Below, one piece after another: positions 1 through 64,000 of a stretch of 64,000 nucleotides of DNA. Position 1 is the stretch's first letter; the number at the start of each line of letters is the position of its first letter. Under the pieces are notes generated by a model that had not been told where the DNA came from, made no database searches, and worked only from the letters and a program-made list of their open reading frames with translations. A program made the translations under genes and the position numbers. Origin of the DNA: Acidimicrobiales bacterium (lineage in GTDB: Bacteria; Actinomycetota; Acidimicrobiia; Acidimicrobiales; Ilumatobacteraceae); contig JAURCL010000002.1 of assembly GCA_030828465.1 (NCBI GenBank), positions 1 to 64,000 on the forward strand, given 5' to 3'.

Positions 1-673
1 GGTACACGAGACAGCGGTAGTCGTCGAAGCGACCGCTCTCACCGCCATACGGCTCGACCGGAGGAACGACAAGCGGATCCTCGAGCGCCGCGAGTTCCGC
101 CGCGAACATCGGCGTGTCCGCTTCGACATCAAGGGCGGCGCCATCCTCGAGCCAGCTGATCACCGCATCGAACTCATCATCGGTGAGTCCAAGCGACTTC
201 GCGTAGGGCACGCCGAGGTCGCTCGCCGGCCAGGGCGGCATCTCGCCTGAGGCGATCTGCTCAACGATGAACGGCGACACCTCCACGACATCGCGCGCCG
301 TCGACAGATACCAGTGCGTCGAACCGGGCCCACCTGGGTTGTGACACGAGGCGCAATGGTCGAGAAGGATCGGTGCCACCACCGTCGCGAACCCGGTCTC
401 GGCTGACGTCGGCTCGAGCGGTGGATGCTCGAACGGCACGGTCGTCGTCGTGCTCGTCGATGGGGTCGTTGGTGGGGCCGTCGTCGACGTCGTCGCCGTA
501 GCGGTCGACGAGGTGGTGGATGTCGTTGGTGACTCTGACGTCGTCGTCGCGATCGGGCTGTCGGCCTCCGGGGCCGTCAACGGTTCGACGTCAACCGAAC
601 CGCTCTCCTCCGGAGCCGCCCCGCAGGCGGCGAGCAGGGAGGCCGCGACGAGAACCGCGAGACGACGGGCCAA
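1..673 (-). CDS. c-type cytochrome-like lipoprotein (3' end outside window)
   Basis: The frame is open to the window edge, so the C-terminus is missing; 224 residues are visible. A TTG start at 673 gives a lipoprotein signal (LAVLVAASLLAAC, lipobox Cys17), then a Thr/Ser/Pro-rich linker (about residues 25-85). A haem-attachment motif CASCH follows (Cys107, Cys110, His111), then a GEMPPW segment that could supply a Met ligand and the pattern LTDDEFDAVISWLEDGA. This arrangement is typical of the small cytochrome domain found at the N-terminus of secreted copper monooxygenase-like and other extracytoplasmic redox proteins. The likely role is electron transfer outside the membrane; the partner is unknown. 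It starts 5 bases after the thiolase stop, so the two may be cotranscribed. No good Shine-Dalgarno sequence is seen, and the TTG start is chosen because it begins the lipoprotein signal. Confidence 0.7.
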   Translation of the reverse strand, partial: MARRLAVLVAASLLAACGAAPEESGSVDVEPLTAPEADSPIATTTSESPTTSTTSSTATATTSTTAPPTTPSTSTTTTVPFEHPPLEPTSAETGFATVVAPILLDHCASCHNPGGPGSTHWYLSTARDVVEVSPFIVEQIASGEMPPWPASDLGVPYAKSLGLTDDEFDAVISWLEDGAALDVEADTPMFAAELAALEDPLVVPPVEPYGGESGRFDDYRCLVY

Positions 674-678
674 GGTGC

Positions 679-1827
679 TCAGAGACGCTCGATGATGGTC
701 ACGTTCGCCTGGCCGCCGCCCTCGCACATCGTCTGGAGGCCGAACCGGCCTCCGGTGCGCTCGAGTTCGTGAACCAGGGTGGTCATCAAACGGGCGCCGG
801 TCGCGCCGAGCGGATGCCCGAGCGCGATCGCTCCGCCGTTCACATTGACCCGGTCGGGATCGGCCCCGGTCTCCTTCAGCCAGGCGAGCACCACCGGAGC
901 GAAGGCCTCGTTGATCTCGACGAGGTCGATGTCGTCGATCGACATACCGGCGCGCTCGAGCGCCCGCTTGGTGGCCGGGATCGGCGCCGAGAGCATCATG
1001 ATCGGATCGTCGGCCATCACCGACATGTGATGAATCCGGGCCTTCGGGGTGAGCCCGTGGCGCTCCACCGCATCGGCGTTGGCGATCAGCACTGCCGACG
1101 AGCCGTCGGAGATCTGGCTCGCCACCGCAGCCGTGATGCGCCCGCCCTCGCGAAGCGTCGGCAGCGAACGAATCTTGTCCACGTCGGGCTCCCGCGGGCC
1201 CTCGTCGCGATCGAGCCCGTTGAGCGGAGCGATCTCACGCTCGAAACGGCCCTCGGCCTGAGCCCGAAGGGCGCGCTCATGGGACTGGATCGCCCACTGC
1301 TCCATGTCCTCGCGGGAGATGTCCCAATGCTCGGCCATCATCTCCGCGCCGAGGAACTGGCTCACCTCGCCGTTGCCGAACCGCGAGGTCCACCCCGAGG
1401 AGCCGGTGAACGGATCGAACTCGGGGTCCTCTTTGCCGGCCTGGGCGCCAGCGGTGATCGGCACCATCGACATGTTCTCGACGCCGCCAGCGACGACGAT
1501 GTCCATCGTCCCGGACATCACGGCTTGCGCGGCGAACTGCACCGCCTGCTGAGCGGATCCGCACTGACGATCGATCGTCACGCCCGGGACGTGCATCGGC
1601 AGCCCCGCCGCGAGCCACGACGTGCGCGCGATACATCCGGCCTGCTCCCACACCGAGTTGACGTTGCCGAACACGACATCGTCGACCCGCTCAGGATCCA
1701 CACCGGATCGCTCGATGAGATTGCCGATGGCATGGGCACCGAGATCGGCGGGATGAACCTCGGAGAGACGTCCGTTGCGCCGCCCCGTCGGGGTGCGGAC
1801 CGCGTCGATGATGAAGGCTTCGCTCAT
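679..1827 (-). CDS. acetyl-CoA C-acyltransferase (thiolase)
   Basis: A 382-residue thiolase that condenses or cleaves acyl-CoA (beta-oxidation or acetoacetyl-CoA formation) in the cytosol. The nucleophilic Cys89 lies in IDRQCGSAQQAV. GHPLGATGAR carries the catalytic His338, and the C-terminal CEGGG carries the acid/base Cys368. The length is normal for the family. A longer frame reaches 2019, but the start at 1827 (MSEAFIIDAVRTPTG) matches the conserved thiolase N-terminus. It also has a TACGGT hexamer 7 bases upstream, suggesting a leaderless transcript. The physiological substrate length cannot be read from sequence. A 3-hydroxyacyl-CoA dehydrogenase occurs in the same window at 53715-54575 but is not linked to it. 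Confidence 0.93.
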   Translation of the reverse strand: MSEAFIIDAVRTPTGRRNGRLSEVHPADLGAHAIGNLIERSGVDPERVDDVVFGNVNSVWEQAGCIARTSWLAAGLPMHVPGVTIDRQCGSAQQAVQFAAQAVMSGTMDIVVAGGVENMSMVPITAGAQAGKEDPEFDPFTGSSGWTSRFGNGEVSQFLGAEMMAEHWDISREDMEQWAIQSHERALRAQAEGRFEREIAPLNGLDRDEGPREPDVDKIRSLPTLREGGRITAAVASQISDGSSAVLIANADAVERHGLTPKARIHHMSVMADDPIMMLSAPIPATKRALERAGMSIDDIDLVEINEAFAPVVLAWLKETGADPDRVNVNGGAIALGHPLGATGARLMTTLVHELERTGGRFGLQTMCEGGGQANVTIIERL

Positions 1828-1834
1828 AGAGCGA

Positions 1835-1840
1835 ACCGTA
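1835..1840 (-). promoter_or_regulatory. -10-like hexamer for the thiolase gene
   Basis: TACGGT lies 7 bases upstream of the ATG at 1827, a spacing consistent with a leaderless transcript. Confidence 0.5.
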
Positions 1841-1888
1841 CCCGTCGGATGTCGACCGCCGTGAGGTGGAGCCCGACGGGCCAGCTGC

Positions 1889-2467
1889 TCAGCCAAGCGC
1901 GGCGGCGAGCGCGACGAACGCGCGACCCCGATGGGAGATCGCGTTCTTCTCCGCGTCGGACATCTCAGCGAACGTCCGGCCATCGCTATCCCGGGGAGCG
2001 AAGACGGCGTCGTAGCCAAAACCTCGAGCGCCGCGCTCGGTCAACGTGATGAGGCCTTCGCAGACCCCCTCCACCACCGTCTCAGAGCCGTCGGGGCGCA
2101 CCACCATCGCCACCGTCCGGAAGCGGGCCGTGCGATCGCGCTCAGGAACATCGGCGAGCTCAGCCAGCAACTTCTCGCGGTTATCGGCGTAGGTGACGCC
2201 GTCGCCGGCATAGCGAGCGGCGTAGACGCCAGGCGCCCCACCGAGAGCGTCGACTTCAAGACCGGTGTCGTCGGCCACCGCTGGCCGACCCGAGGCGGCG
2301 CAGATCGCCGCCGCCTTCAGCCGCGCATTCCCCTCCAAAGTGTCGGCGTCCTCGACGACATCGGGCACCTCAGGAGGTCGAGGCAGGAGCACGGCGACCC
2401 CCTCGAGCAACGCGGCGATCTCGACGACCTTGTCGGGATTCGCCGAGGCGCAGACCAGTTCGATCAC
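1889..2467 (-). CDS. rdgB: XTP/dITP diphosphatase (RdgB/HAM1)
   Basis: This 192-residue enzyme hydrolyses non-canonical purine triphosphates (dITP, XTP) to monophosphates and so cleans the nucleotide pool. The N-terminal ASANPDKVVEI is the family's substrate-binding start, followed by ADDTGLEVDALGGAPGVY and SDAEKNAISHRGRA, all hallmarks of Ham1 proteins. It begins 7 bases after the stop of rph, so the two are very probably cotranscribed. The order murI-rph-rdgB is common in actinobacteria. Confidence 0.95.
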   Translation of the reverse strand: MIELVCASANPDKVVEIAALLEGVAVLLPRPPEVPDVVEDADTLEGNARLKAAAICAASGRPAVADDTGLEVDALGGAPGVYAARYAGDGVTYADNREKLLAELADVPERDRTARFRTVAMVVRPDGSETVVEGVCEGLITLTERGARGFGYDAVFAPRDSDGRTFAEMSDAEKNAISHRGRAFVALAAALG

Positions 2468-2474
2468 GGCGGGC

Positions 2475-3233
2475 TCAGGTCCGACGCGGCGAGGGGGGCA
2501 CGGAGGTCATCTCATCTTGGAGGTCGGCGATCGTCGTGAGACCGCCCTCGGCGAGTTGCAGCAGCGAGTCGAGCTCATCGCGGGTGAAGGCCATGCCCTC
2601 CGCAGTGCCCTGCACCTCGACGAAACGCGCCTGCCCGCCCACTCCAGCGGGACGCAGCATGACCACGTTCATGTCGACCTCGGCGCGCGAGTCCTCCACA
2701 TAGGGAAGGTCCAACACGGGGGTGCCGTCGACGATGCCAACCGAGATCGCGGCGCACGAGGAGTGCAGCGGATGCTCGGCGATGAGTCCCTGCTGCATCC
2801 GGCGGGCGAGCGCATCGTGGAGCGCCAAGTAACCGCCGCAAATGCTCGCCGTTCTCGTACCTCCATCGGCCTGGATGACGTCGCAGTCAACGACCACCTG
2901 ACGCTCACCGAGCAACGTCATGTCGCAGGCGGCGCGGAGTGCCCGGCCGATGAGCCGTTGGATCTCGACCGTGCGACCCGACTGCTTGCCTTTCGCCGCC
3001 TCGCGCGAGACACGCTCCGGCGACGAACCCGGCAGCATCGAGTACTCCGCCGTCACCCATCCGGTGCCGCGGCCCTTCATCCATCGAGGGACGTCCTCGT
3101 CGATCGAGGCGGTGCACAGCACCTTGGTCCGGCCGATCGTCACCAGACATGACCCATCAGCCATCTCGGTGAAGTCGCGTTCGAAACTCACGGGTCGCAG
3201 TTCGTCGGGTTGACGTCCATCGGGGCGTGGCAT
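2475..3233 (-). CDS. rph: ribonuclease PH
   Basis: A 252-residue phosphorolytic 3'-5' exoribonuclease that trims tRNA 3' ends. Family segments are clear: [17 protein letters not shown] near residue 30, [16 protein letters not shown], and [14 protein letters not shown] in the active-site region. A strong Shine-Dalgarno AAGGAGA ends 3 bases before the ATG. It lies between murI and rdgB on the same strand, with rdgB following after 7 bases. Confidence 0.96.
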
Positions 3234-3284
3234 GACTCTCCTTAGGTCGCGGGTGCGCCCTCAGGGTAGGCGTCGACGCGGCGG

Positions 3285-4100
3285 TCAGGTCGACAGCGGC
3301 CAACGAGCCGTCGAATCGAGTTCGGGTCCAAGCAGCATCGAACCCAACTCGCGGAAGGTCTCGACATCACCGCTCGACAGGAAACGGCGTGTGCCGCGCG
3401 AGCGATCGTCGCGGAGGAGACCGAGATCACCGAGCCGAGTCCGCGCGGCGAAGGCGGTCTCATCAGCGGAAGAGACGAGCACCACCTCCGGGCCCATCAC
3501 GTCACCGATCGTTCTCGCGAGGAACGGATAGTGCGTGCACCCGAGCAACAGCGTGTCGACCCCGGCTGCGCGAACCGGGGCGAGCAGCCGCTCCGCAAGC
3601 ACGGTCACCTCATCGCCGGTGGTCTGACCGCGCTCGACAAACTCGACGAAACCCGGGCAGGCGGCGCTCGTCAGATCGACCTCTCGATTGAGAGCCGCCG
3701 CTACCTCGGTGACCGCGGCCGGATACGCGCCCGACGAGATGGTCCCGACCGTGCCAATCACGCCGACGCGACCCGAGCGCGACGCCCGAACGAGCGCCGA
3801 AGCCCCTGGGCGCACCACATCGATCACCGGCACCGTCAACTCAGATCGAAGATCGTCGATCGCCGCCGCGGTCGCCGTGTTGCAGGCGACGACGATCGCT
3901 TTCACACCGAAGTCGTCCACCAAGGAATGACCAAGCTCGAGGGCATAAGAACGCACCTCGTCGAGGGGCTTCGACCCGTATGGGTACCGTCCGGTGTCGC
4001 CGATGTAGACGAGATCCTCGGCGGGGAGCAGATCGATGAGCGCCCGCGCGGCGGTCAGGCCACCGAACCCCGAGTCGAACATCCCGATCGGCCGGTCCAC
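3285..4100 (-). CDS. murI: glutamate racemase
   Basis: MurI interconverts L- and D-glutamate for peptidoglycan. Both catalytic cysteines are present, in VACNTATAAA and LLGCTHYPFL, along with the N-terminal FDSGFGG and the DTGRYPYGSK segment. A longer frame reaches 4163 and would overlap the PhoU-like gene. The GTG at 4100 (VDRPIGMFDSGFGG) is preferred because TAGCGT sits 7 bases upstream, the leaderless spacing seen throughout the window, and because 271 residues is the usual MurI length. GTG codons at 4109 and 4127 are alternatives. Confidence 0.93.
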   Translation of the reverse strand: MDRPIGMFDSGFGGLTAARALIDLLPAEDLVYIGDTGRYPYGSKPLDEVRSYALELGHSLVDDFGVKAIVVACNTATAAAIDDLRSELTVPVIDVVRPGASALVRASRSGRVGVIGTVGTISSGAYPAAVTEVAAALNREVDLTSAACPGFVEFVERGQTTGDEVTVLAERLLAPVRAAGVDTLLLGCTHYPFLARTIGDVMGPEVVLVSSADETAFAARTRLGDLGLLRDDRSRGTRRFLSSGDVETFRELGSMLLGPELDSTARWPLST

Positions 4101-4107
4101 GGGCGGC

Positions 4108-4113
4108 ACGCTA
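4108..4113 (-). promoter_or_regulatory. -10-like hexamer for murI
   Basis: TAGCGT lies 7 bases upstream of the GTG at 4100. It lies between that start and the end of the PhoU-like gene (4138), so murI probably has its own promoter. Confidence 0.5.
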
Positions 4114-4137
4114 CCGAGCGCGGCCACCCCCAGCCGA

Positions 4138-4809
4138 TCAGTCGACGATGTCGGCGGCGCCACCCTCGAGATAGTCGAGCGACGAGATCGGCTCGATCGC
4201 CGCCGTCACGATGCCCGCGAGATTGGCGACGATCCGCTTCCAATAGCGGTGCAGGATCGCGCGGGGCACCGCCCAGTGACCGGGACGATCCGAGTGCATG
4301 TACTCGTGCACCTTGGCTTCGCACTCCGCGTTCAACTCGCGAGAGGCGGCGAGGAATGAGCGCGCCCGGTCCGCGTCTTGAGAGGCGAGGATGTCGGCGG
4401 CCTCCACATACATCTGAGAGATCTGCTGACGCCGCCCGATGAACATCTCGACGTCGTCGGCACCGGCCAGCGAGATGCCCTCCTCGGCCAGATCGAGGAT
4501 GTTCTTCGCCTGATCACCGATCCGCTCGATCTTCTTGAGCAGCAGCGTGTAGCCGAGCACCAGACCGATGTCGCCACCGCCCTGGACAGCGACGTGCACC
4601 ACCAGCTCCGAACGCAACTGCTGTTCGGCGGCGTTGATGCGCTCGTCGGTCGCGCGGATATCGGCGCCGACCGCAGCAGGATCCGCCCCCGCGAGCACGG
4701 CGGTGGAAGCCAGATCGAACGAGTGCCGCGCATCGCCGAGCATCGAGATCGTCTGATGGGCGACGTGCTCGAGACCCGACTCACCACGCTTGAAGAACGA
4801 CAGAACCAT
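4138..4809 (-). CDS. PhoU-domain protein paired with the Na/Pi transporter
   Basis: A 223-residue helical protein of the PhoU type. It shows repeated helices with acidic and Asp/Glu-rich faces, including ARHSFDLASTAVL, IRATDERINAAEQQLR and a second half with YTLLLKKIERIGDQAKNILDL. The last is a typical PhoU metal-binding helix. The likely role is control of phosphate entry through the transporter encoded 10 bases upstream. The start is supported by a strong AGGAGGTG Shine-Dalgarno overlapping the end of that spacer. No pst genes occur in the window, so a role tied to the Na/Pi carrier rather than to PstSCAB is inferred. Confidence 0.88.
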   Translation of the reverse strand: MVLSFFKRGESGLEHVAHQTISMLGDARHSFDLASTAVLAGADPAAVGADIRATDERINAAEQQLRSELVVHVAVQGGGDIGLVLGYTLLLKKIERIGDQAKNILDLAEEGISLAGADDVEMFIGRRQQISQMYVEAADILASQDADRARSFLAASRELNAECEAKVHEYMHSDRPGHWAVPRAILHRYWKRIVANLAGIVTAAIEPISSLDYLEGGAADIVD

Positions 4810-4819
4810 GGGACACCTC

Positions 4820-5956
4820 CTAGCGGAAGATCGCCACCCCGATCAGGGGAACGATGATGAACATGCCGAGCACCCACACGAAGGCGAAGGTGCGCCTCCG
4901 GACGGCGATCTCGGCGAGGAGCTCGGCCGCTCGAATCGGGAGCGGCCGGAGGAACGGGATGCCGAACAACACGAGGATCCCGATCACGTTGAACCAAGTG
5001 TGGACCAGCGCGATCGACAGCGCGTCGCTGCCACTCGCCGCCATCGCCGCGAGCAAAGCGGTGATGGTGGTGCCGACGTTGGCACCCAGCGTCACCGGAT
5101 AGGCGTTGCGCAAGGTGATCACCCCGGCCGCCGACATCGGGATGAGGATCGAGGTCGTGATGCTGGACGACTGCACGGCGACGGTGACCAAGATCCCGAC
5201 GACGATCGCCACGAGGCCACCGCCGCGACCGAGCACGCGATTCATCGACCGCTCGAGCCGCGCCGCGATCAACTGCTTCATGTTCTTCGTGATCGAGATC
5301 AACGAGACGAGCACCACCACGAGCCCCACCGCCACCATCGACACACCGAGCGCGTTCCCGTCGAAGCCGGCCGATTTGAGGCCGTCCTTCAGCGCGGAGA
5401 CGGGTGCCTTCACCAGCGCCTTCAGCGGGCTTTCCCACTCGGCTCCTCCTGAGCCGACGAGAAGATCAGCCGTCCCCGTAGCGAGCCGCGAGATCAGGCC
5501 GGTCGCCAACTCGAACGGCAGGAGCACGATGACGGCCATCACGTTGAAGAAGTCGTGGACGGTCGCTGCCGACAGCGCCCGACGGAACTCGTTCGACTGA
5601 CGGACATGCCCGAGCGACACGAGCGTGTTCGTGACAGTGGTGCCGAGGTTGGCACCCATGATCATCGGGACCGCCGCCTCGAGGCCGAGCGCTCCGGAGG
5701 CCACGAGGCCGACGATGACCGAGGTGCTCGCCGACGAGGACTGCACCAACACCGTTCCGAGGAGGCCGATGAAGAGACCGGCGATCGGATGCGACACGTT
5801 CGAGAACAGCCGCTCTTGGGTGTCGGCCCCCATCACTTTGATGCCGCCCTCGAGCGAGGACACCCCGGCGAGGAACAAGTAGATCAGTCCGAGGACGACC
5901 GCGAACCGGAGGAGGCGAGCGGCCGATTCGAACTGGACAGGCCCGCGATCCGACAT
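4820..5956 (-). CDS. Na/Pi cotransporter family protein
   Basis: A 378-residue multi-pass membrane protein of the NptA/YjbB type, which moves phosphate with sodium. The two inverted family repeats are visible through their QSSS motifs: LLGTVLVQSSSASTSVIVG and VTVAVQSSSITTSILIP. Each is followed by a GANLGTTVTN or GANVGTTITA segment. Unlike some homologues it has no fused C-terminal PhoU domain; that function is encoded by the next gene. Direction of phosphate transport (uptake or export) cannot be decided from sequence. Confidence 0.92.
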   Translation of the reverse strand: MSDRGPVQFESAARLLRFAVVLGLIYLFLAGVSSLEGGIKVMGADTQERLFSNVSHPIAGLFIGLLGTVLVQSSSASTSVIVGLVASGALGLEAAVPMIMGANLGTTVTNTLVSLGHVRQSNEFRRALSAATVHDFFNVMAVIVLLPFELATGLISRLATGTADLLVGSGGAEWESPLKALVKAPVSALKDGLKSAGFDGNALGVSMVAVGLVVVLVSLISITKNMKQLIAARLERSMNRVLGRGGGLVAIVVGILVTVAVQSSSITTSILIPMSAAGVITLRNAYPVTLGANVGTTITALLAAMAASGSDALSIALVHTWFNVIGILVLFGIPFLRPLPIRAAELLAEIAVRRRTFAFVWVLGMFIIVPLIGVAIFR

Positions 5957-6033
5957 GCGGAAGGTGACACTAACTCGCCTCGTTTACCTCGATGTCATCT
6001 CGCGTTTACCTCGGGTTCACCCCGGGCGTCCGG

Positions 6034-7041
6034 TCAGAAATAGATGATCGAGCTGGCGTTCGCTTCGGCGACATCGAGGTCGACCGTGTACGCGCCGGTG
6101 GAGAGGTACTTCCAACCGCCGTCGCAGACGATGAAGACGATGACCCCACGGTCGATGCCCGCGGCGACCTTGGCGGCACCGGCGAGCGCGGCGCCGCTCG
6201 AGATCCCGGCGAAGATGCCGCACTCGGACACCAGGCGACGGGTCCACTCGATCGACTCGCGAGGCCGCACGACCCGCTTGCGGTCGAGCAGCTCGTAGCC
6301 GTTCCACTTCTCGAACACCGGAGGGATGTAGCCCTCGTCCATGTTGCGGAGCCCCTCGACGTTCTCGCCGAGCGGAGGCTCCACCGCCACGATCTGCACG
6401 TCAGGGTTGCGCTCCTTCAGGAAGCGCCCCGTGCCCATGAGCGTGCCGCTCGTGCCGAGACCGGCGACGAAGTGCGTGATGTCGGGCACGTCGCGCCAGA
6501 TCTCGGGACCGGTGCCCTCGTAGTGAGCGCGCGGGTTCGCCTCATTGCCGTACTGGTAGATCAGCCGCCACTCCGGATGCTCGGCCGCCATCTCGGTGGC
6601 GCGCCGCACCGCCCCGTTGGACCCCTCGGCTCCAGGGGTGAGGATGATCTCGGCGCCCATGATCTCGAGCATCTGGCGTCGCTCGATCGAGACGCTCTCC
6701 GGCAGCAGGATCTTGATGGGATAGCCCTTGAGGCGCGCGATCGCGGCGAGGGCGATACCGGTGTTACCCGAGGACGGCTCGATGATCGTCTGGCCGGGAC
6801 TGAGCGAGCCATCGGCCTCGGCGGCCTCGATCATGGCCTTGGCGATGCGGTCTTTTACCGACCCGAACGGGTTCTGCATCTCAAGCTTGGCGATGATGCG
6901 CACGTCGGGATTGGGCGAGAGATTCGAGACGTCGACGCAGGGGGTATTCCCAATCAGGTCGAGCACACCGCCATTGACCCCCGGCAGGGCGGTCGAGGCG
7001 AACAGCGGATGGGTTCCGCTTGTCGCGAAGGTCTGGCTCAT
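6034..7041 (-). CDS. cysK: PLP-dependent cysteine synthase (CysK/CysM type)
   Basis: A 335-residue fold-type II PLP enzyme that makes cysteine from O-acetyl- or O-phosphoserine and a sulfur donor. NPFGSVKDRIAKAM holds the PLP-binding Lys, EPSSGNTGIALA is the substrate-binding asparagine loop, and GLGTSGTLMGTGRF binds the PLP phosphate. The N-terminus (about 30 residues before LIGNTPCV) is longer than in E. coli CysK. A GAGG-type Shine-Dalgarno lies about 10 bases before the ATG. Whether it uses sulfide (CysK) or a sulfocarrier protein (mycobacterial CysM) is not decided: no cysE or cysO is seen nearby, though a rhodanese-MoeB protein that could charge a sulfocarrier is at 11636-12802. Confidence 0.9.
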   Translation of the reverse strand: MSQTFATSGTHPLFASTALPGVNGGVLDLIGNTPCVDVSNLSPNPDVRIIAKLEMQNPFGSVKDRIAKAMIEAAEADGSLSPGQTIIEPSSGNTGIALAAIARLKGYPIKILLPESVSIERRQMLEIMGAEIILTPGAEGSNGAVRRATEMAAEHPEWRLIYQYGNEANPRAHYEGTGPEIWRDVPDITHFVAGLGTSGTLMGTGRFLKERNPDVQIVAVEPPLGENVEGLRNMDEGYIPPVFEKWNGYELLDRKRVVRPRESIEWTRRLVSECGIFAGISSGAALAGAAKVAAGIDRGVIVFIVCDGGWKYLSTGAYTVDLDVAEANASSIIYF

Positions 7042-7133
7042 GGCGCGGTCAACCTCACGGCAAACGAGTGTATTCCGACAAACCCGATTCGGCTAGTCGT
7101 GAATTAGGTCACCGACCCCAACAGAAGGCCTGA

Positions 7134-8711
<1,578 letters not shown>

Positions 8712-8717
8712 GCGCCA

Positions 8718-8723
8718 AGCGTA
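8718..8723 (-). promoter_or_regulatory. -10-like hexamer for the mutase gene
   Basis: TACGCT lies 6 bases upstream of the ATG at 8711, a leaderless spacing, in the 17-base gap after the LppM-like gene. Confidence 0.5.
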
Positions 8724-8728
8724 GGAGG

Positions 8729-9445
8729 TCAGGAAGCCGAGCGGCCCCTCCGAGAGGTCACCACGAAGACCGCCAGGAGACCGAACACCGCGAGCACCGC
8801 CACAACGATCACGACCACACCGCCCGCAGAGGCTCCCTCGGCGGGACCGGTCTCGGCGTAGAGCGTCTCGGGCGGATCGAGTAGGTCGACGTCCCAGGTG
8901 AAGGTGGAGCCCGACACCTCATCAGCGTTGTGATCCACCGGCGAGCCGGGAAGCGTCAATCGGACGACGAAAGTCGCGTCACCGAGCAGGAGCCTCGCGA
9001 ACTCGTCCATCCCCTCGTCGCCACCGGTCGCCTCGCCGAGGAGATCGTCGCCGAAGGGGAACTCCATACGCCACCCACCGTCGCCGGTGCGGCCGAGGCT
9101 GATCGAGTCGTCGTCGAGCACCGCGGCGAGGGAGCTCTCCGCGTCGTCGGACGCCTCCCACGACGCGCGAACCCGCAGACCGCAGATGTCACCCTCGTCG
9201 AAAGCCTCAGAGGTGACCCCGTCGGGTTGGTCAAACTCAGCGGAGAAGTCCGCGCAGGCCTCCTCGCGGTCGATCTCGTCGCCAGCGAAGGCCGACAACA
9301 CACCGATATCCAGCCCGAGACTCGCCTCGACCGAACCCGAGCCGTCCTCCTCCACCGTGATCCCGTAATCAATGGCGATACACCCTGAGAGAGCGAGCGT
9401 CAGCGACGCGGCAGCGAACGGGCGGATCAGTCGGCTCAAGCGCAT
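8729..9445 (-). CDS. LppM-like lipoprotein with C-terminal membrane anchor
   Basis: A 238-residue envelope protein. The N-terminus is a lipoprotein signal (LTLALSGC), followed by an acidic beta-rich domain (about residues 25-195) starting [17 protein letters not shown] hydrophobic helix ([22 protein letters not shown]) and a short basic tail TSRRGRSAS end the protein. Lipobox plus the GSG-like start of the domain plus a terminal transmembrane helix is the LppM architecture known from mycobacteria. The exact function is unknown; a structural or lipid-related envelope role is inferred. TAGGGT lies 6 bases before the ATG. Confidence 0.7.
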
Positions 9446-9451
9446 AGGTCG

Positions 9452-9457
9452 ACCCTA
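9452..9457 (-). promoter_or_regulatory. -10-like hexamer for the LppM-like gene
   Basis: TAGGGT lies 6 bases upstream of the ATG at 9445, between that gene and the RidA stop (9464). Confidence 0.5.
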
Positions 9458-9463
9458 GGCAAC

Positions 9464-9859
9464 TCACTCTCCGGCGGCGATGACCGCGATCTCCATTCGC
9501 CATTCGGGACGGGCCAGCGCCGGCACCGTCACCAGGGTGGAGGCCGCGAGGTGTCCGCCGAGCGCGGCGTCCCGCGCCGCCATCACCGGAGCGAGATCCT
9601 CCCCCACCACCACATAGGTCGTCACCGAGACGATGTCGGCCATCGACATCTGGGCATCGGCGAGCATCGCTGCGATATTCGACCAGACAACGGCTGCCTG
9701 ATCAGCGAGGCCGGATGGGACGGAGCCATCAGCGGCGATCGGCACCACACCCGAGGTGTGCAGGATCCGGCCAGCACCCTCGGTCAGCACCGCGTGCGCA
9801 TAGGACGCAGCCGGACGGGAGATCGACGTCGGCACCACAGGACGATTCACGCTGCTCAC
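9464..9859 (-). CDS. RidA family enamine/imine deaminase
   Basis: A 131-residue YjgF/YER057c/UK114 protein. The family hydrolyses reactive 2-aminoacrylate-type imines released by PLP enzymes. The core pattern ILHTSGVVPIAADGSVP, the central VVWSNIAAMLADAQMSMADIVSVTTYVV and the C-terminal LARPEWRMEIAVIA (with the candidate substrate-binding Arg) are recognisable. The start is a GTG at 9859 preceded directly by GGAGGG. It has its own divergent intergenic region of 83 bases facing the class II aldolase gene. Confidence 0.85.
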   Translation of the reverse strand: MSSVNRPVVPTSISRPAASYAHAVLTEGAGRILHTSGVVPIAADGSVPSGLADQAAVVWSNIAAMLADAQMSMADIVSVTTYVVVGEDLAPVMAARDAALGGHLAASTLVTVPALARPEWRMEIAVIAAGE

Positions 9860-9930
9860 CCCTCCATCGTGACACTCACGGGCAGTCGGGTTCGATCGCT
9901 CCGCCGATGACCCACCGGTTAGGCAACGAC

Positions 9931-9936
9931 TACCGT
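9931..9936 (+). promoter_or_regulatory. -10-like hexamer for the class II aldolase gene
   Basis: TACCGT lies 6 bases upstream of the ATG at 9943 and helps select that start over longer in-frame alternatives reaching back to 9715. Confidence 0.5.
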
Positions 9937-9942
9937 TGTCCT

Positions 9943-10719
9943 ATGGCACTCACCGACCAGCCGATCATCTCGTTCCACCCCGAACCGGCCGACGATCCCG
10001 AGGTCGAGCGCGTCAACCGGAAGGCGAAGCTCGCCGGTGCGCTGCGCATCTTCGGCCGCCTCGGATTCGGCGAGGGAGTCGCCGGGCACATCACGGTCCG
10101 CGACCCGATCCAACCCGACCACTTCTGGGTCAACCCGTTCGGCAAGAGCTTCCGACTCATGCGATCCAGCGACCTGCTCCTCGTGAACCATCACGGTGAG
10201 GTCGTCGTCGGCGACGCGCCGGTGAACCGCGCCGCCTTCGTCTTGCACTCCGCGATTCACGCCGCGCGACCCGACGTGATCGCCGCCGCTCACTCCCACT
10301 CGGTCTACGGCAAGGCGTTCGCCTCGCTCGGCATCCCCCTTGCCCCGATCACCCAGGACTCGTGCATGTTCTACGGCGACCACACCGTGATCTCCGAGCA
10401 GGGTGGCGCCGTCGTGTTCGAGGTGGACGCCGGCAAGGAGTTCGCCGCCAAGTTCCCGACCGGCAAGGCCGCCATCCACCAAAACCACGGCCTCTTCACC
10501 GTCGGAGAAACCGTCGACGAGGCCGCTTTCTGGTTCATCACCATGGAGCGCAACTGCCAGGCCCAACTCGCCGCGATGGCCGCCGGTGATCCGATCGAGA
10601 TCCGCCACGAGTACGCCCAGTACACGTTCGAGCAGACCGGTCATCATCTCGCCGGCTGGTTCTCCTTCCAGCCGCTCTGGCAGGAGATCTGCTCGACCGA
10701 TCCCGAACTCTTCGACTGA
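9943..10719 (+). CDS. class II aldolase/adducin family protein
   Basis: A 258-residue zinc-dependent class II aldolase fold protein. The metal site is visible as AAHSHSVYGKAF (two His) and a later HQNHGLFTVG (third His region). FGEGVAGHITVRDPI is the family's N-terminal substrate loop. It resembles the adducin-like decarboxylase/aldolase group with HxH rather than L-fuculose aldolase proper, so the substrate is unknown. The ATG at 9943 is chosen from the leaderless spacing of TACCGT and from the family length. Confidence 0.88.
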   Translation: MALTDQPIISFHPEPADDPEVERVNRKAKLAGALRIFGRLGFGEGVAGHITVRDPIQPDHFWVNPFGKSFRLMRSSDLLLVNHHGEVVVGDAPVNRAAFVLHSAIHAARPDVIAAAHSHSVYGKAFASLGIPLAPITQDSCMFYGDHTVISEQGGAVVFEVDAGKEFAAKFPTGKAAIHQNHGLFTVGETVDEAAFWFITMERNCQAQLAAMAAGDPIEIRHEYAQYTFEQTGHHLAGWFSFQPLWQEICSTDPELFD

Positions 10720-10754
10720 CAAGGGGTATCGACTCGCCCGAACCCGACAACGGG

Positions 10755-10760
10755 CAGACT
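10755..10760 (+). promoter_or_regulatory. -10-like hexamer for the EamA-type exporter
   Basis: CAGACT lies 6 bases upstream of the GTG at 10767, in the 47-base gap after the aldolase gene. Confidence 0.45.
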
Positions 10761-10766
10761 CTCGCG

Positions 10767-11630
10767 GTGATCGGCTCCCGACGCCCCCTCCCGCCCGAAG
10801 GTCTCTTCGCCGTCTCAGCGATCTCGCAGTACATCGGCGCGTCCATCGCGGTCAGCGTCTTCGATCGGGTGGCACCCCAAGCAGTCGGCTGGCTGCGAGT
10901 GGTCGGCGCCTCGATCGCCCTGCTGGTCATCGCCCGACCGCGACCGAGGTCGTGGGGACGCGAGCGCTTAATCGGTGCCGCCGCCTTCGGTATCGCGACC
11001 GCGGCGATGAACCTGTTCTTCTACCTCGCGATCGCGCGGATCGATCTCGGCAAGAGCGTCGCCATCGAGTTCATCGGCCCGATCGCTGTGGCAGCAGCGA
11101 CGACCCGCTCATGGCGCAACGCGGGAGCGCTCGCCACCGCCGTCATCGGCGTGGCGCTGCTCGGCGGCGTCGAGATCGGCGAGGAGACCCTTGGCGTCGT
11201 CTTCATCATGGCGGCCAGCGCTTGTTGGGCCGCCTACATCGTGATCGGCTCACGAGTGGCCCGGGTGACCTCGGGGGTCGACGGCCTCGGCATCGGGCTC
11301 GCCATCGGAGCGCTCGCGCTCACCCCGTTCGGTGCGCCATGGAGCGGCCCGGTGTGGACCTCGCCCGTGCTGCTGCTCGCCTGCCTCGCCACCGGGGTGT
11401 TCTCGAACGCGATCGGTTACGGCATCGACCAGCACGTCCTGCGCCGCGTCAGCGTGCGGCGGTTCTCGGTGCTTCTCGCGCTCCTGCCAGTGACCGCCAC
11501 CCTGATCGGATGGCTGGCGCTCGGTCAACGTCCGAGTGGGCTCGACCTCACCGGCATCGCGCTCGTTCTCGTCGCCGTCGCAGGCCAGGAGCGAGAGCGG
11601 GCCGACGTGGTGCCGACGGACGCCGCCTGA
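10767..11630 (+). CDS. EamA/RhtA-type metabolite exporter
   Basis: A 287-residue membrane protein of the drug/metabolite transporter superfamily with about ten hydrophobic helices arranged as two EamA halves. NLFFYLAIARIDLGKSVAIEFIGPIAVA resembles the RhtA (threonine/homoserine exporter) half-repeat, as does AIGYGIDQHVLRRVSVRRFSVLLALLPVTA in the second half. The likely role is efflux of amino acids or related metabolites across the inner membrane; substrate not determined. The start is a GTG supported by CAGACT 6 bases upstream. Confidence 0.87.
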   Translation: MIGSRRPLPPEGLFAVSAISQYIGASIAVSVFDRVAPQAVGWLRVVGASIALLVIARPRPRSWGRERLIGAAAFGIATAAMNLFFYLAIARIDLGKSVAIEFIGPIAVAAATTRSWRNAGALATAVIGVALLGGVEIGEETLGVVFIMAASACWAAYIVIGSRVARVTSGVDGLGIGLAIGALALTPFGAPWSGPVWTSPVLLLACLATGVFSNAIGYGIDQHVLRRVSVRRFSVLLALLPVTATLIGWLALGQRPSGLDLTGIALVLVAVAGQERERADVVPTDAA

Positions 11631-11635
11631 CCGGC

Positions 11636-12802
11636 TCAGTGATCGTCGAGCCAGGGCGCGCAGAGCCCGTCGAGGTCGCGCACCTGAATGAGGTCGCGGT
11701 TCTCCCAGGTGACGCGGTTCGCCGGATCGGGGCGCAAGTTGAACAGTCGGAACTCCATCTCGGTGGTGTCGACCGACAGGATCCGTCCGATGAGCGCGTC
11801 GCCGAGCCCGAGGATCACCTTGATGGTCTCGAGCGCTTGGATCGATCCGATGATGCCCGGCAGCACGCCGAGCACCCCCGCCTCAGCGCAACTCGGAGCA
11901 AGTTCGGCGGGCGGAGGCTCGGGCACCATGTCGCGATAGGTCGGGCCCTCGAGCGGATGGAACACGCTCACCATGCCCTCGAATCGGAAGATCGAACCGT
12001 GCACCACCGGGATGCCGAGCTTCACGCTCGCGTCGTTGAGCACATATCGCGACGGGAAGTTGTCGGCTCCATCGACGATGACGTCGTAGCCGGAGATGAT
12101 GTCGAGGATGTTCTCGGCCGAGAGCCGCGTGTCGTAGGTGACGACATCGACATCGGGGTTCAACATGGTCAACGTCTTCTTGGCCGAGTCCACCTTGCGG
12201 TCACCGATGCGATCGATGTTGTGGAGGATCTGGCGCTGCAGGTTCGACGCGTCCACATCATCCATGTCGACGATGCCGATCGTGCCGACGCCGGCGGCGG
12301 CGAGGTAGAGCGCGGCCGGTGACCCGAGACCTCCGGCGCCGAGCAACAGCACCTTGGCGTCGAGCAACTTCTTCTGGCCCTCCACGCCCACCTCGGGGAG
12401 CAGAAGGTGGCGCTTGTACCGGTTCTGCTGCTCAGCTGAAAGCGAGGCCGGCTGGCGCCACGGACGGCCCTCATCCTTCCAACGGCCGAACCCGCCGTCC
12501 ATCGACTCGACGGTCGCGTAACCGAGCTCACCAAGAGTGCGCGCGGCGAACGCCGACCGCACCCCACCGGCGCAGTAGACGACGACCGGCGTCGACTTGT
12601 CGGGGATGCGCGCTTCGATCTGCGCCTCCAGATGTCCCCGGGGGATGTGGATCGCGCCCTCGATAGCACCCTCGGCGTACTCGTCGGGTTCGCGAACATC
12701 AAGCCAGACATGGCCGTCGGCCGCGTACTGGGCAGCGACGTCGGTGGTCACCTCGGTGATCTCCGCCTTGGCGGAGGCAAGCAGGTCTCTGAAGGTCGCC
12801 AT
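11636..12802 (-). CDS. rhodanese-MoeB fusion: sulfur-carrier adenylyltransferase/sulfurtransferase
   Basis: A 388-residue two-domain enzyme that would adenylate the C-terminal Gly-Gly of a ubiquitin-like sulfur carrier and pass sulfur to it. An N-terminal rhodanese domain (about 12-115) has its active Cys77 in YCAGGVRSA. The C-terminal E1-like MoeB/ThiF domain has the nucleotide loop GAGGLGSP (155-162), the Arg motif NLQRQILH and Cys305 in PSCAEAG. The domain order is the reverse of MoeZ/MOCS3, in which rhodanese is C-terminal. The zinc cysteines of MoeB are absent: the first CxxC position reads TYRD and the second pair is missing. No sulfur-carrier gene is adjacent. TAGGTT lies 9 bases before the ATG. 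Confidence 0.9.
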   Translation of the reverse strand: MATFRDLLASAKAEITEVTTDVAAQYAADGHVWLDVREPDEYAEGAIEGAIHIPRGHLEAQIEARIPDKSTPVVVYCAGGVRSAFAARTLGELGYATVESMDGGFGRWKDEGRPWRQPASLSAEQQNRYKRHLLLPEVGVEGQKKLLDAKVLLLGAGGLGSPAALYLAAAGVGTIGIVDMDDVDASNLQRQILHNIDRIGDRKVDSAKKTLTMLNPDVDVVTYDTRLSAENILDIISGYDVIVDGADNFPSRYVLNDASVKLGIPVVHGSIFRFEGMVSVFHPLEGPTYRDMVPEPPPAELAPSCAEAGVLGVLPGIIGSIQALETIKVILGLGDALIGRILSVDTTEMEFRLFNLRPDPANRVTWENRDLIQVRDLDGLCAPWLDDH

Positions 12803-12826
12803 GAAGGCAAAAACCTACCTAGTCGG

Positions 12827-13609
12827 TCAGGTATTCCCACCCTGGCCGATCGCGGCCCCGACGAGTGCCGGCAGCAACTCCGAGATACCTCCCACCAGCA
12901 CCGCATCGGCGTAGCGATCCATAGCGGTCTCCTGCCCGTTGACGATCACCACCCGAGCACCCGCCGCACGAGCCCGCGGCACGCAGTTCGCCGCCGGGAA
13001 CACGCTCAAGGTCGAGCCGACCGCCAGCATCACCTCGCACTCCTCGCTCACGCGGAGCGCCCGTTCGATCACCTCGGGGACCAGCGACTGACCGAAGCTG
13101 ATCGTGTCGCTCTTCAGAATGCCGCCACACTCGAGACAGGCCGGATCCTCGTCCCCAGCGCGCACCCGCTCCAACGTCGACGACATCGGGTGACGATCCC
13201 CGCACGACCAACACCTCGTCCACCACACGGTTCCGTGCACCTCGATCACGCGGTCCGACGAGTTGCCAGCTCGCTGGTGCAACTCGTCGATGTTCTGCGT
13301 CACCAGTCCGTGGAGGCGACCCGACTGCTCGAGGTCGACGAGCGCCCGATGCCCCGCGTTCGGCTCCGCCGACCAGGCCGGGTTCGCCATACGGCTCCGC
13401 CAAGCCGCTCGACGCACCTCGGGATCCCCGAGATAGTGCGACAGGTCGGAGACCTTCTCGGCCGCCGGGTCACGGGTCCAGAGACCCTGGGGTCCGCGAA
13501 AGTCCGGGATACCCGAATCGGTAGAGATACCCGCCCCCGTCAACACCGTCACCTTCGACGCCGCGGCGATCCACTCCGCCGCCAACCCGATCTCCGACCC
13601 ACTCGGCAC
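12827..13609 (-). CDS. Sir2 family NAD-dependent protein deacylase
   Basis: A 260-residue sirtuin that removes acyl groups from protein lysines using NAD. Motifs are complete: LTGAGISTDSGIPDFRG, TQNIDELHQRAG, the catalytic His in EVHGTVWW, and a four-Cys zinc site (CWSCGDRH and CLECGG). The segment between the HG motif and the zinc site is W-rich rather than the Y-x-x-R of desuccinylases, so deacetylation is more likely. GTG start at 13609 with CACACT 6 bases upstream. It faces the divergent gene at 13684. Confidence 0.92.
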   Translation of the reverse strand: MPSGSEIGLAAEWIAAASKVTVLTGAGISTDSGIPDFRGPQGLWTRDPAAEKVSDLSHYLGDPEVRRAAWRSRMANPAWSAEPNAGHRALVDLEQSGRLHGLVTQNIDELHQRAGNSSDRVIEVHGTVWWTRCWSCGDRHPMSSTLERVRAGDEDPACLECGGILKSDTISFGQSLVPEVIERALRVSEECEVMLAVGSTLSVFPAANCVPRARAAGARVVIVNGQETAMDRYADAVLVGGISELLPALVGAAIGQGGNT

Positions 13610-13615
13610 ACGACG

Positions 13616-13621
13616 AGTGTG
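13616..13621 (-). promoter_or_regulatory. -10-like hexamer for the sirtuin gene
   Basis: CACACT lies 6 bases upstream of the GTG at 13609. Confidence 0.4.
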
Positions 13622-13683
13622 GCCTCGCTTCCCCCTCCAATGCCAATGCGCACCCTCTCGACCCGATCATCGAAGGAGGAACG

Positions 13684-14211
13684 ATGCACAAGACCGACCC
13701 CGAAACCGACACCCCGAATGGCACGGTCACCATCCGTGCGTGGATCGACGCGATCGTCGACGCCCGCGGACACGACCCCCGCAGCACGTACGTCGAGCGC
13801 TACTGGGTGGCGACCATCGGACCCTCGGCCGCGTGGATCATGCGACGATTCGCCGACGAGTTCGACACCGCACCCCACGGATTCGAGATCGACCTCGACG
13901 CGACCGCGCGATCTCTCGGCATGAGCTTTCGGCGCCGCGAGCAGTCCCCCTTTGGCCGCGCCCTTCAGCGATGCGTGATGTTCGGACTCATCCGACCCTC
14001 CGCCGACGGCTACGAGGTTCGCCGCCGGCTGCCGAACGTGCCATTCCGGCAACTCCGACGCCTTCCCGGAGCGCTGCAGGACGATCATCCCGCTTGGGCT
14101 CGTCTCAGCTCCTCCTGCGAGCGACGCGATCTCGAGCGCACCCTCGTAGAGGCCGGCGTGCCACCGGCCGCAGCTGCCCGCGCCGGGGAGGCCGTGTCGC
14201 TCAGGAGTTGA
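13684..14211 (+). CDS. hypothetical protein, possible winged-helix fold
   Basis: This 175-residue soluble protein is not assigned to a family. A textbook Shine-Dalgarno AAGGAGGA ends 3 bases before the ATG, so expression is likely and the start is secure. The N-terminal third is Trp/Tyr-containing and helical (IRAWIDAIVDARGH, YVERYWVATIGPSAAWIMRRF). A middle part (GFEIDLDATARSLGMSF, FGRALQRCVMFGLIR, YEVRRRLPNVPFRQLRRLP) looks like helix-turn-helix followed by a basic beta-wing. A DNA-binding role is a guess from this pattern. It faces the sirtuin divergently and ends 21 bases before the sulfatase stop. Confidence 0.7.
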   Translation: MHKTDPETDTPNGTVTIRAWIDAIVDARGHDPRSTYVERYWVATIGPSAAWIMRRFADEFDTAPHGFEIDLDATARSLGMSFRRREQSPFGRALQRCVMFGLIRPSADGYEVRRRLPNVPFRQLRRLPGALQDDHPAWARLSSSCERRDLERTLVEAGVPPAAAARAGEAVSLRS

Positions 14212-14232
14212 TGCCGGGCTCGCCGCACCAGC

Positions 14233-15657
14233 TCAGGGCCAGCGGTCGCCGACCTCGGCCTGCAGGCGGGCCAACTCCCCGCGCAACCGCTCCACATCGG
14301 CGGCGCGCGACGGATCGCCGATCAGATTCGTCGTCTCGAACGGATCGCTCGCCAGATCGAAGAACTCCCACTCGATCGGATCGACCGGACCGTTAGCGCC
14401 GGGCTGATCGCAGGGGTCGTTGTAGTAGCAGATGAGCTTCTCAGTCGCCGTCCGAACACCGAGATGGGCCGGCACATTGTGCGCTCCATCGCGATGCATC
14501 CAGTACCGGTAGTACATCGAGCTCCTCCAGTCGACCGGCGGCTCGCCCTCGAGCACCGGCACCGCCGAACGGCCCTGCATCCATTCGGGCACCTCCACCC
14601 CGCACCACTCGAGGATCGTCGGGGCGACATCGACATTCAGCACCATCGCATCCGACGACGAACCCGGCTCGACCCGCCGCGGATAGCTGACGAGGAACGG
14701 CATGCGAAGCGACTCCTCGTACATGAGCCGCTTGTCGAACCAGCCGTGGTCGCCGAGGAAGAACCCTTGGTCACTCGTGTAGACCACGATCGTGTCGTCA
14801 GCGACGCCAATCGCCTCGAGATGGTCGAGGATCCGATCGACCCCCTCATCGACCGCGGCGACCACCCGCAGGTAGTCCTTGATGTAGCGCTGGTACCGCC
14901 ACCGGAGCTCCGCCTCGGAGTCGAGCCCATCGGGCACCGGCGCCTTCAGGTCGTAGATCGGATCGAGATCCATGAGGCGCATCCGCATCGCCCGCACCAC
15001 CGCAGCGCGATCCGCGTGACCGTCGATGAGGTCCTCGAACATGGTCTCCGGCTCGGGGATGTCGACACCGTCGAAGAGCGCGGCGTGGCGCGGCGCCGGC
15101 TCCCAACGACGATGCGGCGCCTTGTGATGACACAACAGCAGGAACGGCCGATCCGGATCACGACGATCGATCCAGTCGATGCAGTCGTCGGTGATGAGAT
15201 CGGTGACGTACCCGCCGCGCTCCACCACCTCGCCGTCAGCCGCCAACATCACCGGGTCGTAGTAGTGACCCTGACCGGGCAACACCCGCCAGAAGTCGAA
15301 CCCGGCCGGATCGGCGTTCGGCCCGTGACCGAGATGCCACTTGCCGATCATCGCGGTCTGATAACCCGCCTCGCGGAGAAGTCGGGGGAAGGTCACCAAC
15401 GAGTTGTCGAGCGGTGTGTCGAGGGTGGTCACCCCGTTCACATGGTTGTAGGTGCCGGTCAGGATCGCCGCGCGACTCGGCGCGCAGATCGAGTTGGTGC
15501 AGAACGCCGAGTCGAGCCGCATCCCCCGCTCGGCGATCCGGTCGATCCCCGGCGTCCGGTTGATCCGACTGCCATAGGCCGACACCGCGTGGGCCGCGTG
15601 GTCGTCGCTCATGATGAAGACGACGTTCGGCGGCCTCCCCGCCGGCGAGACGCTCAC
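14233..15657 (-). CDS. sulfatase (formylglycine-dependent)
   Basis: A 474-residue arylsulfatase-superfamily hydrolase of sulfate esters. The modification motif CAPSRAAILTG places the formylglycine Cys at residue 58. Calcium ligands Asp18-Asp19 lie in IMSDDHAAH, and a second metal pair is in YTSDQGFFLGDHGW. HKAPHRRWEPAP supplies active-site basic residues. No signal peptide is seen, so it is probably cytoplasmic, unlike most sulfatases. The GTG at 15657 is preferred over an ATG at 15720 because it overlaps the pepA stop as GTGA (translational coupling) and removes a non-conserved N-terminus. No formylglycine-generating enzyme lies in the window. Confidence 0.9.
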   Translation of the reverse strand: MSVSPAGRPPNVVFIMSDDHAAHAVSAYGSRINRTPGIDRIAERGMRLDSAFCTNSICAPSRAAILTGTYNHVNGVTTLDTPLDNSLVTFPRLLREAGYQTAMIGKWHLGHGPNADPAGFDFWRVLPGQGHYYDPVMLAADGEVVERGGYVTDLITDDCIDWIDRRDPDRPFLLLCHHKAPHRRWEPAPRHAALFDGVDIPEPETMFEDLIDGHADRAAVVRAMRMRLMDLDPIYDLKAPVPDGLDSEAELRWRYQRYIKDYLRVVAAVDEGVDRILDHLEAIGVADDTIVVYTSDQGFFLGDHGWFDKRLMYEESLRMPFLVSYPRRVEPGSSSDAMVLNVDVAPTILEWCGVEVPEWMQGRSAVPVLEGEPPVDWRSSMYYRYWMHRDGAHNVPAHLGVRTATEKLICYYNDPCDQPGANGPVDPIEWEFFDLASDPFETTNLIGDPSRAADVERLRGELARLQAEVGDRWP

Positions 15658-17111
15658 CAGTTGGTGACCGTGTCGATCAGCAGCCGAGTGCCAAACCCCG
15701 TCGCCCCCTTGGAACGCCACGACTCGTCACCGTCGACCTTCATTGGACCGGCGATGTCGATGTGCGCCCAGGGGACATCACCGACGAATTCCGAGAGGAA
15801 AATGGCCGCCGTGATGCACCCGCCGTAGGGGCCGCCGATATTGCGCATGTCGGCCGCGACCGAGTCGAGCAACTTGCGGTAGCGGCCCGCCTCAAGAGGC
15901 ATCTGCCACACCGGCTCATCGGTGGACGCCGAGGCGGCCCGCACCCGATCCACCGTGGCCTGATCGTTGCCGAGGACCGCGGCGACCTCAGGGCCGAGAG
16001 CGGCCATCGCCGCCCCGGTGAGCGTCGCGATATCGAAGATCGCGTCCGGACCGTCCTCGACCGCGAGCGACAGCCCATCCGCGAGGATGAGTCGACCCTC
16101 GGCGTCGGTGTTGTGGATCTCCACCGTCTTGCCGTTGCGCATCGTCAGCACATCACCGAGCTTCAGGGCGGAACCCGACGGCATGTTGTCGGTGCAGACC
16201 AAATACCCGGTGACCCGAGTGCGGCATCGCAGATCGCGCAACGCGGTCATTGTCGAGAGCACCGCTGCGGCACCCGACATGTCCATCTTCATCACGACGT
16301 GGAAGGCGTCGCTCGGCTTCAGGCTGATACCGCCCGAGTCGTACATCACGCCCTTGCCGACGAGCGCGACGTGACCCTTCGGGTTCGACGGCTCGAAGGT
16401 GAGGCGAACGAGACGGGCTGGCTCGGTGCTGCCTCGATTCACTCCGAGGAGTCCCCCACAGCCCATGTCCTCGAGGTCGTCGTTGTCGAACACCTCCACG
16501 CCGAAGCCGTGGCGCTGACCGAGCTCAACGGCGAGATCGGCGATATCCCGGGCGTTCAGATGAGCCGGCGGGGTGTTCGCGAGATCGCGGGCGAGCGTCG
16601 CCGCGCGCGCGGTCACCGCGCCCTGACGCACCCCGGTCTCAATGGCGCGTCCCGCCGGTGAGACGAGGGTCAGATGATCGAACCGGGACGAGGTGTCCGG
16701 CTTCGCCGTGATGCCCGAATAGCGGTAGGCAGCGAGCAGCGCGCCCTCGGTCACCGCTCGCGCGTCAGCCCGCGAACCCGACCAAGCCGACGAGAGGTCG
16801 AGCGCGAGTTGACGATGCCTCCCACAGGCGCGAACGAAGGCCGCGGCCGCGTCGCGCAGCGCTACCGCATCAGGCTTGGCACCGACCCCGACAGCGACCG
16901 CCGCGGGACCATCCCTCCGAGGCACCACGAGGGTCTGGCCAACCCGACCGGAGAAACCGAGACGTTCGAGTTCACGACGCCCCAAGCCGACCGATCGGGG
17001 CACCGAGCCGGAGGTGCCGACGGCGACACCGACGATGGTTGCTGCCCGGGGCACCCCTCGAGCGACGTCGATTTCGGGTACCGATGAGAAAGGGATGGAG
17101 GGAGCGCTCAT
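15654..17111 (-). CDS. pepA: leucyl aminopeptidase (M17)
   Basis: A 485-residue di-metal cytosolic aminopeptidase that releases N-terminal residues from peptides. The signature NTDAEGRLILADGL, the metal-site segment GKGVMYDSGGISLKPSD and the Lys/Asp-rich MKMDMSGAAAVL are intact. The first ATG at 17216 would add a basic, unconserved stretch. The ATG at 17111 is preferred, with CAGAAT 6 bases upstream. Its stop overlaps the sulfatase GTG start by 4 bases. Confidence 0.94.
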   Translation of the reverse strand: MSAPSIPFSSVPEIDVARGVPRAATIVGVAVGTSGSVPRSVGLGRRELERLGFSGRVGQTLVVPRRDGPAAVAVGVGAKPDAVALRDAAAAFVRACGRHRQLALDLSSAWSGSRADARAVTEGALLAAYRYSGITAKPDTSSRFDHLTLVSPAGRAIETGVRQGAVTARAATLARDLANTPPAHLNARDIADLAVELGQRHGFGVEVFDNDDLEDMGCGGLLGVNRGSTEPARLVRLTFEPSNPKGHVALVGKGVMYDSGGISLKPSDAFHVVMKMDMSGAAAVLSTMTALRDLRCRTRVTGYLVCTDNMPSGSALKLGDVLTMRNGKTVEIHNTDAEGRLILADGLSLAVEDGPDAIFDIATLTGAAMAALGPEVAAVLGNDQATVDRVRAASASTDEPVWQMPLEAGRYRKLLDSVAADMRNIGGPYGGCITAAIFLSEFVGDVPWAHIDIAGPMKVDGDESWRSKGATGFGTRLLIDTVTNW

Positions 17112-17117
17112 GGCGTC

Positions 17118-17123
17118 ATTCTG
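17118..17123 (-). promoter_or_regulatory. -10-like hexamer for pepA
   Basis: CAGAAT lies 6 bases upstream of the ATG at 17111 in the divergent pepA/YceI gap; weaker than the TANNNT examples. Confidence 0.35.
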
Positions 17124-17163
17124 CCTGAGCCGCGCTCGAGGGGACACCACTGGAAGCCGCTGA

Positions 17164-17169
17164 CAGACT
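17164..17169 (+). promoter_or_regulatory. -10-like hexamer for the YceI-like gene
   Basis: CAGACT lies 6 bases upstream of the ATG at 17176. The same hexamer and spacing occur before the genes at 10767, 34988 and 54722. Confidence 0.45.
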
Positions 17170-17175
17170 GAGTGA

Positions 17176-18021
17176 ATGGACACGCCGTCGAGCCCCAAAC
17201 GCCGCCGCCTCGTCATCGCCCTCGCCTCGGTGGTCGCTCTCGTCGCCCTCGGCTACGGGGCGATCATCTTCTACGCCGAGGTCATCAACGACGCTCCCGA
17301 AGCGCTCGACAGCGGTGACCTCGACGCCGCGCTTGCCGCGACCACCACCGCGGTGAGCGCCGACCCCGCCGACGAGCCAACTTACGAGCCAGCCGATGCA
17401 GCACCGGCGACCACGGCAGTCACCGAGACGACCACCGAGACCGTCACCGAGACCAGCGCCGTCGCCGACACCGAGGAGGCCTCCCCGACGGACGAGACCG
17501 ACCTCGAGGGCGTCTGGGTGATCGGACCCGGCTCCGAACTCGGCTACCGGGTCGCTGAGGTGCTCTTCGGCGTGCCGACCGAGGGCGTCGGTAGAACCGA
17601 TCAGGTCACCGGCAGCATCCGCCTCGACGGCGATGTGCTCGACGAGGCCTCCTTCACCGTCGACGTGGCCTCGATCACCAGCGACGACGGGCGTCGCGAC
17701 AACCAGTTCCGCGGTCGGATCATGTCGGCCAACGAGTTCCCGACCGCCACGTTCACGCTCACCGCGCCGTCCGCGCTCGGCGTCGAGGCCGCTGAGGGTG
17801 CTTCGGTAACGGCCACCGTCACCGGTGACCTCACCCTCCGCGGAGTGACGCTGCCCGTTGAGGTCGCCGTCGAAGCTCGCATCACCGATGGCCGACTCGG
17901 TGTGCTCGGCTCGGTTCCGGTCGTGTTCACCGACTTCGGCATCACCGACCCGTCGATCACCGGCATCCGAGTGGAACCCGACGGGCTCATCGAGTTCGTG
18001 CTCGTACTCGACCCGGCGTGA
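17176..18021 (+). CDS. membrane-anchored YceI-like protein
   Basis: A 281-residue protein with one N-terminal transmembrane helix (residues 12-34) after a basic KRRR start. A long Thr/Glu/Ala-rich linker (about 50-110) follows, then a YceI-type lipocalin-like beta barrel (about 115-281). Family landmarks in the barrel are GVWVIGPGSELGYRV, SFTVDVASITSDDGRRDNQFRG and FPTATFTLT. YceI proteins bind isoprenoid-like or amphiphilic lipids. This one would be held outside the membrane on a flexible stalk. The ligand is unknown. Confidence 0.88.
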   Translation: MDTPSSPKRRRLVIALASVVALVALGYGAIIFYAEVINDAPEALDSGDLDAALAATTTAVSADPADEPTYEPADAAPATTAVTETTTETVTETSAVADTEEASPTDETDLEGVWVIGPGSELGYRVAEVLFGVPTEGVGRTDQVTGSIRLDGDVLDEASFTVDVASITSDDGRRDNQFRGRIMSANEFPTATFTLTAPSALGVEAAEGASVTATVTGDLTLRGVTLPVEVAVEARITDGRLGVLGSVPVVFTDFGITDPSITGIRVEPDGLIEFVLVLDPA

Positions 18022-18025
18022 TTAC

Positions 18026-19816
18026 TCAGCCGACCGGCTGATCGGAGCGCCAGGCCGCGACGAGCGCGGCGAACCGCCCGCCCTCACGCTCCGCCAATTC
18101 GTCCCAGGTTCCCACCTCGACGATTCGCCCCCCGTCGCAGACGACGACTCGGTCGGCCCGCTGCACCGTCGACAGACGGTGGGCCACCACAACCACCGTG
18201 CGGCCCTCCATCAGGCGCTCGAGCGCTCGCTCCACCGTCGCCTCCGTGCCCGGGTCGAGATTCGACGTCGCCTCGTCGAGCACGAGCACCGACGGATCGA
18301 CGAGCGCCGCCCGAGCCAGCGAGACGAGTTGCCGCTCACCGGCCGATAGCCGGGAGCCGCGCTCGCGGACCTCGGTGTCGAGCCCCTCAGGGAACGACTC
18401 GATGTGCTGCAGGGCCCCGATGCGATCGAGGGCCCGACGCAATTCGGCGTCGTCAGCGGTTGGCCGGGCGAGACGCAGGTTGTCGGCGATCGTGCCGTTG
18501 AACAGGAACCCCTCCTGGGGCACCACGACGATGCGGTCGCGCAAACTGCGCATCGTCGCGTCGCGAAGGTCACGACCTCCGAGCGAGATCGCTCCATCGT
18601 CAGGGTCGTAGAGCCGCGCGATCAATTTGGCGAGCGTCGACTTGCCGGCTCCGGTCGGACCGACCAAAGCGATCCGCTCACCGTCGGCGATCGCCAGCGA
18701 AGCGTCACGGAGCGCCGGCGTCGAGGTCGACGGGTACGCGAAGGTGACCCCGTCGACGAGCAGGTCGCCGTTGGCTGGAAGGTCGATCGCCCCGCTCCGC
18801 TCATCCACGTCGGGTTCGGTGTCGAGGATCGCGAACATCTTGTGCAACGACGCGCCGGCGGACTGCACGGTGTTGTAGAGCTGGGAGAGCTGCTGGACCG
18901 GCTCGAACAAGCTCGCGAGCAGCAACACGACCGCCACCACCGTGCCGACGGATACCGACCCGTTGGCGACGAGCCAGCCCCCGGCCGCCAGCCCGAGCGC
19001 CGTGGCGACCACCCCGGCGAGCTCGACCAGACCGAAGTACCAGGTGGACACCCGAACACTGTGCAGGTGCGCATCGAAGAGCCCCCGATTCGACTCGCCG
19101 AAACGACGCCGCTGCTCAGGAACCCGAGCCGACGCCTGGATCACCCGGACGCCAGCGAGGTTCTCTTGGATCGACGAGAGGTTCTCGCCAACCCGTTCGC
19201 GCACCCCGAGGTAGGCCTCGTTGGAATCCCGTTGGAACTTGATCGACGCGAGGACGATCACCGGCAACACGAGGAGAGCCACGAGGGTGAGCTGCCACGA
19301 CAGCGAGAGAAGCACCACCAAGGCGACCACGAGAAGGATCCCCGCGGACACGAACTGGAGCAGTCCCCACTGAACCAGCTCCGACATCGACTCGATGTCG
19401 GCCGTCATGCGCGCCACGAGCACACCCGCCTTGTTCTCATCGAAAAAACCGAGCGACTGACGTTGAATATGGGCGAAGAGCCGGAGGCGCAGCTCGCGTA
19501 GAAAGCCCTCCCCGGCGCGATTTACCAAGAGGTACTGACCCCGCGACCCGACGAAAGCGACCGTGACGGCAACGAGGTAACCGACGATCGTCACGCCGAG
19601 TTGCGCTCGGTCGCCGACCCTGATCCCCGAGTCGATGCCGTGACGCACCAGCAACGGCCCAGCGATCGTCGCCGACGTGGCCAGCGCGACGAAACCGACG
19701 GCGCCGAGCATCGTCCGTCGGAACGGACGACCGAGCCGGGCCGCGCGGCGAATCACGCGACGGGTCGCCGCGCCGTCGAGGCGATCCTCCGGAGCGACCG
19801 CTCCCCCGCCCCACAT
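18026..19816 (-). CDS. ABC exporter half-transporter, catalytically competent half
   Basis: A 596-residue fused permease-ATPase. About six transmembrane helices (residues 35-310) precede an NBD with Walker A GPTGAGKSTLAKLI, signature LSAGERQ, Walker B VLVLDEATSNLD with the catalytic Glu, and H-loop VVAHRLST. It starts exactly at the stop of the upstream half-transporter (19816), so they form one translational unit and probably a heterodimer. The signature deviates from LSGGQ, as is common in the competent half of heterodimeric exporters. The substrate (drug, lipid or peptide) is unknown. Confidence 0.93.
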   Translation of the reverse strand: MWGGGAVAPEDRLDGAATRRVIRRAARLGRPFRRTMLGAVGFVALATSATIAGPLLVRHGIDSGIRVGDRAQLGVTIVGYLVAVTVAFVGSRGQYLLVNRAGEGFLRELRLRLFAHIQRQSLGFFDENKAGVLVARMTADIESMSELVQWGLLQFVSAGILLVVALVVLLSLSWQLTLVALLVLPVIVLASIKFQRDSNEAYLGVRERVGENLSSIQENLAGVRVIQASARVPEQRRRFGESNRGLFDAHLHSVRVSTWYFGLVELAGVVATALGLAAGGWLVANGSVSVGTVVAVVLLLASLFEPVQQLSQLYNTVQSAGASLHKMFAILDTEPDVDERSGAIDLPANGDLLVDGVTFAYPSTSTPALRDASLAIADGERIALVGPTGAGKSTLAKLIARLYDPDDGAISLGGRDLRDATMRSLRDRIVVVPQEGFLFNGTIADNLRLARPTADDAELRRALDRIGALQHIESFPEGLDTEVRERGSRLSAGERQLVSLARAALVDPSVLVLDEATSNLDPGTEATVERALERLMEGRTVVVVAHRLSTVQRADRVVVCDGGRIVEVGTWDELAEREGGRFAALVAAWRSDQPVG

Positions 19817-21660
19817 CAGCTCTCACCCCCCGCTGCCAAGCGCACCGAGTCAGCCGCGAGCACCTCGCGATACCGAGGATTCGACTCAAGCAGTTCGACG
19901 TGGGTGCCCGAAGCGGCGACCTGACCCTCATCGATGAGGATCACCCGGTCCGCCATGGCGACCGTGCCGGGCCGATGCGCGATGACGATCGTCGTCCGAT
20001 CGCGCATCACGGCCCCCATCGCCGCTCGGATCTCGTGCTCTTTCGACGGATCGACCGCGCTCGTCGCGTCGTCGAGCACCAGCACACGAGGTTCGGACAG
20101 CACCGCCCGAGCGATCGCTATTCGCTGACGCTGACCACCCGAGAGTGAGAACCCGCGCTCACCGAGCACCGTGCCATATCCCTCGGGGAGCCGCTCGATG
20201 AACTCATCGGCACCCGCGGCTCGTGCGGCTGAACGGATCCTCTCGTGATCGGCGCTCGGGTCGAGCCCGGGCACCGCGAAGGCGATGTTGGCGGCGACGG
20301 TGTCGTTGAAGAGCAACGTGTCCTCGAACACGATCCCAACCGCGCGACGGACATCATCCACCCGCAGATCTCGAAGATCGACACCGTCGATCGCGATCGA
20401 CCCCGAGGTCGGGTCGTAGAAGCGGAGGAGCAGGCGCGCGACCGTCGACTTTCCCGACCCGGTTGCCCCGACCACCGCGACCGACTCGCCAGCCGCGATT
20501 TCGAGATCGAAGCCGTCGAGCACCAGCGAGTCCGAATAGCCGAAGGTCACCGATCGGAAGCTCACCGCTCCCCCGCCGGCCGGGACATCAACCGGAGCGG
20601 GCGGATCGGCGATCGCGGGAGCCACATCAAGCACCTCGTGCACCCGCTCGAGCGCAGCGGCGGCGCGCTGAGCGAACGCGACCGTCATGCCGATCGATCG
20701 CAGCGGCCACACCAGCAGGGTGACGAAGAAGTTGAACGCAACGAGCTCGCCGATCGTCAGGCTCCCGTCAAGCACGCGAAGCCCACCGAGGCCGAGCACG
20801 GCCACCAGGCCGAGCGAGGGAAGTAGTTCCATGACGGGCAAGAAGCGGGCCCTGACGCGCGCCGCGCGCATCGACACCTCGCGGATGTCGTCGGCCTCGG
20901 TGGTGAGCGCCTCCATCCGTACCCGCTCAGCGCCAAACCCCTTCACGACGCGGACACCGGCGACGGACTCCTCGACCACGGTCGATAACTGCGCCTGCTC
21001 GGATTGGACGGCGAGCACCGCCGGGTGGATCGCGTTCGAGAAGCGCCGCGCGGTCAGGTTGATGAAGGGGAGCGGGACGAGGGTGACGACGGCGAGCAGC
21101 GGGTCGGTGATCAGGAGCACCACCGAGACGCCGGCGATCAGTGCGAGGTGCGAGAGCGTGAGCGGCAGCATCACGACGAACATCTGGACCTGGTTGAGAT
21201 CGCTCGACATCCGGCTCATCAGTTGTCCGGTCTGCGCGGTGTCGTGATACCCGGGATGCAGGCCAAGCACGTGATCGTGGATTCGCCCGCGAAGGATCAT
21301 CTCGACCATGCGGCTCTCGCGGAAGGCGAGATAGCGCCGAGCGGCCGTCAGCGACCCGGTGAGGATCCCAGCGGCAACGATGACGAGCGCCCAGCCGAGT
21401 GCCGAACCGCCCACGTCGATCGCGCCGTCGATCGCCTCGCGGGTGAGGAGAGGGACGGAGATCTTCCCGACGGTCCACACGAGGCCGGTCGCGATGGCGA
21501 GCGAAAGTCCTCGCCGCCGATCGCGGAGGACGTCGAGCAGATGGTCCCAGCGAGTGTCGCGTAGACCTCGCACTCCCCCAGCGGCTGGAGCCTCCGCCGG
21601 AGGGGCGGTGGGAGCGGTGGGAGCGGATGACGACACGACGGGCCGAGGGTACCGTCGCAC
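19816..21660 (-). CDS. ABC exporter half-transporter, degenerate-site half
   Basis: A 614-residue fused permease-ATPase. A Pro/Ala-rich N-terminus precedes the membrane domain, and the NBD has Walker A GATGSGKSTVARLLL, canonical signature LSGGQRQ, Walker B VLVLDDATSAVD and H-loop IAHRPGT. The residue after Walker B is Asp instead of the catalytic Glu, so one of the two ATP sites of the heterodimer is expected to be inactive, as in TM287/288-type exporters. The start is a GTG preceded by GGGAGGGG. It is coupled to the next gene through a one-base-scale stop/start overlap at 19816. Confidence 0.93.
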   Translation of the reverse strand: MRRYPRPVVSSSAPTAPTAPPAEAPAAGGVRGLRDTRWDHLLDVLRDRRRGLSLAIATGLVWTVGKISVPLLTREAIDGAIDVGGSALGWALVIVAAGILTGSLTAARRYLAFRESRMVEMILRGRIHDHVLGLHPGYHDTAQTGQLMSRMSSDLNQVQMFVVMLPLTLSHLALIAGVSVVLLITDPLLAVVTLVPLPFINLTARRFSNAIHPAVLAVQSEQAQLSTVVEESVAGVRVVKGFGAERVRMEALTTEADDIREVSMRAARVRARFLPVMELLPSLGLVAVLGLGGLRVLDGSLTIGELVAFNFFVTLLVWPLRSIGMTVAFAQRAAAALERVHEVLDVAPAIADPPAPVDVPAGGGAVSFRSVTFGYSDSLVLDGFDLEIAAGESVAVVGATGSGKSTVARLLLRFYDPTSGSIAIDGVDLRDLRVDDVRRAVGIVFEDTLLFNDTVAANIAFAVPGLDPSADHERIRSAARAAGADEFIERLPEGYGTVLGERGFSLSGGQRQRIAIARAVLSEPRVLVLDDATSAVDPSKEHEIRAAMGAVMRDRTTIVIAHRPGTVAMADRVILIDEGQVAASGTHVELLESNPRYREVLAADSVRLAAGGES

Positions 21661-21728
21661 CCCCTCCCTAGGTTCGGCCGGGCCGACCTCCCCTCCAGTG
21701 GCCCGCGGGCCGGATGAGAGGAGTCACC

Positions 21729-22256
21729 ATGAGCACAACCGCCGGCGGATCGCGCGACCGCCATCAGCCGTCACCGGTAGAGCGGATGCTCGCCGGCATC
21801 GATCCCGACGATGTCCCGACCGCCGGAGTCGACCCCATCGACTCTCGCGGCGAAGCCATCGCCGCGCTGTCCCTCGTGATCACGCGACCCCTCCGCGCTG
21901 AGACGGTCGTGCTCACTCTCGATCGCTGGCGGCGCGGGGTCGGCATGGTTGCGATCGACGGCACCGACGACACCCGAGCGATCGAAGCCATCGGCGAGCA
22001 CCTCGACACGGTGATCGCTCTCGCCGAGTCGGCCCAGCGCGCCCTCGGTCTCAGCCGCGATCCGACCGAGCAGATCGTGGTCGCCACCATCGACCCGACG
22101 GGCTTCGCGACGCCCGGATCCAACCAGCTACTCGAGTTGGCCTGCGCGGCCGCCGGGGTCACCCTGCTCGACTGGTTGGTGCTCGGCCCTGAGACCGTCA
22201 CCCCGATGGTCGATGATCGCTGGCCGCGGCACGTCGGCGCCGTTCCGCCGGGCTGA
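21729..22256 (+). CDS. RadC/JAB-core-like protein, metal motif degenerate
   Basis: A 175-residue protein whose C-terminal half resembles the RadC core. LACAAAGVTLLDWLVLG aligns by eye with the RadC stretch ending LLDHLIIG, and an upstream IVVATIDPTGFATPGSNQ stands where RadC has its HNHPSGDP metal motif. The histidines and serine of that JAMM motif are missing, so a metallo-isopeptidase activity is unlikely. The start at 21729 is set by GAGAGGAG 5 bases upstream. Its last 59 bases overlap, tail to tail, the end of the DUF4031 gene. The family assignment is tentative. Confidence 0.6.
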   Translation: MSTTAGGSRDRHQPSPVERMLAGIDPDDVPTAGVDPIDSRGEAIAALSLVITRPLRAETVVLTLDRWRRGVGMVAIDGTDDTRAIEAIGEHLDTVIALAESAQRALGLSRDPTEQIVVATIDPTGFATPGSNQLLELACAAAGVTLLDWLVLGPETVTPMVDDRWPRHVGAVPPG

Positions 22257-22497
22257 GGCGGAGTCCCGCCGCACGCAACCGTCGCACGAGTTCCACGCTC
22301 GGCACCTCGGCGGCTCCGGCAGCGATCAGCTTCTCCCGATACTCCTCGGGGATGTCGTAGTGATCACCTTGGAAGCCGCGTTCAGGGATGCCGTTCGCCG
22401 AGGCGAAGGCGTGGAGTTCCTCAAGGTCACTGTCACTGATCAGATGACACCAGCGGCGATCTCGATACCACCAGCGGGCCTGATCGATGAGGATCAT
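22198..22497 (-). CDS. DUF4031 family protein
   Basis: A small protein of 99 residues with the DUF4031 pattern: MILIDQARWWYRDRRWCHLISD at the start, then LHAFASANGIPERGFQGDHYDIPEEYR. Its function is unknown. It begins 16 bases after the malic enzyme stop on the same strand, so the two probably share a transcript. Its 3' end runs 59 bases into the convergent RadC-like gene. A longer in-frame start exists upstream, but the family begins at this ATG. Confidence 0.82.
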   Translation of the reverse strand: MILIDQARWWYRDRRWCHLISDSDLEELHAFASANGIPERGFQGDHYDIPEEYREKLIAAGAAEVPSVELVRRLRAAGLRLSPAERRRRAAASDHRPSG

Positions 22498-22513
22498 CGG
22501 AGTCGCGCCGTGC

Positions 22514-23953
22514 TCACGCCGGATCGCGCACGAGTCCCTCCGCCTCGGCCGCGCGAGCCACGGCGTAGGCGACGACCTCGGCGACACCCTCATCAAAGGC
22601 GCCCGGGATGATCCGGTCGGCGGTCGGCTCGGGCACCATCGCGGCGAGCGCCGTGGCCGCCGCGACCTTGATCCCATCGGTCGCCTTGGTGGCGCGCACG
22701 TCGAGCAAACCTCGGAACACGCCGGGGAAGGCGAGCACGTTGTTGATCTGATTCGGATAATCGCTTCGTCCGGTCGCGATGACCGCCACATTGCTCGGAA
22801 CCAACTCGGGCATGATCTCGGGCACCGGGTTAGCGAGCGCGAACACCACCGCGTCCTCAGCCATATCACCGAGCCACTCCGCCTCGATCACGCCCGGCCC
22901 CGACAGGCCGAGCAACACGTGAGCGCCGGCCAGCGCCTCACGGACCCCTCCGGTCACTCCACTGCGGTTGCCGTGATCGACGAACCACTGCTTCGTCGGA
23001 CCAAGTCCCTCCCGGTCGGCCGAGAGCACACCCTTGGAGTCGACACCGATGATGTCGGCCACCCCCGACTCGTCGAGCAACCGTGAGCACGCCACCCCGG
23101 CCGCGCCCGTGCCCACCACGACCACCCGCAGGTCCGAGAGGTCGCGGCCGATCACCTTGGCGGCGTTCATCACCGCGGCGAGCACGACGATCGCCGTTCC
23201 ATGCTGATCGTCGTGAAAGACAGGAATGTCGAGCATCTCCTGGAGCCGACGCTCGATCTCGAAGCACTCCGGCGCTTTGATGTCCTCGAGGTTGATGCCG
23301 CCGAAGGTCGGCGCGAGGGCCACGCCGATCGCCACCATCTCATCGACGGTCGGCGCCTGAACGCACACCGGGTAGGCATCGACGTCGGCGAACTGCTTGA
23401 ACAGCACCGCCTTGCCCTCCATCACCGGCATCGCCGCCTCGGGTCCGATATCGCCGAGGCCGAGCACCGCCGTCCCGTTCGAGAGAACGGCCACCGCGTT
23501 CGAACGGCCCGTCAGATGCCACACGCTGGAGGGCTCCTCCGCGATCGCGGTCGACACCCGACCAACCCCCGGTGTGTAGGCCATGGCGAGATCGTCGGGA
23601 CCATCCAGCGGCGCGGTGGGCTGGACCCGGATCTTCCCCGACTCGTGCAGGGCGAAGGTCGCGTCGTGCAACGAGACGAGTTCGACACCCTCGACGCCGG
23701 CCAAGGTCGCCCGAACAGCGATCTGATGGTCGGTGCCCGAGCAGGCGATCAGGAGTCGCCGAGTGTCACCGTCGCTTGACGCCCGACGGATATCAGCGCC
23801 GAGGCCCGACACAGCGGCGACCAAATGCCCGAACGCGTCCGTATCAGCGCGGGCCTCAACGGCGAGGGCGTACCCGGTCGTCGGCCGCGTCGAAGACGGC
23901 GCAGGGGAGTCCGCGTCGCCGGATTCGGCGTCGGTGGCAGTGGATGTGTTCAT
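22514..23953 (-). CDS. NAD(P)-dependent malic enzyme with N-terminal ACT-like domain
   Basis: This 479-residue enzyme oxidatively decarboxylates malate to pyruvate. An ACT-like regulatory domain (about residues 27-100) precedes the catalytic core. The core has [13 protein letters not shown], the catalytic Lys in [24 protein letters not shown], metal ligands in EDIKAPECF and FHDDQHGTA, and the Rossmann motif [10 protein letters not shown]. It has an SD-like GAGGAAC and a 24-base palindrome just upstream. The ACT domain implies allosteric control by a small ligand, possibly an amino acid. Confidence 0.93.
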
Positions 23954-23973
23954 CTTCGTTCCTCAGGGTCGGC

Positions 23974-23997
23974 CTCCGACAGCGCCCGCTGTCGGAG
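23974..23997. promoter_or_regulatory. perfect 11-bp inverted repeat upstream of malic enzyme
   Basis: The arms CTCCGACAGCG and CGCTGTCGGAG are separated by two bases and lie 21 bases upstream of the malic enzyme start. No T-run follows on the minus strand, so an operator is more likely than a terminator. It may bind a regulator of malic enzyme or act as an mRNA hairpin. Confidence 0.5.
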
Positions 23998-24019
23998 CAG
24001 CGGGCGGGGTGGCTCGTCC

Positions 24020-24163
24020 TCACCGGACGATGGTCCGTCCCCGCCTGCGCCGCACCCGTACAGGTACAACAGCGGGGACGCGTGCGGCCACCGCCGCGAT
24101 CGCAATGGCGATCGCCGCGGGAGCGATGATGAGGATCATCTGGCCTGACACGTTGCTCACCAT
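24020..24163 (-). CDS. possible small single-span membrane protein
   Basis: This is a 47-residue open frame: MVSNVSGQMILIIAPAAIAI, then more Ala/Val-rich hydrophobic sequence to about residue 34, then a strongly basic tail VRVRRRRGRTIVR. The hydrophobic span followed by Arg residues fits a positive-inside single-pass peptide. It lies upstream of malic enzyme on the same strand, separated by the 24-base palindrome. No clear Shine-Dalgarno or -10 was found, so the gene is only a candidate. Confidence 0.35.
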   Translation of the reverse strand: MVSNVSGQMILIIAPAAIAIAIAAVAARVPAVVPVRVRRRRGRTIVR

Positions 24164-24232
24164 AACCCGAGATCACCCAACATGTCCTGCGGAGCGAGAA
24201 GCTGGTGGGATTCACCTAGGGTCACGCCAACG

Positions 24233-24520
24233 ATGACCGACCTCGAGACCCTTCCAGCGGAGACGATCCCCGAGACTGAGGAGATCACCGAGACCGGTGA
24301 GCCCGAGGTCGCTCACATCGTGAAGGTCGAGCCCGGTGAGACCGCCGCCGCCAAGGTGCTGGAGGCCCGGATCAACGGCACGCCACTCGAGGCGCTGTGC
24401 GGACACGTGTGGGTGCCCTCCCGGGATCCGCGCCAACTCCCGGTGTGCCAGGCCTGCAAAGAGGTCTACGACATGTTCAAGATCTTCAACGACGGGCTGC
24501 GCGATACACCCGGCGACTGA
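24233..24520 (+). CDS. DUF3039 family protein, candidate zinc-binding
   Basis: A 95-residue acidic protein. The first 45 residues are Glu/Thr-rich and probably disordered. The C-terminal half carries EALCGHVWVPSRDPRQLPVC followed by QACKEVYD, a C-G-H...C-x-x-C pattern that could bind zinc. This matches the actinobacterial DUF3039 family of unknown function. TAGGGT lies 10 bases before the ATG. It ends 3 bases before the convergent dioxygenase gene. Confidence 0.82.
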   Translation: MTDLETLPAETIPETEEITETGEPEVAHIVKVEPGETAAAKVLEARINGTPLEALCGHVWVPSRDPRQLPVCQACKEVYDMFKIFNDGLRDTPGD

Positions 24521-24523
24521 AGC

Positions 24524-25513
24524 TCACTGCTCGTAGTGCTCGGACTCGCGGTAGCCGGCGCGCATGTCATCGATCGCCGCGCGAACATCCTCGACCGCTC
24601 GCTCAAGCATCTCGATCGCGCCCCCCGCGTCGAGGCCGAACGGCGCCTCACGCTCCACCGCCTCGAGCCGATGACGCGCCCGCCAGGCGACATGGCGTGC
24701 CCACTCAGCGAAGAGGACCTCGTGGTCGTCGACTGCGATCAGGTCGCGAGTGCGGCACTGGAGGTCGTGCGCCACATCGAGGGATTCGTAGGCGTTCACC
24801 ATGGTGATGCGCTCACCGGGCTCGTCGAGCGGCGCCCCGCGGTGGACCACCATGTTGCCGTGTAGCCCGACTGCCCAACCGGGCCCTGGGAACTCGCAAC
24901 GCACCACCCGATCGGCAGGCGGACGTTGGCCGCGTGATGCGAGCTCAGCGACCTCGGCCTTTGTGCCGACGAAATACTCGAAGTGCCCACCCGCGAGCCG
25001 CGCCGGGTCGCTCACCATCATCACGTAGTCGAGCGGGATCGTGTCGTGGTGCCACTTGTCGACCGCCTCGGTGAGCACAGTCGGCTCGAAATTGAGATGC
25101 CCGAGATGCACCGGCATGGCGTGTGGGGCGACCGGAGCCCCATAGAGACGCGACATGGCAGCCGTGACCTCAGGGCTCAGGCACAGGTCGCGCAGGAACC
25201 GCGACCGATAGCAGCCCCCGCGGACCGCGTTCTCGACCCGGGTCGACGCGCGACGAGTGAAGGCGCGCAGTCGTCGCGCCGAGTCGAGCATCACCTCGGC
25301 GCCGCGATCGGAGAGGATCCTGAAGGGTCCCGTGGCGGCGAGATCCGTGGCGAGGCCGTCACAGTCTGCGGCGGAGTAACCGAAGTCGGCGAGCGTGTGC
25401 ACGAACTCGGGCTCGCCGATCGCGAGGTGGATCTCCGGATCGAAGGGCTCCTCATCGGCGAGCCACTCGTATCCCTCAGGTCGGGCGGATGGGAAGTCAA
25501 CCGGCGCGATCAC
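24524..25513 (-). CDS. 2-oxoglutarate/Fe(II)-dependent oxygenase-like protein
   Basis: This 329-residue protein has a double-stranded beta-helix oxygenase pattern. The iron triad candidates are His155/156-x-Asp157 (KWHHDTIPLDY) and the distal His224 (MVVHRGAPLDEP), with Arg235 (ERITMVNAYE) as the 2-oxoglutarate anchor. It resembles phytanoyl-CoA-dioxygenase-type enzymes; the substrate is unknown. The GTG at 25513 is preferred because TACCGT is 6 bases upstream. A start at 25711 would run back into the methyltransferase gene. The oxygenase follows the methyltransferase after 41 bases. Confidence 0.75.
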   Translation of the reverse strand: MIAPVDFPSARPEGYEWLADEEPFDPEIHLAIGEPEFVHTLADFGYSAADCDGLATDLAATGPFRILSDRGAEVMLDSARRLRAFTRRASTRVENAVRGGCYRSRFLRDLCLSPEVTAAMSRLYGAPVAPHAMPVHLGHLNFEPTVLTEAVDKWHHDTIPLDYVMMVSDPARLAGGHFEYFVGTKAEVAELASRGQRPPADRVVRCEFPGPGWAVGLHGNMVVHRGAPLDEPGERITMVNAYESLDVAHDLQCRTRDLIAVDDHEVLFAEWARHVAWRARHRLEAVEREAPFGLDAGGAIEMLERAVEDVRAAIDDMRAGYRESEHYEQ

Positions 25514-25519
25514 GCCATG

Positions 25520-25525
25520 ACGGTA
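25520..25525 (-). promoter_or_regulatory. -10-like hexamer for the oxygenase gene
   Basis: TACCGT lies 6 bases upstream of the GTG at 25513 and supports that start. Confidence 0.45.
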
Positions 25526-25554
25526 ACCGTCGCCACCCTGACACCTGAAGCCGC

Positions 25555-26262
25555 TCAAGGTCGACGAGCGACCGCGACCACCGACTGCCCGAAGGCGCGT
25601 CCGGTCAGTGGCGTGACTGCCCGAGATACAGGAATCACGAATCTGTCGTAGTGCGAGAGGAACCGGTTGGCCGTCGGGTCGAGCCGAAGCAATCTCGCCG
25701 TGATGAACCACCCGATCGCTCCGATCGGGTTGATGTAGGACGACGAGACCATCTCGAAGCCAGCGTCCTCAAGACGTCGAGCGAACTGCTTTGCTCGGTA
25801 CCGACGATGGTGACCGATGCGACGGTCGAAGTCACTCATGAGCAGAGCATGAGCCGGGTTGATGAATACCACCACACCACCCGGCTTCAATGCGGCCCAG
25901 ATCGTCCGCAACGCCGCTGCCTCATCGTCGATGTGCTCAATGACGTTCGACAGCAGTGCCGAGTCAAACTTGCCCTCGCCGACATCCTCGTAACCGCCGA
26001 GCACGACGTCGATGCCGTCGTGCTCGCGGTAACGATCTCTCAGCACATTGAAGGACGACTCCGCTGGCTCGAACGCGGTGACCCGGCCGAATTCTCTGAG
26101 GCGGCCAGTCATCGTTCCTGTGCCTGCGCCGATCTCCGCAATCTCCCCAGTCAGGTGAGGTTCGACGAGGGACAACAACCAATCGAGGTAGACCGGGGCA
26201 CCCTCGAGACTGTGGAGCGTGGCGAGTAACTTCTCGTCAACCGATGGCGGCTCACTGGTCAC
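25555..26262 (-). CDS. class I SAM-dependent methyltransferase
   Basis: A 235-residue Rossmann methyltransferase. The SAM motif I is GEIAEIGAGTGTMTGRL, the acidic end of strand 2 is VTAFEPAE, and SNVIEHIDDEAAAL is motif II/III of the ubiquinone-methylase-like type 11/12 family. The C-terminal half has aromatic and hydrophobic segments (NPIGAIGWFITARLLRLD), which suggests a membrane-associated or lipid-linked substrate. The start is a GTG that overlaps the stop of the glycosyltransferase by 4 bases (GTGA), so the two act as one unit. Confidence 0.88.
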   Translation of the reverse strand: MTSEPPSVDEKLLATLHSLEGAPVYLDWLLSLVEPHLTGEIAEIGAGTGTMTGRLREFGRVTAFEPAESSFNVLRDRYREHDGIDVVLGGYEDVGEGKFDSALLSNVIEHIDDEAAALRTIWAALKPGGVVVFINPAHALLMSDFDRRIGHHRRYRAKQFARRLEDAGFEMVSSSYINPIGAIGWFITARLLRLDPTANRFLSHYDRFVIPVSRAVTPLTGRAFGQSVVAVARRP

Positions 26263-27122
26263 CTACGCATCCACCTCTCTCCCAGCGGGCTGTAACGCAC
26301 GATGCAATAGAGGGCGCGGACACCATCGCGCCAACCGATCTTCTTGCCGTCGGCGTAGGAGCGACCGTTGTAGGAGATGCCGACCTCGAAGACGCGCCAG
26401 TTCGCCGCTGCGACCTTCGCGGTGATCTCCGGCTCGAACCCGAAGCGGTCCTCCTCGATCGCGATGGACTGGATCACCTCTCGGCGGAAGGCCTTGTAGC
26501 AGGTCTCCATATCGGTCAGATTCAGGTCCGTGAACAGGTTGGAGGCGAGAGTCAAGACCTTGTTCCCGAGCGAGTGCCAATAGAAGAGCACCCGGTGAGC
26601 GTCACCGCCGGCGAACCGACTGCCGTAGACGACATCGGCGCGACCGTCTATCAACGGCGCCAGCACCCTCGGGTAGTCGTTGGGGTCGTATTCAAGGTCG
26701 GCGTCCTGCACGATCACGAAGGGGCGTGTGGCCTCCTCAAATCCGCGGCGTAGCGCGGCGCCCTTCCCCCGGTTGACCGGCTGGAGAATGACCTTGACAC
26801 GAGGATCGTCGAAGGTCGCGAGGACCTCTCGGGTGCCATCCGTCGACCCGTCGTCGACGATCAGCACTTCACCGACCTCAGGGCGGGTGAGCACCGCGTC
26901 GAGGCACTCCGCCACCGTGTGCAACTCGTTGTAACAGGGCATCACGACAGACAGCACACCGATCGACTGCTCGGTTGAGCCGCGCTTCGACTTCTCCGAC
27001 GGCGCCTTCTTGGGACTCGACTTCTTCGCCGCCGGCTGCTTGGATGATCGCGCACCAACGGGACGAGCTGACCCGTCCGATGCCCCTCCGAGCTCAGATC
27101 CGTCGTCTGCTTCGTCAACCAT
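26259..27122 (-). CDS. glycosyltransferase family 2 (polyprenyl-phosphate glycosyltransferase type)
   Basis: This 287-residue enzyme would transfer a sugar from a nucleotide donor to a lipid carrier or protein. The first 50 residues are Lys/Ser-rich and disordered (AAKKSSPKKAPSEKSKRGS). The GT-A core follows with VVMPCYNELHTV, LIVDDGSTDGTREVL, the DXD-like VIVQDADLEYDP and YGSRFAG. The remainder resembles DPM1-like proteins (RFGFEPEITAKVA) and lacks C-terminal membrane helices. Coupled to the methyltransferase gene downstream. TAAACT lies 8 bases before the ATG. Confidence 0.9.
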   Translation of the reverse strand: MVDEADDGSELGGASDGSARPVGARSSKQPAAKKSSPKKAPSEKSKRGSTEQSIGVLSVVMPCYNELHTVAECLDAVLTRPEVGEVLIVDDGSTDGTREVLATFDDPRVKVILQPVNRGKGAALRRGFEEATRPFVIVQDADLEYDPNDYPRVLAPLIDGRADVVYGSRFAGGDAHRVLFYWHSLGNKVLTLASNLFTDLNLTDMETCYKAFRREVIQSIAIEEDRFGFEPEITAKVAAANWRVFEVGISYNGRSYADGKKIGWRDGVRALYCIVRYSPLGERWMRR

Positions 27123-27130
27123 CGGCGCTG

Positions 27131-27136
27131 AGTTTA
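27131..27136 (-). promoter_or_regulatory. -10-like hexamer for the GT/methyltransferase unit
   Basis: TAAACT lies 8 bases upstream of the ATG at 27122, in the divergent gap facing trpB2. Confidence 0.45.
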
Positions 27137-27186
27137 GGCCGAACCTCACTGGAGGTTCCCGTGCATGTAGCCCTCCGGCGGTCTCG

Positions 27187-27192
27187 TAGTGT
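27187..27192 (+). promoter_or_regulatory. -10-like hexamer for trpB2
   Basis: TAGTGT lies 6 bases upstream of the ATG at 27199. Confidence 0.5.
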
Positions 27193-27198
27193 CGGGGC

Positions 27199-28566
27199 AT
27201 GAGCGCCGTACCGAACAAGATCCTTCTCTCCGAAGACGAGATGCCCACCCAGTGGTACAACATCGTCCCCGACCTTCCGGCTCCGCCACCCCCGCCGCTC
27301 CATCCGGGCACCCTGCAGCCGGCCGGACCGGATGACTTCGCGCCCCTGTTCCCGATGGCGCTCATCGAGCAGGAGGTCTCGGCCGAGCGCTTCATCGACA
27401 TCCCCGGCGGCGTGCTCGACATCTACCGACTGTGGAGGCCGAGCCCGCTGTTCCGCGCCCATCGACTCGAGCGCCTGCTCGACACCCCGGCCCGCATCTA
27501 CTACAAGTACGAGGGCGTCAGCCCGGCCGGTTCGCACAAGCCGAACACCGCGGTACCGCAGGCCTACTACAACAACGCCGAGGGGGTCACGAAGCTGACT
27601 ACCGAGACCGGCGCGGGACAGTGGGGCTCCTCGCTCGCCTTCGCCACCGCCCAATACGGGATGGAGTGCGAGGTCTGGCAGGTCGCCGCCTCTTATCGCA
27701 CCAAGCCCTACCGGCGCACGATGATGGAGGTCTGGGGCGCAACGGTGCACCCGAGCCCATCGGAGGTCACCGAGTACGGCCGCGCGATCCTCGCTGAGAA
27801 CCCTGACCACCCCGGCAGCCTCGGCATCGCCATCTCCGAAGCCGTCGCGATGGCCGTCGCCGACCCGAACACCCGCTACGCCCTCGGCAGCGTGCTCAAC
27901 CACGTGCTGATGCACCAAACGATCATCGGTGAGGAGGCCCTCCTCCAGCTCGCCAAGGTCGGCGAGACCCCCGATGTGCTCGTCGGCTGCACCGGAGGCG
28001 GCTCCAACTTCGGCGGCCTCGCGTTCCCGTTCCTCCGCGAGAAGATGGCCGGGCGCATGAACCCCACCATCCGCTGCGTCGAGCCGGCCGCCTGCCCGAG
28101 CCTCACCAAGGGCGAGTACCGCTACGACTTCGGCGACACCGCCGGCATGACCCCGCTCATGAAGATGCACACCCTCGGGCACTCGTTCATCCCCGACCCG
28201 ATCCACGCCGGTGGCCTCCGCTACCACGGCATGTCGCCGCTCGTGAGCCACATTTACGAGCTCGGTCTCGCCGAGGCGATCGCCATCCCGCAGGTCGAGT
28301 GCTTCACCGCCGCCGTGAACTTCGCCAAGACCGAGGGCATCGTGCCGGCTCCGGAGCCGACCCACGCGATCGCCGCCGCGGTCCGCGAGGCGATGGCCTG
28401 CCGCGAGTCCGGGGAGGAGAAGGTCATCCTCACCGCGCTGTGCGGTCACGGACACCTCGACCTCGCCGCCTACGAGAAGTTCCTCGCGGGTGAGATGGTC
28501 GACTACGACCTGAGCGACGAGGCGGTCGCCGCGGCCATGGCCGAGGTGCCCGTCATCGCCGGCTGA
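27199..28566 (+). CDS. trpB: TrpB2-type tryptophan synthase beta-like PLP enzyme
   Basis: This 455-residue PLP enzyme would condense serine or a related substrate with indole. [12 protein letters not shown] contains the PLP Lys, [15 protein letters not shown] is the carboxylate-binding loop, and [12 protein letters not shown] binds PLP phosphate. The long N-terminus before the core ([16 protein letters not shown]) and the insert pattern are typical of TrpB2, the variant often encoded away from trpA. No trpA or other trp gene is in the window. TrpB2 may act as an indole-salvage enzyme or deaminase; the role here is open. Confidence 0.93.
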
Positions 28567-28579
28567 GGCACGTCACCGC

Positions 28580-31500
28580 TCATCGGAAGTCACGGCTCCT
28601 CGACCCGGCCATCACCGGCAACGGGTCGATGCGCTCGGCGACGATGTTGACCACGCCCTCGGCTCGCTCGAGGCGGCCCCGCACCACCAGAGCCGCCGCT
28701 GAGCGGGCCGCCAACCGGTAGCGCTTCCAGCAACCAACCGAGACCACGACGTTGACGAGACCCGTCTCGTCCTCGAGGTTGATGAACATCGTTCCCTTGG
28801 CCGTCATCGGCCGTTGACGGTGGGTGACGACACCGGCGACGACCACGGTGCGGTCGGATTCGTGGGTGCGCAACCCCTCAGCGGTGACCACCCCGAGTCG
28901 TTCGAGCTCGGTCCGCACGAACACCGTCGGATGGCCATCCGGCGACACCCCGGTCGCCCACAGATCAGCGATGGACTCCTCGACCGGGGTCATACCCGGC
29001 AGACGCGGCGATCGGTCGCCGGTCACGATGCCGGGCAATGTGCCCGGTCGGCTCCGCGAGGCCGCCCCCGCGGTCCAAATCGCCTCGCGTCGCTCCAAGC
29101 CGAGCGATTCCCCGAACACCCCGGCGGTCGCCATGGCCTCGAGATGGGCGAGGTCGAGGTCGGGGACCCGTCGCACCAGGTCCTCCATCGACACGAATCC
29201 GCCGCCGCGCTCCCGCTCGACCACGACCGACTCGGCGAGCGACGAACCGAGGCCTCGCACCGAGGACAGCCCGAGGCGCACCACGGATCCCCCCTCCTCG
29301 AGGGTCGCCCCGGCGCGCGAGGCGTGCAGGTCGGGGGTGCGCACCTCGACACCGTGGCGGCGAGCGTCGCGCACCAAGGTGTGCGGCGACCAGAACCCCA
29401 TTGGCTGGGCGTTGATGAGGGCGGCGCAGAACGCCGCCGGCTCGTGATGCTTGATCCACGAGGAGGCGTAGACGAGATAGGCGAACGACACCGAGTGCGA
29501 CTCGGGGAAGCCGTAGTTCGCGAAGGCGCGCATCTTCATGTAGATCTCGTCGGCCACCTCACCGGTGATCCCCCGCTCGGCCATCCCGCGGTAGAGACGC
29601 TCACGGAGTCGCTCCATACGAGCCGTCGACCGTTTCGATCCCATGGCCTGGCGCAACTCGTCGGACTCGGCGGCGGTGAACCCGGCGACGTCGATTGCCA
29701 TCTGCATGAGTTGCTCTTGGAAGAGCGGCACCCCGAGGGTCTTCGCGAGGGAGTTCTCAAGCAGGGGGTGCAGGTAGGTGACCGGCTCGAGTCCGTTGCG
29801 CCGCCGAATGTACGGGTGCACCGAGCCACCCTGGATCGGTCCCGGACGGATCAAGGCCACCTCGACCACCAGGTCGTAGAACCGTCGCGGCTTCAACCTC
29901 GGCAGGGTCGCCATCTGAGCCCGCGACTCCACCTGGAACACCCCGACGGTGTCGGCCCGGCAGAGCATCGCGTAGACCTCGTCCTCCTGAGGGATGGTGG
30001 CAAGGTCGACCTCGTAGCCGCGGTGCTCGGCGATGAGGTCGACCGCGAGATGCAGGGCCGAGAGCATGCCAAGGCCGAGTAGGTCGAACTTGACGAGGCC
30101 GGCGGCCGCGCAATCGTCCTTGTCCCACTGGAGCACCGACCTCCCCTCGGCTCGGGCCCACTCGACCGGGCACACCTCAATGACCGGCCGGTCACACATG
30201 ACCATGCCCCCCGAATGCACACCAAGATGTCGCGGCGCTCCGCGAAGACGCGCAGCGAGGTCGAGCACCTCGGCCGGGATGGAGGTGCCGGCCTCGGCGG
30301 TCGCGGTGAGTCCGCCGCCGCGCTCGACCTCACGCGACCAGGCGTCTTGTTGACCGGGTTCGGCGCCGAGGGCTTTCGCCGCGTCACGCACTGCCGAACG
30401 GGTCCGATAGGTGATGACGTTGGCCACCTGGGCGGCGTGATGCCGTCCGTGGCGCTCGTAGACGTACTGGATGACCTCCTCACGGCGACCGGACTCGATG
30501 TCGACGTCGATGTCGGGAGGCCCATCGCGGTGCGGGGAGAGGAACCGCTCGAAGAGCAACCCGAGAGAGACCGCATCGGCCGCGGTGATGCCGAGGGCGT
30601 AGCAGACCGCCGAGTTGGCGGCACTGCCGCGGCCCTGGCAGTAGATGTCGTTGCGGCGACAGAAGTCGACGATGTCCCAGACCACGAGGAAGTAACCGGC
30701 GAAGCCGAGCTGCTCGATGAGCGCGAGTTCGCGATCGATCGTCGACCAGGCCCGCGCGCGCAGAGAGAGATCCTCCCCGCCGGACGGCCGGGTGCCGTAG
30801 CGGCGATGCCCACCCTCGGCGGTGAGTCGACGCAGGAATCCCATCTCGTCGAGTCCGTCCGGACAGGGGAAGGGCGGCAGTGACGGAGCGACGAGGGACA
30901 GATCGAAGGCGGCCGCTCGGGCGATCTCGACCGTGCGCTCGACCACACCCGGATATCTCGCGAATCTCCGAGCCTGCTCAGCTCCCGACCGCAGATGAGC
31001 GCCGATACCGCCGGGAAGCCAAGGGTCGGCCGAGTCGAGACTGCGGCGCGCCCCGACGGCGGCGGCGACCGCGGCGAGATCGGCGTCGGCGGGAGTGGCG
31101 TGATCGACGTCGTTCGCCGCGACGCACTCCACACCGACCCGATGGGCGATCTCCACGAGGGCGTCGTTGCGGTGGTGATCGAGCGGATCGCCGTGGTCCC
31201 AGATCTCGACGAGGACACGATCGCGTCCGAAAGCGTCGACGAGTCGCTCCAGTTCAACGCGCGCCGCCGCCGGGCCGTCGGCGATCAGGGCGCCGGGCAC
31301 CAGACCGCTGCGCCCACCGGTCAGTACCCAACACGACCCGGCGACGGTCTCGGCGACCTCCTCCAGTTCGAAGACCGGCGCGCCCTTCGAACCAGCGAGT
31401 TGACCGAGGGAGAGGGCGCGGGAGAGTCGCGCGTAACCGGGGGTGCCATCGGCGAGGAGGACGAGACGCCCGCCGGGGCGCAGCCCTCGAGAGGCCCGGG

Positions 31501-31897
31501 CCACCTGAGTTGGCGCGATCTCGGCGCCGAACATGGTGGCGATCCCCATCTCGCGCGCTGCCTCGGCGAAGCGAACCACCCCGTAGAGGCCGTCGCGGTC
31601 GGTGATGGCGAGGGCCTCGAGTCCGAGCCGGGCTGCTTCGACCACCAGCGCTTCGGGATGTGAGGCGCCCTCCAAGAACGAGAAGTTCGATCGGCAATGC
31701 AGTTCGGCGTAGGGCACGCCCTCGGGTACCGGGCGATGGTCGGGGGCACTGAAGGGCTGCCGTCGCCGACTCCATGCCGGAGCGTCACCGCCGGCATTCC
31801 ATGACGGGGATCCGGCGGCTCGACCATCGGGGCCGACGCGACCGGAGAGACGGGCCTCGAGCTCGCTCCATGTCCACTCCGGATTGGTGAATCCCAC
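28580..31897 (-). CDS. dnaE2: error-prone DNA polymerase DnaE2
   Basis: A C-family polymerase of about 1105 residues used for translesion synthesis and induced mutagenesis. An N-terminal PHP domain (YAELHCRSNFSFLEGASHPE), the polymerase core with catalytic acids in PDIDVDIESGRREEVI, helix-hairpin-helix and C-terminal OB-fold regions are recognisable. Its length and short N-terminus match DnaE2 rather than DnaE1. The ATG at 31915 lies inside a LexA box, so a GTG at 31897 or 31900 (VGFTNPEWTWSELE) is preferred. It is last in the imuA-imuB-NUDIX-dnaE2 array and has its own LexA box, so SOS induction is expected. Confidence 0.94.
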   Translation of the reverse strand: MGFTNPEWTWSELEARLSGRVGPDGRAAGSPSWNAGGDAPAWSRRRQPFSAPDHRPVPEGVPYAELHCRSNFSFLEGASHPEALVVEAARLGLEALAITDRDGLYGVVRFAEAAREMGIATMFGAEIAPTQVARASRGLRPGGRLVLLADGTPGYARLSRALSLGQLAGSKGAPVFELEEVAETVAGSCWVLTGGRSGLVPGALIADGPAAARVELERLVDAFGRDRVLVEIWDHGDPLDHHRNDALVEIAHRVGVECVAANDVDHATPADADLAAVAAAVGARRSLDSADPWLPGGIGAHLRSGAEQARRFARYPGVVERTVEIARAAAFDLSLVAPSLPPFPCPDGLDEMGFLRRLTAEGGHRRYGTRPSGGEDLSLRARAWSTIDRELALIEQLGFAGYFLVVWDIVDFCRRNDIYCQGRGSAANSAVCYALGITAADAVSLGLLFERFLSPHRDGPPDIDVDIESGRREEVIQYVYERHGRHHAAQVANVITYRTRSAVRDAAKALGAEPGQQDAWSREVERGGGLTATAEAGTSIPAEVLDLAARLRGAPRHLGVHSGGMVMCDRPVIEVCPVEWARAEGRSVLQWDKDDCAAAGLVKFDLLGLGMLSALHLAVDLIAEHRGYEVDLATIPQEDEVYAMLCRADTVGVFQVESRAQMATLPRLKPRRFYDLVVEVALIRPGPIQGGSVHPYIRRRNGLEPVTYLHPLLENSLAKTLGVPLFQEQLMQMAIDVAGFTAAESDELRQAMGSKRSTARMERLRERLYRGMAERGITGEVADEIYMKMRAFANYGFPESHSVSFAYLVYASSWIKHHEPAAFCAALINAQPMGFWSPHTLVRDARRHGVEVRTPDLHASRAGATLEEGGSVVRLGLSSVRGLGSSLAESVVVERERGGGFVSMEDLVRRVPDLDLAHLEAMATAGVFGESLGLERREAIWTAGAASRSRPGTLPGIVTGDRSPRLPGMTPVEESIADLWATGVSPDGHPTVFVRTELERLGVVTAEGLRTHESDRTVVVAGVVTHRQRPMTAKGTMFINLEDETGLVNVVVSVGCWKRYRLAARSAAALVVRGRLERAEGVVNIVAERIDPLPVMAGSRSRDFR

Positions 31898-31901
31898 CAC
31901 A

Positions 31902-31929
31902 CCAGTATCGAACATATGTTCGATACTGG
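31902..31929. promoter_or_regulatory. LexA/SOS box upstream of dnaE2 (28-bp perfect palindrome)
   Basis: The core TCGAACATATGTTCGA (31908-31923) is an exact actinobacterial SOS-box match (TCGAAC-N4-GTTCGA). The symmetry extends to 14 bases per side, with arms CCAGTATCGAACAT and its complement. It lies between the NUDIX stop and the dnaE2 start. Confidence 0.9.
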
Positions 31930-31938
31930 CAACCGGCT

Positions 31939-32595
31939 CTATCCAGGCGGTCGGAGGTGTTGGAGTAGAGAGGTCAGCCGGGGGTCATCGGCCCGTTCGA
32001 TGGCCGCGGGCCAGTCGAACCACGCGACGTCGGGGCTCTCCCCCGCGGGTGGTGCCGGATCGAGGTCGGGGGCAGCAAGCAGATAGCGAAGATCAAGATG
32101 GATATGCCCGCGACCTCCGGGATGGACATCGACGTGCACCAGTCGCGGAACGACATCGTCGACGCTGGCCGCCCCACCGGTCCCCGTGACAAACGAGACC
32201 GGCAGGCCGGTCCCCGTGACAAACGAGACCGGCAGGCCGGTCTCTTCTGCCGCTTCGCGGAGTGCGGCTGCCCAAGGTGTCTCGCCGGGGTCGACATGCC
32301 CTCCCGGCTGGATCCACATATCGAGACGACGATGTCGGAGCAGCACGACCCCTCGCTCACCGATCACGATGGCCGACCCCGTGATATGCACCGCGTCGGC
32401 GTCAATATCGAACGGGTCGAGTCCGGCGGCGACGAGTCGGTCGACCTCGGTGGCGAACCGCTCGATCGAATGTCGTTCGTCATCGTCGATCGGCTCGCGA
32501 GCCAGCACCTCGTCGCGCACCTCGCGGGCCAGGTGGTGACGGAGCAGATCAGACCCGGGAGCGGTCATGCCGGCGACCGTACCGGGATCACTCAT
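31939..32595 (-). CDS. NUDIX hydrolase embedded in the SOS mutasome operon
   Basis: A 218-residue NUDIX protein. The box is complete: Gly99-HVDPG-Glu105, then Arg113-Glu114 and Glu117-Glu118-x-Gly120. Members hydrolyse nucleoside diphosphates linked to other groups, including oxidised dNTPs; the substrate here is unknown. A 10-residue tandem duplication (GLPVSFVTGT) sits directly after the box. The ATG at 32595 overlaps the imuB stop by 8 bases; an ATG at 32568 is an alternative. The location between imuB and dnaE2, on the same strand and without a gap after imuB, implies SOS-linked expression. Confidence 0.9.
   Translation of the reverse strand: MSDPGTVAGMTAPGSDLLRHHLAREVRDEVLAREPIDDDERHSIERFATEVDRLVAAGLDPFDIDADAVHITGSAIVIGERGVVLLRHRRLDMWIQPGGHVDPGETPWAAALREAAEETGLPVSFVTGTGLPVSFVTGTGGAASVDDVVPRLVHVDVHPGGRGHIHLDLRYLLAAPDLDPAPPAGESPDVAWFDWPAAIERADDPRLTSLLQHLRPPG
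32177..32236. repeat. perfect 30-bp tandem duplication inside the NUDIX gene
   Basis: Two identical 30-base units (32177-32206 and 32207-32236), followed by CCGGT of a third, encode a duplicated 10-residue segment in frame. Identity at all positions, including third codon positions, indicates a recent slippage event or a sequencing/assembly artefact. Confidence 0.95.
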
Positions 32596-34159
32596 AGGTG
32601 GCCTCGATCGACCACTGTCGCCGCTGCACCGCCACCAGATGCGCGCTGTCATCGTCAAGCACCACCTGCAGCCGAGCCGAGCGCTTCACCGCTGGCGACC
32701 ACCAACGCTCATGCAACGGCCACGGCCCCGCCCACGCAACGATCCGACGCGATCCTGTCCGGTCGACCAACTCGTGGGGAGCCGAACTCATTTCACCCCG
32801 GCCGGTCACGAGCACCGGCTCACCGGAGATATCGAGCAGGTGGACCTCGGGTGGGTCGCGGTGGACGACCGTCGGCGCCGGAGCCGGCAGGGCTCCAGGC
32901 CAGGGAGCGGCATCGCGCGACACTCGGGTGACGTCGAGGAGGTCGACCGTGTCGGCCGGCACCCACCGGTGACGGTCGGCCGGCGAGCGACCACCGGACC
33001 ACACCGGCACCTCGACCGCCCCGCCCTCGGCGAGGGAGGTGAGCCGGGCGACAGCGCGAAGGGCAGCCTCGTCGCGTTCGGAACGCCCTCCCCAGAGCCC
33101 CTCTTGAGAACCCTCGTCGGGCCGCACCTGCTCGGCAGCGAGTCGAACCAGCACCACCCCAGAGGTGATCGCGCCCGGTCGACGAGTCCAGGCGTCGACC
33201 TGCCATCGAACGCGATCGATCACCGCGGCCGCCGACAAGCCCTCCTCTCGATACCAGCAGTGCTCGCTGCGTTCGGAATGCTCGGTCTCGATCGTCACGC
33301 GAACCGCAACACAGACCCGACCCGATGCAGCGACCTCGGAGATCAACCGCTCGGCCCGCTCGCGGACGGCGAAGACCACCGCCGACGCATCGTGGATGGG
33401 TTCGTCAACAGCCAACTCCACCGCGCTGGTCGACTCGTGGACAGCGGTGTTGACCGGGCGCTCATCGATGCCGTTGGCCAACCGGTGAGCGTGCAGACCG
33501 ACCGGACCGAACCTTGAGACGACATCAGAGGGGGCGAGTGCCGCCAGCTCGCCGAGGCGGCGGACGCCGAGACGATCGAGGAGCGAGACGAAGTCGACGG
33601 GAACCTCTCCGATCTCAGACAGCCAGGACACCGGCAAACCCGCGACGAGATCCGGTGAGCGATCGGAGGGAACCACCTCCGGATGACCGGCGGTGATCGA
33701 CACGAGGGTCGCGAGCGCGGAGAGCGCTCGGCCGTCGGCAACCCCGACACCAGGCGGTGACCATCCAGCGGGTCGCACCTCCGCCAGATCGACAGCTAGG
33801 CGATCGAGCAAGGCTCGCTCACCCCCGAAGAGACGCGACGGCCCGCGGGCGGGGAGACGGATGTGTCCGGGTTCGACCAGTTCGACACCGGGGGCGTACC
33901 CGGAGAGGATCTCGAGCACCGACTCGAAGGCGGCCAACTCGAGCGCGGGATCGCGATCGACGATGAGCAGGTCGGGGCAGGCGCGCAGGGCGGAGCGCCG
34001 CCGTTCGCCGACACCCACCCCGAACTCGGCTGCGCCCGGAGAGACAGCGATCAGGCGGTTGGCGACGATCACCGCGGCAGGACGCCCCGGAGGGTGCCCA
34101 AGCGCCGACACCGGCCAGTCGGACCACCGGATGGTGATGGTGCGGACGCCGACCGTCAC
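32588..34159 (-). CDS. imuB: ImuB, non-catalytic Y-family polymerase-like mutasome protein
   Basis: A 523-residue Y-family-like protein that links DnaE2 to the beta clamp. The N-terminal palm region reads TITIRWSDWPVSAL and AAVIVANRLIAVSPGAAEFGV and lacks the catalytic acidic residues of DinB, as ImuB should. The little-finger and C-terminal regions are present; ImuB C-termini bind ImuA and DnaE2. The GTG at 34159 follows the imuA stop by 4 bases. An in-frame start back to 34819 would overlap all of imuA and is rejected. Its stop overlaps the NUDIX start. Confidence 0.92.
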   Translation of the reverse strand: MTVGVRTITIRWSDWPVSALGHPPGRPAAVIVANRLIAVSPGAAEFGVGVGERRRSALRACPDLLIVDRDPALELAAFESVLEILSGYAPGVELVEPGHIRLPARGPSRLFGGERALLDRLAVDLAEVRPAGWSPPGVGVADGRALSALATLVSITAGHPEVVPSDRSPDLVAGLPVSWLSEIGEVPVDFVSLLDRLGVRRLGELAALAPSDVVSRFGPVGLHAHRLANGIDERPVNTAVHESTSAVELAVDEPIHDASAVVFAVRERAERLISEVAASGRVCVAVRVTIETEHSERSEHCWYREEGLSAAAVIDRVRWQVDAWTRRPGAITSGVVLVRLAAEQVRPDEGSQEGLWGGRSERDEAALRAVARLTSLAEGGAVEVPVWSGGRSPADRHRWVPADTVDLLDVTRVSRDAAPWPGALPAPAPTVVHRDPPEVHLLDISGEPVLVTGRGEMSSAPHELVDRTGSRRIVAWAGPWPLHERWWSPAVKRSARLQVVLDDDSAHLVAVQRRQWSIEATYE

Positions 34160-34163
34160 GTGA

Positions 34164-34892
34164 TCAGACCGCCGCGCGGATCGGACTGGAGGAGACCACC
34201 TCAGGAGCGTGCAGACGACCATCAGATCCGGGGAGCGAGACCGATGCGACACCCCCGCGGTGCACGCGCCGCCCCGAGGCCTGCACCTCGATGTTCCGAT
34301 CGGCGAGGCGGCCCGTGCCGGTTCCGATGCCCTGCCACGACGGGGTGGCTGACGAGAGCTCGACGTCGACCTCGAGACCGCGCGGGTCACCGATGACGAG
34401 CAGGCAGCCCGCCCGGGATCGGAGTCGACGGCGGATCGCTGTGGCCAACGGAGTAGGCACGCGGCCGGGTGGCGAGGTGAGGAGCAACTCGAACCCGTCG
34501 AGAGCGGCGAGGCAGAGATCGGCCCAAGCCCGCACCCCATCGCTGCCGGGACGCACCCGCACGAGTCGTTCAAGTGGAAGACCGGCATCGGCGACGGCCT
34601 CGACACCGAGGTCGTCGACTCCAAGCACGGCGATCCACGAGCCGAGGACCACCGCACTCGCCGAGGCGGCGATCGCCAGGGAGCGAGCTGCCGGCCCCCG
34701 ACAGGCCACCGCCTGCCCCCTGACGAGACCCTCGGAGCCCAGCAGGGCGCCGAGGACGGGATCGAGCGGGAGGGTGCGCTCGGTGGCGAGACGGGCAGCA
34801 CCGAGCCGCTCGATGCCATGAGGTGAAGCGGCGTCTTGAGGCGGGACGGCGAGAGCGGAGGGCGCCGAATGCGACTCGTTCGGGATACTCAT
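34164..34892 (-). CDS. imuA: ImuA-like RecA-fold mutasome protein
   Basis: A 242-residue protein at the head of the mutasome array. The arrangement (LDPVLGALLGSEGLVRGQAVACRGPAARSLAIAASASAV) follows the RecA/ImuA' N-terminal pattern, but the Walker A loop is not recognisable (CRGPAARS in place of GxxxxGK), so ATP use is doubtful. In actinobacteria ImuA' recruits ImuB. The ATG at 34892 has a LexA box and a TACGAT hexamer directly upstream. Confidence 0.85.
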   Translation of the reverse strand: MSIPNESHSAPSALAVPPQDAASPHGIERLGAARLATERTLPLDPVLGALLGSEGLVRGQAVACRGPAARSLAIAASASAVVLGSWIAVLGVDDLGVEAVADAGLPLERLVRVRPGSDGVRAWADLCLAALDGFELLLTSPPGRVPTPLATAIRRRLRSRAGCLLVIGDPRGLEVDVELSSATPSWQGIGTGTGRLADRNIEVQASGRRVHRGGVASVSLPGSDGRLHAPEVVSSSPIRAAV

Positions 34893-34898
34893 GCGCTG

Positions 34899-34904
34899 AT
34901 CGTA
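34899..34904 (-). promoter_or_regulatory. -10-like hexamer for imuA
   Basis: TACGAT lies 6 bases upstream of the imuA ATG and directly abuts the LexA box, so bound LexA would block the promoter. Confidence 0.55.
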
Positions 34905-34920
34905 TCGAACAGGTGTTCGG
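34905..34920. promoter_or_regulatory. LexA/SOS box upstream of imuA
   Basis: TCGAACAGGTGTTCGG matches TCGAAC-N4-GTTCGA except for the last base. It lies 13-28 bases upstream of the imuA ATG. The divergent gene at 34988 begins 68 bases away, so LexA could also affect it. Confidence 0.85.
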
Positions 34921-34975
34921 TCCGATTAAGGCGGGTCGATCCGGGCCCTGTTGGTCACGACCCAGCCCTCCTCGC

Positions 34976-34981
34976 CAGACT
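34976..34981 (+). promoter_or_regulatory. -10-like hexamer for the S51/CysS-tail fusion gene
   Basis: CAGACT lies 6 bases upstream of the ATG at 34988. Confidence 0.45.
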
Positions 34982-34987
34982 GGTCCC

Positions 34988-36310
34988 ATGTCGCTCCCCC
35001 GCGTCCTCACGCTCATGGGCTCGGGCGAGACCGCCCCGACGATGGTCTCGACCCACCGTCGACTCGCGGCCCGCCTTGAACCCTCCCCTGGCCGAGTGCG
35101 CGCCAACGTCACCGCAGCGGTGCTCGACACCCCCTACGGCTTCCAGGAGAACGCGCCCGAACTTGCCGAACGAGCCGTCACGTATTTCGCCGAGTCGATC
35201 GACGTCGACCTCGCCGTCGCCGGTCTCACCCGCATCATCGGCGCCGATGGTCTCGCCGTCGAGCGAGGCCTCGAGACCCTGCGGCGCAGCGACTACCTCT
35301 TCGCCGGTCCGGGCTCGCCGACCTACGCGGTCGAGCAGTGGCGCGACTCTGCTGTGCCGGGCGTGCTGCGCTCAAAACTCGACCGCGGCGGGGTGGTCGT
35401 GTTCGCCTCGGCTGCCGCACTGACCATCGGTGTCGCCACCGTTCCCGTCTACGAGATCTACAAGTGCGGACACGAACCCTTCTGGGCCGAGGGACTCGAC
35501 CTGCTCTCCACAATCGGCATCGATGCCACGGTCATCCCGCACTACGACAACGCCGAGGGCGGCCATCACGACACTCGCTTCTGCTACCTCGGTGAGCGCC
35601 GCCTCATCGCGATGGAGGCCATGCTCCCCGATCGCGCCTGGGTGCTCGGGATCGACGAGCACACTGGACTCATCATCGATATCGATGCTGGGTCGGCAGA
35701 GGTGACCGGTAACGGCGGAGTCACGCTGCGCGTGGATGGACAGTCACGGCACCACCCGAGCGGAAGCGTCTTGGACCTCGAGGTACTCACCGATCGCGAC
35801 GCGGTCGCGGTATCGATCGGGGGCATCTCAGCATCGGCCTCGACGCCCATCGACTCCGAGCGGAGCGCGAACACCGAGCAACGCTCGCCCTCTGACCCTT
35901 CTCCCTCGGACGCGGTGGCGACGTCGCTCGGCGAGGAGGCCGATCGCGCCGATGCGGCGTTCACCGCCGCCCTCGCCGCCGGGGACGCCACCTCAGCCAC
36001 CGCGGTGATGCTCTCCCTCGAGCAGGCGATCTGGGCCTGGTCCGCCGACACCCTGCAGAGCGACGAGACCGATCGCGCCCGGCAGGTGCTGCGATCGATG
36101 GTGACCCGCCTCGGCGACGCCGCGGTCGGCGGCCTCGCCGATCCGCGCTCGGTGGTCGGGCCGCTGATCGAGACCTTGCTCGAGTTGCGGGCATCCGCCC
36201 GGACCGAGCGACGCTTCGAGACCTCCGATCTCATCAGGGACCGCCTCGATGCCCACGGCGTGGAGGTGCGTGACACCGCCGACGGCGCCGAGTGGGATCT
36301 GCGGGCCTAA
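34988..36310 (+). CDS. S51-peptidase-like domain fused to a CysRS-type C-terminal domain
   Basis: This 440-residue fusion has an N-terminal half (about 1-250) resembling the S51/cyanophycinase class I glutamine-amidotransferase-like fold. It begins with a MGSGETAPTM nucleotide-binding-like turn. A possible nucleophile Ser lies in VVVFASAAALTIG, where cyanophycinase has GxSAGA. The C-terminal 100 residues end in RRFETSDLIRDRLDAHGVEV followed by RDTADGAEWDL, the characteristic end of cysteinyl-tRNA synthetase. No synthetase core is present. A peptidase or ligand-binding protein that borrows a tRNA-interaction tail is an inference. The ATG at 34988 has CAGACT 6 bases upstream. Confidence 0.8.
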   Translation: MSLPRVLTLMGSGETAPTMVSTHRRLAARLEPSPGRVRANVTAAVLDTPYGFQENAPELAERAVTYFAESIDVDLAVAGLTRIIGADGLAVERGLETLRRSDYLFAGPGSPTYAVEQWRDSAVPGVLRSKLDRGGVVVFASAAALTIGVATVPVYEIYKCGHEPFWAEGLDLLSTIGIDATVIPHYDNAEGGHHDTRFCYLGERRLIAMEAMLPDRAWVLGIDEHTGLIIDIDAGSAEVTGNGGVTLRVDGQSRHHPSGSVLDLEVLTDRDAVAVSIGGISASASTPIDSERSANTEQRSPSDPSPSDAVATSLGEEADRADAAFTAALAAGDATSATAVMLSLEQAIWAWSADTLQSDETDRARQVLRSMVTRLGDAAVGGLADPRSVVGPLIETLLELRASARTERRFETSDLIRDRLDAHGVEVRDTADGAEWDLRA

Positions 36311-36314
36311 GCCC

Positions 36315-37166
36315 TCAGGCGCTGCGCGTGCTGGCAGCGACCTCGTCGAGCAGATCGAGGAGGTCGTCGAGCCCGGCTGAGTGGTGATCCGCTCCGACTG
36401 AGGCGGCAACAGCGCGAGAGGCGATGCCGCGCCCCCCGACAATGACCGGCAGGTCGGGCTCAGCATCGCGGATTGCGAGCAAGGTGTCACGACACGACTC
36501 AAGGGAATCGGCATGGGTCACCGAGACCACAACCGCCACCGATGCCGTCTCGCGAGCCGCCGACACGAACGACGATGCCGGAGAATCGGCGCCGATGTCG
36601 GATACCTCCCAACCCGCGGCCCGCACCAGGTCGGAGAGCATCGACACGACGAGGCCGTGGCGCTCTCCGGGCGGCGCTCCAATCACCACGGATCCGCGCG
36701 AGCGGCCGCGGCGAACGAATTGGGGACCAAGGCGACCGATGATCCGTTGCACGATGCCGGTCGCGCGGTGTTCAACCGAGATGTCGAGCTCGCCGGCCGC
36801 CCAGCGTTCGCCGATGTTGACGAGCGCCGGCGAGATGACCTCGGTGTAGACGCGAGCCGGAGTGGAACCCGCAGCCAGGGCCGATTCGACAACGGTCCAC
36901 GCCCCTCCGGCGTCGCCGGCGACCAGACGGGACTGCATCCTCTGACCCCAGTCCGCCCGCCCGCGAGGGCCATGGGAAGCGCGGTCGGCAGGCTGGTCGG
37001 ACGGCTCCGCTCGAAACCGGTCGAGTTCCGTGCGCGACACCCGCCAGGTTCCGGAGCGCTTCACCGCGTCGAGTTGACCAAGACGCACATACCGATACGC
37101 AGTCATGTAGTGCACGCCGAGTTCGGCTGCCGCTTCGTGCAGCGTGAGACCCTCGTCGCAGACCAT
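36315..37166 (-). CDS. CarH-like B12-binding transcriptional regulator with excisionase-type HTH
   Basis: This 283-residue regulator has an N-terminal winged HTH (residues 6-52) of the excisionase/HTH_17 type (LTLHEAAAELGVHYMTAYRY). A helical bundle (about 70-150) contains Trp122 followed nine residues later by Glu132-His133, the Wx9EH motif that holds adenosylcobalamin over the bundle in CarH. A B12-binding Rossmann domain (about 158-283) has candidate axial His170 in GERHG, SVTHAD and IVGGRGI. CarH proteins release DNA when light cleaves adenosylcobalamin. Here the DNA-binding domain is not a standard MerR head. TAATTT lies 7 bases before the ATG, overlapping a palindrome. Confidence 0.85.
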   Translation of the reverse strand: MVCDEGLTLHEAAAELGVHYMTAYRYVRLGQLDAVKRSGTWRVSRTELDRFRAEPSDQPADRASHGPRGRADWGQRMQSRLVAGDAGGAWTVVESALAAGSTPARVYTEVISPALVNIGERWAAGELDISVEHRATGIVQRIIGRLGPQFVRRGRSRGSVVIGAPPGERHGLVVSMLSDLVRAAGWEVSDIGADSPASSFVSAARETASVAVVVSVTHADSLESCRDTLLAIRDAEPDLPVIVGGRGIASRAVAASVGADHHSAGLDDLLDLLDEVAASTRSA

Positions 37167-37177
37167 TTCTCAGAAAT
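37165..37177. promoter_or_regulatory. 13-bp palindrome over the CarH-like start (candidate autoregulatory operator)
   Basis: ATTTCT-C-AGAAAT is perfectly symmetric and AT-rich in a GC-rich genome. It covers the region between the -10 hexamer and the ATG, an ideal place for self-repression. Confidence 0.5.
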
Positions 37178-37179
37178 TA
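37174..37179 (-). promoter_or_regulatory. -10-like hexamer for the CarH-like gene
   Basis: TAATTT lies 7 bases upstream of the ATG at 37166 and overlaps the 13-bp palindrome. Confidence 0.5.
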
Positions 37180-37232
37180 CGGCTGGGAATGGAACCCTGC
37201 GTGACTGTGCCCGAACGGCGTCGTCGGGATGC

Positions 37233-37676
37233 TCAGCCCGTCAAACGCGCCCGCGCCGCTTTCGACCGCTCGAGAAGGTGCGGCGGGACGAGGGCAGCGG
37301 CGGCGGCCCACGGATCGCTCGAGTCGCCCTCGGCGACAGCGGCGGTCGGGGTGTCGGGGACGAGATCCTCGAAGGTCGGAGGCTCCACACCGGGCAACCA
37401 GTACTGATACAGGTCGCGCACGATGTCGGACAGGCCCTCGGAGGTCGACCCCCGCTCGAGCTCGACGGTTACGATGTTCGCGTAGACGTGCACCGCGTGC
37501 ACGCGTCCGGTAGCGAAGAGCCGTCGAGCGAGTTCATCGGTTGGGCGGGCGCCCCACGCGTCAGCCACCGAGGCGTACCGCTCGTGACCCTGCCCAGATA
37601 GGGCGCGGTTCGTCTCGAAGCGCACCACCCCGGGCGAGGCGCTTGCTCGCTCGACGACACCGACCAACTGACCCAT
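37233..37676 (-). CDS. NifU N-terminal-domain (Nfu_N)-like protein
   Basis: A 147-residue protein. The part FETNRALSGQGHERYASVADAW then LARRLFATGRVHAVHVYANIVTVELE fits the Nfu N-terminal domain pattern (LF-x-x-x-V-x-x-V then an I-T-V strand). The remaining C-terminal part lacks the CxxC of NifU-like Fe-S scaffolds and is Pro/Ala-rich. A role in Fe-S assembly is possible but unproven. The start at 37676 is chosen over 37742 because TAGTTT is 8 bases upstream and the extra N-terminus looks unconserved. Confidence 0.6.
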   Translation of the reverse strand: MGQLVGVVERASASPGVVRFETNRALSGQGHERYASVADAWGARPTDELARRLFATGRVHAVHVYANIVTVELERGSTSEGLSDIVRDLYQYWLPGVEPPTFEDLVPDTPTAAVAEGDSSDPWAAAAALVPPHLLERSKAARARLTG

Positions 37677-37684
37677 GGGCGCAC

Positions 37685-37690
37685 AAACTA
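37685..37690 (-). promoter_or_regulatory. -10-like hexamer for the NfuN-like gene
   Basis: TAGTTT lies 8 bases upstream of the ATG at 37676. Confidence 0.4.
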
Positions 37691-37768
37691 GCGGCCTGCC
37701 GACGGGCACCCCCGTATCGACTCGCCACCTCGGATTCGGCATCTACACGCCCGCGGGAACCACGGGGG

Positions 37769-37774
37769 TAGCGT
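37769..37774 (+). promoter_or_regulatory. -10-like hexamer for trkH
   Basis: TAGCGT lies 6 bases upstream of the GTG at 37781, in the 104-base divergent gap with the NfuN-like gene. Confidence 0.5.
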
Positions 37775-37780
37775 CGCGCT

Positions 37781-39157
37781 GTGTCACGGCCTCGACTCGT
37801 GCTGGCCACCCGCAATCCGGCCCGACTCGTTCTGGCGGCATTTAGCACCCTCATCGTCGTCGGCACGGTGTTGTTGCGCCTGCCGATCGCGGCCGATGGT
37901 GACCATCCCGGCCTGCTCGCCGCGCTCTTCATGTCGACCTCGGCATCCACGGTCACCGGGCTCGCCACCTTCGACATCTCAGCCCTCTCACTCACCGGCG
38001 AACTCGTGGTTCTGGCGCTCATCCAGATCGGTGGCTTCGGGATCATGGCGCTCGGATCGATCCTCGCGATCATCGCCTCGCACCGGATGAGCCTGCGCCA
38101 ACGGATGCTGACCACCGCCGAACTCGGATCGATCGACGATCGGGACCTGAAGTCGATCATGAAGCGCGTCGCCCAGATCACGCTCTCGGTCGAGAGCGCA
38201 CTCGCGGTTGTGCTCTTCGCGCGGTTCACCATCGCCTACGGCGAGGCCCCCGGACGCGCCGCCTACAGCGCGGTGTTCCACGCGGTGTCCGCGTTCAACA
38301 ACGCCGGCATCTCACTGAACTCCGACAGCCTGATTCCCTACGCCGCCGACTGGATCGTGCTGCTCGCCATGAGCACCGGATTCATCGTCGGCGGTCTCGG
38401 CTTCCCGGTCATCATCGACATCGCGCGAAAAGTGCGCGGTGACAAGGATCTCGGCTTTCGCCGTGGCCATCTCAACATGAACCGATGGATGCTGCATACG
38501 AAGCTCGTCGTGGCGACAACCAGTGTGCTGCTCGTGCTCGGCCCACTCGTCATCGCGATCGCCGAGTGGGGCAACCCCGACACCCTCGGCCCCATGGCAG
38601 CCGGCGAGAAGATGCTCACCGCCTGGTTCGAGGGCGGTACTGCGCGAACGGCCGGCTTCTCGACGATCGACATCGGCGCGCTCGGCGAACCGACCCAGGT
38701 GTTCATGAGCACCCTGATGTTCGTCGGGGCGGGACCAGCGTCAACGAGCGGTGGCATCAAAGTGACCACCTTCGCCGTGCTCGGTTTCGTGATCTGGGCG
38801 GAAGCCCGGGGACAACGCGACGTCAACGCCTTCGGCCGGCGCCTTCCGCGAGGGTTGATCCGCCAGGCCATCACCGTCGCCTTGCTCTCCGTCGGCCTCG
38901 TGATCAGCACTGCGCTGATCCTCATGGCGGCTGCGGAGATATCACTCACCCCGGCGCTGTTCGAGGCGGCTTCAGCGTTCGGCACGGTTGGACTGTCCAC
39001 CGGCATCACCGGCGACCTCCCACCGGCCTGCCAGGTGCTGCTCGTGATCGTCATGCTGGCCGGGCGAATCGGGCCGGTCACGTTCGTGACCGCCCTTGCA
39101 CTGCGTAACGTAGATCTGCCATACCGATTCCCGGAGGAGCGACCGATCATTGGCTGA
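37781..39157 (+). CDS. trkH: TrkH/KtrB family potassium uptake protein
   Basis: A 458-residue membrane K+ translocation subunit with four P-loop-like repeats: STSASTVTGLATFDI, SAFNNAGISLNSDSL, GGTARTAGFSTIDI and SAFGTVGLSTGITGD. Their glycines are the selectivity-filter positions; each of the four repeats contributes one. IGGFGIMALG and AGPASTSGGIKVTT are further TrkH/KtrB motifs. It is partnered with the TrkA-like regulator, whose TTG start overlaps its end by 8 bases. GTG start supported by TAGCGT. Confidence 0.95.
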   Translation: MSRPRLVLATRNPARLVLAAFSTLIVVGTVLLRLPIAADGDHPGLLAALFMSTSASTVTGLATFDISALSLTGELVVLALIQIGGFGIMALGSILAIIASHRMSLRQRMLTTAELGSIDDRDLKSIMKRVAQITLSVESALAVVLFARFTIAYGEAPGRAAYSAVFHAVSAFNNAGISLNSDSLIPYAADWIVLLAMSTGFIVGGLGFPVIIDIARKVRGDKDLGFRRGHLNMNRWMLHTKLVVATTSVLLVLGPLVIAIAEWGNPDTLGPMAAGEKMLTAWFEGGTARTAGFSTIDIGALGEPTQVFMSTLMFVGAGPASTSGGIKVTTFAVLGFVIWAEARGQRDVNAFGRRLPRGLIRQAITVALLSVGLVISTALILMAAAEISLTPALFEAASAFGTVGLSTGITGDLPPACQVLLVIVMLAGRIGPVTFVTALALRNVDLPYRFPEERPIIG

Positions 39158-39896
39158 GCGAATCATCCACAACGTGAAGAGCATCCTCGACGGTTCCCGC
39201 TTCGAGCATCGTGGCGAGATCGTCGTGATCGGCCTCGGTCGGTTCGGCCTCGCCCTGGGGAAGGAGCTCTCCCGCCTCGGCCACTCGGTGTTTGCGATCG
39301 ACCGCGACGCCGACCTGGTCGAACTCCACAAAGACGAGTTCGCCTCAACGGCGACCGGCGACACCACGAATGAGCGGACGCTGAGGGCCCTGGGCGTCGA
39401 CCAGGCCAAAACCGTGGTCGTCTGCATCGGGAACAACATCGAGGCAAGCCTGCTCACGGCGGCTCTTCTCGTTGAGTTGAACGTTCCGAACGTGTGGGCC
39501 AAGGCGATCACCGAGGAGCACGGCAAGATCCTCTCGAAGCTGAACATTCATCACGTGACCTTTCCAGAGGCCGAGATGGGCCGGCGCGTCGCGCACCTCG
39601 TCACCGGCAAGCTCGAGGAGTACGTGCCGTTGAACACCGATGTCCCCAACGGCCTCCTCAAAGAAGAGGATGAGTTCGTCGTCTCTCAGATGACCGTTCC
39701 AGAGCGCTTCGCCGGTCAGGTGCTCGGATCCGCTGGCATTCGCGCCGACTACCGGGTCACCGTGGTCTGCATCAGGCCCGACGGCGGCAAGTTCACCTAC
39801 GCCGAGGCCGAGACCGTGCTCGGACCGAACGACCACATCGTCGTCGCCGGGCATCCGGCCGATGTCGAGCGTTTCGCCGGTGTGAAGTCCGGCTGA
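39150..39896 (+). CDS. trkA: TrkA/KtrA family K+ channel regulatory protein
   Basis: A 248-residue cytosolic RCK subunit that gates TrkH. The N-terminal RCK_N Rossmann domain carries VVIGLGRFGLALGKEL and the Asp in AIDRDADLVE that binds NAD(H) or ATP. The C-terminal TrkA_C domain is the stretch VSQMTVPERFAGQVLGSAGI to HIVVAG. The start is a TTG (39150) preceded by GGAGGAG with 10 bases spacing, and it overlaps the trkH end. Confidence 0.94.
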   Translation: MAERIIHNVKSILDGSRFEHRGEIVVIGLGRFGLALGKELSRLGHSVFAIDRDADLVELHKDEFASTATGDTTNERTLRALGVDQAKTVVVCIGNNIEASLLTAALLVELNVPNVWAKAITEEHGKILSKLNIHHVTFPEAEMGRRVAHLVTGKLEEYVPLNTDVPNGLLKEEDEFVVSQMTVPERFAGQVLGSAGIRADYRVTVVCIRPDGGKFTYAEAETVLGPNDHIVVAGHPADVERFAGVKSG

Positions 39897-39947
39897 CCCT
39901 CCCTCGGCTCGTTCCCGCTCAGAGCGACAGACTCCCGTACCCGCCGA

Positions 39948-39953
39948 TACGTT
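39948..39953 (+). promoter_or_regulatory. -10-like hexamer for the SRPBCC gene
   Basis: TACGTT lies 7 bases upstream of the ATG at 39961. Confidence 0.5.
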
Positions 39954-39960
39954 CGGAGCC

Positions 39961-40419
39961 ATGTCGGACCGTCGGGTTTCCGCCACGCGCTTCATCGCCG
40001 CGCCCGCGAGCGAAGTGTTCGCCCTCCTGCAGGATCCGTCCAAGCACGCCCTGTTCGACGGTTCGGGCATGGTGCAGTCGAGCCGCGCCGGCTCGACCCG
40101 CCTCGAGATGGGCTCGCGGTTCGGGATGTCGATGCGAATGGGGCCGCTCCCCTATCGAATGTCGAGTCGGGTGGTCGAGTTCGAGCAGGACCGCCTGATC
40201 GCCTGGGCGCACTTCGGCAAGCACCGTTGGCGTTACGAGATCGCGCCCGTGGAGGGCGGATGCGAGGTGACCGAGACCTTCGACTGGTCGACCGCCCGTT
40301 CACCCAAGTTCATCGAGAGCGCCGGATACCCGAAAGGGAATCTTCGCGCCATCGAGGCCACCCTCGACCGGCTCGCTGCCATGTTCGCCGCATCCGAGGC
40401 GCCCGGCGATGACGCCTGA
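39961..40419 (+). CDS. SRPBCC (START-like) family protein
   Basis: A 152-residue START/Bet v 1-like beta-grip protein that would hold a hydrophobic ligand. The opening SATRFIAAPASEVFALLQDP and the later VVEFEQDRLIAWAHFGKHRWRYEIAPV, VTETFDWS are family strands. The polyketide-cyclase-type fold is recognisable, but no catalytic residue or ligand can be named. Its last 11 bases overlap the mycoredoxin gene, suggesting cotranslation. Confidence 0.85.
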   Translation: MSDRRVSATRFIAAPASEVFALLQDPSKHALFDGSGMVQSSRAGSTRLEMGSRFGMSMRMGPLPYRMSSRVVEFEQDRLIAWAHFGKHRWRYEIAPVEGGCEVTETFDWSTARSPKFIESAGYPKGNLRAIEATLDRLAAMFAASEAPGDDA

Positions 40420-40657
40420 GGTCCACTACTACTGGCGACCGGGCTGTCCGTTCTGCTCGATGCTGCGCCGGGGACTCGACAAGCGCAGCATCGCGACGGT
40501 CGATCACAACATCTGGGAGGACCCGGAGGCGGCCGCGGTGGTGCGCTCCCATGCCCGCGGTAGCGAGACCGTGCCGACCGTCGTGATCGACGGTGTCGCG
40601 TTGGTCAACCCATCCGCTGACGCGGTTGTCGCGCTCCTCGAGCGCTCCGTTGTCTGA
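40409..40657 (+). CDS. mycoredoxin-like glutaredoxin
   Basis: An 82-residue thioredoxin-fold protein with active site WRPGCPFCSML and cis-Pro loop TVPTVVIDG. The following LVNPSADAVV matches the end of mycoredoxin-1. Mycoredoxins reduce mycothiol-mixed disulfides in actinobacteria. The overlap with the SRPBCC gene and the 5-base gap to the convergent zur gene leave no room for a separate promoter. Confidence 0.87.
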   Translation: MTPEVHYYWRPGCPFCSMLRRGLDKRSIATVDHNIWEDPEAAAVVRSHARGSETVPTVVIDGVALVNPSADAVVALLERSVV

Positions 40658-40662
40658 CTGCT

Positions 40663-41106
40663 TCAGGCCGCGCACTCGGCGCAGAGGCCGTGAATGTCCA
40701 CGCTGTGCCCAGTCACCGAGAATCCGGCCTCGGTCGCCGCGGCATCGAAACCTGAGTCCATTCCGCGCTCCACGTCCTCGGGCAAGGTGACGTCGACCAC
40801 GGTGCCGCATCCATCGCACACCAGGTGATGGTGATGACCGGCGAGGTCCTCGTGAATCTCGAAGCGGATGTGGTCGTCACCGATCGTCAGCCGTCGCACG
40901 ATGCCAATCTCGGCGAGCACCGCGAGGTTGCGATAGGCGGAGCTCTGGGCGAGCCGTGGTGACTGATCGAGCAACTCGGGCAGGGTGACCGGGCGACCGA
41001 TCTCGATGAGAGCGTCGACCAGTTCGCGACGATTACCGGTGTAGATCTGCCCGGCTTCGGCGAGGCGAACTCGGATCAATCGGTGGATCTCGGTGTCGCG
41101 GCTCAT
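40663..41106 (-). CDS. zur: Fur-family zinc uptake regulator (Zur)
   Basis: A 147-residue metalloregulator. An N-terminal winged helix (VTLPELLDQSPRLAQSSAYRN) precedes the dimerisation/metal domain with HHHHLVC and two CxxC pairs: VCDGCG and LCAECA. Fur-family structural zinc uses these cysteines. The genomic setting (znuC directly upstream with ATGA overlap and znuA/znuB divergent, with a Zur box) makes zinc the most likely ligand. It would repress the locus when zinc is sufficient. Confidence 0.9.
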   Translation of the reverse strand: MSRDTEIHRLIRVRLAEAGQIYTGNRRELVDALIEIGRPVTLPELLDQSPRLAQSSAYRNLAVLAEIGIVRRLTIGDDHIRFEIHEDLAGHHHHLVCDGCGTVVDVTLPEDVERGMDSGFDAAATEAGFSVTGHSVDIHGLCAECAA

Positions 41107-41972
41107 TCGCGTCCTCCGGTCGGGCCGTCATGGTGTGGGTGCTCGTGGTGGTGCCCGTGATGATCGAGGTGCGCGGCCAGATCAGCGGCCACGAACGGGG
41201 TCTCGTGATCGTGATGGTGCTCGTCGACGACAACCGCTGTGCCATCGCCGAGCACCATGCGACCCCCAAACGCCTCAGCGAGTAGTTCGGGTACGAGGAC
41301 CTCCTCGGGACGACCGTCGGCGAGCACGCAACCCGCCATGAGCACCACCCGATCGGCCCGCGAGGCCTCGCCGAGATGGTGCGTCGAGAAGACGACGGTG
41401 CCGCCGCTACGAGCGTGCTCGTCGATCACCTCGAGGATGCGCCCTTGGCTCGGAAGATCGAGGCCGGTGATCGGCTCATCGAGCAGCAAGAGGTCGGCTC
41501 CGGACGCGACGGCCTTGGCGACCAGCACCCGTTGGCGTTCCCCGCCGGAGAGAGCGCCGTAGGCGCGGCGTCGGAGGTGCGCAACCTCCAACCGCTCGGC
41601 GGCGCGGTCGATCTCATCTCGGTCGGCCCTCCCGAGGCGGTGGACGAGCCCCCGATAGCGCCCCATGCGCAGCACCTCGTCAACCGAGAGCGGCATCCAC
41701 GGGTGGTGAGCCTGATGCTGCGCAACGAGCGCCACCCGCCCAATGACATCGATCGACCCGGCGGTTGGCTCGAGGAGTCCCGCGACGAGATGAAGAAGCG
41801 TGGTCTTCCCGCTGCCGTTGGAGCCGACCAGGGCGACGACCGTGCCGGGGCCCACCTCGAGATCGGTGGGGGCGAGGGCGACGGTCGCGCCATGGTGCAC
41901 ACAGACGCCCGTCGCCGCGAACCCCGCGTGAACCGCGTAGGTCGATTCCGAGTGAAGGGTTGCGGATGCCAC
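41103..41972 (-). CDS. znuC: zinc ABC transporter ATP-binding protein ZnuC, His-rich tail
   Basis: A 289-residue ABC ATPase. Walker A GSNGSGKTTLLHL, signature LSGGERQ, Walker B LLLLDEPITGLD and H-loop STHHLGEAS are all intact. The C-terminal 45 residues are His/Asp-rich (DEHHHDHETP and HLDHHGHHHEHPHHDG), absent in most ZnuC, which suggests zinc binding or buffering near the transporter. GTG start at 41972 with TACGCT 6 bases upstream, next to the Zur box. Its stop overlaps zur (ATGA). Confidence 0.93.
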   Translation of the reverse strand: MASATLHSESTYAVHAGFAATGVCVHHGATVALAPTDLEVGPGTVVALVGSNGSGKTTLLHLVAGLLEPTAGSIDVIGRVALVAQHQAHHPWMPLSVDEVLRMGRYRGLVHRLGRADRDEIDRAAERLEVAHLRRRAYGALSGGERQRVLVAKAVASGADLLLLDEPITGLDLPSQGRILEVIDEHARSGGTVVFSTHHLGEASRADRVVLMAGCVLADGRPEEVLVPELLAEAFGGRMVLGDGTAVVVDEHHHDHETPFVAADLAAHLDHHGHHHEHPHHDGPTGGRE

Positions 41973-41978
41973 GTCGGA

Positions 41979-41984
41979 AGCGTA
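41979..41984 (-). promoter_or_regulatory. -10-like hexamer for znuC-zur
   Basis: TACGCT lies 6 bases upstream of the znuC GTG; the Zur box begins 7 bases further upstream. Confidence 0.55.
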
Positions 41985-41990
41985 TCGTAA

Positions 41991-42005
41991 TGAGAGTGAT
42001 TCTCA
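41991..42005. promoter_or_regulatory. Zur box between znuC and znuA
   Basis: TGAGAGTGATTCTCA has the 7-1-7 Fur/Zur dyad form, with TGAGA and TCTCA half-site ends, close to actinobacterial Zur boxes (TGANAATGATTNTCA type). It lies between the divergent znuC and znuA starts and overlaps the znuA -10 candidate. Confidence 0.8.
41998..42003 (+). promoter_or_regulatory. -10-like hexamer for znuA
   Basis: GATTCT lies 7 bases upstream of the ATG at 42011, inside the Zur box; Zur binding would block it. Weak match to TANNNT. Confidence 0.4.
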
Positions 42006-42010
42006 CTCGA

Positions 42011-43096
42011 ATGATTTCCGTTCCTAATCGTGCCATTCCCGTTCTTTCACGGGGTCGCCCCCGGGGCATCGCCATCGCCGCGGCTTTGACACTCGCGCTC
42101 GCGGCCTGCTCCGGCGACACGTCAACTCCCGGTGACGCGGACCCGGCGGGCAGCCCCGAGGAATCAAGCGCGCCCCCGGAGCTCGCGGTGGTTGGGACCA
42201 CCACCATCTGGGCAGACGTGACCTCTGCGGCGCTCTGTGGACTCGAGGTCGCCGCGGTGATTCCCCCCGGTGCCGACCCCCACACGTTCGAGACCTCCCT
42301 CGCCGACCGGGCCGTCCTCGAATCTGCGGACCTCGTCATCGCCAACGGATTGGCGCTCGAGGAGGGTCTCACTGATCTCCTCGCAACCGTCGCGAATGGC
42401 GGAACTCCGGTGATCGAGATGACCGAGGCGGTCGCGATCCGCGAGATGGATGATGATCATCACGACGACCACGAGTCCGACGACCACGACGAGCACAAGT
42501 CGGAGGACCACGACGACCACGAGTCCGACGACCACGACGAGCACGAGTCGGAGGACCATGACGACGACCACGACCACTCGGGCGGAGACCCGCACATCTG
42601 GCTCGACCCCCTCACCGTCGCCGATGCGGTGCCCGCCATCATCGAGGCCGCGATCGCCGCTGGCGCGGACACGTCCGTGCGGGCCTGCGGCCAGGATTAC
42701 ATCGACGAACTCGAGGCCCTCGACGGCGAGATCCGCGCCACCCTGGCGGTGATTCGAGATGACGCCCGCTACCTCGTCACCAACCACGATGCATTCGGTT
42801 ACTTCGCGTCCCGCTACGACTTCGAGGTCGTCGGCACCGTCATCCCCTCGCTCAGCACTCTCGCCGAGACCAACCCCGCTGACCTCGCCGACCTCGCCGC
42901 GGTCATCGAAGAGCTCGACATCCCGACGGTGTTCTCCGAGGAGCAGACCTCGGCCCGCGACGCCGAAGCCCTCGCCGACGCGATTCCCGGCCTGACGGTG
43001 GTCGCTCTCGACACCGGCAGCCTCCGTGACGGCAACGATGACTATCTCTCGATGATGCGTCGCAACGTCACCGCGATCTCCGAGGCGCTCGGCTGA
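42011..43096 (+). CDS. znuA: zinc ABC transporter substrate-binding lipoprotein ZnuA with acidic His-rich loop
   Basis: A 361-residue periplasmic-type zinc receptor. The lipoprotein signal ends LALAACSG, followed by TTTIWADVTSA and the zinc His motif GADPHTFE. A long His/Asp/Glu-rich loop follows (about residues 147-190), then DPHIWLDPL, TNHDAFGYFASRYD and EEQTSARDAEALA, the other ligand regions of ZnuA/TroA proteins. The start at 42011 is preferred over the ATG at 41990, which lies inside the Zur box. The loop contains two 48-base direct repeats and may collect zinc or copper before transfer. Confidence 0.94.
   Translation: MISVPNRAIPVLSRGRPRGIAIAAALTLALAACSGDTSTPGDADPAGSPEESSAPPELAVVGTTTIWADVTSAALCGLEVAAVIPPGADPHTFETSLADRAVLESADLVIANGLALEEGLTDLLATVANGGTPVIEMTEAVAIREMDDDHHDDHESDDHDEHKSEDHDDHESDDHDEHESEDHDDDHDHSGGDPHIWLDPLTVADAVPAIIEAAIAAGADTSVRACGQDYIDELEALDGEIRATLAVIRDDARYLVTNHDAFGYFASRYDFEVVGTVIPSLSTLAETNPADLADLAAVIEELDIPTVFSEEQTSARDAEALADAIPGLTVVALDTGSLRDGNDDYLSMMRRNVTAISEALG
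42461..42556. repeat. two 48-bp direct repeats in the ZnuA metal-binding loop
   Basis: Units at 42461-42508 and 42509-42556 differ at one position (the codon for Lys versus Glu) and encode HDDHESDDHDEH-type 16-residue repeats; a partial third copy follows. Slippage expansion is likely. Confidence 0.9.
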
Positions 43097-43124
43097 ACCC
43101 ACCACACCGAGCTCTCTCTGGGCC

Positions 43125-43130
43125 TAGCGT
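43125..43130 (+). promoter_or_regulatory. -10-like hexamer for the znuB leader
   Basis: TAGCGT lies 7 bases upstream of an ATG at 43138, not of znuB itself. This gives znuB a promoter separate from znuA. Confidence 0.5.
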
Positions 43131-43137
43131 GATCATC

Positions 43138-43167
43138 ATGGCGAAACGCGCAGGGATTCTGCGATGA
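43138..43167 (+). CDS. possible 9-residue leader peptide coupled to znuB
   Basis: Reads MAKRAGILR then TGA. The TGA overlaps the znuB ATG in an ATGA junction (43164-43167). The ATG has the leaderless -10 spacing. A coupled leader that loads ribosomes onto znuB is plausible; the coding of a functional peptide is not shown. Confidence 0.4.
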   Translation: MAKRAGILR

Positions 43168-44027
43168 CCTGGCTGACCGATCCCATCGCCTGGTGGATCG
43201 AGCCATTCGCCGACAACGTGTTCATGCGCGAGGCGCTGCTCGCCACCGTTCTCGCTGTCGCCTGCACCTCGGTGATCGGAACTTGGGTCGTTCTCCGCGG
43301 CCTCGCCTTCCTCGGGGATGCGCTCGCCCACGGGGTGCTGCCCGGGATCGCCATCGCCTGGGTCATCGGGATCGACACCTCGATCGGGGCCATCATCGCC
43401 GCCCTCGCCATGGTGGGCGGCGTAGCGCTCATCAGGCAGAACTCGCCCCTCCCCGACGACGTGTCGATCGGAGTCCTCTTCGTCGGTTTCCTCGCCCTCG
43501 CCGTCGTGATCATGTCGGCTGGAGCGGCGACCGGCGACCTCACGCGATTCCTGTTCGGCTCGATCAACGCGGTAGACGGCGCCGATCTCACCCGACTCGG
43601 GGTCGTGACGGCCGTCGTGCTCGTCACGGTCGCCCTCGGCCATCGGGCGTTCCTCGTCAGCACCTTCGACCCGCTCCAAGCCCGGCTCGGCGGCCTGCAT
43701 CCGCGAGCGACCCACCTTCTGCTTCTCGCTCTCGTGGCGCTCGCGATCGTCGCATCATTCGAAACAGTCGGGAGCCTCCTCGTCTTCGCCTTCTTGATCG
43801 CCCCACCGGCCACCGCCTCGCTGCTCGCACGGCGGGTGGTGAGCATCATGGCGCTCGCGGTGCTGCTCGGTTGCGCTGCATCCGTCATCGGACTGCTGGT
43901 CAGCTACCACCATCGCGCGGCCGCTGGTGGCTCGATGGCTCTCGCGAACGTCATCGTCTTCATGGTCGCGCTCGTCGCCCGACGCCTCGCTGGGGCGACC
44001 TCAGAACAGGCGGGCCTCGGCCACTAG
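43164..44027 (+). CDS. znuB: zinc ABC transporter permease ZnuB
   Basis: A 287-residue membrane permease with about eight hydrophobic helices, of the ZnuB/TroC family. VVLRGLAFLGDALAHGVLPG is the conserved family motif with the His, and FLLFSFETVGSLLVFAFLIAPPATA-like sequence near residue 205 is the C-terminal signature. It pairs with ZnuC and ZnuA. The start has only a weak AGGGA upstream and is in an ATGA junction with the leader. Its 3' end overlaps rnhB tail to tail by 27 bases. Confidence 0.93.
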   Translation: MTWLTDPIAWWIEPFADNVFMREALLATVLAVACTSVIGTWVVLRGLAFLGDALAHGVLPGIAIAWVIGIDTSIGAIIAALAMVGGVALIRQNSPLPDDVSIGVLFVGFLALAVVIMSAGAATGDLTRFLFGSINAVDGADLTRLGVVTAVVLVTVALGHRAFLVSTFDPLQARLGGLHPRATHLLLLALVALAIVASFETVGSLLVFAFLIAPPATASLLARRVVSIMALAVLLGCAASVIGLLVSYHHRAAAGGSMALANVIVFMVALVARRLAGATSEQAGLGH

Positions 44028-44663
44028 GCGAGGTGAACCGGTCCACGGCACTGCCGAATCCATGAAGGCCCACGACCGGCGGTGCTCAACCGACGGTCCA
44101 AACCAACCGAGCCCTGCCCGATGCAGATGACACGGGTAGCCCTTATTGGACTGGAATGAGTATCCGGGGTGATGGTCGGAGAGCGCCCGCATCTCGCGGT
44201 CGCGAGTCACCTTCGCGAGGACGCTGGCCGCAGCGACACTGAGCGAGTCGGCATCGGCTCCGACGCGCATGACCACCTCGGGAACGAGCGGAGACACGAA
44301 GTCCCAACGCCCGTCCGAGATCGCGACATCCACCTCGATGCCGAGGCCATCCAAGGCGCGACGACAGGCGAGGCGCTGCGCCGCGGACATCCCGAGGAGA
44401 TCGCATTCGGCCGCCGACACACTTCCGACCGACCAGTGAGGGCACCAGTCGGCAAGTTCGTCGAAGATCGATTCCCGAGCGCGCTCGGTCATCGCCTTCG
44501 AGTCACGGACCCCCGGCAGGTGCTCCCCGGTGGGGATGACTACCGCACCAACCATCAGCGGTCCGGCCCAGGACCCCTTCCCCACTTCATCGATGCCGAC
44601 GACCACCCGGCCGTCCTCCCAGAACCCCCGCTCGAGATCGACTCCGGCGTCGCGACGGGCCAT
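44001..44663 (-). CDS. rnhB: ribonuclease HII
   Basis: A 220-residue enzyme that removes RNA from RNA-DNA hybrids and single ribonucleotides. VVVGIDEVGKGSWAGPLMVGAVV carries the DE catalytic pair; RVGADADSLSVAAASVLAKVTRD carries the further acid and the KV motif. The ATG at 44663 shares one base with the selD stop (TGATG), so the two are coupled. It overlaps the 3' end of znuB by 27 bases in the opposite direction. Confidence 0.93.
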   Translation of the reverse strand: MARRDAGVDLERGFWEDGRVVVGIDEVGKGSWAGPLMVGAVVIPTGEHLPGVRDSKAMTERARESIFDELADWCPHWSVGSVSAAECDLLGMSAAQRLACRRALDGLGIEVDVAISDGRWDFVSPLVPEVVMRVGADADSLSVAAASVLAKVTRDREMRALSDHHPGYSFQSNKGYPCHLHRAGLGWFGPSVEHRRSWAFMDSAVPWTGSPRLVAEARLF

Positions 44664-45673
44664 CAGCGCAGGACGACGCCCGGTGCACCGTCCTCGAACG
44701 TGCCCACCCGCCACCATCCCTCGGCGACAAGAGCGTCGGCGAACTCGGAGGTGACGGCGGCGAGCAATCCTCCAGAGGTCTGCGGATCGAAACAGAGCGC
44801 CTCCGGGCCGGCATCGGCCGTCGAGTCGAGCGAGTCGGTCACGTACTCACGGTTGCGCGGATCCCCGCCGGTGCGCACCCCCCGGTCGGCGGCTTCGAGC
44901 GCACCCGGATAGGCCCGGAGGCCCCCGGTGTCGATCACGAGACGAAGACCGCTCCGGTCGGCCATCTCCCATCCGTGACCAGCCAGGCCGTAACCGGTCA
45001 CATCGGTCGCCCCGCCGACTTCCTCACGGGCGCCCATCAGCCGTTCGGCGGCCGAGCGGTTGATCGCTCGCATCCCAGCGATCGCCGCGGCACGATCAGA
45101 GTCCGAACCGGCGGCGAGGCTGAGCCCGGTGCCGATCGGCTTCGAGAGCACGGCGACGTCGCCGGCGCGCGCACCCGACTTGCGGAGGGCGACGTCCGGG
45201 TCGACGATGCCTTGGACGGCCAGCCCGTAGATCGGCTCGGGGTTTCTGATCGTGTGACCGCCTGCGACGGTGCCACCGGCCTCGGCGACCACGGCCGCAC
45301 CCGCCGCGAAGATCTCAGCGATCGCCTCTCGCGGGAAGTGCTCGGGGAACGCGGCGACGTTCACGGCGATGGCCACCCGAGCGCCCATCGCGAAGATGTC
45401 GCTGCAGGCGTTGGCAGCGGCGATCGCACCGAAGTCAGAAGGATCGTCGACCAGTGGCGGGAAGAAATCGGTCGTCGAGACGAGCGCGAGCCCATCGCCG
45501 ACTCGGTAGACGGCGGCGTCATCGAACGGAGCGAGGCCGACGACGAGTGAGGCATCGTCGGTGGCGGGGAACTCCGACACGAGATCGGCGAGCAGCGACG
45601 CCCCCCACTTGGCGGCGCATCCCCCGCAGGAGGTCCACTCAGTCAGGCGGAGCGGGTTCGCCTCGAGAGACAC
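44663..45673 (-). CDS. selD: selenide, water dikinase
   Basis: This 336-residue enzyme makes selenophosphate from selenide and ATP. The N-terminal catalytic region is TSCGGCAAKWGAS, with the Cys and Lys at the positions of E. coli Cys17 and Lys20. ALVSTTDFFPPLVDDPSDFG and AGGHTIRNPEPIYGLAVQG are AIRS-like ATP/metal motifs. The catalytic residue is encoded as Cys (TGC), not Sec. No selA, selB, selC or ybbB is seen, so the use of selenophosphate in this organism cannot be read from the window. Confidence 0.92.
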   Translation of the reverse strand: MSLEANPLRLTEWTSCGGCAAKWGASLLADLVSEFPATDDASLVVGLAPFDDAAVYRVGDGLALVSTTDFFPPLVDDPSDFGAIAAANACSDIFAMGARVAIAVNVAAFPEHFPREAIAEIFAAGAAVVAEAGGTVAGGHTIRNPEPIYGLAVQGIVDPDVALRKSGARAGDVAVLSKPIGTGLSLAAGSDSDRAAAIAGMRAINRSAAERLMGAREEVGGATDVTGYGLAGHGWEMADRSGLRLVIDTGGLRAYPGALEAADRGVRTGGDPRNREYVTDSLDSTADAGPEALCFDPQTSGGLLAAVTSEFADALVAEGWWRVGTFEDGAPGVVLR

Positions 45674-45677
45674 GCGG

Positions 45678-46877
45678 TCACCCTAGGTCAACGAGAGGAG
45701 CGGCCCAGAGCGCTTCCCCGCTCTCCGCAGAGCTCGACCAATCAAGGTCGGCGCCCGATGTCAACGGCAGGCCGTGGTGCTCCCAGAGCACAGCGGGGCG
45801 CTCCCCATGCCAACGCACAGCGAACGACAGCGGGCCACCAGAACCGACAACGAGGTCATGCACCTCGAGTGGATGACCGAGCCACGCCGCAGGGAAGCCA
45901 TGCGGCAGTAACTCGACCGAGTCGTCGCCACGTCGCGCCAGACGGTCCTCGAGCAGGGCGACCACGAGTGCGGAGTCCTCAACCTCCTCGAAGCTCGGTG
46001 GTGGTCCGATCAGACGCCCGCCGACCGCCCGACGAAGGTCGGCCACGGCGCGGTCCTCGCCAGCGAGCTCCAGCACTGTGCGGGCCGCGGTGAGCCCCAT
46101 CGCCGCCGACCAATCGAGTTCGTCTCCCCCATCGTTGCGACGGAGCAGCGCGGCGACGGCATCGACGACCTCCCCAAGCCAAGGGTCGGCCGACTCGCCG
46201 AGACGCACGATTTGAGCGAGCCCAACGAGGAACTCCGCTGGGTCGTCGTCAGGATTCACCGGCCCATCGAGGAGCAGCGCGCACCTCGCATAGGAAGCCG
46301 CTCGGGTCAGACCATGTCCCTCTCGGCCGGGCGGAAGCTCGACCCGACCGAGTCGGGCGATCTGGGCTCGCCAACCCGCCGCGACACGATCGCGATCGGG
46401 AAGGGCGGTGAGGTCGACCGACACCGCATCGCGCCCATGGGCGAGCGCCACCTCCAAACGGGAACCATGAGCGAGGGGGAAGACCGCCGGATCCCCCTCG
46501 ACGGTGATGCCCTCAGGCAGGCCGACCGCGGGCATCCGAGCGCACACCAGATCTCGCCGGTCGAGGACGACGGCCACCGCCGACCGCGACTCGTTGTCGA
46601 ACGACACCACGGTCAGGCCTCCCCCATCGGGAACGCTCCGAACGGTCTGCACGATGTCTCCACCGGGTACCCGCAGGCGCGTGAGGGTGACCGGGGTGCC
46701 GTCAAGGAGTTCCTGCCGGACGGTCGGATCGGCTTCGGGGTCGTGCCACCGATCCTCGGCCGCGATGAACCAGCGAAGTCCCCTCGAGCCATCGAGCGGT
46801 CGGATCGTTCCGCGGGGCGTCACCTCAGCGCGCCACCGCCCTCCGACCACTCCGGTGACTACCACCCCGACAGTCAA
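45678..46877 (-). CDS. hypothetical protein, conserved-looking
   Basis: This 399-residue soluble protein was not assigned to a family. It opens with VVGGRWRAEVTPRGTIRPLDGSRGLRWFIAAEDRWHDP, a beta-strand-rich start. A central helical region (SYARCALLLDGPVNPDDDPAEFLVGLAQIV, ALLRRNDGGDELDWSAAMG) and a C-terminal segment reading LSFAVRWHGERPAVLWEHHG follow. The last stretch resembles ends of glycoside-hydrolase-like barrels, but no catalytic pair is evident. It ends 4 bases before selD and may form one transcript with selD and rnhB. A TTG start at 46877 is uncertain; a GTG at 46865 is an alternative. Confidence 0.7.
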   Translation of the reverse strand: MTVGVVVTGVVGGRWRAEVTPRGTIRPLDGSRGLRWFIAAEDRWHDPEADPTVRQELLDGTPVTLTRLRVPGGDIVQTVRSVPDGGGLTVVSFDNESRSAVAVVLDRRDLVCARMPAVGLPEGITVEGDPAVFPLAHGSRLEVALAHGRDAVSVDLTALPDRDRVAAGWRAQIARLGRVELPPGREGHGLTRAASYARCALLLDGPVNPDDDPAEFLVGLAQIVRLGESADPWLGEVVDAVAALLRRNDGGDELDWSAAMGLTAARTVLELAGEDRAVADLRRAVGGRLIGPPPSFEEVEDSALVVALLEDRLARRGDDSVELLPHGFPAAWLGHPLEVHDLVVGSGGPLSFAVRWHGERPAVLWEHHGLPLTSGADLDWSSSAESGEALWAAPLVDLG

Positions 46878-46919
46878 GCCCGGTCGACCGCCGACCGCAC
46901 CGGCCGTTTCGGGTGCTCA

Positions 46920-46925
46920 TAGCCT
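46920..46925 (+). promoter_or_regulatory. -10-like hexamer for cofC
   Basis: TAGCCT lies 7 bases upstream of the GTG at 46933. Confidence 0.5.
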
Positions 46926-46932
46926 TGGCCGG

Positions 46933-47532
46933 GTGACGCCCGTTGATGTGCTCGTGCCGGTGCGCGACTTCGCTGACGCGAAGCAGCGGCTCTCCCGTCG
47001 CCTCGACGCCGACGGCCGGCGGAGGCTTGCCGAGTTGCTCGCCCGCCGGACGATCGAGGCGCTAGCCGGCCATCGAGTTCATGTCGTCTGCGAGGACGAC
47101 AGCATCGAGACCTGGGCCACCGATCTCGGCGTAGAGGTGCGTCGGGTGACCGGAGGCGATCTCAACTCGGCGATCTCCGAAGCATTGCTCGGTCTCGTCG
47201 GTCGTGTCGCGATAGTTCACGCCGATCTTGCTGAACCGTTCGCGCTCGGCGAGGTGCTCACCTCTTCGGGGAACGTGCTGGTGCCCGATCGTCGGGGTGA
47301 TGGCACCAACGTGATGGTCCTCGAGCCGGACTGTCGACCGACCCCGGCGTACGGACATGACTCATTCACGCGCCATGTGGAGCGCCTCGGAGTGGAAGCG
47401 CGCGCGACGAGTACCGTCCTGCGGGTGGTGCATCATCCGCAACTCGGACTCGATGTCGACACCGGGGCGGATCTCGACCACCCCGTGGTGACCGCGCTGC
47501 TCGCGAGGGAGGGCATCCGTGTCATCGGATGA
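46933..47532 (+). CDS. cofC: CofC/FbiD guanylyltransferase of F420 biosynthesis
   Basis: A 199-residue nucleotidyltransferase that joins GMP to 2-phospholactate (CofC) or phosphoenolpyruvate (FbiD) for coenzyme F420. VLVPVRDFADAKQRLS is the N-terminal loop with the Lys, and the acidic VAIVHADLAEPFALGEV and LVPDRRGDGTNVMVL are GT-A-like motifs. GTG start with TAGCCT 7 bases upstream. Other F420 genes (fbiA, fbiB, fbiC) are not in the window. It overlaps the PIG-L gene by 14 bases. Confidence 0.9.
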   Translation: MTPVDVLVPVRDFADAKQRLSRRLDADGRRRLAELLARRTIEALAGHRVHVVCEDDSIETWATDLGVEVRRVTGGDLNSAISEALLGLVGRVAIVHADLAEPFALGEVLTSSGNVLVPDRRGDGTNVMVLEPDCRPTPAYGHDSFTRHVERLGVEARATSTVLRVVHHPQLGLDVDTGADLDHPVVTALLAREGIRVIG

Positions 47533-48322
47533 CCGATCAACGCCGCGGTCGACGAATGATCCGGGTCAACCTCCGCTCATCCCGGCTGATCCGAGCCATT
47601 GGTCTCGGGACCTGCCAACCCCCGAGCGGGCCCTCGCGATCGGCGCCCACCCAGACGATGTCGAGTTCGGCGCCGGGGGAACGCTTGCCCGATGGGCAGC
47701 GGCTGGCTGTCGGGTCATGCACCTCGTCTGCACCGACGGTTCCAAGGGCACGTGGGACGCATCGGCGGACACCGCCGAACTTGTTCTACGCCGTCGCGAG
47801 GAGCAGCGGGAGGCGAATCGTCTGCTCAACGGGGGTCAGGCCACCGAGGTGGTGTTCCTCGACCGGATCGACGGTGAACTGACCGCGGATCGGGAGGCCC
47901 GCTCCGCGGTAGCACGGGTGATCCGGGAGCTTCGACCCGACGTGGTGCTCGGTCACGACCCCTGGAAGCGGTACCGCCTGCACCCCGACCATCGGGAGGC
48001 CGGTCGTCTCGCCTGCGAGGGGATCGTCGCCGCCCGCGATCCGCATTTCTTCCCCGAACATGGACTGCGGCCGCACCGTCCCGAGCACCTGCTGCTCTGG
48101 GAGGCTGACGAACCGAACCACGTGGAGGACGTCGCCGGGCACCTCGGAACGAAACTCGCCGCTCTCGAGGCGCACCTCAGCCAGTTCGAGTCAACGATGC
48201 ACGCAGTCGACGGCGAGGGACTCGAGGCGTTCCGGACGCGGATACGTCGCCGCGCGAGCGAACTTGGCGCGCCGCTCGGCATCGACGGGGCCGAAGTATT
48301 CCATCTGATGTCCGACCTCTAG
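47519..48322 (+). CDS. PIG-L family deacetylase
   Basis: A 267-residue LmbE/PIG-L zinc hydrolase. ALAIGAHPDDVEFGAGGTLARW has the catalytic HPDD (His and Asp metal ligands), and WKRYRLHPDHREAG has the further His. Members deacetylate GlcNAc-linked compounds, including mycothiol (MshB) and mycothiol S-conjugates (Mca). Which one applies cannot be settled here, although a mycoredoxin-like protein occurs at 40409. Start is a GTG inside the cofC 3' end. Confidence 0.88.
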   Translation: MSSDDRSTPRSTNDPGQPPLIPADPSHWSRDLPTPERALAIGAHPDDVEFGAGGTLARWAAAGCRVMHLVCTDGSKGTWDASADTAELVLRRREEQREANRLLNGGQATEVVFLDRIDGELTADREARSAVARVIRELRPDVVLGHDPWKRYRLHPDHREAGRLACEGIVAARDPHFFPEHGLRPHRPEHLLLWEADEPNHVEDVAGHLGTKLAALEAHLSQFESTMHAVDGEGLEAFRTRIRRRASELGAPLGIDGAEVFHLMSDL

Positions 48323-48389
48323 ACGTCACACCTCTCGGTCCCACACAACTCGGGCCGTGACCGCCCTCAACCTGGGCCGAAAACGACTC

Positions 48390-48413
48390 GAGCGGGGCCC
48401 GGAGGCCCCGCTC
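48390..48413 (-). terminator. intrinsic terminator-like hairpin after the HU/tail genes
   Basis: A perfect 10-base-pair stem (GAGCGGGGCC with a CGGA loop, then its complement) lies 23 bases past the stop of the Lys/Ala-rich gene. On the minus strand GTCGTTTT follows the stem. It also lies downstream of the PIG-L gene, with no T-run on that side. Confidence 0.75.
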
Positions 48414-48436
48414 GCGATCCCGTGGGATCTCGTCGA

Positions 48437-48643
48437 TCACCTGCGACGTGCAGGAGCCTTCTTGGCAGCCTTCTTCGGAGCAGCCTTGCGGGCCGGCGCC
48501 TTCTTGGCAGCCTTCTTCGGAGCAGCCTTGCGGGCCGGCGCCTTCTTGGCAGCCTTCTTCGGAGCAGCCTTCTTAGCAGCGGCCTTCTTCTTGGCCGGCG
48601 CCTTCTTGGCGGCCTTCTTGGGAGCAGCCTTCTTTGCAGCCAT
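48437..48643 (-). CDS. Lys/Ala/Pro-rich histone-H1-like tail protein
   Basis: A 68-residue protein made almost only of Lys, Ala, Pro and Arg in AAPKKAAKKAPARK repeats, like the C-terminal tail of mycobacterial HupB and of HMP-type bacterial H1 proteins. It starts 7 bases after the HU stop, in another frame, with its own ATG, so HU core and tail are two genes here. It would bind DNA non-specifically and compact it. It contains tandem 42-base repeats. GGAAAG lies upstream as a weak Shine-Dalgarno. Confidence 0.87.
   Translation of the reverse strand: MAAKKAAPKKAAKKAPAKKKAAAKKAAPKKAAKKAPARKAAPKKAAKKAPARKAAPKKAAKKAPARRR
48456..48571. repeat. 42-bp tandem repeat within the Lys/Ala-rich gene
   Basis: Units begin at 48456, 48498 and 48540 with exactly 42 bases (14 codons) spacing; the third is partial (32 bases). 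They are identical where compared, which allows length variation by slippage. Confidence 0.92.
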
Positions 48644-48650
48644 CAGTGGG

Positions 48651-48929
48651 TCACTTTCCGTTGAGGTTTGCCTTCAGCGTCGAGGAGGCGCTGAACTTCA
48701 TCGCCGTCGAGGCGGCGATCTGGACGGGTGCGCCGGTGCGCGGGTTGCGGCCGGTACGAGCAGGGCGCTGCGAGGTGCTGAACGAACCGAAGCCCGGCCA
48801 CGCGACCTTGTCACCCTTCTTGGCGTTTGCGACGACGGTGTCGAAGAAGGCGCCGATCGTGCGCTCGGCGTCGGCCTTCGAGACGTTCGCCGCGCTAGCG
48901 ACTGCGTCGATGAGTTCTGACTTGGTCAT
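48651..48929 (-). CDS. hup: HU-family DNA-binding protein
   Basis: A 92-residue HU. MTKSELIDAVASAANVSKAD is the HU N-terminal helix, and VAWPGFGSFSTSQRPARTGRNPRTG is the DNA-binding beta-arm with the intercalation Pro. It has a standard HU length, unlike mycobacterial HupB, which carries a fused Lys/Ala tail. AAAAGGA ends 6 bases before the ATG. It likely shares its transcript with the tail protein, ending at the hairpin at 48390-48413. Confidence 0.95.
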   Translation of the reverse strand: MTKSELIDAVASAANVSKADAERTIGAFFDTVVANAKKGDKVAWPGFGSFSTSQRPARTGRNPRTGAPVQIAASTAMKFSASSTLKANLNGK

Positions 48930-49318
48930 GAAGATCCTTTTCCTGTAATCGACGGGACGCCGGATTGCGACCCGATCATCACTCCGCGACCCGGCCCCGG
49001 CCAACCCGGACGCTTCGTCCGTGCTCACCGATGACAACGCCTCGTTGCGATGACATCTCCATACAACGACTCCAAATGACATGCGTGCAACTATCAATCT
49101 CGTTGCATCTGCAAGTGAACTCGGTCCTCGCCCTTATGGCACAACACCCCCACCTCGACAAACCCGTCCGAGCGCCACTCGGCATCCACCACCGCGACCC
49201 CGCACGCGACTACAACAGCAGCCGTTGTCGTCCGACGCCGCACCCAACTCCGTCCAACCGTGACCGCCGCCACTCGCCGTCGACCGACCGCTGCCACCGC
49301 CGCGAACGGAGGATTCCG
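48930..49318. other. non-coding gap between hup and phoH2
   Basis: This 389-base divergent region has no convincing gene. It contains an AT-richer middle part and a GATGAC-CAACG-CCT-CGTTG-CGATGAC cluster (49030-49054). In that cluster two GATGAC copies flank an inverted CAACG/CGTTG, a possible regulator site for hup. The Shine-Dalgarno ACGGAGGA (49306-49313) precedes phoH2. Promoter elements for either gene were not identified. Confidence 0.6.
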
Positions 49319-50761
49319 ATGACCGACCTGGGACGCCGGGACCTACCCCTCAGCGACCACGAACGCGATCTCGACGACCTCAGGGGTGGCGCCGACCGAA
49401 TCCCCGCGGCCCAACGGGTGGTGCTCGACACCTCGGTGCTCGTGGCGGATCCCACCTGCCTCGGGAGCCTCGGCCCGGTCGACGTCGTGATCCCGCTGAC
49501 CGTCATCGAGGAACTCGACGGTCTGAAGACCCGCCCCGACGACGTCGGTCGCTCGGCCCGCGCCGCGCTCCGAACCATCGAGGAGATGCGGCTGCGCCAC
49601 GGCGGCTCCCTCGCCTCCGCGGTTCCCCTCGGCGACGGCTCCCTGCAGATCGAGGTCAACGGCATCCAACGCCACCTCCTGGTGGAGCACGGGCTCGACC
49701 CCGAGAAGCCCGACAACCGAATCATCGGGGCCGCCCTCGGTCAACGGAACATCGGTCCGACCGTCATGGTCTCCAACGACGCCGCGCTGCGAATCAAGGC
49801 GGCTCATCTCGGTGTCGATGCCCGCGAGCATCGGCCGACGCGAGCAGCCCGCGAGGTCCAGGCGATGGGTTGGCGAGTCGTCGACGTCGATCACACGACC
49901 GTCAACGACCTGTACTCCGACGGCTCGGTGGACGTGGCGGAGATCACGGAACTCGCCGACGGTCTCATCGATCCGACCCCGACCGGCCAGTCCGGCCAGC
50001 CGCGCCTCCGTGAAAACGAGTTCGTGGTGTTACGCGCCGGATCCCAGTCGGCGCTCGCCCGGCGTCGCTCCGATGAACTGCACTTGCTGGCCCCGACACC
50101 CCCTGAGCCCTGGGGGTTGCACCCGAGGTCGAAAGAGCAGCGGTTCGCGCTCGAGTTGTTGCTCGACCCGGAGGTGACCGTGGTCGCCCTCGACGGCCGG
50201 GCCGGCACGGGCAAGACGATCCTGGCGATCGCCGCCGCACTCGAGCAGGTCGTGGAGGACCAGCGTTACGAGCGCGTCGCCGTCTACCGGCCGTTGGTCC
50301 CAGTCGGACGGGCCGATGTCGGATTCCTTCCCGGCGGACTCGATGAGAAGCTCGACCCCTGGATGTCGGCGATCCACGACGCTGTCGTCGCGCTGACCGA
50401 CCGACGGAGCAGCAGTGACGCGCGTCGGATGGTGGAGGAGTTCACCGAGCGCGGGAAACTCTCGCTCGAGTCGGTCACCTTCCTGCGCGGCCGGTCGCTC
50501 CAGCGTCAGATGGTGGTGATCGACGAGGCGCAGAACCTCGAGCCGGCGACGCTACGCACGATCCTGACCCGGGTGGGTGAGGGCACGAAGGTCGTGTTCA
50601 CCGGGGATACCAGCCAGATCGACGCGCCGTATCTCGGCGAGTCGAACAACGCGCTCTCGGTCCTCACCAGCGCCTTCGCCGGGCAGCCGTGCTTCGGTCA
50701 TGTGACGCTGCAGGCTTGCGAGCGAAGCGGCGTGGCCAGCCTGGCCGCCGAGCTTCTCTAA
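49319..50761 (+). CDS. phoH2: PhoH2-type PIN domain-PhoH ATPase
   Basis: A 480-residue fusion. The N-terminal PIN nuclease domain (about 30-170) has VVLDTSVLVADP, PLTVIEELDGLK and an acidic later pair; the PhoH ATPase domain carries Walker A DGRAGTGKTILA and Walker B MVVIDEAQNLEP. PhoH2 proteins are reported to unwind and cleave RNA and in some actinobacteria form toxin-antitoxin modules; no antitoxin gene is evident here. A clear Shine-Dalgarno GGAGGA sits upstream of the ATG at 49319. Confidence 0.92.
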   Translation: MTDLGRRDLPLSDHERDLDDLRGGADRIPAAQRVVLDTSVLVADPTCLGSLGPVDVVIPLTVIEELDGLKTRPDDVGRSARAALRTIEEMRLRHGGSLASAVPLGDGSLQIEVNGIQRHLLVEHGLDPEKPDNRIIGAALGQRNIGPTVMVSNDAALRIKAAHLGVDAREHRPTRAAREVQAMGWRVVDVDHTTVNDLYSDGSVDVAEITELADGLIDPTPTGQSGQPRLRENEFVVLRAGSQSALARRRSDELHLLAPTPPEPWGLHPRSKEQRFALELLLDPEVTVVALDGRAGTGKTILAIAAALEQVVEDQRYERVAVYRPLVPVGRADVGFLPGGLDEKLDPWMSAIHDAVVALTDRRSSSDARRMVEEFTERGKLSLESVTFLRGRSLQRQMVVIDEAQNLEPATLRTILTRVGEGTKVVFTGDTSQIDAPYLGESNNALSVLTSAFAGQPCFGHVTLQACERSGVASLAAELL

Positions 50762-50839
50762 GCGACGCCCGCCCCAAAACGCACGCCGAAATCCGAGGGG
50801 TTGGGGAATAGCTTCCGATCGTTTAGTGTTAAATGGCAT

Positions 50840-51154
50840 ATGTCGGCAGTTGAGACCCTTGAAATCCGCTCCAACAATGACCTCCCCCGCGGCGTCGACT
50901 GGCGCGAATACGCGATGTGTAAGGGTCGACTCGAACTTTTCTTCGCCAAGAAAGCCGAACGCCCACAGGCTCGTGCCCGGCGCGAGGCTCGCGCGAACCT
51001 CCTCTGCAGCGCTTGCCCCGTGAGGATCCCCTGCCGTGAGTTCGCTCGCGACAACCACGAGTACGGCTACTGGGGTGGCGAGAACGAAGAGGATCGCCAC
51101 CTCCTCGGCTACACCGTGGCTGCCCCCATCGGCATCCGCGCCCGTAACTCCTGA
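50840..51154 (+). CDS. WhiB-family Fe-S transcriptional regulator
   Basis: A 104-residue Wbl protein. Four Fe-S Cys are present in YAMCKG and LLCSACPVRIPCREFA. The later GYWGGENEEDR is the G[VI]WGG turn with Tyr for the usual Val/Ile, and the C-terminal basic tail RIRARNS would touch DNA or sigma. Wbl proteins bind sigma factor region 4 and respond to oxygen, NO or redox. The subgroup (WhiB1-7) is not decided. The start at 50840 follows TTTAGTGTTAAATGG, a possible promoter; other in-frame ATGs exist at 50801. Confidence 0.92.
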   Translation: MSAVETLEIRSNNDLPRGVDWREYAMCKGRLELFFAKKAERPQARARREARANLLCSACPVRIPCREFARDNHEYGYWGGENEEDRHLLGYTVAAPIGIRARNS

Positions 51155-51226
51155 TTCCCCCCGACGCCGGCGTCCCCGTCCCCCCAGCCGGCCGTCGGCG
51201 AATCGGGTCGGAGAACACCCCCGACC

Positions 51227-51232
51227 TAGGTT
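51227..51232 (+). promoter_or_regulatory. -10-like hexamer for the DEDDh exonuclease gene
   Basis: TAGGTT lies 7 bases upstream of the ATG at 51240 and supports that start over ATGs at 51249 and 51255. Confidence 0.5.
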
Positions 51233-51239
51233 GATACCG

Positions 51240-51851
51240 ATGCGGTCGATGTCGATGCCCTCCGCCGGGGACCCCCTGGTGTGCACGGTCCTCGATCTCG
51301 AGACATCGGGGCTCGACGCCCGGGTTGACCGCATCCTCCAAGTGGCCGCGGTCGACATCACCTTGACCGAGGTCGCCGGCAGCGTCACCGCTGAGCAGAC
51401 GGGCGAATGGTCGACCCTCGTCCGACTCCCCCGACCGTGGACACGGGTCGGAGCCCGCGAGATCCACGGCATCACACGCCGACGCCTCCAGCGAGGCATC
51501 CGGCTCCGCGAAGCGGTCGCCGAGCTCGACCGCCGCCTCGAAGGACGCGTGGCGATCGCCCACAACCTCAACTTCGACTGGGCCTTTCTCGAGTCAGCCC
51601 GAGAGCGTGAGGGACTGCCGGCGTCGAAGGCTCCAACCGCGTGCACCCTGGAGATCTCTCGCAGCCTCGATCCGGGCCGACGGCGGTCACACCGCCTCGG
51701 TGACCTCTGCCGCGACCACGACATCCCCCTCATCAACGCTCATGACGCCCTCGCCGACGCCCGAGCCACAGCGGCGCTCGTCCCGATCCTGCTCAGTCAG
51801 GCAGGCGGCCTCGGGGCGCTTCAGGTCGCCGGCGATCAGCCGACGTCGTAA
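51240..51851 (+). CDS. DEDDh 3'-5' exonuclease (DnaQ-like)
   Basis: A 203-residue exonuclease with Exo I VLDLETSGLDARVDRI (Asp, Glu), Exo II AIAHNLNFDWAFLESA (Asp) and Exo III HDALADARATAALV (His, Asp). This is the DEDDh arrangement of DnaQ/epsilon-like proofreading and RNase T-like enzymes. No polymerase is fused. It may act as a repair or proofreading exonuclease; its target is unknown. Its 3' end overlaps pafC-like by 16 bases on the opposite strand. Confidence 0.9.
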   Translation: MRSMSMPSAGDPLVCTVLDLETSGLDARVDRILQVAAVDITLTEVAGSVTAEQTGEWSTLVRLPRPWTRVGAREIHGITRRRLQRGIRLREAVAELDRRLEGRVAIAHNLNFDWAFLESAREREGLPASKAPTACTLEISRSLDPGRRRSHRLGDLCRDHDIPLINAHDALADARATAALVPILLSQAGGLGALQVAGDQPTS

Positions 51852-52786
51852 CGCTCAAGCACTCGAAGCGCGGCGTCGCGACCGATTCCACGCATCGAGT
51901 CGGGCCCGATCACCTCGACCTGGTCGCCGAGACGCAACAGCAGCCTGGCCAACCAACTCTCCCCGGTGACCGCCATGCGGGCCGAGACCCATCCCTCGGT
52001 GTCGGGTTCGGTCACCGAATCGACCGGATACCGCTCGACCACCCAACGACCGGCCGGTCCGATACGAAGATCAACACGCTCGATGTCGGCATCGACGAAC
52101 CAGGTGCCCGGTGCCCCCAGATCATCGGGTGGACGCCGGGCGGATGGGCCGCCGATCTCGAGCGACTCGATTCGATCGACGCGGAAGTCGCGCACTTCGT
52201 CGCTCAGCGAGTCATGGGCCGTCACATACCAACGTCCGAAGTCCTGGAATGTTCTGAACGGGGTGAGCACCCGCTCGGTCGCCTCCTCCCGCGTGCGCGA
52301 CCGGTAGACCACCGCGACCTCCCGGCCTTCGCGAGCGGCGTCAACGAGCTGGGTCACCTCAGCAGGGTTCGGACTGATCACGAGCACGCCGGTGTCGTCC
52401 TCACCGAGCCCGATCGCCAGCTTCCGCAGGCCTCGGTTGAGGGCGCCCTCCGGATCAGCCCCCGGGAGCTGCATCGCCGCCCGACCAGCGGCGAGGAGCT
52501 CGAACGCTTGCTCCTCGGTGAGCCGCAGAGGACGGAGGAAAAGACGGGGGACGCCGACGATGATCGTCCCGTCATCGATGAAGAGGTCGATGAGCTCGTC
52601 GACATAGGGCGGCAGCCCGCACATCGCGACCAATTCGAGATCGCGCACCAGGTCGTTCTCGGAGACATCGAAGCGGGCCGCGGTCTCGGCGACCGAGGCG
52701 GCCCCCCGCTCCATCAGCCAGGGGAGGATCACCAGCAGGCGACTCAGACGAGACTCGGCCGACTTGGGTGAGCGAGCGCCGCTCAT
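51836..52786 (-). CDS. pafC: PafC-like WYL-domain transcriptional regulator
   Basis: A 316-residue wHTH-WYL protein. The N-terminal winged helix covers about residues 10-90 (RLLVILPWLMERGAASVAETAARF). A WYL core and WCX extension follow, with VAVVYRSRTREEATERVLTPFRTF and RWYVTAHDSLSDEVRDFRVDRI. PafB and PafC form a heterodimer that activates RecA-independent DNA-damage genes in mycobacteria. There the pair lies in the proteasome (pup/pafA) locus, which is not seen here. ATGA overlap with pafB. Confidence 0.85.
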   Translation of the reverse strand: MSGARSPKSAESRLSRLLVILPWLMERGAASVAETAARFDVSENDLVRDLELVAMCGLPPYVDELIDLFIDDGTIIVGVPRLFLRPLRLTEEQAFELLAAGRAAMQLPGADPEGALNRGLRKLAIGLGEDDTGVLVISPNPAEVTQLVDAAREGREVAVVYRSRTREEATERVLTPFRTFQDFGRWYVTAHDSLSDEVRDFRVDRIESLEIGGPSARRPPDDLGAPGTWFVDADIERVDLRIGPAGRWVVERYPVDSVTEPDTEGWVSARMAVTGESWLARLLLRLGDQVEVIGPDSMRGIGRDAALRVLERYDVG

Positions 52787-53715
52787 GACGCCACCGCCCG
52801 GAGTCGCCGGATCACCTCGTCGCGGACATCGTCGGGTTCGAGCACGACCGCGTGATCAAGGAATCCGAGCACCCAGGACACCAGCGCGTCGAGGCTCGCG
52901 AACGGCACCGAGACCTCCACCGAGCCGTCGTCATGATGGGCGAGCACCCGATCCGGACCGAGCTCGCGCGCCGCGGTTGACGCCCGGAACCGGTCGATGA
53001 CGATCCGGGCGGAGCGCACGCTGTGCTGGTCTGCGCCGAGCATCATCGGATCCTCGGGGAGAGCGGTGCGCACATCGAACCCCTCGGGCACCTCGATGGA
53101 CTCCTCGAGCACCTCGATTCGACCCTCGACGATGCGATCCACCCGGAAGGTGCGACGTTCAGCCCGCGACCTGTCGTGGCCAACGAGATACCAGAACCCG
53201 TCGCGCAGGAGCAGGCCCCAGGGTTCGACGACGCGGTCGACGCCCCCGTAGGAAAACCCGACCGCCCGGCGTTCGGTCAGCGCGCCACGGAGAACCGGCA
53301 GCGCCTCGCTGGTGGGCACGCTCATCGCCACGAAGACCGGGCCATCGTCAACACCCGCGCCGAGTTTCCAGAGAGCGTCGCGGCCGCTCTCGGAGCCCGG
53401 ACGGGTGGCGGCAAGAGCGAGCTGCAGCGCACGCAGCTCCTCATCATCGAGCCCGAGATCGGGGATCTCCATCTCGCGCCGGATCACCCAATACCCCATC
53501 TGTCCGGCCCGATCTCCGGTGAGCGTCTCAGTGGAGATCTCGACGCCGATCTCGCGCAGCACCGTCTTGTCGCGCTCGAAGGCGGCCCGTCGCGCGTCGT
53601 GGCCGTCGGGGTACTGCCCGCCGAGCTCGGACGCGATGACGTCCAGGGTGACTGGCTCGCGCGTCTCGAGCAGCAGCGCGAGCAGGTTGGTGAGGCGCTC
53701 GACCCGATCGGCCAT
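52783..53715 (-). CDS. pafB: PafB-like WYL-domain transcriptional regulator
   Basis: A 310-residue wHTH-WYL protein. The winged helix begins MADRVERLTNLLALLLETREPVTL, with ARRAAFERDKTVLREIGVEI as a recognition region. The WYL domain includes AVGFSYGGVDRVVEPWGLLLRDGFWYLVGHDRSRAERRTFRVDRI, with the W-Y pattern of the family. It starts at 53715 in a TGATG junction with the dehydrogenase stop and overlaps pafC by ATGA. Probable heterodimer with PafC. Confidence 0.85.
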   Translation of the reverse strand: MADRVERLTNLLALLLETREPVTLDVIASELGGQYPDGHDARRAAFERDKTVLREIGVEISTETLTGDRAGQMGYWVIRREMEIPDLGLDDEELRALQLALAATRPGSESGRDALWKLGAGVDDGPVFVAMSVPTSEALPVLRGALTERRAVGFSYGGVDRVVEPWGLLLRDGFWYLVGHDRSRAERRTFRVDRIVEGRIEVLEESIEVPEGFDVRTALPEDPMMLGADQHSVRSARIVIDRFRASTAARELGPDRVLAHHDDGSVEVSVPFASLDALVSWVLGFLDHAVVLEPDDVRDEVIRRLRAVAS

Positions 53716-54575
53716 CAGCGTCGGTACTCGTAGAAGCCCCGGCCCGCCTTGCGCCCGAGGAGACCGGCGTCGACCATGCGGGACAGAACCGGCGGCGGAG
53801 CGTAGAGCGGCTCCTTGAACTCCTCGTAGAGGCTCTCGGCAACCGCGAGGGTGGTGTCGAGGCCAATCAGGTCGGTGAGACGCAGCGGGCCCATCGGGTG
53901 GCTGCATCCCTCGACCATGCCGGCGTCGATGTCGTCGCGCGAGGCGAAACCTGACTCCATCATCCGGATGGCCGACAGCAGATACGGGATGAGTAGCGCA
54001 TTAACCACGAAGCCGGCGCGGTCCTGTGAGCGGATCACTCGCTTGTCGAGGGTCTCCGTGGCGAACTCCTCAGCCCGGGAGATGGTGTCGGGCCCGGTCA
54101 TCAGGCTGGTGACGATCTCCACGAGCCGGAGCACCGGGACCGGGTTGAAGAAGTGCACGCCGATGACCTGCTCGGGCCGGGCGGTCACCGTGCCGAGCTT
54201 CATGATCGGGATCGACGAGGTGTTGCTCGCGAGGATCGCCGAGTCGTCGACGAGAACCCGATCGAGCTCCTTGAAGATGTCGACCTTCATCGACTCATCC
54301 TCCACCACCGCCTCAATCACCATTTGGCGATCGGCGAGGTCGTCGATCGCGGTGGTGAACGAGAGCCGCCCGAGCGCCTCATCGCGGGCGGACTCCGTGA
54401 GCTTGCCGGCTGCGAGACCCCGATCGAGCGAGGTGACCAGCCGCTGACGTCCGGCCTCCGCCGCCTCAGCACTCACCTCGCGGACCGTGACGTCGAGCCC
54501 CGCTCGCGCGCAGACCTCCGCGATACCCGACCCCATGAGGCCGCAACCGATCACACCGACCCGCTCGATTCCCAT
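53715..54575 (-). CDS. 3-hydroxybutyryl/3-hydroxyacyl-CoA dehydrogenase
   Basis: This 286-residue NAD(P)-dependent dehydrogenase converts 3-hydroxyacyl-CoA and 3-oxoacyl-CoA. VGVIGCGLMGSGIAEVCARAG is the Rossmann motif, and ASNTSSIPIMKLG and GVHFFNPVPVLRLVEIV form the catalytic region with the Ser, His and Asn of the family. The ATG at 54575 is preferred over the GTG at 54593 because a GGGAGGA Shine-Dalgarno lies between them. Downstream it couples to pafB (TGATG), an unusual partner for a transcription factor pair. Confidence 0.93.
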   Translation of the reverse strand: MGIERVGVIGCGLMGSGIAEVCARAGLDVTVREVSAEAAEAGRQRLVTSLDRGLAAGKLTESARDEALGRLSFTTAIDDLADRQMVIEAVVEDESMKVDIFKELDRVLVDDSAILASNTSSIPIMKLGTVTARPEQVIGVHFFNPVPVLRLVEIVTSLMTGPDTISRAEEFATETLDKRVIRSQDRAGFVVNALLIPYLLSAIRMMESGFASRDDIDAGMVEGCSHPMGPLRLTDLIGLDTTLAVAESLYEEFKEPLYAPPPVLSRMVDAGLLGRKAGRGFYEYRR

Positions 54576-54709
54576 TCGTTCCTCCCTGCTCACGCACGCC
54601 GCCTCATCAACCTCAGCGACAACCGGACCATTCTGGCCGATCGCGTGACCCCCCAGACAGCGAGACCGACCCGTCAGAGCAGATTCGTCCCGAGGCCGGA
54701 ACGGGAGGG

Positions 54710-54715
54710 CAGACT
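54710..54715 (+). promoter_or_regulatory. -10-like hexamer for glgX
   Basis: CAGACT lies 6 bases upstream of the ATG at 54722. Confidence 0.45.
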
Positions 54716-54721
54716 TGCGCG

Positions 54722-56872
54722 ATGACCGGGCTCAACGACGCGGCGACTCCGGTCCACGGGGTCCGCCGCGTGTGGACCGGTGAACCGCACCCGCTCGGCG
54801 CCACCCACGTCGGTGACGGCACGAATTTCGCCCTGTTCTCCAGCGTCGCCGAGGGAGTCGAACTCTGCCTCCTCGATGGCGACGAGCGCCACGAGACGCG
54901 GATCGAACTCACCGAGGTGGACGGCCACATCTGGCACGCCCATCTCCCCGACATCGGACCCGGCCAGCGCTACGGCTACCGGGTCCACGGGCCGTGGGAG
55001 CCCGCTCGCGGCCGAAGGTGCAATCCGTCGAAACTCCTCCTCGACCCCTACGCGCGCTCGGTCGACGGAACGGTCGACTGGTCGCCCGCCTGCTACGCCC
55101 ACAATCCCGACGATCCCGATCGACTCAACACCCACGACAGCGCGCCGCACGTGCCCCTCGGAGTGGTGACCGGAGGAGACTTCGACTGGGGAGACGACCG
55201 GCCACCACAGGTGCCGATGCATCGGAGCGTCATCTACGAGACCCACGTTCGAGGGATGACCCTGCTCCACCCCGAGGTTCCCGAGCGACTGCGGGGCACC
55301 TACGGCGGCATCGCCCATCCGGCCGTGATCGACCACCTCGTGTCGCTCGGTATCACCGCCGTCGAGCTCATGCCCGTCCATCAGTTCGCGCGCGATCACC
55401 ACCTCGCCGAGCGGGGACTGAAGAACTACTGGGGCTACAACACCCTCGCCTACTTCAGCCCGCACAGCGGGTACGTCGAGGAGGGTGAGAGTCCGATGAA
55501 CGCGTTCCGCTCGATGGTGCGCGCCCTCCACGCCGCGGGAATCGAGGTCATCCTCGACGTCGTGTACAACCACACCGCCGAGGGGAGCCACCTCGGTCCG
55601 ACGTTCTCGTTCCGGGGCATCGACAACGAGGCGTATTACCGACTCGTCGACGATGATCCGCGGCACTACCTCGACTTCACCGGCTGCGGAAACACCCTCA
55701 ACATGCGCCACCCGCATGTGCTGCAGCTGGTGATGGACAGCCTCCGGCACTGGGTGACCGAGATGCACGTCGACGGGTTCCGGTTCGACCTCGCCTCGGC
55801 TCTCGCGCGCGAGCTCTACGAGGTGGACCGACTCTCCACCTTCCTCGACATCGTCCATCAGGACCCGGTGCTGTCGAGGGTGAAGCTGATCGCCGAGCCG
55901 TGGGATGTTGGCGAGGGTGGCTACCAGGTCGGTGGCTTCCCGCCGAAGTGGTCGGAGTGGAACGCCGACTACCGCGACACCATGCGCGATTTCTGGCGCG
56001 GGGAGCACGCCCGTCTCGCCGAGTTTGGGCAGCGATTCACCGGCTCATCCGATCTGTACATGGCCGACACGCGGCGCCCGTCGGCCTCGATCAACTTCGT
56101 CACCTGTCACGACGGGTTCACGTTGGCCGACCTCGTCGCCTACGACCGCAAGCACAACGAGGCGAACGGCGAGGAGTCACGCGACGGCGAGAACCACAAC
56201 CGTTCGTGGAACCACGGACACGAGGGACCAACCGACGATCCAGCGATCACCGAACTCCGGGCCCGTCAACGGCGGAACCTCATGGCGACGCTTCTGCTGT
56301 CGCAGGGGGTGCCGATGATCCTCGGCGGCGACGAGCTCGGCCGTAGCCAGGGCGGCAACAACAACGCCTACTGCCAAGACAACCCGACGTCCTGGTTCGA
56401 CTGGGAGCACACCGACACCGAGTTCCTCGACTGGTGCCGTCGGCTCATCGCTCTGCGCGCGACGCACCCAGTGTTCAGGCGTCGTCGCTGGTTCAAGGGT
56501 CAGCGGATCCGCGGGGTCGACGACATGGCATGGTTCCGTCCCGACGGGCACGAGATGAGCGATATCGACTGGGAGCAGGGTTTCGCACAGTCCGTCGCGG
56601 TGTTCCTGAACGGCCAGACCCTGCGAGCCCCCGACCGCCACGGCGAGCGGATCGTCGACGACTCGTTCCTCGTCATCCTGTCGGCGAGCGACACGGACCT
56701 GTCGTGGACCCTCCCATCGGAGGGCTGGGGGCGACGATGGACGGTCACCCTCGACAGCGCGGACCCGACCGTGGATGAAGAGGCCGGTGCGTTCCTCGCC
56801 GCCTCAGACACGCTCAAGATCCCGTCGAGATCGATGTTGGTGTTGCGCGCAGTCGATGCTCAGCGTCGATGA
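54722..56872 (+). CDS. glgX: glycogen debranching enzyme GlgX
   Basis: This 716-residue GH13 isoamylase-type enzyme cleaves alpha-1,6 branches after phosphorylase action. An N-terminal CBM48 (about 20-110) precedes the barrel. The catalytic Asp lies in MHVDGFRFDLA, the Glu in KLIAEPWDVG and the Asp in NFVTCHDGFTLAD; the conserved VILDVVYNHT is the calcium/substrate region. It lies on the strand opposite to pgi, tail to tail with a 13-base overlap; both serve glucose/glycogen metabolism. Confidence 0.95.
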   Translation: MTGLNDAATPVHGVRRVWTGEPHPLGATHVGDGTNFALFSSVAEGVELCLLDGDERHETRIELTEVDGHIWHAHLPDIGPGQRYGYRVHGPWEPARGRRCNPSKLLLDPYARSVDGTVDWSPACYAHNPDDPDRLNTHDSAPHVPLGVVTGGDFDWGDDRPPQVPMHRSVIYETHVRGMTLLHPEVPERLRGTYGGIAHPAVIDHLVSLGITAVELMPVHQFARDHHLAERGLKNYWGYNTLAYFSPHSGYVEEGESPMNAFRSMVRALHAAGIEVILDVVYNHTAEGSHLGPTFSFRGIDNEAYYRLVDDDPRHYLDFTGCGNTLNMRHPHVLQLVMDSLRHWVTEMHVDGFRFDLASALARELYEVDRLSTFLDIVHQDPVLSRVKLIAEPWDVGEGGYQVGGFPPKWSEWNADYRDTMRDFWRGEHARLAEFGQRFTGSSDLYMADTRRPSASINFVTCHDGFTLADLVAYDRKHNEANGEESRDGENHNRSWNHGHEGPTDDPAITELRARQRRNLMATLLLSQGVPMILGGDELGRSQGGNNNAYCQDNPTSWFDWEHTDTEFLDWCRRLIALRATHPVFRRRRWFKGQRIRGVDDMAWFRPDGHEMSDIDWEQGFAQSVAVFLNGQTLRAPDRHGERIVDDSFLVILSASDTDLSWTLPSEGWGRRWTVTLDSADPTVDEEAGAFLAASDTLKIPSRSMLVLRAVDAQRR

Positions 56873-58395
56873 GCGCGATACCAGGCGAGTCCCGCCGCCG
56901 TCGACGGGTCGGCGACCGGGAGCGACCCGTCACGGATCGCGTCCCCGAGTGAACCAGCGAGCTCCTTGCCGAGCTCGACCCCCCACTGATCGAACGAGGG
57001 CACACCCCACAGCGCACCCTGGAAGATGACCAGCCATTCATACAGCGCGATCAACTGACCGAGCACCGACGGGGTGAGTCGCTCGGCGAGGATCACGGTG
57101 CTCGGTCGACCGCCCGCGAACCGCCGATGGGGCTCAGCGGCATCCGGACGACCGAGAGCGAGCGCCTCGACCTGAGCGAAGAGGTTGGCCATCAGCAGAT
57201 CGTGTTGCTCGAGGAGTTCATGCTCGGGTCGAGCGAACCCGATTACATCCACCGGGACGACATCGGTGCCCTGATGCAGCAGTTGGAAGAAGGCGTGCTG
57301 GCCGTTGGTGCCCGGCTCCCCCCACACCACCGGACCGGTCGGCCCCTCCACCGGCGACCCATCGATTCGGATCGACTTCCCGTTGGACTCCATGTCGAGT
57401 TGCTGGAGGTACGCCGGGAATCGGTCGAGAAGCGCCGAGTACGGCAACACCGCCTTCGTCGACCGACCGAGCAGGTTGCGATGCATGACGCCGATGAGCG
57501 CCATCAGCAGCGGCACGTTCTCGCGAGCGGGAGCACTCATTACGTGCTCATCCACCGCGCGCCCCCCGGCGAGGAACTCCCGGAATGAATCGGGCCCGAT
57601 CGCGACCATCAGAGCGAAACCGACCGCCGACCACACCGAGTAACGACCGCCCACCCAGTCCCAGAAGCCGAGCACACGGTCGGCGGGTATGCCGAAGTCG
57701 GCGGCACGGTCGAGGGCTGTTGACACGGCGACGAAGTGATCGGCCACCGCTTCCTCGCCAAGCGCATCGACCAGCCAGTCCCGCGCGGTTCGCGCGTTGG
57801 CGAGGGTCTCAACGGTGGTGAACGTCTTCGAGACGACGACGAAGAGGGTCGATTCGGGACGGCACCGGCCGAGCACCGCGGCGATCTCCGCCCCGTCGAC
57901 GTTCGACACGAAATGCGAGCGGAGTTCCGGTTGGGCGAAGGGAGCGAGCGCTCTGGTCGCCATCGCCGGGCCGAGGTCGGATCCTCCGATACCGATGTTG
58001 ACCACGTCGGTGATGCGGCCGTCGGCTCGTACCCGATCAGCGAGCGCCGACATCTGATCGAGCACCCGATGGACCTCGGGACCGACATCGCGCCCGTCGA
58101 CGGTCATCGCCACCCCGAGTGGAGCTCGCAGTGCCGGATGGGCGACGGCTCGGTCCTCAGTCCGATTGACTCGATCACCAGCAAGTAGCGCGTCGCGGAA
58201 GGCCGCTACACCGCACGCGTCGGCCACCTCCACCAGATCGCCGAGCGTCTCATCGGTCACCGGTTGGCGGGAGAGGTCGACCCTCAGGTCGGCGACCCGC
58301 ATCACGAGACGCTCCGCCCGGTCGGGGTCAGCGCCCATCAACTCGGCGAGGCCGACATCGGGCATCCGCACCTGTTCGAGAGAACGACGAGCCAT
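56860..58395 (-). CDS. pgi: glucose-6-phosphate isomerase
   Basis: This 511-residue enzyme interconverts glucose 6-phosphate and fructose 6-phosphate. VVNIGIGGSDLGPAMATRAL is the phosphate-binding loop, VVVSKTFTTVETLANA the second signature, and QLDMESNGKSIRIDG, GEPGTNGQHAFFQLLHQGTD the active-site Glu/His and Lys regions. The ATG at 58395 is chosen because TATGGT is 7 bases upstream, giving an N-terminus MARRSLEQVRMPDVG. Longer starts (58407, 58476) are less likely. Confidence 0.95.
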   Translation of the reverse strand: MARRSLEQVRMPDVGLAELMGADPDRAERLVMRVADLRVDLSRQPVTDETLGDLVEVADACGVAAFRDALLAGDRVNRTEDRAVAHPALRAPLGVAMTVDGRDVGPEVHRVLDQMSALADRVRADGRITDVVNIGIGGSDLGPAMATRALAPFAQPELRSHFVSNVDGAEIAAVLGRCRPESTLFVVVSKTFTTVETLANARTARDWLVDALGEEAVADHFVAVSTALDRAADFGIPADRVLGFWDWVGGRYSVWSAVGFALMVAIGPDSFREFLAGGRAVDEHVMSAPARENVPLLMALIGVMHRNLLGRSTKAVLPYSALLDRFPAYLQQLDMESNGKSIRIDGSPVEGPTGPVVWGEPGTNGQHAFFQLLHQGTDVVPVDVIGFARPEHELLEQHDLLMANLFAQVEALALGRPDAAEPHRRFAGGRPSTVILAERLTPSVLGQLIALYEWLVIFQGALWGVPSFDQWGVELGKELAGSLGDAIRDGSLPVADPSTAAGLAWYRAHRR

Positions 58396-58402
58396 CGCGA
58401 GG

Positions 58403-58408
58403 ACCATA
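58403..58408 (-). promoter_or_regulatory. -10-like hexamer for pgi
   Basis: TATGGT lies 7 bases upstream of the ATG at 58395. Confidence 0.5.
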
Positions 58409-58432
58409 CCGACCGCTGGACACCTCCGGTCG

Positions 58433-58438
58433 TAGCCT
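58433..58438 (+). promoter_or_regulatory. -10-like hexamer for rarD
   Basis: TAGCCT lies 7 bases upstream of the GTG at 58446. The pgi and rarD starts are only 50 bases apart with two facing -10 elements. Confidence 0.5.
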
Positions 58439-58445
58439 CGGCGCC

Positions 58446-59387
58446 GTGAGCAACCCGGTCGAGAGCGACGACCCACGGGGGCAGCTGTCGTCGGGCATCA
58501 GATCGGCGGTGCTCGCCTACAGCATGTGGGGTGGCTTCACCGCCTATTGGAAGCTGCTCGCTGACTTCGCCCCGTTCGATCTCGTCGGCTGGCGCATCGC
58601 GTCCGCCACCCTCGTCCTCGTCGTCCTACTGGTTGCCCGGGGCACGTGGGGCAACGTCGCCGGCGCACTTGCTCACCCTCAGACCCGGCGTCGGCTCGCC
58701 CTCGCCAGCGCGCTGCTGGCGGTGAACTGGTCGACCTACGTCTTCGCCGTGGTGAGCGATCGGGTTCTCGAGACCGCCCTCGGCTACTTCCTCGCCCCGC
58801 TCATCACGATGGCGATCGGGGTGCTCGTGCTCGGCGAGCGCCTCACGCCGATGAAACGCGCGGCCGCGGTGCTCGCCATCGCGTCGATCCTCATCACCTC
58901 GATCTCCTACGGTGCGGTGCCCTGGGTAGCCGTGTTCCTCGGCGGCAGTTGGGCCTGGTACGGGCTCACCAAACGTCGCGTGCCGCTCGGTCCCGTCGAC
59001 AGCCTCGGCTCCGAGGTTCTTCTTCTCATGCCGCTGGCCTCGGTGGTGGTGGTCATCAGCCTGGTACGCGATGGTGGGGTGGTCGACTCGGCGGGTGCGG
59101 GCGTCTGGCCGTGGCTCGGGCTGCTCGGCACCGGTGTCGTCACCGCTGCTCCCCTGCTCCTGTTCGCCCATGCAGCCAAACGGGTGCCCTTCACACTCTT
59201 CGGTCCGATCGGCTGGCTGGTGCCGATCATCAACCTGCTCCTCGGATGGGTCGCCTACGGCGAGAGCATGCCCGCTCTCCGTCTCATCGGTTTCGCCCTG
59301 GTGTGGGCGGCACTCGTCGGCATCGCGATCGAGACCGTGCGCGCGGAACGGTCCCGGTCGGCCGCGCTGAGCACCGACCTTCGGTGA
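58446..59387 (+). CDS. rarD: RarD-type EamA transporter
   Basis: This 313-residue drug/metabolite transporter of the RarD subgroup has about ten helices. SMWGGFTAYWKLLADFAPFDLVGWRIASA is the RarD opening, followed by NWSTYVFAVVSDRVLETALGYFLAPLI with the conserved NW and LGYF, and FTLFGPIGWLVPIINLLLGW. Substrate unknown (chloramphenicol sensitivity in E. coli RarD is only a phenotype). GTG start with TAGCCT upstream. Confidence 0.9.
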   Translation: MSNPVESDDPRGQLSSGIRSAVLAYSMWGGFTAYWKLLADFAPFDLVGWRIASATLVLVVLLVARGTWGNVAGALAHPQTRRRLALASALLAVNWSTYVFAVVSDRVLETALGYFLAPLITMAIGVLVLGERLTPMKRAAAVLAIASILITSISYGAVPWVAVFLGGSWAWYGLTKRRVPLGPVDSLGSEVLLLMPLASVVVVISLVRDGGVVDSAGAGVWPWLGLLGTGVVTAAPLLLFAHAAKRVPFTLFGPIGWLVPIINLLLGWVAYGESMPALRLIGFALVWAALVGIAIETVRAERSRSAALSTDLR

Positions 59388-59391
59388 CTGC

Positions 59392-59397
59392 CACAAT
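59392..59397 (+). promoter_or_regulatory. -10-like hexamer for the DUF305 gene
   Basis: CACAAT lies 6 bases upstream of the GTG at 59404; weak match. Confidence 0.3.
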
Positions 59398-59403
59398 GAG
59401 GTT

Positions 59404-60114
59404 GTGTCACGTGAGCCCGGCATCCCCCTCAGCCGACTGATCGATCTTCAAGAGGCACCCGACACCTCTCGCCGCCCCGAGCCCGCCCCTGCGCCGTCGG
59501 AGGTCGAACCGCCGCGCGATCCCGGCCCGCCGTGGTGGCGGAGACCGGTCAACGTGGTGGCCCTGATCATCACCTGCAGTCTCGTGTTCGGAATGGTCGG
59601 CTTCATGGTGGGCCAGGAGTCGGTCGGCGTTGAGCACAACGAGGTCGACACCGGCTTCCTGCAGGACATGCGCGGTCATCACGAGCAGGCCGTCGCGATG
59701 AGTTTCATCTTCCTCGCCACCGAGGGAACCCACCCCGGTCTTCGCACGGTCGCCCGGAGCATCATCTTCGGCCAGGGCATCGAGATCGGCCGAATGATCC
59801 AGATGCTCCGCGATCTCGGTGAGTTCGAGGCGAATATGTCCGGCGTGGCGATGAACTGGATGGGCATGTCGTCCGATGTGGACGACATGCCGGGTATGGC
59901 CACCGACGACGACATCGACCGCCTCGCGAACGCGACGGGGGCCGACGCCAACGAGGTGTTCGTCGAGCTCATGGTTGAGCACCATCTCGGAGGTATCGAG
60001 ATGGCCGAATTCGCCGCTGAGCGCGCCCTCTCCCCCGAGGTGAGGGCGATGGCCGCCTCCATGGCCGCCGCCCAAACCGACGAGATCACCGAGATGCGGC
60101 TGCTGGTGCCCTGA
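59404..60114 (+). CDS. DUF305 family membrane-anchored protein
   Basis: This 236-residue protein has a Pro-rich N-terminus (residues 20-45), one transmembrane helix (about 49-72) and an extracytoplasmic ferritin-like DUF305 domain. DTGFLQDMRGHHEQAVAM and VEHHLGGIEMAEFA are its paired His/Met motifs. The Met-rich MNWMGMSSDVDDMPGMA stretch between the helices could bind copper. DUF305 domains are linked to metal handling in some bacteria; this is inference. It ends 5 bases before the metallopeptidase gene. Confidence 0.87.
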   Translation: MSREPGIPLSRLIDLQEAPDTSRRPEPAPAPSEVEPPRDPGPPWWRRPVNVVALIITCSLVFGMVGFMVGQESVGVEHNEVDTGFLQDMRGHHEQAVAMSFIFLATEGTHPGLRTVARSIIFGQGIEIGRMIQMLRDLGEFEANMSGVAMNWMGMSSDVDDMPGMATDDDIDRLANATGADANEVFVELMVEHHLGGIEMAEFAAERALSPEVRAMAASMAAAQTDEITEMRLLVP

Positions 60115-60119
60115 GCCCG

Positions 60120-61691
60120 ATGCGCCGCTCGGTCCTGCTCGCGCTCATCATCGCGGGAACAGCCTGCGCTCCTGCCCCGCTCGCCGTCATCCGCGAGGCC
60201 ACCACGACCCCACCGGCACCGTCCATCTCCGATGACCTCGAGCCGGCGCTGCCCGACAATGCCGCACCCGCCGACAACGGCACGGAGACCGGCACCGGCG
60301 AGTCCGACGACGGCGAGTCCGACAAGGAAGAAACGGCGGTCGAGGACGTGCCGGTGGACACCCCTGAACCCGCCATGAACCGCTCCATGATCGACGTCGA
60401 TATGGCAGCGACCTTCGAGTTGCAAGGCGAGCGCGAGCCACGCTCCTACGACCGCCTGCTCGCAGCGGCGGCGATCGATGTCGAGCAGTGGCTCTCAGCC
60501 GATTTTGTCTCGCCCGACGGCATTCGATGGGATGGCCTCCGAGGGGGGCGGATCGCTGCCGGCCCGGGAGCCGACGAGATTCCTGGCTGCGGCGACGGGC
60601 GCTTCACCAGTTATCAAGACCTCACCCTGTATGTCGCGTTCTACTGCCCGATCGATGACGTCATCGTCCTCGACGACGGCCCCGACGGTCTGCTCGAGTA
60701 CCTCGGCCGCGAGCATGGCGACGCCGCGGCGGCCGTGGTTCTCGCCCACGAATACGCCCACGCCCTCCAGGACCGCATGGACCTCCTCGACGGCACGGTG
60801 CCAACGATCCTCCTCGAGCAGCAGGCCGATTGCGTTGCCGGAGCTTGGCTCGGCCGAGCGGTCTCCGGGGACTCCAGCGTCCTCCAACTCGACGAGTCAG
60901 ACGTGCGGACCTCGCTCATCGCCATCCTCAACGTGCGCGACCCCGCTGGCGTCGACCAGTTCGATCCGAACGGGCACGGTTCCGGCTTCGATCGGATCGG
61001 CGCATTCCAGGTCGGATTCGAGGAGGGCCTCGACACCTGCCTCACGCTGATCGACGCCCCCCTCGACCTGATGCCGAACCGCTTCCTCAGCTACGACGAC
61101 TACCTGCGCGGAGGTAACGCCCCCTACGACTGCGCCTTCGACCCCGATCCAGAGTGCCGTCCCTCATGGGAGTTCCTCGGCGAGGACCTCGAGGAGTACT
61201 GGTCGCTGGTGATCGGCGAGCCGATCGGGTTGACGTCGTCGCCCTCACCCGGGTCGGTGAGCATCGACTGCCCGAGGGCGACCCCGGTCAACGACATCGT
61301 GACGCTCTGCCCCGGGTCGGTCGCCTTCGACGAGGCCGCCGTGATCCCGACCTACGACGAGGTGGGCGACTTCATCCTTGGCTACCTGCTCGCCCTCGGC
61401 TGGGTGGAGGAGGCGCTCACTCGGGTCGGATCGCCTGCGGTTGGCGAGGACCGAGCGCTGCTCTCCGACTGCCTCATCGGCGCGTGGGTGAGCGACATCA
61501 CCCTCGGCCTCGACCGCGATCCGGCGCGCACCAGCACCGTCGGTACCTCGCCGGGCGATCTCGACGAGGCGCTCGAGATGATCATCCGGCTCTCTGATCC
61601 GTCGACCACCACCGACCGCTCGGGAACGGCGTTCGACAAGATCGCCGCGTTCCGCACCGGAGTGCTCGGCGGGCTCGACGCCTGCGTCTGA
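60120..61691 (+). CDS. lipoprotein neutral zinc metallopeptidase (YpfJ/PF04228-like)
   Basis: A 523-residue secreted, lipid-anchored peptidase. Signal plus lipobox ends IIAGTAC (Cys16), followed by an acidic disordered linker (30-85). The zinc motif HEYAH spans residues 210-214, and the downstream LLEQQADCVAG supplies the third ligand Glu233. Both match the YpfJ zinc peptidase family. A long C-terminal part (about 300-523), with cysteines, repeats parts of the fold and has no second HExxH. It lies 5 bases after the DUF305 gene and is probably cotranscribed. Confidence 0.88.
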   Translation: MRRSVLLALIIAGTACAPAPLAVIREATTTPPAPSISDDLEPALPDNAAPADNGTETGTGESDDGESDKEETAVEDVPVDTPEPAMNRSMIDVDMAATFELQGEREPRSYDRLLAAAAIDVEQWLSADFVSPDGIRWDGLRGGRIAAGPGADEIPGCGDGRFTSYQDLTLYVAFYCPIDDVIVLDDGPDGLLEYLGREHGDAAAAVVLAHEYAHALQDRMDLLDGTVPTILLEQQADCVAGAWLGRAVSGDSSVLQLDESDVRTSLIAILNVRDPAGVDQFDPNGHGSGFDRIGAFQVGFEEGLDTCLTLIDAPLDLMPNRFLSYDDYLRGGNAPYDCAFDPDPECRPSWEFLGEDLEEYWSLVIGEPIGLTSSPSPGSVSIDCPRATPVNDIVTLCPGSVAFDEAAVIPTYDEVGDFILGYLLALGWVEEALTRVGSPAVGEDRALLSDCLIGAWVSDITLGLDRDPARTSTVGTSPGDLDEALEMIIRLSDPSTTTDRSGTAFDKIAAFRTGVLGGLDACV

Positions 61692-61717
61692 GGTTCGAGC
61701 CGTGACGACCCCAGCCG

Positions 61718-63016
61718 TCAGGCCTCGGTCGTCGAGGTCACCGGCGGCGTGGTGGTCGACGCCGGTTCCGTAGTCGACGTCGGCTCAGTCGTCGCTGTCG
61801 GCACCGTCGTCGAGGTCGTGGTCGGCGCGGTGGTCGTCGTGGAGGGTAAGAAGGCTCCCGCCGGGATGATCAGCACACCACCGATCGGGAACGTGCGGTA
61901 AGCGGCGTTTTCCGCGTTCGCCTCATTGAGCAGCGCGAGGGTGATGCCGTACATCTCAGCGATGCGCGAGGGATTGTCACCCCGCGTGATCACGTGCTCA
62001 ATCGGAGCGCCGATCTGACCAGGAAGGGTCGACGAGGTCGTGGTCGATGGCGGGGCGACACTCCCGTCGAACGATGGGAGGCTGTCGAGATCCGAGACGT
62101 CCTCGGGTTCTTGTTCGCCGTTCCACACCAGGACCTTGTCGCCGAGGTCGATCAACCCCTGGAAGTACTCGGAGATGTGCATCGGGATGCGAACGCAGCC
62201 GTGCGAGGCGGGTTCGAGCGGGACATTGAGCGCTCCATGCACGGCGATGCCGTAGTTGAAGTACACGGGGTTCCACATGTCGCCGAGCGGCCCATTTCGC
62301 GTGCCCTCGATCACCCGTCGATAGGTGAACACCCCACCCGGGGTCTTCGAGTAAGCACAAATGTCGCGGGTGACCGGCTCCTCGAGGAGGTTGCCGCTGG
62401 AGTCAGTGTCGTAGGTGACGGTCTCGCAATAGAGCGCGGGTTCTCCGAACTCGTCGAGCTCGCCGGAGGAGATGTGGGTGATCAGCACCGGAACGTCAGC
62501 TTGGAAGACGGCGAGCACCTGCTCCGGAAGGTAGATCTCGGTGTGGTCGGACACACCGCCGGTCGGGCGCCGGGGCGCGATCCCCGATGGCTCCTGCATG
62601 CGGTCCCACATCTCAGGGGTCACCGAACCGGTCGCCTCGGCGCGCGGGACGCCGAGCACCAGCTTCTCGTACGCCCAGATCGCCTGAGCGGTCATGGTTC
62701 CCATGACCCCATCGACCGGCCCCGGATCGAACCCCAACTCGGCGAGCCGGCTCTGCACCATCCGCACGTCCTCGCCGGCGAGCCCTCTCACGAGGGTGCG
62801 CGCGATCGGCACCTTGGCGACGGTGGTGGTCGGGGCGGCAATGACCGTGTCAGCGACGATGGCCGTGGTGGAGGTCGCCTCAACCGACGCGGTGTCAGCT
62901 CCGCCGGAGCGCGACAAGGCGATCACCGCGACCAGCACAGCCAACGCGAGCGCGATCGGCGCCCAGCGGTGCCAGTCGGGGACGTGGGGGGAATCTCGGG
63001 GAGGGGTGCTGTTCAC
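61718..63016 (-). CDS. L,D-transpeptidase with peptidoglycan-binding and LysM-like domains
   Basis: A 432-residue cell-wall enzyme that makes 3-3 cross-links or attaches proteins to peptidoglycan. After one N-terminal transmembrane segment (about 20-36) comes a PG_binding_1 domain (LAGEDVRMVQSRLAELGFDPG). A YkuD domain follows with HGALNVPLEPASHGCVRIP (catalytic Cys and His), then a LysM-like HVITRGDNPSRIAEMYGITLALLNEANAE and a long Thr/Pro tail. The GTG at 63016 is preferred: GGAGGT lies 6 bases upstream. An in-frame ATG at 63043 precedes it. Confidence 0.92.
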   Translation of the reverse strand: MNSTPPRDSPHVPDWHRWAPIALALAVLVAVIALSRSGGADTASVEATSTTAIVADTVIAAPTTTVAKVPIARTLVRGLAGEDVRMVQSRLAELGFDPGPVDGVMGTMTAQAIWAYEKLVLGVPRAEATGSVTPEMWDRMQEPSGIAPRRPTGGVSDHTEIYLPEQVLAVFQADVPVLITHISSGELDEFGEPALYCETVTYDTDSSGNLLEEPVTRDICAYSKTPGGVFTYRRVIEGTRNGPLGDMWNPVYFNYGIAVHGALNVPLEPASHGCVRIPMHISEYFQGLIDLGDKVLVWNGEQEPEDVSDLDSLPSFDGSVAPPSTTTSSTLPGQIGAPIEHVITRGDNPSRIAEMYGITLALLNEANAENAAYRTFPIGGVLIIPAGAFLPSTTTTAPTTTSTTVPTATTEPTSTTEPASTTTPPVTSTTEA

Positions 63017-63073
63017 GGCCTGACCTCCACTCGAGGCTACCAACGGCTCGCCGGTGGGTCGCCGGCAGGCCGG

Positions 63074-63838
63074 TCAGTCGCGCGAGACCGGGCGCACACC
63101 GGCGAGATCACGGCGCAGCGCCCACATCTCGCGCAAGATGGTCACGATGACCCCCGGCGACGACAGCGTCGACTCGCCTCTCGTGCGCGGGAAGTAGTCG
63201 ACTCCCGCCTGCACGACTTCGAATCCGCTCCGCGTCGCCTTGATAATCAGCTCCGCGTCGATGAACGATCCCTCTGAACGCAGCTCGACGTGGTCGAGGA
63301 CGCGACGGCGCACGAGCTTGCAGGCGAAGTTGATGTCGCGGATGCGCACGCCGAACAGCGACTTGATGAGCGCGTTGTACACGAGGGTGTATATGGCGCG
63401 CAGAGCACCCTCACCGGTGCGGTCGAATCGATAGGCGCTGATGATGTCGGCGTCGTACTCGCGGAGCAGTCGCACTAACCGCGGCAACTCGGTCATGTCG
63501 AAGGGCAGATCGGCGTCGGTGTAGAGAACGACGTCGCCGGTAGCGGTGGCGAGCCCGGTGCGGATCGATCCGCCGAGCTTGCGGTTGCGCTCGTGGTGCA
63601 CCACCCGAACCCGCGGGTCGGCCGCGGCGAGCTCATCGGCTCGGCGACCCGTCGAGTCGGTCGAGCAGTCGTCGACAATGATCAGCTCGTAGTCGGCGAT
63701 GTCACCGGCGGCGAGGAGGCGCTCACAGGCGCGACGCCCGAAAGCGATCGCCCGATCGATGTACTCCTCTTCGTTCCACATCGGGTAGAACACCGAGAGC
63801 CTCTCGAAGGGAGGGCCAGCCGCTGGAGTGCCGGACAT
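63074..63838 (-). CDS. glycosyltransferase family 2 (polyprenyl-phosphate sugar transferase-like)
   Basis: A 254-residue GT-A enzyme. VFYPMWNEEEYIDRAI, LIIVDDCSTDSTG and the DXD motif in VLYTDADLPFDM are the nucleotide-sugar site. SAYRFDRTGEGALR and FACKLVRRR are DPM1/ArnC-type features. The likely role is to load a sugar on a polyprenyl phosphate. TACCCT lies 7 bases before the ATG at 63838. It is divergent to the partial membrane protein at the window end. Confidence 0.9.
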   Translation of the reverse strand: MSGTPAAGPPFERLSVFYPMWNEEEYIDRAIAFGRRACERLLAAGDIADYELIIVDDCSTDSTGRRADELAAADPRVRVVHHERNRKLGGSIRTGLATATGDVVLYTDADLPFDMTELPRLVRLLREYDADIISAYRFDRTGEGALRAIYTLVYNALIKSLFGVRIRDINFACKLVRRRVLDHVELRSEGSFIDAELIIKATRSGFEVVQAGVDYFPRTRGESTLSSPGVIVTILREMWALRRDLAGVRPVSRD

Positions 63839-63845
63839 CCCTCGC

Positions 63846-63851
63846 AGGGTA
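63846..63851 (-). promoter_or_regulatory. -10-like hexamer for the GT2 gene
   Basis: TACCCT lies 7 bases upstream of the ATG at 63838. Confidence 0.5.
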
Positions 63852-63890
63852 TCGGCGCCCACCTCCCGGGCCGCCGAGGCCGGTGGCCCG

Positions 63891-63896
63891 TAGAGT
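63891..63896 (+). promoter_or_regulatory. -10-like hexamer for the partial membrane gene
   Basis: TAGAGT lies 6 bases upstream of the GTG at 63903. Confidence 0.5.
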
Positions 63897-63902
63897 CGAC
63901 GT

Positions 63903-64000
63903 GTGGACCGGAATCCCCGTTGGCGCCTCGCCCTCCTCCTCGGTTGGGCGCTGATCGGCGCAGCGCTCGGCGCGCTCTGGGCCGCCTCGGTGCAGATCGG
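63903..64000 (+). CDS. membrane protein, N-terminal fragment (truncated by window end)
   Basis: 32 codons are visible from a GTG: VDRNPRWRLALLLGWALIGA, then ALGALWAASVQI. A basic start is followed by a hydrophobic helix, so it is an inner-membrane protein or signal-anchored protein. TAGAGT sits 6 bases upstream. Divergent to the GT2 gene, as often seen for membrane glycosyltransferases, but the family cannot be read from this fragment. Confidence 0.6.
   Translation, partial: MDRNPRWRLALLLGWALIGAALGALWAASVQI

Follow-up and report, generated by a model that had tools for sequence, protein, structure and literature searches.

The closest described counterpart of the locus analysed here is the mycobacterial ImuA'-ImuB-DnaE2 mutasome, which in the main texts of PMC10421592 and PMC12926913 comprises ImuA', ImuB and DnaE2 together with SOS-type LexA boxes, and whose ImuB carries the clamp motif 352-QLPLWG-357 (PMC10421592 / PMC12926913). 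The word "nudix" is absent from the main text of either paper. A second parallel is the Prochlorococcus mutT-phrB operon, the up-regulation of which leads to UV hyper-resistance (PMC2955971). No paper placing a NUDIX gene in an imuB/dnaE2 neighbourhood was found in an open-access library.

The window, that is, the whole 64-kb stretch of DNA that was analysed, belongs to the Ilumatobacteraceae, a family of aquatic actinobacteria. Judged from their sequences, its ImuA', ImuB, DnaE2 and LexA boxes appear to constitute an actinobacterial ImuA'-ImuB-DnaE2 mutasome, as in mycobacteria. Unlike the mycobacterial locus, this one has a NUDIX gene between imuB and dnaE2. As in the Prochlorococcus operon, which is cotranscribed in that small-genome surface-water bacterium, a NUDIX gene is paired with a gene for the repair of UV damage; there, however, the partner is a photolyase, which is error-free, whereas here it is an error-prone polymerase complex, and the two are likened by gene arrangement rather than by NUDIX homology (PMC2955971). 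The genes run head to tail on the minus strand in the order imuA', imuB, NUDIX gene, dnaE2:

34906..34919: LexA box CGAACAGGTGTTCG, exact match, 13 nt upstream of the imuA' start
34164..34892, minus strand: imuA' (ImuA'/Rv3395c family; NCBIfam NF058630, 85.8 bits, cut-off 65)
32588..34159, minus strand: imuB, GTG start at 34159 (Pfam IMS, 35.9 bits, cut-off 23.2)
31939..32595, minus strand: NUDIX hydrolase gene, 218 aa (Pfam PF00293, 55.4 bits, cut-off 21.1)
32177..32242, minus strand: 30-bp in-frame tandem repeat, 2.2 copies, immediately following the Nudix box and giving a second GLPVSFVTGT
31902..31929: 28-bp perfect palindrome containing the LexA box CGAACATATGTTCG (31909-31922), exact match, at the NUDIX/dnaE2 junction and the dnaE2 start
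28580..31915, minus strand: dnaE2, error-prone polymerase, listed ATG at 31915 (NF004225, 1407 bits, cut-off 939)

The gene order, the 4-bp gap between imuA' and imuB (34160-34163) and the 8-bp overlap of imuB with the NUDIX gene (32588-32595) had all been given in a preliminary description and were confirmed. Within the window sequence, space for a promoter of the NUDIX gene's own exists only inside imuB. ImuB is an inactive Y-family polymerase homologue; a motif search located a candidate clamp-motif-like QEGLWG at residue 352, resembling the mycobacterial QxxLWG at 352 in the cited main texts, and clamp binding is putative. The start of dnaE2 is more likely the GTG at 31900 or 31897 (MGFTNPEW) than the ATG at 31915, since the latter falls within the LexA box.

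The LexA boxes of the preliminary description are borne out by the two exact copies, one before imuA' and one before dnaE2, which are the only perfect CGAACN4GTTCG matches in the 64-kb window. Allowing one mismatch gives five matches against 4.83 expected, which is the chance level, so the evidence for the boxes is their exactness, their position and their conservation in relatives. After removal of 12 near-duplicate loci and of rows below a set length or score, an exact box precedes imuA in 59 of 67 relatives (31/32 and 28/35 loci) and dnaE2 in 50 of 56 (31/33 and 19/23 loci). The preliminary description made no mention of the second box separating the NUDIX gene from dnaE2. This box would give dnaE2 an SOS promoter of its own and, because it stands after the NUDIX gene, two SOS transcripts are likely at the locus, the first of them probably beginning with imuA'. 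Because the NUDIX gene overlaps imuB and a LexA box precedes imuA', its damage-induced co-expression with imuA'-imuB is likely in the window's lineage.

Proximity of the NUDIX gene to the mutasome genes is a lasting feature and, among the genomes sampled, is specific to the Ilumatobacteraceae. The gene is present in 26 of 30 sampled genomes of the family and adjoins imuB in all 26, which rules out chance or a one-genome oddity; imuB is kept without it in 4 of the 30, namely three genomes of genus g7 and G122. The synteny noted in the preliminary description, which had allowed that it might be confined to this genome, extends well beyond it but, judged by 39 imuB regions from outside the family, does not represent a general actinobacterial variant. 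None of these 39 had a NUDIX gene beside imuB when searched with a strict Nudix-box pattern and by tblastn with the window protein; these comprised 19 regions from the same class (11 families) and 20 from the same phylum (7 families), with dnaE2 also on only 18 of the 39 stretches, some of which end 1-4 kb past imuB. One of them (L198) has a single unrelated Nudix box, 6.6 kb from imuB. NUDIX homologues outside the family occupy unrelated contexts: of 10 loci inspected, none is close to imuAB/dnaE2. In the 35 genomes from outside the family with both positions listed, the NUDIX gene and imuB never occur together (different contigs in 34, 860 kb apart in one). Desertimonas flava (L179), placed in the family by its NCBI name, has the NUDIX gene with no imuB within 8 kb.

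A convergent response-regulator gene intervenes between imuB and the NUDIX gene in 12 of the 26 NUDIX-bearing family genomes. In the window and in 14 of the 26, the NUDIX gene is codirectional and close behind imuB with no regulator between them, and across regulator-less same-strand loci its start lies -8 to +93 nt from the imuB stop in 34 of 37 (near-duplicates included). On an ImuB tree of 77 rows, from which 12 near-duplicate loci and rows below a set length or score had been removed, the layout changes six times, or four times without the doubtful rows L141, L129 and L083; this is a quick tree with long branches, and the parsimony count does not fix the direction of change. In each of the family's three basal branches the regulator adjoins imuB. 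The order imuB-regulator-NUDIX looks like the ancestral family layout, and the most plausible reading of the changes is that the regulator was lost repeatedly, so that the NUDIX gene came to follow imuB closely.

A LexA box directly on the NUDIX gene was rejected, as none of 40 loci with the regulator between imuB and the NUDIX gene has an exact one before the latter. Boxes with one mismatch occur in three of these loci and with two mismatches in six, so that 9 of 40 fall within two mismatches against ~12% in shuffles; a degenerate box may precede the gene in some species. Together with the ancestral-looking regulator layout, the lack of exact boxes implies that SOS control of the NUDIX gene would be secondary, and the cluster does not seem to have started out as an SOS operon. 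Several lineages seem to have put it under the same DNA-damage switch. The regulator-less layout, common to reduced genomes, may reflect deletion bias rather than selection for SOS control.

The window NUDIX protein has an intact Nudix box, GHVDPGETPWAAALREAAEETGL, which conforms to GX5EX7REUXEEXGU with catalytic positions invariant across 45 aligned homologues, as well as an LQPGGH motif, a conserved HxHxD (H164, H166, D168) and an N-terminal two-helix extension (predicted model, pLDDT 88.2). Purifying selection acts on the gene, whose dN/dS of 0.12-0.14 is similar to those of imuA and imuB. A relative (L108) has a single copy of the 30-bp repeat. PADLOC returned only one weak match, PDC-S07, at 22 bits. 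By both sequence and fold, the closest solved relatives are the Clostridium perfringens NUDIX proteins 3fcm and 3f6a and Pyrobaculum 1jrk/1k2e, at 19-28% identity and with PDB titles that name no substrate. The best match in a fold search with the model was likewise a NUDIX protein with no substrate in its PDB title (Z 18.3), and matches with a known substrate included Thermus Ndx1, an Ap6A hydrolase (15.4), mycobacterial MutT1 with bound 8-oxo-dGTP (~14.5), Aquifex and worm Ap4A hydrolases (14.0 and 13.6) and Rv2985, described as a diadenosine polyphosphatase (13.6). NUDIX folds of many substrates score alike, and the attempt to read a substrate from the fold failed. Thermus Ndx1 and MutT1 (8-oxo-dGTP / ApnA) have the NUDIX core in common with the window protein but leave its two-helix extension unaligned, at 23-25% identity and with family models far below cut-off.

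Taken together, we favour, at a probability of roughly 0.55, an imuA'-imuB-NUDIX transcript that is LexA-controlled secondarily, after loss of the regulator, and whose third product acts on a stress-linked nucleotide. The family ancestor would have had imuA'-imuB, then the convergent response-regulator gene, then a NUDIX gene with transcription of its own; the regulator would later have been lost on several occasions, which would have placed the NUDIX gene under control of the imuA' promoter. In the window's lineage it would be the third cistron, with dnaE2 following under a separate LexA-controlled promoter. Upon DNA damage, removal of LexA would lead to production of the NUDIX enzyme along with the mutasome. 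The enzyme would hydrolyse a compound of the nucleoside-diphosphate type; a nucleoside polyphosphate or damaged (d)NTP building up under that same stress is the most likely candidate.

The strongest competitor, which we rate somewhat below even odds, is a housekeeping NUDIX gene in a conserved block, read through from imuB after loss of the regulator and playing no part in mutagenic repair. Other genes of the block are also conserved, namely a 150-aa ORF (46/55 loci), a B12-binding HTH gene (31/55) and the regulator (34/55), the first nearly as well as the NUDIX gene, which may therefore simply belong to a conserved region; the comparison used 56 loci picked as linked, with 12 of the 24 full-length ones among those listed. 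The unrelated contexts of the non-family homologues, the missing exact LexA box (0/40) and the fusion of the NUDIX protein to a GNAT domain in 5 of 26 family genomes (Pfam-checked in one) point the same way. Against it, genes beyond the block are common to few loci, and the position between imuB and dnaE2 outlasts layout changes, extensive genome reduction and the inversion-like arrangement of L155. The NUDIX protein of L155 falls among the linked ones on a poorly resolved tree of 92 rows (20 near-duplicates and rows below a set length or score removed), on which the arrival of the gene is not datable; its ImuB groups with other families.

The ApnA hydrolases among the fold matches (Ndx1, the Aquifex and worm enzymes, Rv2985) would fit an enzyme that, independently of DnaE2, removes alarmone-like nucleotides whose levels go up during damage or heat stress, but identity to these is only 19-25%, and we consider this role rather unlikely. 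We are slightly more doubtful that the NUDIX protein is a dedicated accessory of a four-part Ilumatobacteraceae mutasome cassette, for local dNTP cleaning or damage-signal trimming, locked repeatedly and independently into the SOS operon by deletion of the regulator in reduced-genome lineages. We rate about as low a MutT-like role, in which the enzyme would clear 8-oxo-dGTP or other damaged dNTPs before DnaE2 inserts them and so keep down what mutagenic repair costs: co-location, probable SOS co-expression, MutT1 among the nearest folds and the mutT-phrB precedent (PMC2955971) speak for it, but the MutT (TIGR00586) and MutT1 (NF052459) models reach 22.5 and 24.4 bits against cut-offs of 97.9 and 475, the Ap6A hydrolase fold is equal or better, another NUDIX protein is best, and the ancestral layout has no exact SOS box at the gene. 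Neither sequence nor fold assigns 8-oxo-dGTP, and its removal, as proposed in the preliminary description, is not supported in that form; dNTP sanitising for DnaE2 is a possible role. No MutT1 orthologue scored above cut-off elsewhere in the genome, a result that says little because none of 14 control genomes reached that cut-off either.

Nucleotide-pool cleaning is an error-avoiding process and the mutasome an error-making one. If a gene layout places both under a single damage switch, that would be relevant to how bacteria keep induced mutagenesis from costing too much, and the Ilumatobacteraceae offer a natural comparison, with close relatives that have and lack the regulator (for example Ilumatobacter nonamiensis, L139, in which it is absent, and its sister rows L076 and L077).

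Family models confirm the identities of four minus-strand genes in the window, which belongs to a draft genome of 1.83 Mb that is 92.6% complete. The spacing reported in the preliminary description, a 4-bp gap between imuA' and imuB and an 8-bp overlap between imuB and the NUDIX gene, is borne out. The window contains only two exact LexA-type boxes (CGAACN4GTTCG). The features are as follows:

37166-36315, minus strand, HTH and B12-binding gene (Pfam HTH_17, B12-binding_2, B12-binding)
34906-34919, LexA box, 13 nt upstream of imuA'
34892-34164, minus strand, imuA'
34159-32588, minus strand, imuB
32595-31939, minus strand, NUDIX gene
31909-31922, LexA box at the dnaE2 start, within a 28-bp palindrome (31902-31929)
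31915-28580, minus strand, dnaE2 (start at 31900 or 31897 more likely)

The ImuB sequence QEGLWG, at residue 352, occupies the position of the mycobacterial clamp motif as presented in PMC10421592.

Among 395 genomes of the class Acidimicrobiia (matches with E up to 1e-10), the NUDIX protein is matched in 130 and ImuB in 315. All 30 sampled genomes of the Ilumatobacteraceae carry ImuB and 26 carry the NUDIX protein, and in all 26 the NUDIX gene is found beside imuB; dnaE2 follows downstream, within the available stretch, in 22. In one family genome, G008, the contig ends inside the NUDIX gene, and dnaE2 lies on the contig bearing the other half. Of the best 80 named loci, a set biased toward close relatives, 63 have ImuB and NUDIX on the same locus, in a further six the regulator (described below) or dnaE2 is next to NUDIX, with the contig ending there or imuB missing, and 11 are unlinked, including two Ornithinimicrobium, Egibacteraceae, Euzebyaceae and Desertimonas flava. 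The imuB-NUDIX synteny holds throughout the sampled NUDIX-bearing family genomes but was not seen beyond the family: 39 imuB regions from 18 other families showed neither a Nudix box nor a match to the window NUDIX protein beside imuB, none of 10 inspected NUDIX homologues from outside the family lay near mutasome genes, and the two genes were together in none of the 35 non-family genomes for which both positions were among the matches listed. Eighteen of the 39 non-family imuB stretches contain dnaE2, with varied genes in between. The imuA'-imuB-NUDIX-dnaE2 arrangement is a family-specific variant of an already known gene-cluster type. As judged by eye, NUDIX homologues of other families at loci L104 and L103 reside in long ORFs with HAD-like and inositol-phosphatase-like domains, showing that the enzyme occurs in a range of settings. 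Several genomes of another family (e.g. G047, G055 and G063) show matches to ImuB only in its C-terminal region (approximately residues 350-523), reminiscent of the DnaE2-[ImuB-C] systems reported in PMC12926913.

Purifying selection acts on the NUDIX gene, whose dN/dS is 0.118 and 0.117 in comparison with G008 (two parts) and 0.142 in comparison with the relative L108; the comparison values are 0.073 and 0.153 for imuB and 0.159 and 0.231 for imuA. Conservation extends to other members of the block, namely a 150-aa ORF near imuA (46 of 55 linked loci; MGQLVGV..., L121:2609-3061 and relatives) that has no Pfam match, the HTH and B12-binding gene (31/55) and the regulator (34/55), while plausible genes beyond the block, among those listed, are common to at most 8 of 55 loci. 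Because these other genes are also kept, the conserved NUDIX position supports, short of proving, a functional tie to the mutasome. The HTH and B12-binding gene likewise sits near the mutasome genes in the window, and its architecture resembles that of light-sensing CarH-type regulators.

Two layouts occur within the family. Twelve of the 26 genomes carry an OmpR-type response-regulator gene on the opposite strand between imuB and NUDIX (in one example, Pfam Trans_reg_C scores 83.8 bits and Response_reg 32.9 bits); in the other 14 it does not lie there, and the window genome, an incomplete draft, has only distant relatives of it (best 33-35% identity). A 98-row ImuB tree sets the family apart by a branch with full support, save for L155, which groups with other families. 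With L155 set aside and a NUDIX-less genus scored as regulator-bearing, six layout changes are needed over 77 rows, four without the doubtful rows L141, L129 and L083, and seven when other families are coded as lacking the regulator. Such recurrent changes could also reflect many insertions of the same gene, but these would have to fall at the identical place and strand, which is less likely. Since the regulator adjoins imuB in all three basal family branches, its repeated loss is the simplest reading. Each loss appears to leave the NUDIX gene close behind imuB: in 34 of 37 regulator-less loci (near-duplicates included) a start codon falls -8 to +93 nt from the end of imuB, counted from its stop.

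Exact LexA boxes were counted in relatives within 220 bp upstream of each gene. They precede imuA in 31/32 loci without and 28/35 with the regulator, and dnaE2 in 31/33 and 19/23, respectively, whereas NUDIX has none in 40 loci with the regulator and one in 35 without. The exception is L155 (1-4843), where an inverted NUDIX gene between imuB and dnaE2 is divergent from dnaE2 and shares one box with it. NUDIX is therefore not under SOS control by a box belonging to it and could come under such control solely through the imuA' transcript, which is the main revision to the picture in the preliminary description. The box at the dnaE2 start suggests a separate SOS promoter, which would make imuA'-imuB-NUDIX the natural first transcript. 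Both window boxes end just 8-13 nt upstream of the likely dnaE2 and imuA' start codons, a distance that would fit leaderless or very-short-leader transcripts.

The Nudix box of the window protein is intact, and H70, T72, S74, H88, the QPGGH stretch, the catalytic glutamates and H164-x-H166-x-D168 are invariant in 45 homologues. The predicted structure (pLDDT 88.2, pTM 0.83) comprises a NUDIX fold and an N-terminal helix pair. Its best structural match is Clostridium perfringens NUDIX 3fcm (Z 18.3), whose title names no substrate, followed among the top matches by Thermus Ap6A hydrolase (Z 15.4) and mycobacterial MutT1 (Z 14.5). As many NUDIX folds score similarly, the comparison does not single out a substrate; a nucleoside polyphosphate is our guess. 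In five of the 26 family genomes (L079, L080, L081, L083 and L089) the ORF runs on into a GNAT acetyltransferase domain, with a Pfam match for one, L079, and this fusion would speak for a small-molecule role, at least in those genomes. An in-frame 30-bp tandem repeat (2.2 copies, 32177-32242) after the Nudix box duplicates GLPVSFVTGT; it is single-copy in L108, and the G008 assembly break falls inside it. The corresponding loop (residues 131-143) is predicted with low confidence, so copy number may differ between strains.

Among open-access papers, supplements aside, no publication was found that describes NUDIX beside imuB or dnaE2, and the word nudix is absent from the main text of PMC12926913, a survey that covers bacterial DNA polymerases and gene neighbourhoods. 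The placement of a NUDIX gene within the mutasome cluster, as originally observed, is upheld, and the interpretation first given to it is supported in part; a connection between nucleotide-pool chemistry and mutagenesis induced by damage is plausible in this family and open to testing.
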